A stretch of 8,237 nucleotides of DNA from an uncultured Actinomycetes bacterium (GTDB lineage: Bacteria > Actinomycetota > Thermoleophilia > Solirubrobacterales > Thermoleophilaceae), in the NCBI GenBank assembly GCA_946481495.1, contig CAMLNW010000119.1, positions 1 to 8,237 on the forward strand, written 5' to 3'. The notes under the pieces were generated by a model, which ran no database searches, was not told where the DNA came from, and worked only from the letters and a program-made list of their open reading frames with translations. This document shows, piece after piece, positions 1-8,237 of this stretch. The first letter of the stretch is position 1. Each line of letters starts with the position of its first letter. A program made the position numbers and the translations under genes.

Positions 1-825
1 CCGGTGCTGGAGGCCATCAATCCGCGCGACAAGGCGCCGATCCACGCGGTCTACCTGGGCAAGCCCGGACGCCTGCCGGCGCGGGTGCGGGCGCTCTGCG
101 CACCGCACAGCGGCGTGGGGGCGGACGGCGTGCTGTTGCTCGACCAGCCGACCGCGGACGGCTTCGTCGCGTCGCTGCGGATCTTCAACCCGGACGGCTC
201 CGAAGCCGAGCTATCGGGCAACGGCGTCCGCGAGGCGGTGATGTACCTACGCCGCTCCGGCTGGACCGAGCACGACAGCTTCGGAATCCAGACCGCCGCC
301 GGCGAGATCCGGCCGCGGATCACCGGGCCGACGACCTGCACCGTCGACATGGGGCGGGCAAGGCTGACGTCGAACAGCTACGACGGCCGCGGCACGCTGA
401 CCGCCAACGGCCGCGACTACGACTTCCAATTCGTCTCGATCGGCAACCCGCAGTGCGCGATCGAAGTGCCGGAGGGGTTGGAGGCCCTCGACCTGCCGGC
501 GATCGGGCCGGCGATCGAGCATCACGAGCTGTTTCCCAATCGGACCAACGTCTCGTTCTGGCGGCGCGAGTCCGACAGCTCGATCCGGGCGCGGATCTTC
601 GAGCGTGGTGTCGGCGAGACGATGTCGTCGGGGACCGGCGCGACGGGGGCGGCCGTTGCGGCCGTGCTGCGCGGCCTCGACAGCCCCGTGACCGTCCATC
701 TCGACGGCGGCGACCTCGAGGTCGAGGTGGGGGAGGATCTGCACGTCAACTTGACCGGCTGGGCAGTACCCGTCTACGCGGGTGAGCTGAGCCCTGAATT
801 CCTGGAGGCATTGAGAGAGGCATGA
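1..825 (+). CDS. dapF: Diaminopimelate epimerase, 5'-partial, Ser/Ser active site
   Basis: DapF interconverts L,L- and meso-diaminopimelate in the cytoplasm, supplying lysine and peptidoglycan precursors. The frame is open from the first base, and the usual N-terminal GxGNDF stretch (about a dozen residues) is missing, so the true start lies upstream; the GTG at 4 is only the first start codon inside the window. Counting from that GTG, family motifs are HSGVGADG (35-42), FNPDGSE (61-67), SGNG (71-74), IGNPQ (146-150), NRTNVSFW (179-186) and FERGVGET (199-206), then SSGTGA (208-213). The substrate-binding Asn, Glu-Arg and Gly-Thr positions of the family are kept. Both positions normally held by the catalytic cysteines are serine here: Ser71 (codon 214-216) and Ser209 (codon 628-630). 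The fold and substrate site argue for a real DapF or a close relative; catalysis by Ser/Ser is unproven. It overlaps dapL by ATGA. Confidence 0.9.
   Translation, partial: PVLEAINPRDKAPIHAVYLGKPGRLPARVRALCAPHSGVGADGVLLLDQPTADGFVASLRIFNPDGSEAELSGNGVREAVMYLRRSGWTEHDSFGIQTAAGEIRPRITGPTTCTVDMGRARLTSNSYDGRGTLTANGRDYDFQFVSIGNPQCAIEVPEGLEALDLPAIGPAIEHHELFPNRTNVSFWRRESDSSIRARIFERGVGETMSSGTGATGAAVAAVLRGLDSPVTVHLDGGDLEVEVGEDLHVNLTGWAVPVYAGELSPEFLEALREA
804..820 (+). promoter_or_regulatory. Ribosome-binding region for dapL inside the end of dapF
   Basis: GGAGG at 804-808 lies 13 bases before the dapL ATG (822), and a second purine run, GAGAGG (815-820), lies one base before it. Neither has ideal spacing. 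With the ATGA overlap of stop and start, translational coupling from dapF is the likely way dapL is translated (inference). Confidence 0.45.
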
Positions 826-1988
826 AGACGAGCGCGCGGCTGGACCGCCTGCCCCCGTATCTGTTCGCCGAGCTGGAGCGCAAGATCGCCGACAAGAAGG
901 CGGCCGGCATCGACGTAATCAGCCTCGGCATTGGCGACCCGGATACGCCGACGCCGGCGCTGGTCGTCGACGCGCTCGCGACGGCGGCCGCCGACCCGGG
1001 CACTCATCAGTACCCGTCGAACCGTGGCCGCGCTGAGTATCGGCAAGCGATCGCCGACTTCTACGCGCGCCGCTTCGGCGTGACGCTCGACCCGGAGACC
1101 GAGATCATCCCGGCGCTCGGCGCTAAGGAGTGCGTCTTCAACCTCAACCTCGCCTTCCTCGACCCGGGCAGCGTCGCACTGGCGGCCGATCCCGGCTACC
1201 CGGTCTACACCGGCGGTCCGCTGATCGCCGGCGCCGAGAGCGTGCTGATGCCGCTGGTGCCGGAGCTCGGCTTCGTCCCAGACCTCGACGCGATCCCGTT
1301 CGAGGCGCGCGAGGCGGCGCGGCTGATGTACCTCAACTACCCGAACAACCCGACCGGCGCCGTGGCTCCGGAGGGCTTCTTCGAGCAGGTCGTCGAGTTC
1401 GCCCGTACTCACGACATCCTCGTCGTCCACGACGCCTCCTACACCGAGACGACGTTCGACGGCTACATCGCACCGAGCTTCCTCGAGACGCCGGGCGCCA
1501 AGGATGTTGGCGTCGAGATCTTCTCGCTGTCGAAGGGCTACAACATGACGGGCTGGCGAACGGCGGCGATCGTCGGCAACGCCGAGGCTGTCGCGGCCTA
1601 CTGGAAGCTTAAGACGAACATCGACTCGGGCATGTTCGAGGCGATCCAGCTCGCCGCCGTCGAGGCGCTGTCGGAGCAGGGCGACCAGATCGCGCGCGAC
1701 ATGAGCGCCGTCTACGCCCGCCGCCGCGACCTCGTCGTCGACGCGCTGCGCGCGATCGGCGTCGACGTCCGCTCGCCGCAGGGCACGATCTACGTCTGGG
1801 CGCCGGTCCCCGAGGGCCACACGTCGGCCTCCTACTGCGAGCTCGTGCTCGAGGAATCCGCTGTCGTCGTATCGCCCGGAGGCGCCTACGGCCCCAACGG
1901 CGAGGGCTTCTTCCGCATTTCGCTGACGGTGCCCGACGAGCGCCTCGCCGAGGCGATGGAGCGTCTGCGCGCGAGCCTGGGGGGCTGA
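822..1988 (+). CDS. dapL: LL-diaminopimelate aminotransferase
   Basis: This PLP enzyme (388 aa, the usual length) makes L,L-diaminopimelate directly from tetrahydrodipicolinate and glutamate, bypassing the succinylase or acetylase branches. It is a fold-type I aminotransferase. LGIGDPDTPTP (35-45) is the N-terminal substrate loop. YPSNRGRAEYRQAIADFY (64-81) and ADPGYPVY (122-129) are typical of DapL. NYPNNPTG (172-179) and HDASY (203-207) contact PLP, SLSKGYNMTGWR (235-246) holds the Schiff-base Lys238, and FFRIS (363-367) supplies the carboxylate-binding Arg365. A Gly follows the lysine (SKGY) where many relatives have Thr. The ATG overlaps the dapF stop (ATGA), and DapL's product is DapF's substrate, so the pair forms a pathway operon. 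A general aspartate or alanine aminotransferase is less likely given the DapL-like motifs and the neighbour. Confidence 0.92.
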   Translation: MKTSARLDRLPPYLFAELERKIADKKAAGIDVISLGIGDPDTPTPALVVDALATAAADPGTHQYPSNRGRAEYRQAIADFYARRFGVTLDPETEIIPALGAKECVFNLNLAFLDPGSVALAADPGYPVYTGGPLIAGAESVLMPLVPELGFVPDLDAIPFEAREAARLMYLNYPNNPTGAVAPEGFFEQVVEFARTHDILVVHDASYTETTFDGYIAPSFLETPGAKDVGVEIFSLSKGYNMTGWRTAAIVGNAEAVAAYWKLKTNIDSGMFEAIQLAAVEALSEQGDQIARDMSAVYARRRDLVVDALRAIGVDVRSPQGTIYVWAPVPEGHTSASYCELVLEESAVVVSPGGAYGPNGEGFFRISLTVPDERLAEAMERLRASLGG

Positions 1989-2014
1989 CCGCGGGCGACC
2001 GCGGTCGGGGTCGC
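1988..2014 (+). other. Two mutually exclusive small hairpins between dapL and the ZIP gene
   Basis: ACCGCGG (1988-1994) pairs with CCGCGGT (1999-2005) around a GCGA tetraloop, starting at the last base of the dapL stop. Alternatively GCGACC (1995-2000) pairs with GGTCGC (2009-2014), ending four bases before the next ATG. The two cannot form together. No T-run follows, so this is not a classical terminator. Short GC-rich stems arise by chance in such DNA. Confidence 0.3.
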
Positions 2015-2018
2015 GAGG

Positions 2019-2694
2019 ATGATCGAGGCGCTCGCCTGGGGCTCGCTGGCGGCGGCGTCGCTCGTCATCGGCGCGCTGCTCACCTTCGCGCGCGACTGGG
2101 ACGATCGGCGCCGGCGCGCTGATCAGCGCGGTCAGCTTCGAGCTGGCCGAGGAGGGACTGGCGCTCGGAAGCGGGGCGTCGGTCGGCATCGGCCTCGCCA
2201 CCGGCGCACTGACTTACTACACGCTCGACAGCCTGCTCGACCGGGCATCCGGATCGTCGGGCGCCGGCAACGGCCTGGCACTGGGCGCCTTCCTCGACGG
2301 GATCCCCGAGCAGCTGGTGCTCGGCATCGGGATCGCGGCGGGCGGGTCGGTCGGCGTCGGGCTGGTCGTCGCAATCTTCGTCTCGAACCTGCCGGAGGCG
2401 ATCGGTTCGGCGACTGCGATGCACGAAGGCGGTCGCCCACGGCGCAGCGTGCTGGGCATCTGGCTCGCCATCGCGGGCGTCTGCACGCTGGCCTCGGTGG
2501 CGGGCTATGGGCTCGCGTCGGTTGCGTCGAACGAGCTCCAGGCGGCGATCGACGGCTTTGCCGCCGGTGCGCTGCTGACGATGCTGATCGATTCGATGAT
2601 TCCCGAGGCGGCGCGCAAGGGCGGCCGTGTGGCGGGTTTGGTCACGACGTTCGGCTTCGCCGTCGCGACCGGGCTGTCGACGTTCGCCGCCTGA
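2019..2694 (+). pseudogene. ZIP-superfamily metal transporter, frameshifted
   Basis: The reading starts at ATG 2019 with a hydrophobic helix (IEALAWGSLAAASLVIGALL) and keeps that frame to about 2085-2100. The homologous reading then continues in another frame from about 2101 (TIGAGALISAVSFELAEEG) to TGA 2692-2694. This second part has the family's paired helix motifs LDGIPE (2293-2310) and SNLPEA (2383-2400), in place of the His-containing motifs of classical ZIP zinc transporters, and ends with three more hydrophobic segments. As I recall relatives, about ten residues at the start of helix 2 are also missing at the junction, which suggests a small deletion rather than a single miscalled base. 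The second frame has a TGA at 2020-2022 and no usable start before GTG 2317, so no intact protein can be read. If intact, it would be an inner-membrane divalent-metal transporter. It lies 30 bp after dapL, apparently in the same transcript. Confidence 0.75.
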
Positions 2695-2714
2695 GCCCCG
2701 AGCGTCAGTCGGCG
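2685..2714. terminator. Hairpin spanning two convergent stop codons
   Basis: CGCCG-C-CTGA (2685-2694) pairs with TCAG-T-CGGCG (2705-2714): nine pairs and one mismatch around a 10-base loop. The stem contains the TGA of the ZIP gene on one side and the TGA of the minus-strand SDR gene on the other. The symmetry suits a bidirectional transcription end, but no T-tract is present on either strand. Confidence 0.4.
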
Positions 2715-3658
2715 GCGGCGAGCGTCTCGCGCAAGCCGGTGTCGAGATCACGCGGGGCGAAGCCGAGCTCGACGATGGCCCAGTAGGTGACGCCGTCAGA
2801 GCTGTCGATCAGCTCGCGGATGTTCGGCGGGAAGCCGAGTAGCGGGCCGACGACGGAACCGAAAGGGGCGGAGGCCTTGAGGATGAAGCCGGGCATCGTG
2901 AAGCGCGGTGGCTTGCGGCCGGCGATCGAGGCGACGCGGTCGATCAGCTCGCCGATCGTCGACTGCTCCGCGGAGAGGACGTAGGACTCGCCGACCGCGC
3001 CCTTGTCGAGCGCGAGGACGATGCCGGCGGCGATGTCCTCGACGTGGCAGAACATGAAGCCGGCCTCGGGGAACATCTTCGCCGGCAGCTTGCCGGTGCG
3101 CGCCTGCTCGATCATGTTGCCGACCTCGGAGTGGTCGTCGGGTCCGTAGACGCCGCCCGGCTGGACGATCACGATCGGCGCTCCACCGGCGATCCGGTCC
3201 TCGGCCAGCTCGTGGGCGAGCGTCTTGGTGCGCTCGTACTCGCTCGGGAACTCGCTGTCGCGGCGGAAGCCCTCCTCGACGACCTTGCCGTGGGTGTCGC
3301 CGAAGATCGCGCACGTCGATACGTAGACGACCTTCGAGACGCCGGCTGAGACCGCCGCGTCGAGCACGCGCTCGGTGCCGGCGACGTTGGACTCGAACAT
3401 CGCCGGGAACTCCGACTTCGGGATGCCGACCTTGTAGACCGCTCCGGCGTGGATCGCCGCCTCAGCGCCCGCCATGCCCTTGGCGATCGCCGCGTCGTCG
3501 GACAGGTCGCCCTCGACGAGCTCGCAGCCGAGCTCGCGCAGCGCGGTCGCCTTCTCCGGCGAGCGCACCAACGCCACGACGTCGTCGCCACGGGCTCGCA
3601 GCTGGCGCACGACATGGCCACCGATGAACCCCGTTCCGCCCGTCACAAAGATCTTCAT
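2705..3658 (-). CDS. NAD(P)-dependent epimerase/dehydratase (extended SDR)
   Basis: This 317-aa cytosolic oxidoreductase of the extended short-chain dehydrogenase family has an N-terminal Rossmann motif TGGTGFIGG (6-14), GDLSD (50-54) after the adenine-binding strand, and the catalytic set Ser114 (VYVSTCAIFG), Tyr141 and Lys145 (YERTK). The C-terminal half, from about residue 165 (QPGGVYGPDD), holds the substrate-binding lobe. The sequence resembles dihydroflavonol-reductase-like and hopanoid-associated (HpnA-type) sugar epimerases; the substrate cannot be read from the sequence. It is convergent with the ZIP gene (10 bp between stops) and divergent from hflX (36 bp), so it is probably a single-gene unit. 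Start at ATG 3658-3656, which gives the Rossmann motif its usual position near the N-terminus. Confidence 0.88.
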   Translation of the reverse strand: MKIFVTGGTGFIGGHVVRQLRARGDDVVALVRSPEKATALRELGCELVEGDLSDDAAIAKGMAGAEAAIHAGAVYKVGIPKSEFPAMFESNVAGTERVLDAAVSAGVSKVVYVSTCAIFGDTHGKVVEEGFRRDSEFPSEYERTKTLAHELAEDRIAGGAPIVIVQPGGVYGPDDHSEVGNMIEQARTGKLPAKMFPEAGFMFCHVEDIAAGIVLALDKGAVGESYVLSAEQSTIGELIDRVASIAGRKPPRFTMPGFILKASAPFGSVVGPLLGFPPNIRELIDSSDGVTYWAIVELGFAPRDLDTGLRETLAAAD

Positions 3659-3694
3659 CCAGCGATCCTAACCACCGCCTAGACTGGTCGATGG
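3659..3694. promoter_or_regulatory. Compact divergent promoter region, possibly leaderless on both sides
   Basis: Only 36 bp separate the SDR and hflX start codons. On the plus strand TAGACT (3680-3685) fits a TANNNT -10 box, 5 and 9 bases before the two in-register ATG options (3691, 3695). On the minus strand TAGGAT (3670-3665) fits a -10 box 6 bases before the SDR ATG, although its AGGA could equally be a Shine-Dalgarno sequence. No Shine-Dalgarno is visible before hflX. Clear -35 boxes are lacking, as is common in actinobacteria. Confidence 0.4.
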
Positions 3695-5020
3695 ATGGAT
3701 CGAGGACGCAACGGACGCACGGGCCAGAGCCGCTACGGCGAGGTCCAGCGAACGCCACGTGCTCGCCAGCGTGCGCTCTGCATCGCCGCCGGGCCGGAGG
3801 AGGCCGATCTCGGCGAGCTGCGCGAGCTGCTGCGCACCGCCGGCGCCGCCGTCGTCGGGGAGATGACGCAGAAGCGTCCCGAGCCCGATCCCGACCGCTA
3901 CTTCGGCAAGGGCAAGCTCGCGGAGCTCAAGCAGGCCGTCAAGGACGCCGACGCCAACCTCGTCGCCTGCGACGACGAGCTGCTGCCGCGCCAGGAGCGC
4001 AACCTCGAGCAGGCCGTCGGCGTGCCGGTGATCGACCGCACGGCGATCATCCTCGACATCTTCGCCGACCACGCACACAGCGCCGAGGGCAAGCTTCAGG
4101 TCGAGCTCGCGCAGCTCGAATACAACCTGGCGCGGATGCGCGGGCTGTGGACCCACCTCGAGCGCCTCGGCGGCGGAATCGGCACAAGGGGTCCGGGCGA
4201 GAGCCAGATCGAGACCGACCGCCGCCTGGCGCGCGACCGCATCTCGGCGCTGCGCCGCCGGCTCGTCCACGCCGGCGGGACCCGCCAGGTGATGCGCCGC
4301 GAGCGCGACCGTGCGGCGCTACCGACCGTCGCACTCGCCGGCTACACCAACGCCGGCAAGTCGACGCTGCTCAATGCGCTGACCGGCGCCGAGGTGGGCG
4401 TCCGTGACCGGCTCTTCCACACACTCGACCCGACGACGCGCTCATTCGAGATCTCAGGCCGCGACTACCTGCTGACCGACACCGTCGGCTTCATCCGCAA
4501 GCTGCCGCATCAGCTCGTCGACGCCTTCGGCGCGACGCTGCAGGAGGCGCTCGAGGCCGACCTGCTGCTCCACGTCGCCGATGCGTCAGCGCCGGAGGAG
4601 GAGCTCGCCGAGATGATCGAGGCCGTCGAGGACGTGCTCGGCGAGATCGGGGCGGGTGAGCGGCCGCGGCTGTTCGCGCTGAACAAGGTCGACCTGCTCG
4701 ACGAGGAGCGCCGCCGTGAGCTGAGCTTCCGCTTTCCGCAGGCGGTGCAGGTGTCGGCCGAGACGGGGGAGGGGCTCGAGGCGCTGCGCCAGGCGATCGA
4801 GGCGCGCTTCCTCGCCAGCCTGCGGCCGATGGACCTGCTCGTGCCATACGCCGAGGGTGGGCGGCTGTCGGAGCTGCACGACCTCGCGGGGGAGATGGAG
4901 CGCGAGGACACCGCCGAGGGCGTGCGCGTGCGGGCGCGGGTGCCGGTCAGCGCGGCGTCGCGCTTCGAGCGCTTCGAATCCAACGGCGCCGGTCTGGCTT
5001 CCTCGAACGGGGCCGGATGA
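3695..5020 (+). CDS. hflX: GTPase HflX
   Basis: HflX is a ribosome-associated GTPase that binds the 50S subunit and, in studied bacteria, splits stalled or heat-damaged 70S ribosomes. At 441 aa it is of normal length. The N-terminal HflX domain (about 25-200) ends in the glycine-rich segment [19 protein letters not shown] (159-177), preceded by [20 protein letters not shown] (114-133). The GTPase domain follows: G1 GYTNAGKST (216-224), G2 Thr in the HTLDPTT segment (242-248), G3 DTVGFI (262-267), G4 NKVD (330-333), G5 SAETGEG (354-360). A short Ser/Gly/Asn tail ends the protein. ATG 3695 is chosen; the ATG at 3691 opens a different frame without HflX motifs. The stop overlaps the dut start (ATGA), so the two are co-transcribed. 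Confidence 0.95.
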
Positions 5021-5413
5021 GGCTGCGCTTCGCGCGGCTGGACGACAACGCCGCCGCCCCGACCCGCGCCCACGACGACGACGCCGGCTACGACCTGCGC
5101 GCATCGGAGACGGCGTCGCTGCCGCCGGGAGGGCGCGCCAGCATCGGGACGGGGGTCGCCGTCGCGATCCCCGAGGGCCATGCGGGCCTGGTCCTGCCGC
5201 GCTCGGGTCTCGCCGCCCGCCACGGCATATCGCTCGTCAACGCGCCCGGCCTGATCGACGCCGGCTATCGCGGCGAGGTCCGCGTCCTGCTGCTCAACAC
5301 CGACCGCGAAGCGGCCTTCGACGTCGCGCCCGGGGATCGGATCGCCCAGCTGGTGATCGTCCGCCACGAAGCTCCAGAGCTGATCGAGGTCGACAGCCTC
5401 GACGAGACCGTGC

Positions 5414-7225
<1,812 letters not shown>

Positions 7226-7231
7226 GGTTCA

Positions 7232-7269
7232 GGGGCGCGCTTCCCGCGGGTCCTGTCTCCGATTTTGGT
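7232..7269 (+). repeat. Left 38-bp perfect inverted-repeat arm
   Basis: It starts GGGGCGCGCTTCCCGCGGGT and ends CTCCGATTTTGGT, and is the exact reverse complement of 7533-7570. The arm contains its own short palindrome, CCCGCGGG. The weaker outward extension GGGTTCA (7225-7231) matches GGGATCG on the other side at five of seven positions. Confidence 0.97.
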
Positions 7270-7372
7270 TCACGTGCTCGTTCCTGCGCCGCGAACGCAA
7301 AATCGTCGCCACCCGCGGAGGCACAACATCGGTCCCTGTACAACGAGATGGAGCGTGGTAGGGAGCGCAATG

Positions 7373-7429
7373 GCCTCGAAGGTCGGAACGCTTCGGGCTA
7401 CACAGCAGAAGCGTCTCGACCTTCGAGGC
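7373..7429. repeat. Central hairpin of the palindrome (22-bp stem, 13-base loop)
   Basis: GCCTCGAAGGTCGGAACGCTTC is reported here by position: the left half is 7373-7394 and the right half is 7408-7429. They are complementary except for two adjacent positions (GA against AG). The loop is GGGCTACACAGCA (7395-7407). The stem shares its centre, 7401, with the outer arms, so it is the tip of the same structure rather than an independent repeat. Confidence 0.9.
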
Positions 7430-7532
7430 TCTCTTGCTCCAAACGCCGCCGAGTGGGTGGTACGGGACTCAGCGTTGGCCGCCGCGGGTGGCGACGCATT
7501 TTGCGTCTGGGGCGGAGCTTGCGAGCACCCAG

Positions 7533-7570
7533 ACCAAAATCGGAGACAGGACCCGCGGGAAGCGCGCCCC
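7533..7570 (-). repeat. Right 38-bp perfect inverted-repeat arm
   Basis: It is the exact reverse complement of 7232-7269. Its outward edge lies 13 bases from the last base of the yceD stop codon. Beyond it CGATCCC (7571-7577) and TA (7578-7579) complete the right end of the element. Confidence 0.97.
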
Positions 7571-7583
7571 CGATCCCTAACGC

Positions 7584-8093
7584 CTAGTCCAGCTTCAGCT
7601 CCGACAGCTTGGCCCAGCGAGGATCTGGCTCGGGGTCGTGGGCGTGGTCGAGGTTCTCGTTGAGGTTGGTGCCGCAAACGGTGCAGAGGCCGCGGCAGTC
7701 GTCGTTGCAGAGGATGCGGGTTGGGAGGGCGAGTGCGAGGGCGTCGCGGGCCCAGGCGCTGAGGTCGACGACGTCGTCCTTGACGTAGGGGGAGCGGAGC
7801 TCGACGGAGTCGCCGGGCTGGTCGACCTCGCGGGCGTCGACGTCGACGCGGGCATTCGCGTCCTCGAGGCAGCGGGTGCAGGGGCCGTGCAGGTCGACGG
7901 CGAAGCGGAGGCGCAGCGCGTGGCCGGAGGTGGTGCGGGTGACGTCGAGGCGGGCGTCGGTGTGGCCGCCGGCGCTGTAGGTCTGGGCGCCGAAGGCGAG
8001 CTCCTCGACGGGAACCTCGAATTCGAGCTGACGCGCCTCGCCGGAGGCAAGCCGCAAGGTTCCTACGTCGAACTCGTCAATTCGCTGGGCCAT
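7584..8093 (-). CDS. yceD: YceD/DUF177 family protein
   Basis: The family is linked to 23S rRNA accumulation in E. coli and plants, and is usually encoded just upstream of rpmF (ribosomal protein L32). The 169-aa product starts MAQRIDEFDVGTLRL, has a first Cys pair in PCTRCLE (Cys72, Cys75), and a second cluster LCNDDCRGLCTVCGTNLN with Cys129, Cys133, Cys137 and Cys140, suggesting metal binding. It ends with the family-like DPRWAKLSELKLD. ATG 8093-8091 is supported by AGGG seven bases upstream. rpmF does not follow: the palindromic element begins five bases after the stop. The upstream coiled-coil gene lies 30 bp away on the same strand, so the two are probably one operon. Confidence 0.9.
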   Translation of the reverse strand: MAQRIDEFDVGTLRLASGEARQLEFEVPVEELAFGAQTYSAGGHTDARLDVTRTTSGHALRLRFAVDLHGPCTRCLEDANARVDVDAREVDQPGDSVELRSPYVKDDVVDLSAWARDALALALPTRILCNDDCRGLCTVCGTNLNENLDHAHDPEPDPRWAKLSELKLD

Positions 8094-8100
8094 GCTTCGA

Positions 8101-8104
8101 CCCT
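8101..8104 (-). promoter_or_regulatory. Ribosome-binding site of yceD
   Basis: Reading the minus strand, AGGG (8104-8101) lies seven bases before the yceD ATG. It is the clearest Shine-Dalgarno sequence in the window and fixes this start. Confidence 0.6.
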
Positions 8105-8123
8105 AGCGAGCACCGCAGCCGGT

Positions 8124-8237
8124 CTAGGAGACCTCGGCCTCCTCGCGGCCTTGGAGGCGGTCGCGGCCGCGCTGGACGGCGGCGGTGAACTTCTCGAGGT
8201 TGATCTCGAGCGTGTTGAGGATCTCGTCGGCGTAGTC
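8124..8237 (-). CDS. C-terminal end of actinobacterial coiled-coil protein (Rv2927c-like), partial
   Basis: The last 37 codons of a minus-strand gene are visible, ending at TAG 8126-8124; the rest lies beyond the window. They read YADEILNTLEINLEKFTAAVQRGRDRLQG followed by an acidic tail (quoted in two parts: YADEILNTLEINLEKF, then TAAVQRGRDRLQG). This matches my memory of the conserved end of a family of about 160-aa helical proteins encoded beside yceD in actinobacteria, often annotated as hypothetical, DivIVA-like or ATP-synthase-b-like. Their exact role is unknown to me. The assignment rests on a short segment and on the yceD neighbour. Spacing to yceD is 30 bp, consistent with an operon. 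Confidence 0.7.
   Translation of the reverse strand, partial: DYADEILNTLEINLEKFTAAVQRGRDRLQGREEAEVS

Follow-up and report, generated by a model that had tools for sequence, protein, structure and literature searches.

A 357-bp palindrome with TA ends between convergent genes of a Thermoleophilaceae bacterium, probably a member of a dispersed MITE family

The convergent genes and the palindrome between them

The stretch of DNA that we analysed (8,237 nucleotides, referred to below as the window) carries a palindromic element that fills the gap between the stop codons of two convergent genes, gspE/pilB and yceD. On the plus strand lies the gene for a GspE/PilB-type ATPase (5414-7225, stop codon at 7223-7225, start codon not settled), whose product scores under the NCBIfam cut-offs for PilB and GspE proper and over the Pfam cut-offs for T2SSE and MshEN. 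Its neighbor on the minus strand is yceD (DUF177; 7584-8093, stop codon at 7584-7586), and both frames terminate outside the element or at its edge. We found 6077 YceD homologues; among the best 120 of these, the closest was P0001 (92%), and the three that carry an organism name, P0013 (83%), P0092 (68%), and P0110 (67%), are all Thermoleophilaceae, for which reason we describe the host as Thermoleophilaceae-like. Because 11 of the 13 homologues whose C termini were compared end in KLSELKLD, as the protein of the window does, and the other two (P0012 and P0017) are one residue off, the end of yceD is whole. Elsewhere in the window, dapF adjoins a gene for LL-diaminopimelate aminotransferase (4-1988, plus strand), an arrangement that would suit lysine synthesis by the aminotransferase route. 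A ZIP-like membrane-transporter reading, recognized by eye, is apparently split over two frames (ORFs 2019-2786 on the plus strand and 2317-2694), which points to an indel or a sequencing error.

The element is 357 bp long and runs from TA to TA (7223-7579), with its center at 7401. The left TA (7223-7224), with which the gspE stop codon TAG begins, and the right TA (7578-7579) form a putative target duplication. Terminal inverted repeats at 7223-7269 (plus strand) and 7533-7579 (minus strand) pair without a break over 38 bp (7232-7269 with 7533-7570), and 45 of the 47 outer bases are paired when the outermost 9 bp (7223-7231 and 7571-7579) are included. Further inward, a left-arm motif (7295-7318, plus strand) pairs with a right-arm motif (7482-7506, minus strand) at 96% over 25 positions, and at the apex (7373-7429) a hairpin is formed by 7373-7394 with 7408-7429, in which 20 of 22 bases are paired. 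A repeat search returned inverted pairs at 7214-7280/7522-7588 (85%), 7299-7322/7478-7501 (88%), 7284-7303/7498-7517 (80%), and 7353-7394/7408-7449 (74%). The G+C content of the element is 65%, and that of the window is 70%.

When folded as DNA, the 357 bp form one rod of -154.2 kcal/mol (shuffle mean, -76.7; z = -16.5), and none of 100 shuffles folded as low. The RNA of 7200-7600 also folds into one rod (z = -19.3; 0/100 shuffles as low). In a scan of 357-bp segments taken every 25 bp, the symmetry score peaked at 189.5 for the segment starting at 7226, with a runner-up of 117. The palindrome is real and lies far beyond what chance would give. These results agree with the initial annotation, made from the letters of the window, which had described a 357-bp palindrome centered on 7401 with TA at both ends between convergent genes, perfect 38-bp outer arms, a 22-bp apex, and an RNA that folds as a single rod.

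If the flanks of the window are joined over one TA (...ACTACGGCG-TA-ACGCCTAGT...), the gspE frame ends at an unchanged residue, with TAA as its stop codon. As the element itself begins with TAG, the stop would be preserved upon insertion.

Further copies and the test of their ends

DNA patterns representing the arms, the inner motif, the apex, and the ends were scanned for other copies. Eight GTDB loci matched the exact 18-base arm core; these were alike over 18 to 20 bases only, about 7.5 such matches are expected by chance (with equal base use), and we did not accept them as copies. The GTDB genome scan gave no Thermoleophilia locus with the 18-base arm core, and the end pattern was absent from the 10 loci checked. 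Exact element patterns found no true copy among viral contigs, where a 19-base match (L010) came without the remainder of the element and was likewise rejected; the viral contigs also held no confirmed relatives of YceD or of P0122, a protein described below. A blastn search of plasmids and phages with the whole element found nothing, and Rfam 15 had no match in the window at the gathering score.

Since the DNA scans yielded no true copy, we translated the element and used the translations to search a protein database for spurious reading frames that run across other copies. The first query covered only the left half of the element, in its inward frames, and the second only the left arm on the minus strand, in its outward frames. 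Of the 38 candidates obtained with the first, two had E ≤ 1, P0121 (E = 2.3e-3) and P0122 (E = 6.7e-2); of the 103 obtained with the second, P0123 (E = 5.3e-7) alone had E ≤ 10. These E values are rough, as the queries were composite frames rather than proteins and were run without an unrelated-query control, and the values for P0121 and P0122 are weak if taken alone.

The three proteins come from contigs of very different sizes: P0121 (140 aa) from one of 670 bp, P0123 (106 aa) from one of 1080 bp, and P0122 (241 aa) from one of 345 kb. The outer arm read in P0121 is the right-arm version of the window (PRVLSPILVWVLASSAPDAK, 20/20 residues) and its inner part is the left-arm version (29/37, 59.7 bits), with a second frame at 48.5 bits. 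P0123 reads from the apex outwards to the right end (28/33, 63.2 bits). Sequence resembling the apex was recognized by eye in both. P0122 aligned to the window with 64.3, 63.2, and 50.1 bits, in alignments that extend partly outside the element; compared with the element alone it showed a 42-residue stretch at 71%, and it appears from these alignments to cross the whole element. Past the apex, at about residues 105 to 140, the reading of P0121 departs from the element of the window, which may reflect a truncated or rearranged copy.

In pairwise blastp comparisons of P0121, P0122, and P0123, the better matches fell inside the element and the others reached at most 19.6 bits, and by eye the residues outside the element differ among P0121, P0122, and the window. 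A Pfam scan of the three proteins gave nothing at E ≤ 1; in the window, two ORFs (7265-7663 and 7270-7677) run across the element. Judged by these alignments, P0121, P0122, and P0123 look like chance frames through further copies with other flanks. The dispersed repeat that had been proposed for this locus is thereby supported at the protein level, by three further copies, and the element is thus probably not a single copy conserved at one place in distant relatives, which had been named as a sign of a host regulatory structure.

It is also important to consider the differences between the two arms, for which the initial annotation had offered decay of the middle sections or recent conversion of the ends. 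The inner motif of the left arm is readable in all three proteins, and at positions where the two arms of the window differ, it is the inner left-arm sequence that recurs in P0121, P0122, and P0123. The difference between the arms is thus largely older than the insertion in the window and is a feature of the family, which argues against that earlier explanation. P0122 and P0123 also resemble each other over 38 aa (55%), partly beyond what the window contains. In both, the right-arm spacer seems to be about 90 bp longer than in the copy of the window, a length estimated by eye. Given this likeness in the longer spacer, short and long forms of the element may exist.

For the ends of the copies, we determined where the end motif TAGGGATCGGGG can be encoded, given the residues of each protein. 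In P0121, where we tested 45 offsets, the motif fits without a mismatch at a position that precedes the anchor residues by 23 bases, compared with 24 in each arm of the window. In P0123, with 10 offsets tested, a fit that is again free of mismatches follows the anchor by 8 bases (by eye, the distance in the window is 9), and here the stop codon of the frame itself supplies the TA. For P0122, with 45 offsets per end, the best fits had 2 mismatches at each end, which chance could give; the left end of the window is itself 2 bases off the motif. As controls we used 120 YceD-family proteins in both orientations, giving 120,984 offsets that overlap and come from related proteins and are thus not independent, and among these no fit had 0 mismatches, 0.025% had 1, and 0.41% had 2. 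As perfect fits were seen in P0121 and P0123 and in none of the controls, both proteins carry the TA-bounded end of the window as far as codons tell. The expectation of copies flanked by TA is therefore borne out for one end each of P0121 and P0123, and P0122 fits it only with 2 mismatches per end. Symmetry, folding, and the end motif common to P0121 and P0123 all support the extent given above for the element, and at the level of codons the copies most likely represent a dispersed family ending at TA.

Alternative explanations and the class of the element

It is possible to see the palindrome as a structure of the host, either a bidirectional terminator or an RNase-processed hairpin that ends the two convergent genes and was made or kept by selection at this site. 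The filling of the whole gap between the convergent stops and the single RNA rod are consistent with this, as is the somewhat symmetrical character of the flanks when joined over one TA, a symmetry weakly above background (scores as high at 2/68 other TA sites and at 151/7130 positions). However, the joined flanks do not fold with unusual stability (energies as low for 9/68 TA sites and 1442/7150 42-mers), no T-run terminators were found in 7000-7800, and the sequence recurs beside other flanks, and we consider an origin as a host structure unlikely. The element may act as a terminator after its insertion, and with regard to target choice the symmetry of the flanks is a weak lead only. A symmetry that is almost full-length could also stem from local inverted duplication or an assembly artefact, but many substitutions and indels distinguish the two arms, and sequence of the window's left arm is found again in three proteins encoded on other contigs, so that such an origin is very improbable indeed.

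Alternatively, the element could be a mobile palindrome of another kind, such as REP/BIME-like units mobilized by a Y1 (RAYT) transposase, or a derivative of the IS200/IS605 type, which would spread without target duplication. The arms offer some evidence for this. The inner motif of the left arm weakly resembles the outer repeat in inverted order (score 37; 500 mononucleotide shuffles gave a mean of 23.6 and a maximum of 39), and the right arm gave a score of 40, without a shuffle control of its own; this inverted likeness within an arm is suggestive only. The left arm also folds when taken alone (z = -3.0; 0/200 shuffles as low), but the fold of the right arm is not clear of chance (z = -1.8; 10/200 shuffles as low). 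Moreover, long symmetrical repeats with TA ends fit TA-targeting cut-and-paste transposition better, as judged from general background and PMC2229807, and we regard movement of the REP/BIME or IS200/IS605 kind as improbable.

The explanation that we favor, with a probability of about 0.75, is that of a non-autonomous mobile element (MITE) inserted at TA, most probably by a transposase of the IS630/Tc1-mariner type. Its dispersal, its long inverted repeats with TA at their ends, and the absence of a gene together point to a MITE. The terminal inverted repeats (45/47 bp), the three further copies beside different flanks (at the protein level), and the absence of a transposase gene inside the element are all traits of MITEs, 357 bp being too short for such a gene. 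TA is present at both ends of the element in the window and at one end each in P0121 and P0123, and such TA targeting suggests an IS630/Tc1-mariner-type transposase (general background and PMC2229807). According to the review, most MITEs are shorter than 200 bp and A+T-rich (PMC2229807), and our element, with 357 bp and 65% G+C, is neither. Because YPAL is also described there as not A+T-rich, we take A+T-richness to be usual rather than defining, and the length of the element remains an exception. Neither a natural empty site nor an IS sharing these ends came to light. The initial proposal of a MITE has thus gained dispersal and, in P0121 and P0123, a TA-bounded end, both at the protein level; from these we infer transposition as the means of spread, the type of transposase, and the duplication of TA.

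Under this MITE interpretation, the transposase would be supplied from elsewhere and would most probably be of the IS630/Tc1-mariner kind; it would bind the conserved arms, cut at the ends of the element, and join the element to a TA target, which would be duplicated. At this locus, insertion would have occurred into the TA of an earlier gspE stop codon, presumably the TAA of the joined flanks, after which the frame would end with TAG, and neither convergent gene would be harmed. A by-product may be a strong hairpin, predicted at the 3' end of each of the two convergent transcripts, with a candidate role in termination or RNA stability. A far more specific scenario, which we mention as a long shot, is that Thermoleophilia harbor large "full-palindrome" mobile elements in which each arm carries a transposase-binding motif twice, in inverted order, and the whole long hairpin would be the substrate of transposition, and that these home to the center of dyad-symmetric convergent-gene junctions and replace the terminator there.

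Comparison with known families and significance

Correia, RUP, ERIC, and YPAL elements were compared with ours by description rather than by sequence, as given in PMC2229807, and the same source served for CIR. The Correia/NEMIS elements of Neisseria share TA termini, long terminal inverted repeats (24 bp in Correia), and hairpin RNA with our element, and they occur in forms with and without an internal stretch; their lengths are 107 and 155 bp, in contrast to 357 bp and a G+C-rich composition (65%) here (PMC2229807). RUP of Streptococcus pneumoniae likewise has TA targets and ends, is intergenic, and lacks coding capacity of its own, but it is 107 bp long and has a proposed partner in IS630-Spn1 (PMC2229807), whereas no partner was found for our element. 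Among the intergenic stem-loop repeats of enterobacteria, ERIC/IRU (127 bp) is TA-ended, and YPAL (about 168 bp) is not A+T-rich and has targets that span or adjoin dyad symmetry; both are shorter than our element, and YPAL differs from it further in being described without TA ends and with duplications of 3 to 26 bp (PMC2229807). CIR of Caulobacter and Brucella (about 110 bp) also has TA ends, but it consists of two arms that fold apart and is described without a terminal inverted repeat, whereas the two ends of our element pair with each other (PMC2229807).

Taken together, these comparisons describe a long element (357 bp) that is rich in G+C and palindromic over nearly its whole length, although MITEs as a kind are already known. 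Among literature titles, we found none on such elements in a Thermoleophilaceae-like group, which is weak evidence of absence. The families treated in the review are for the most part those of well-studied pathogens and enterics (PMC2229807). The actinobacterial group to which the host belongs is little cultured. More generally, chance reading frames deposited in protein databases can expose dispersed noncoding repeats when the DNA itself is not searchable.
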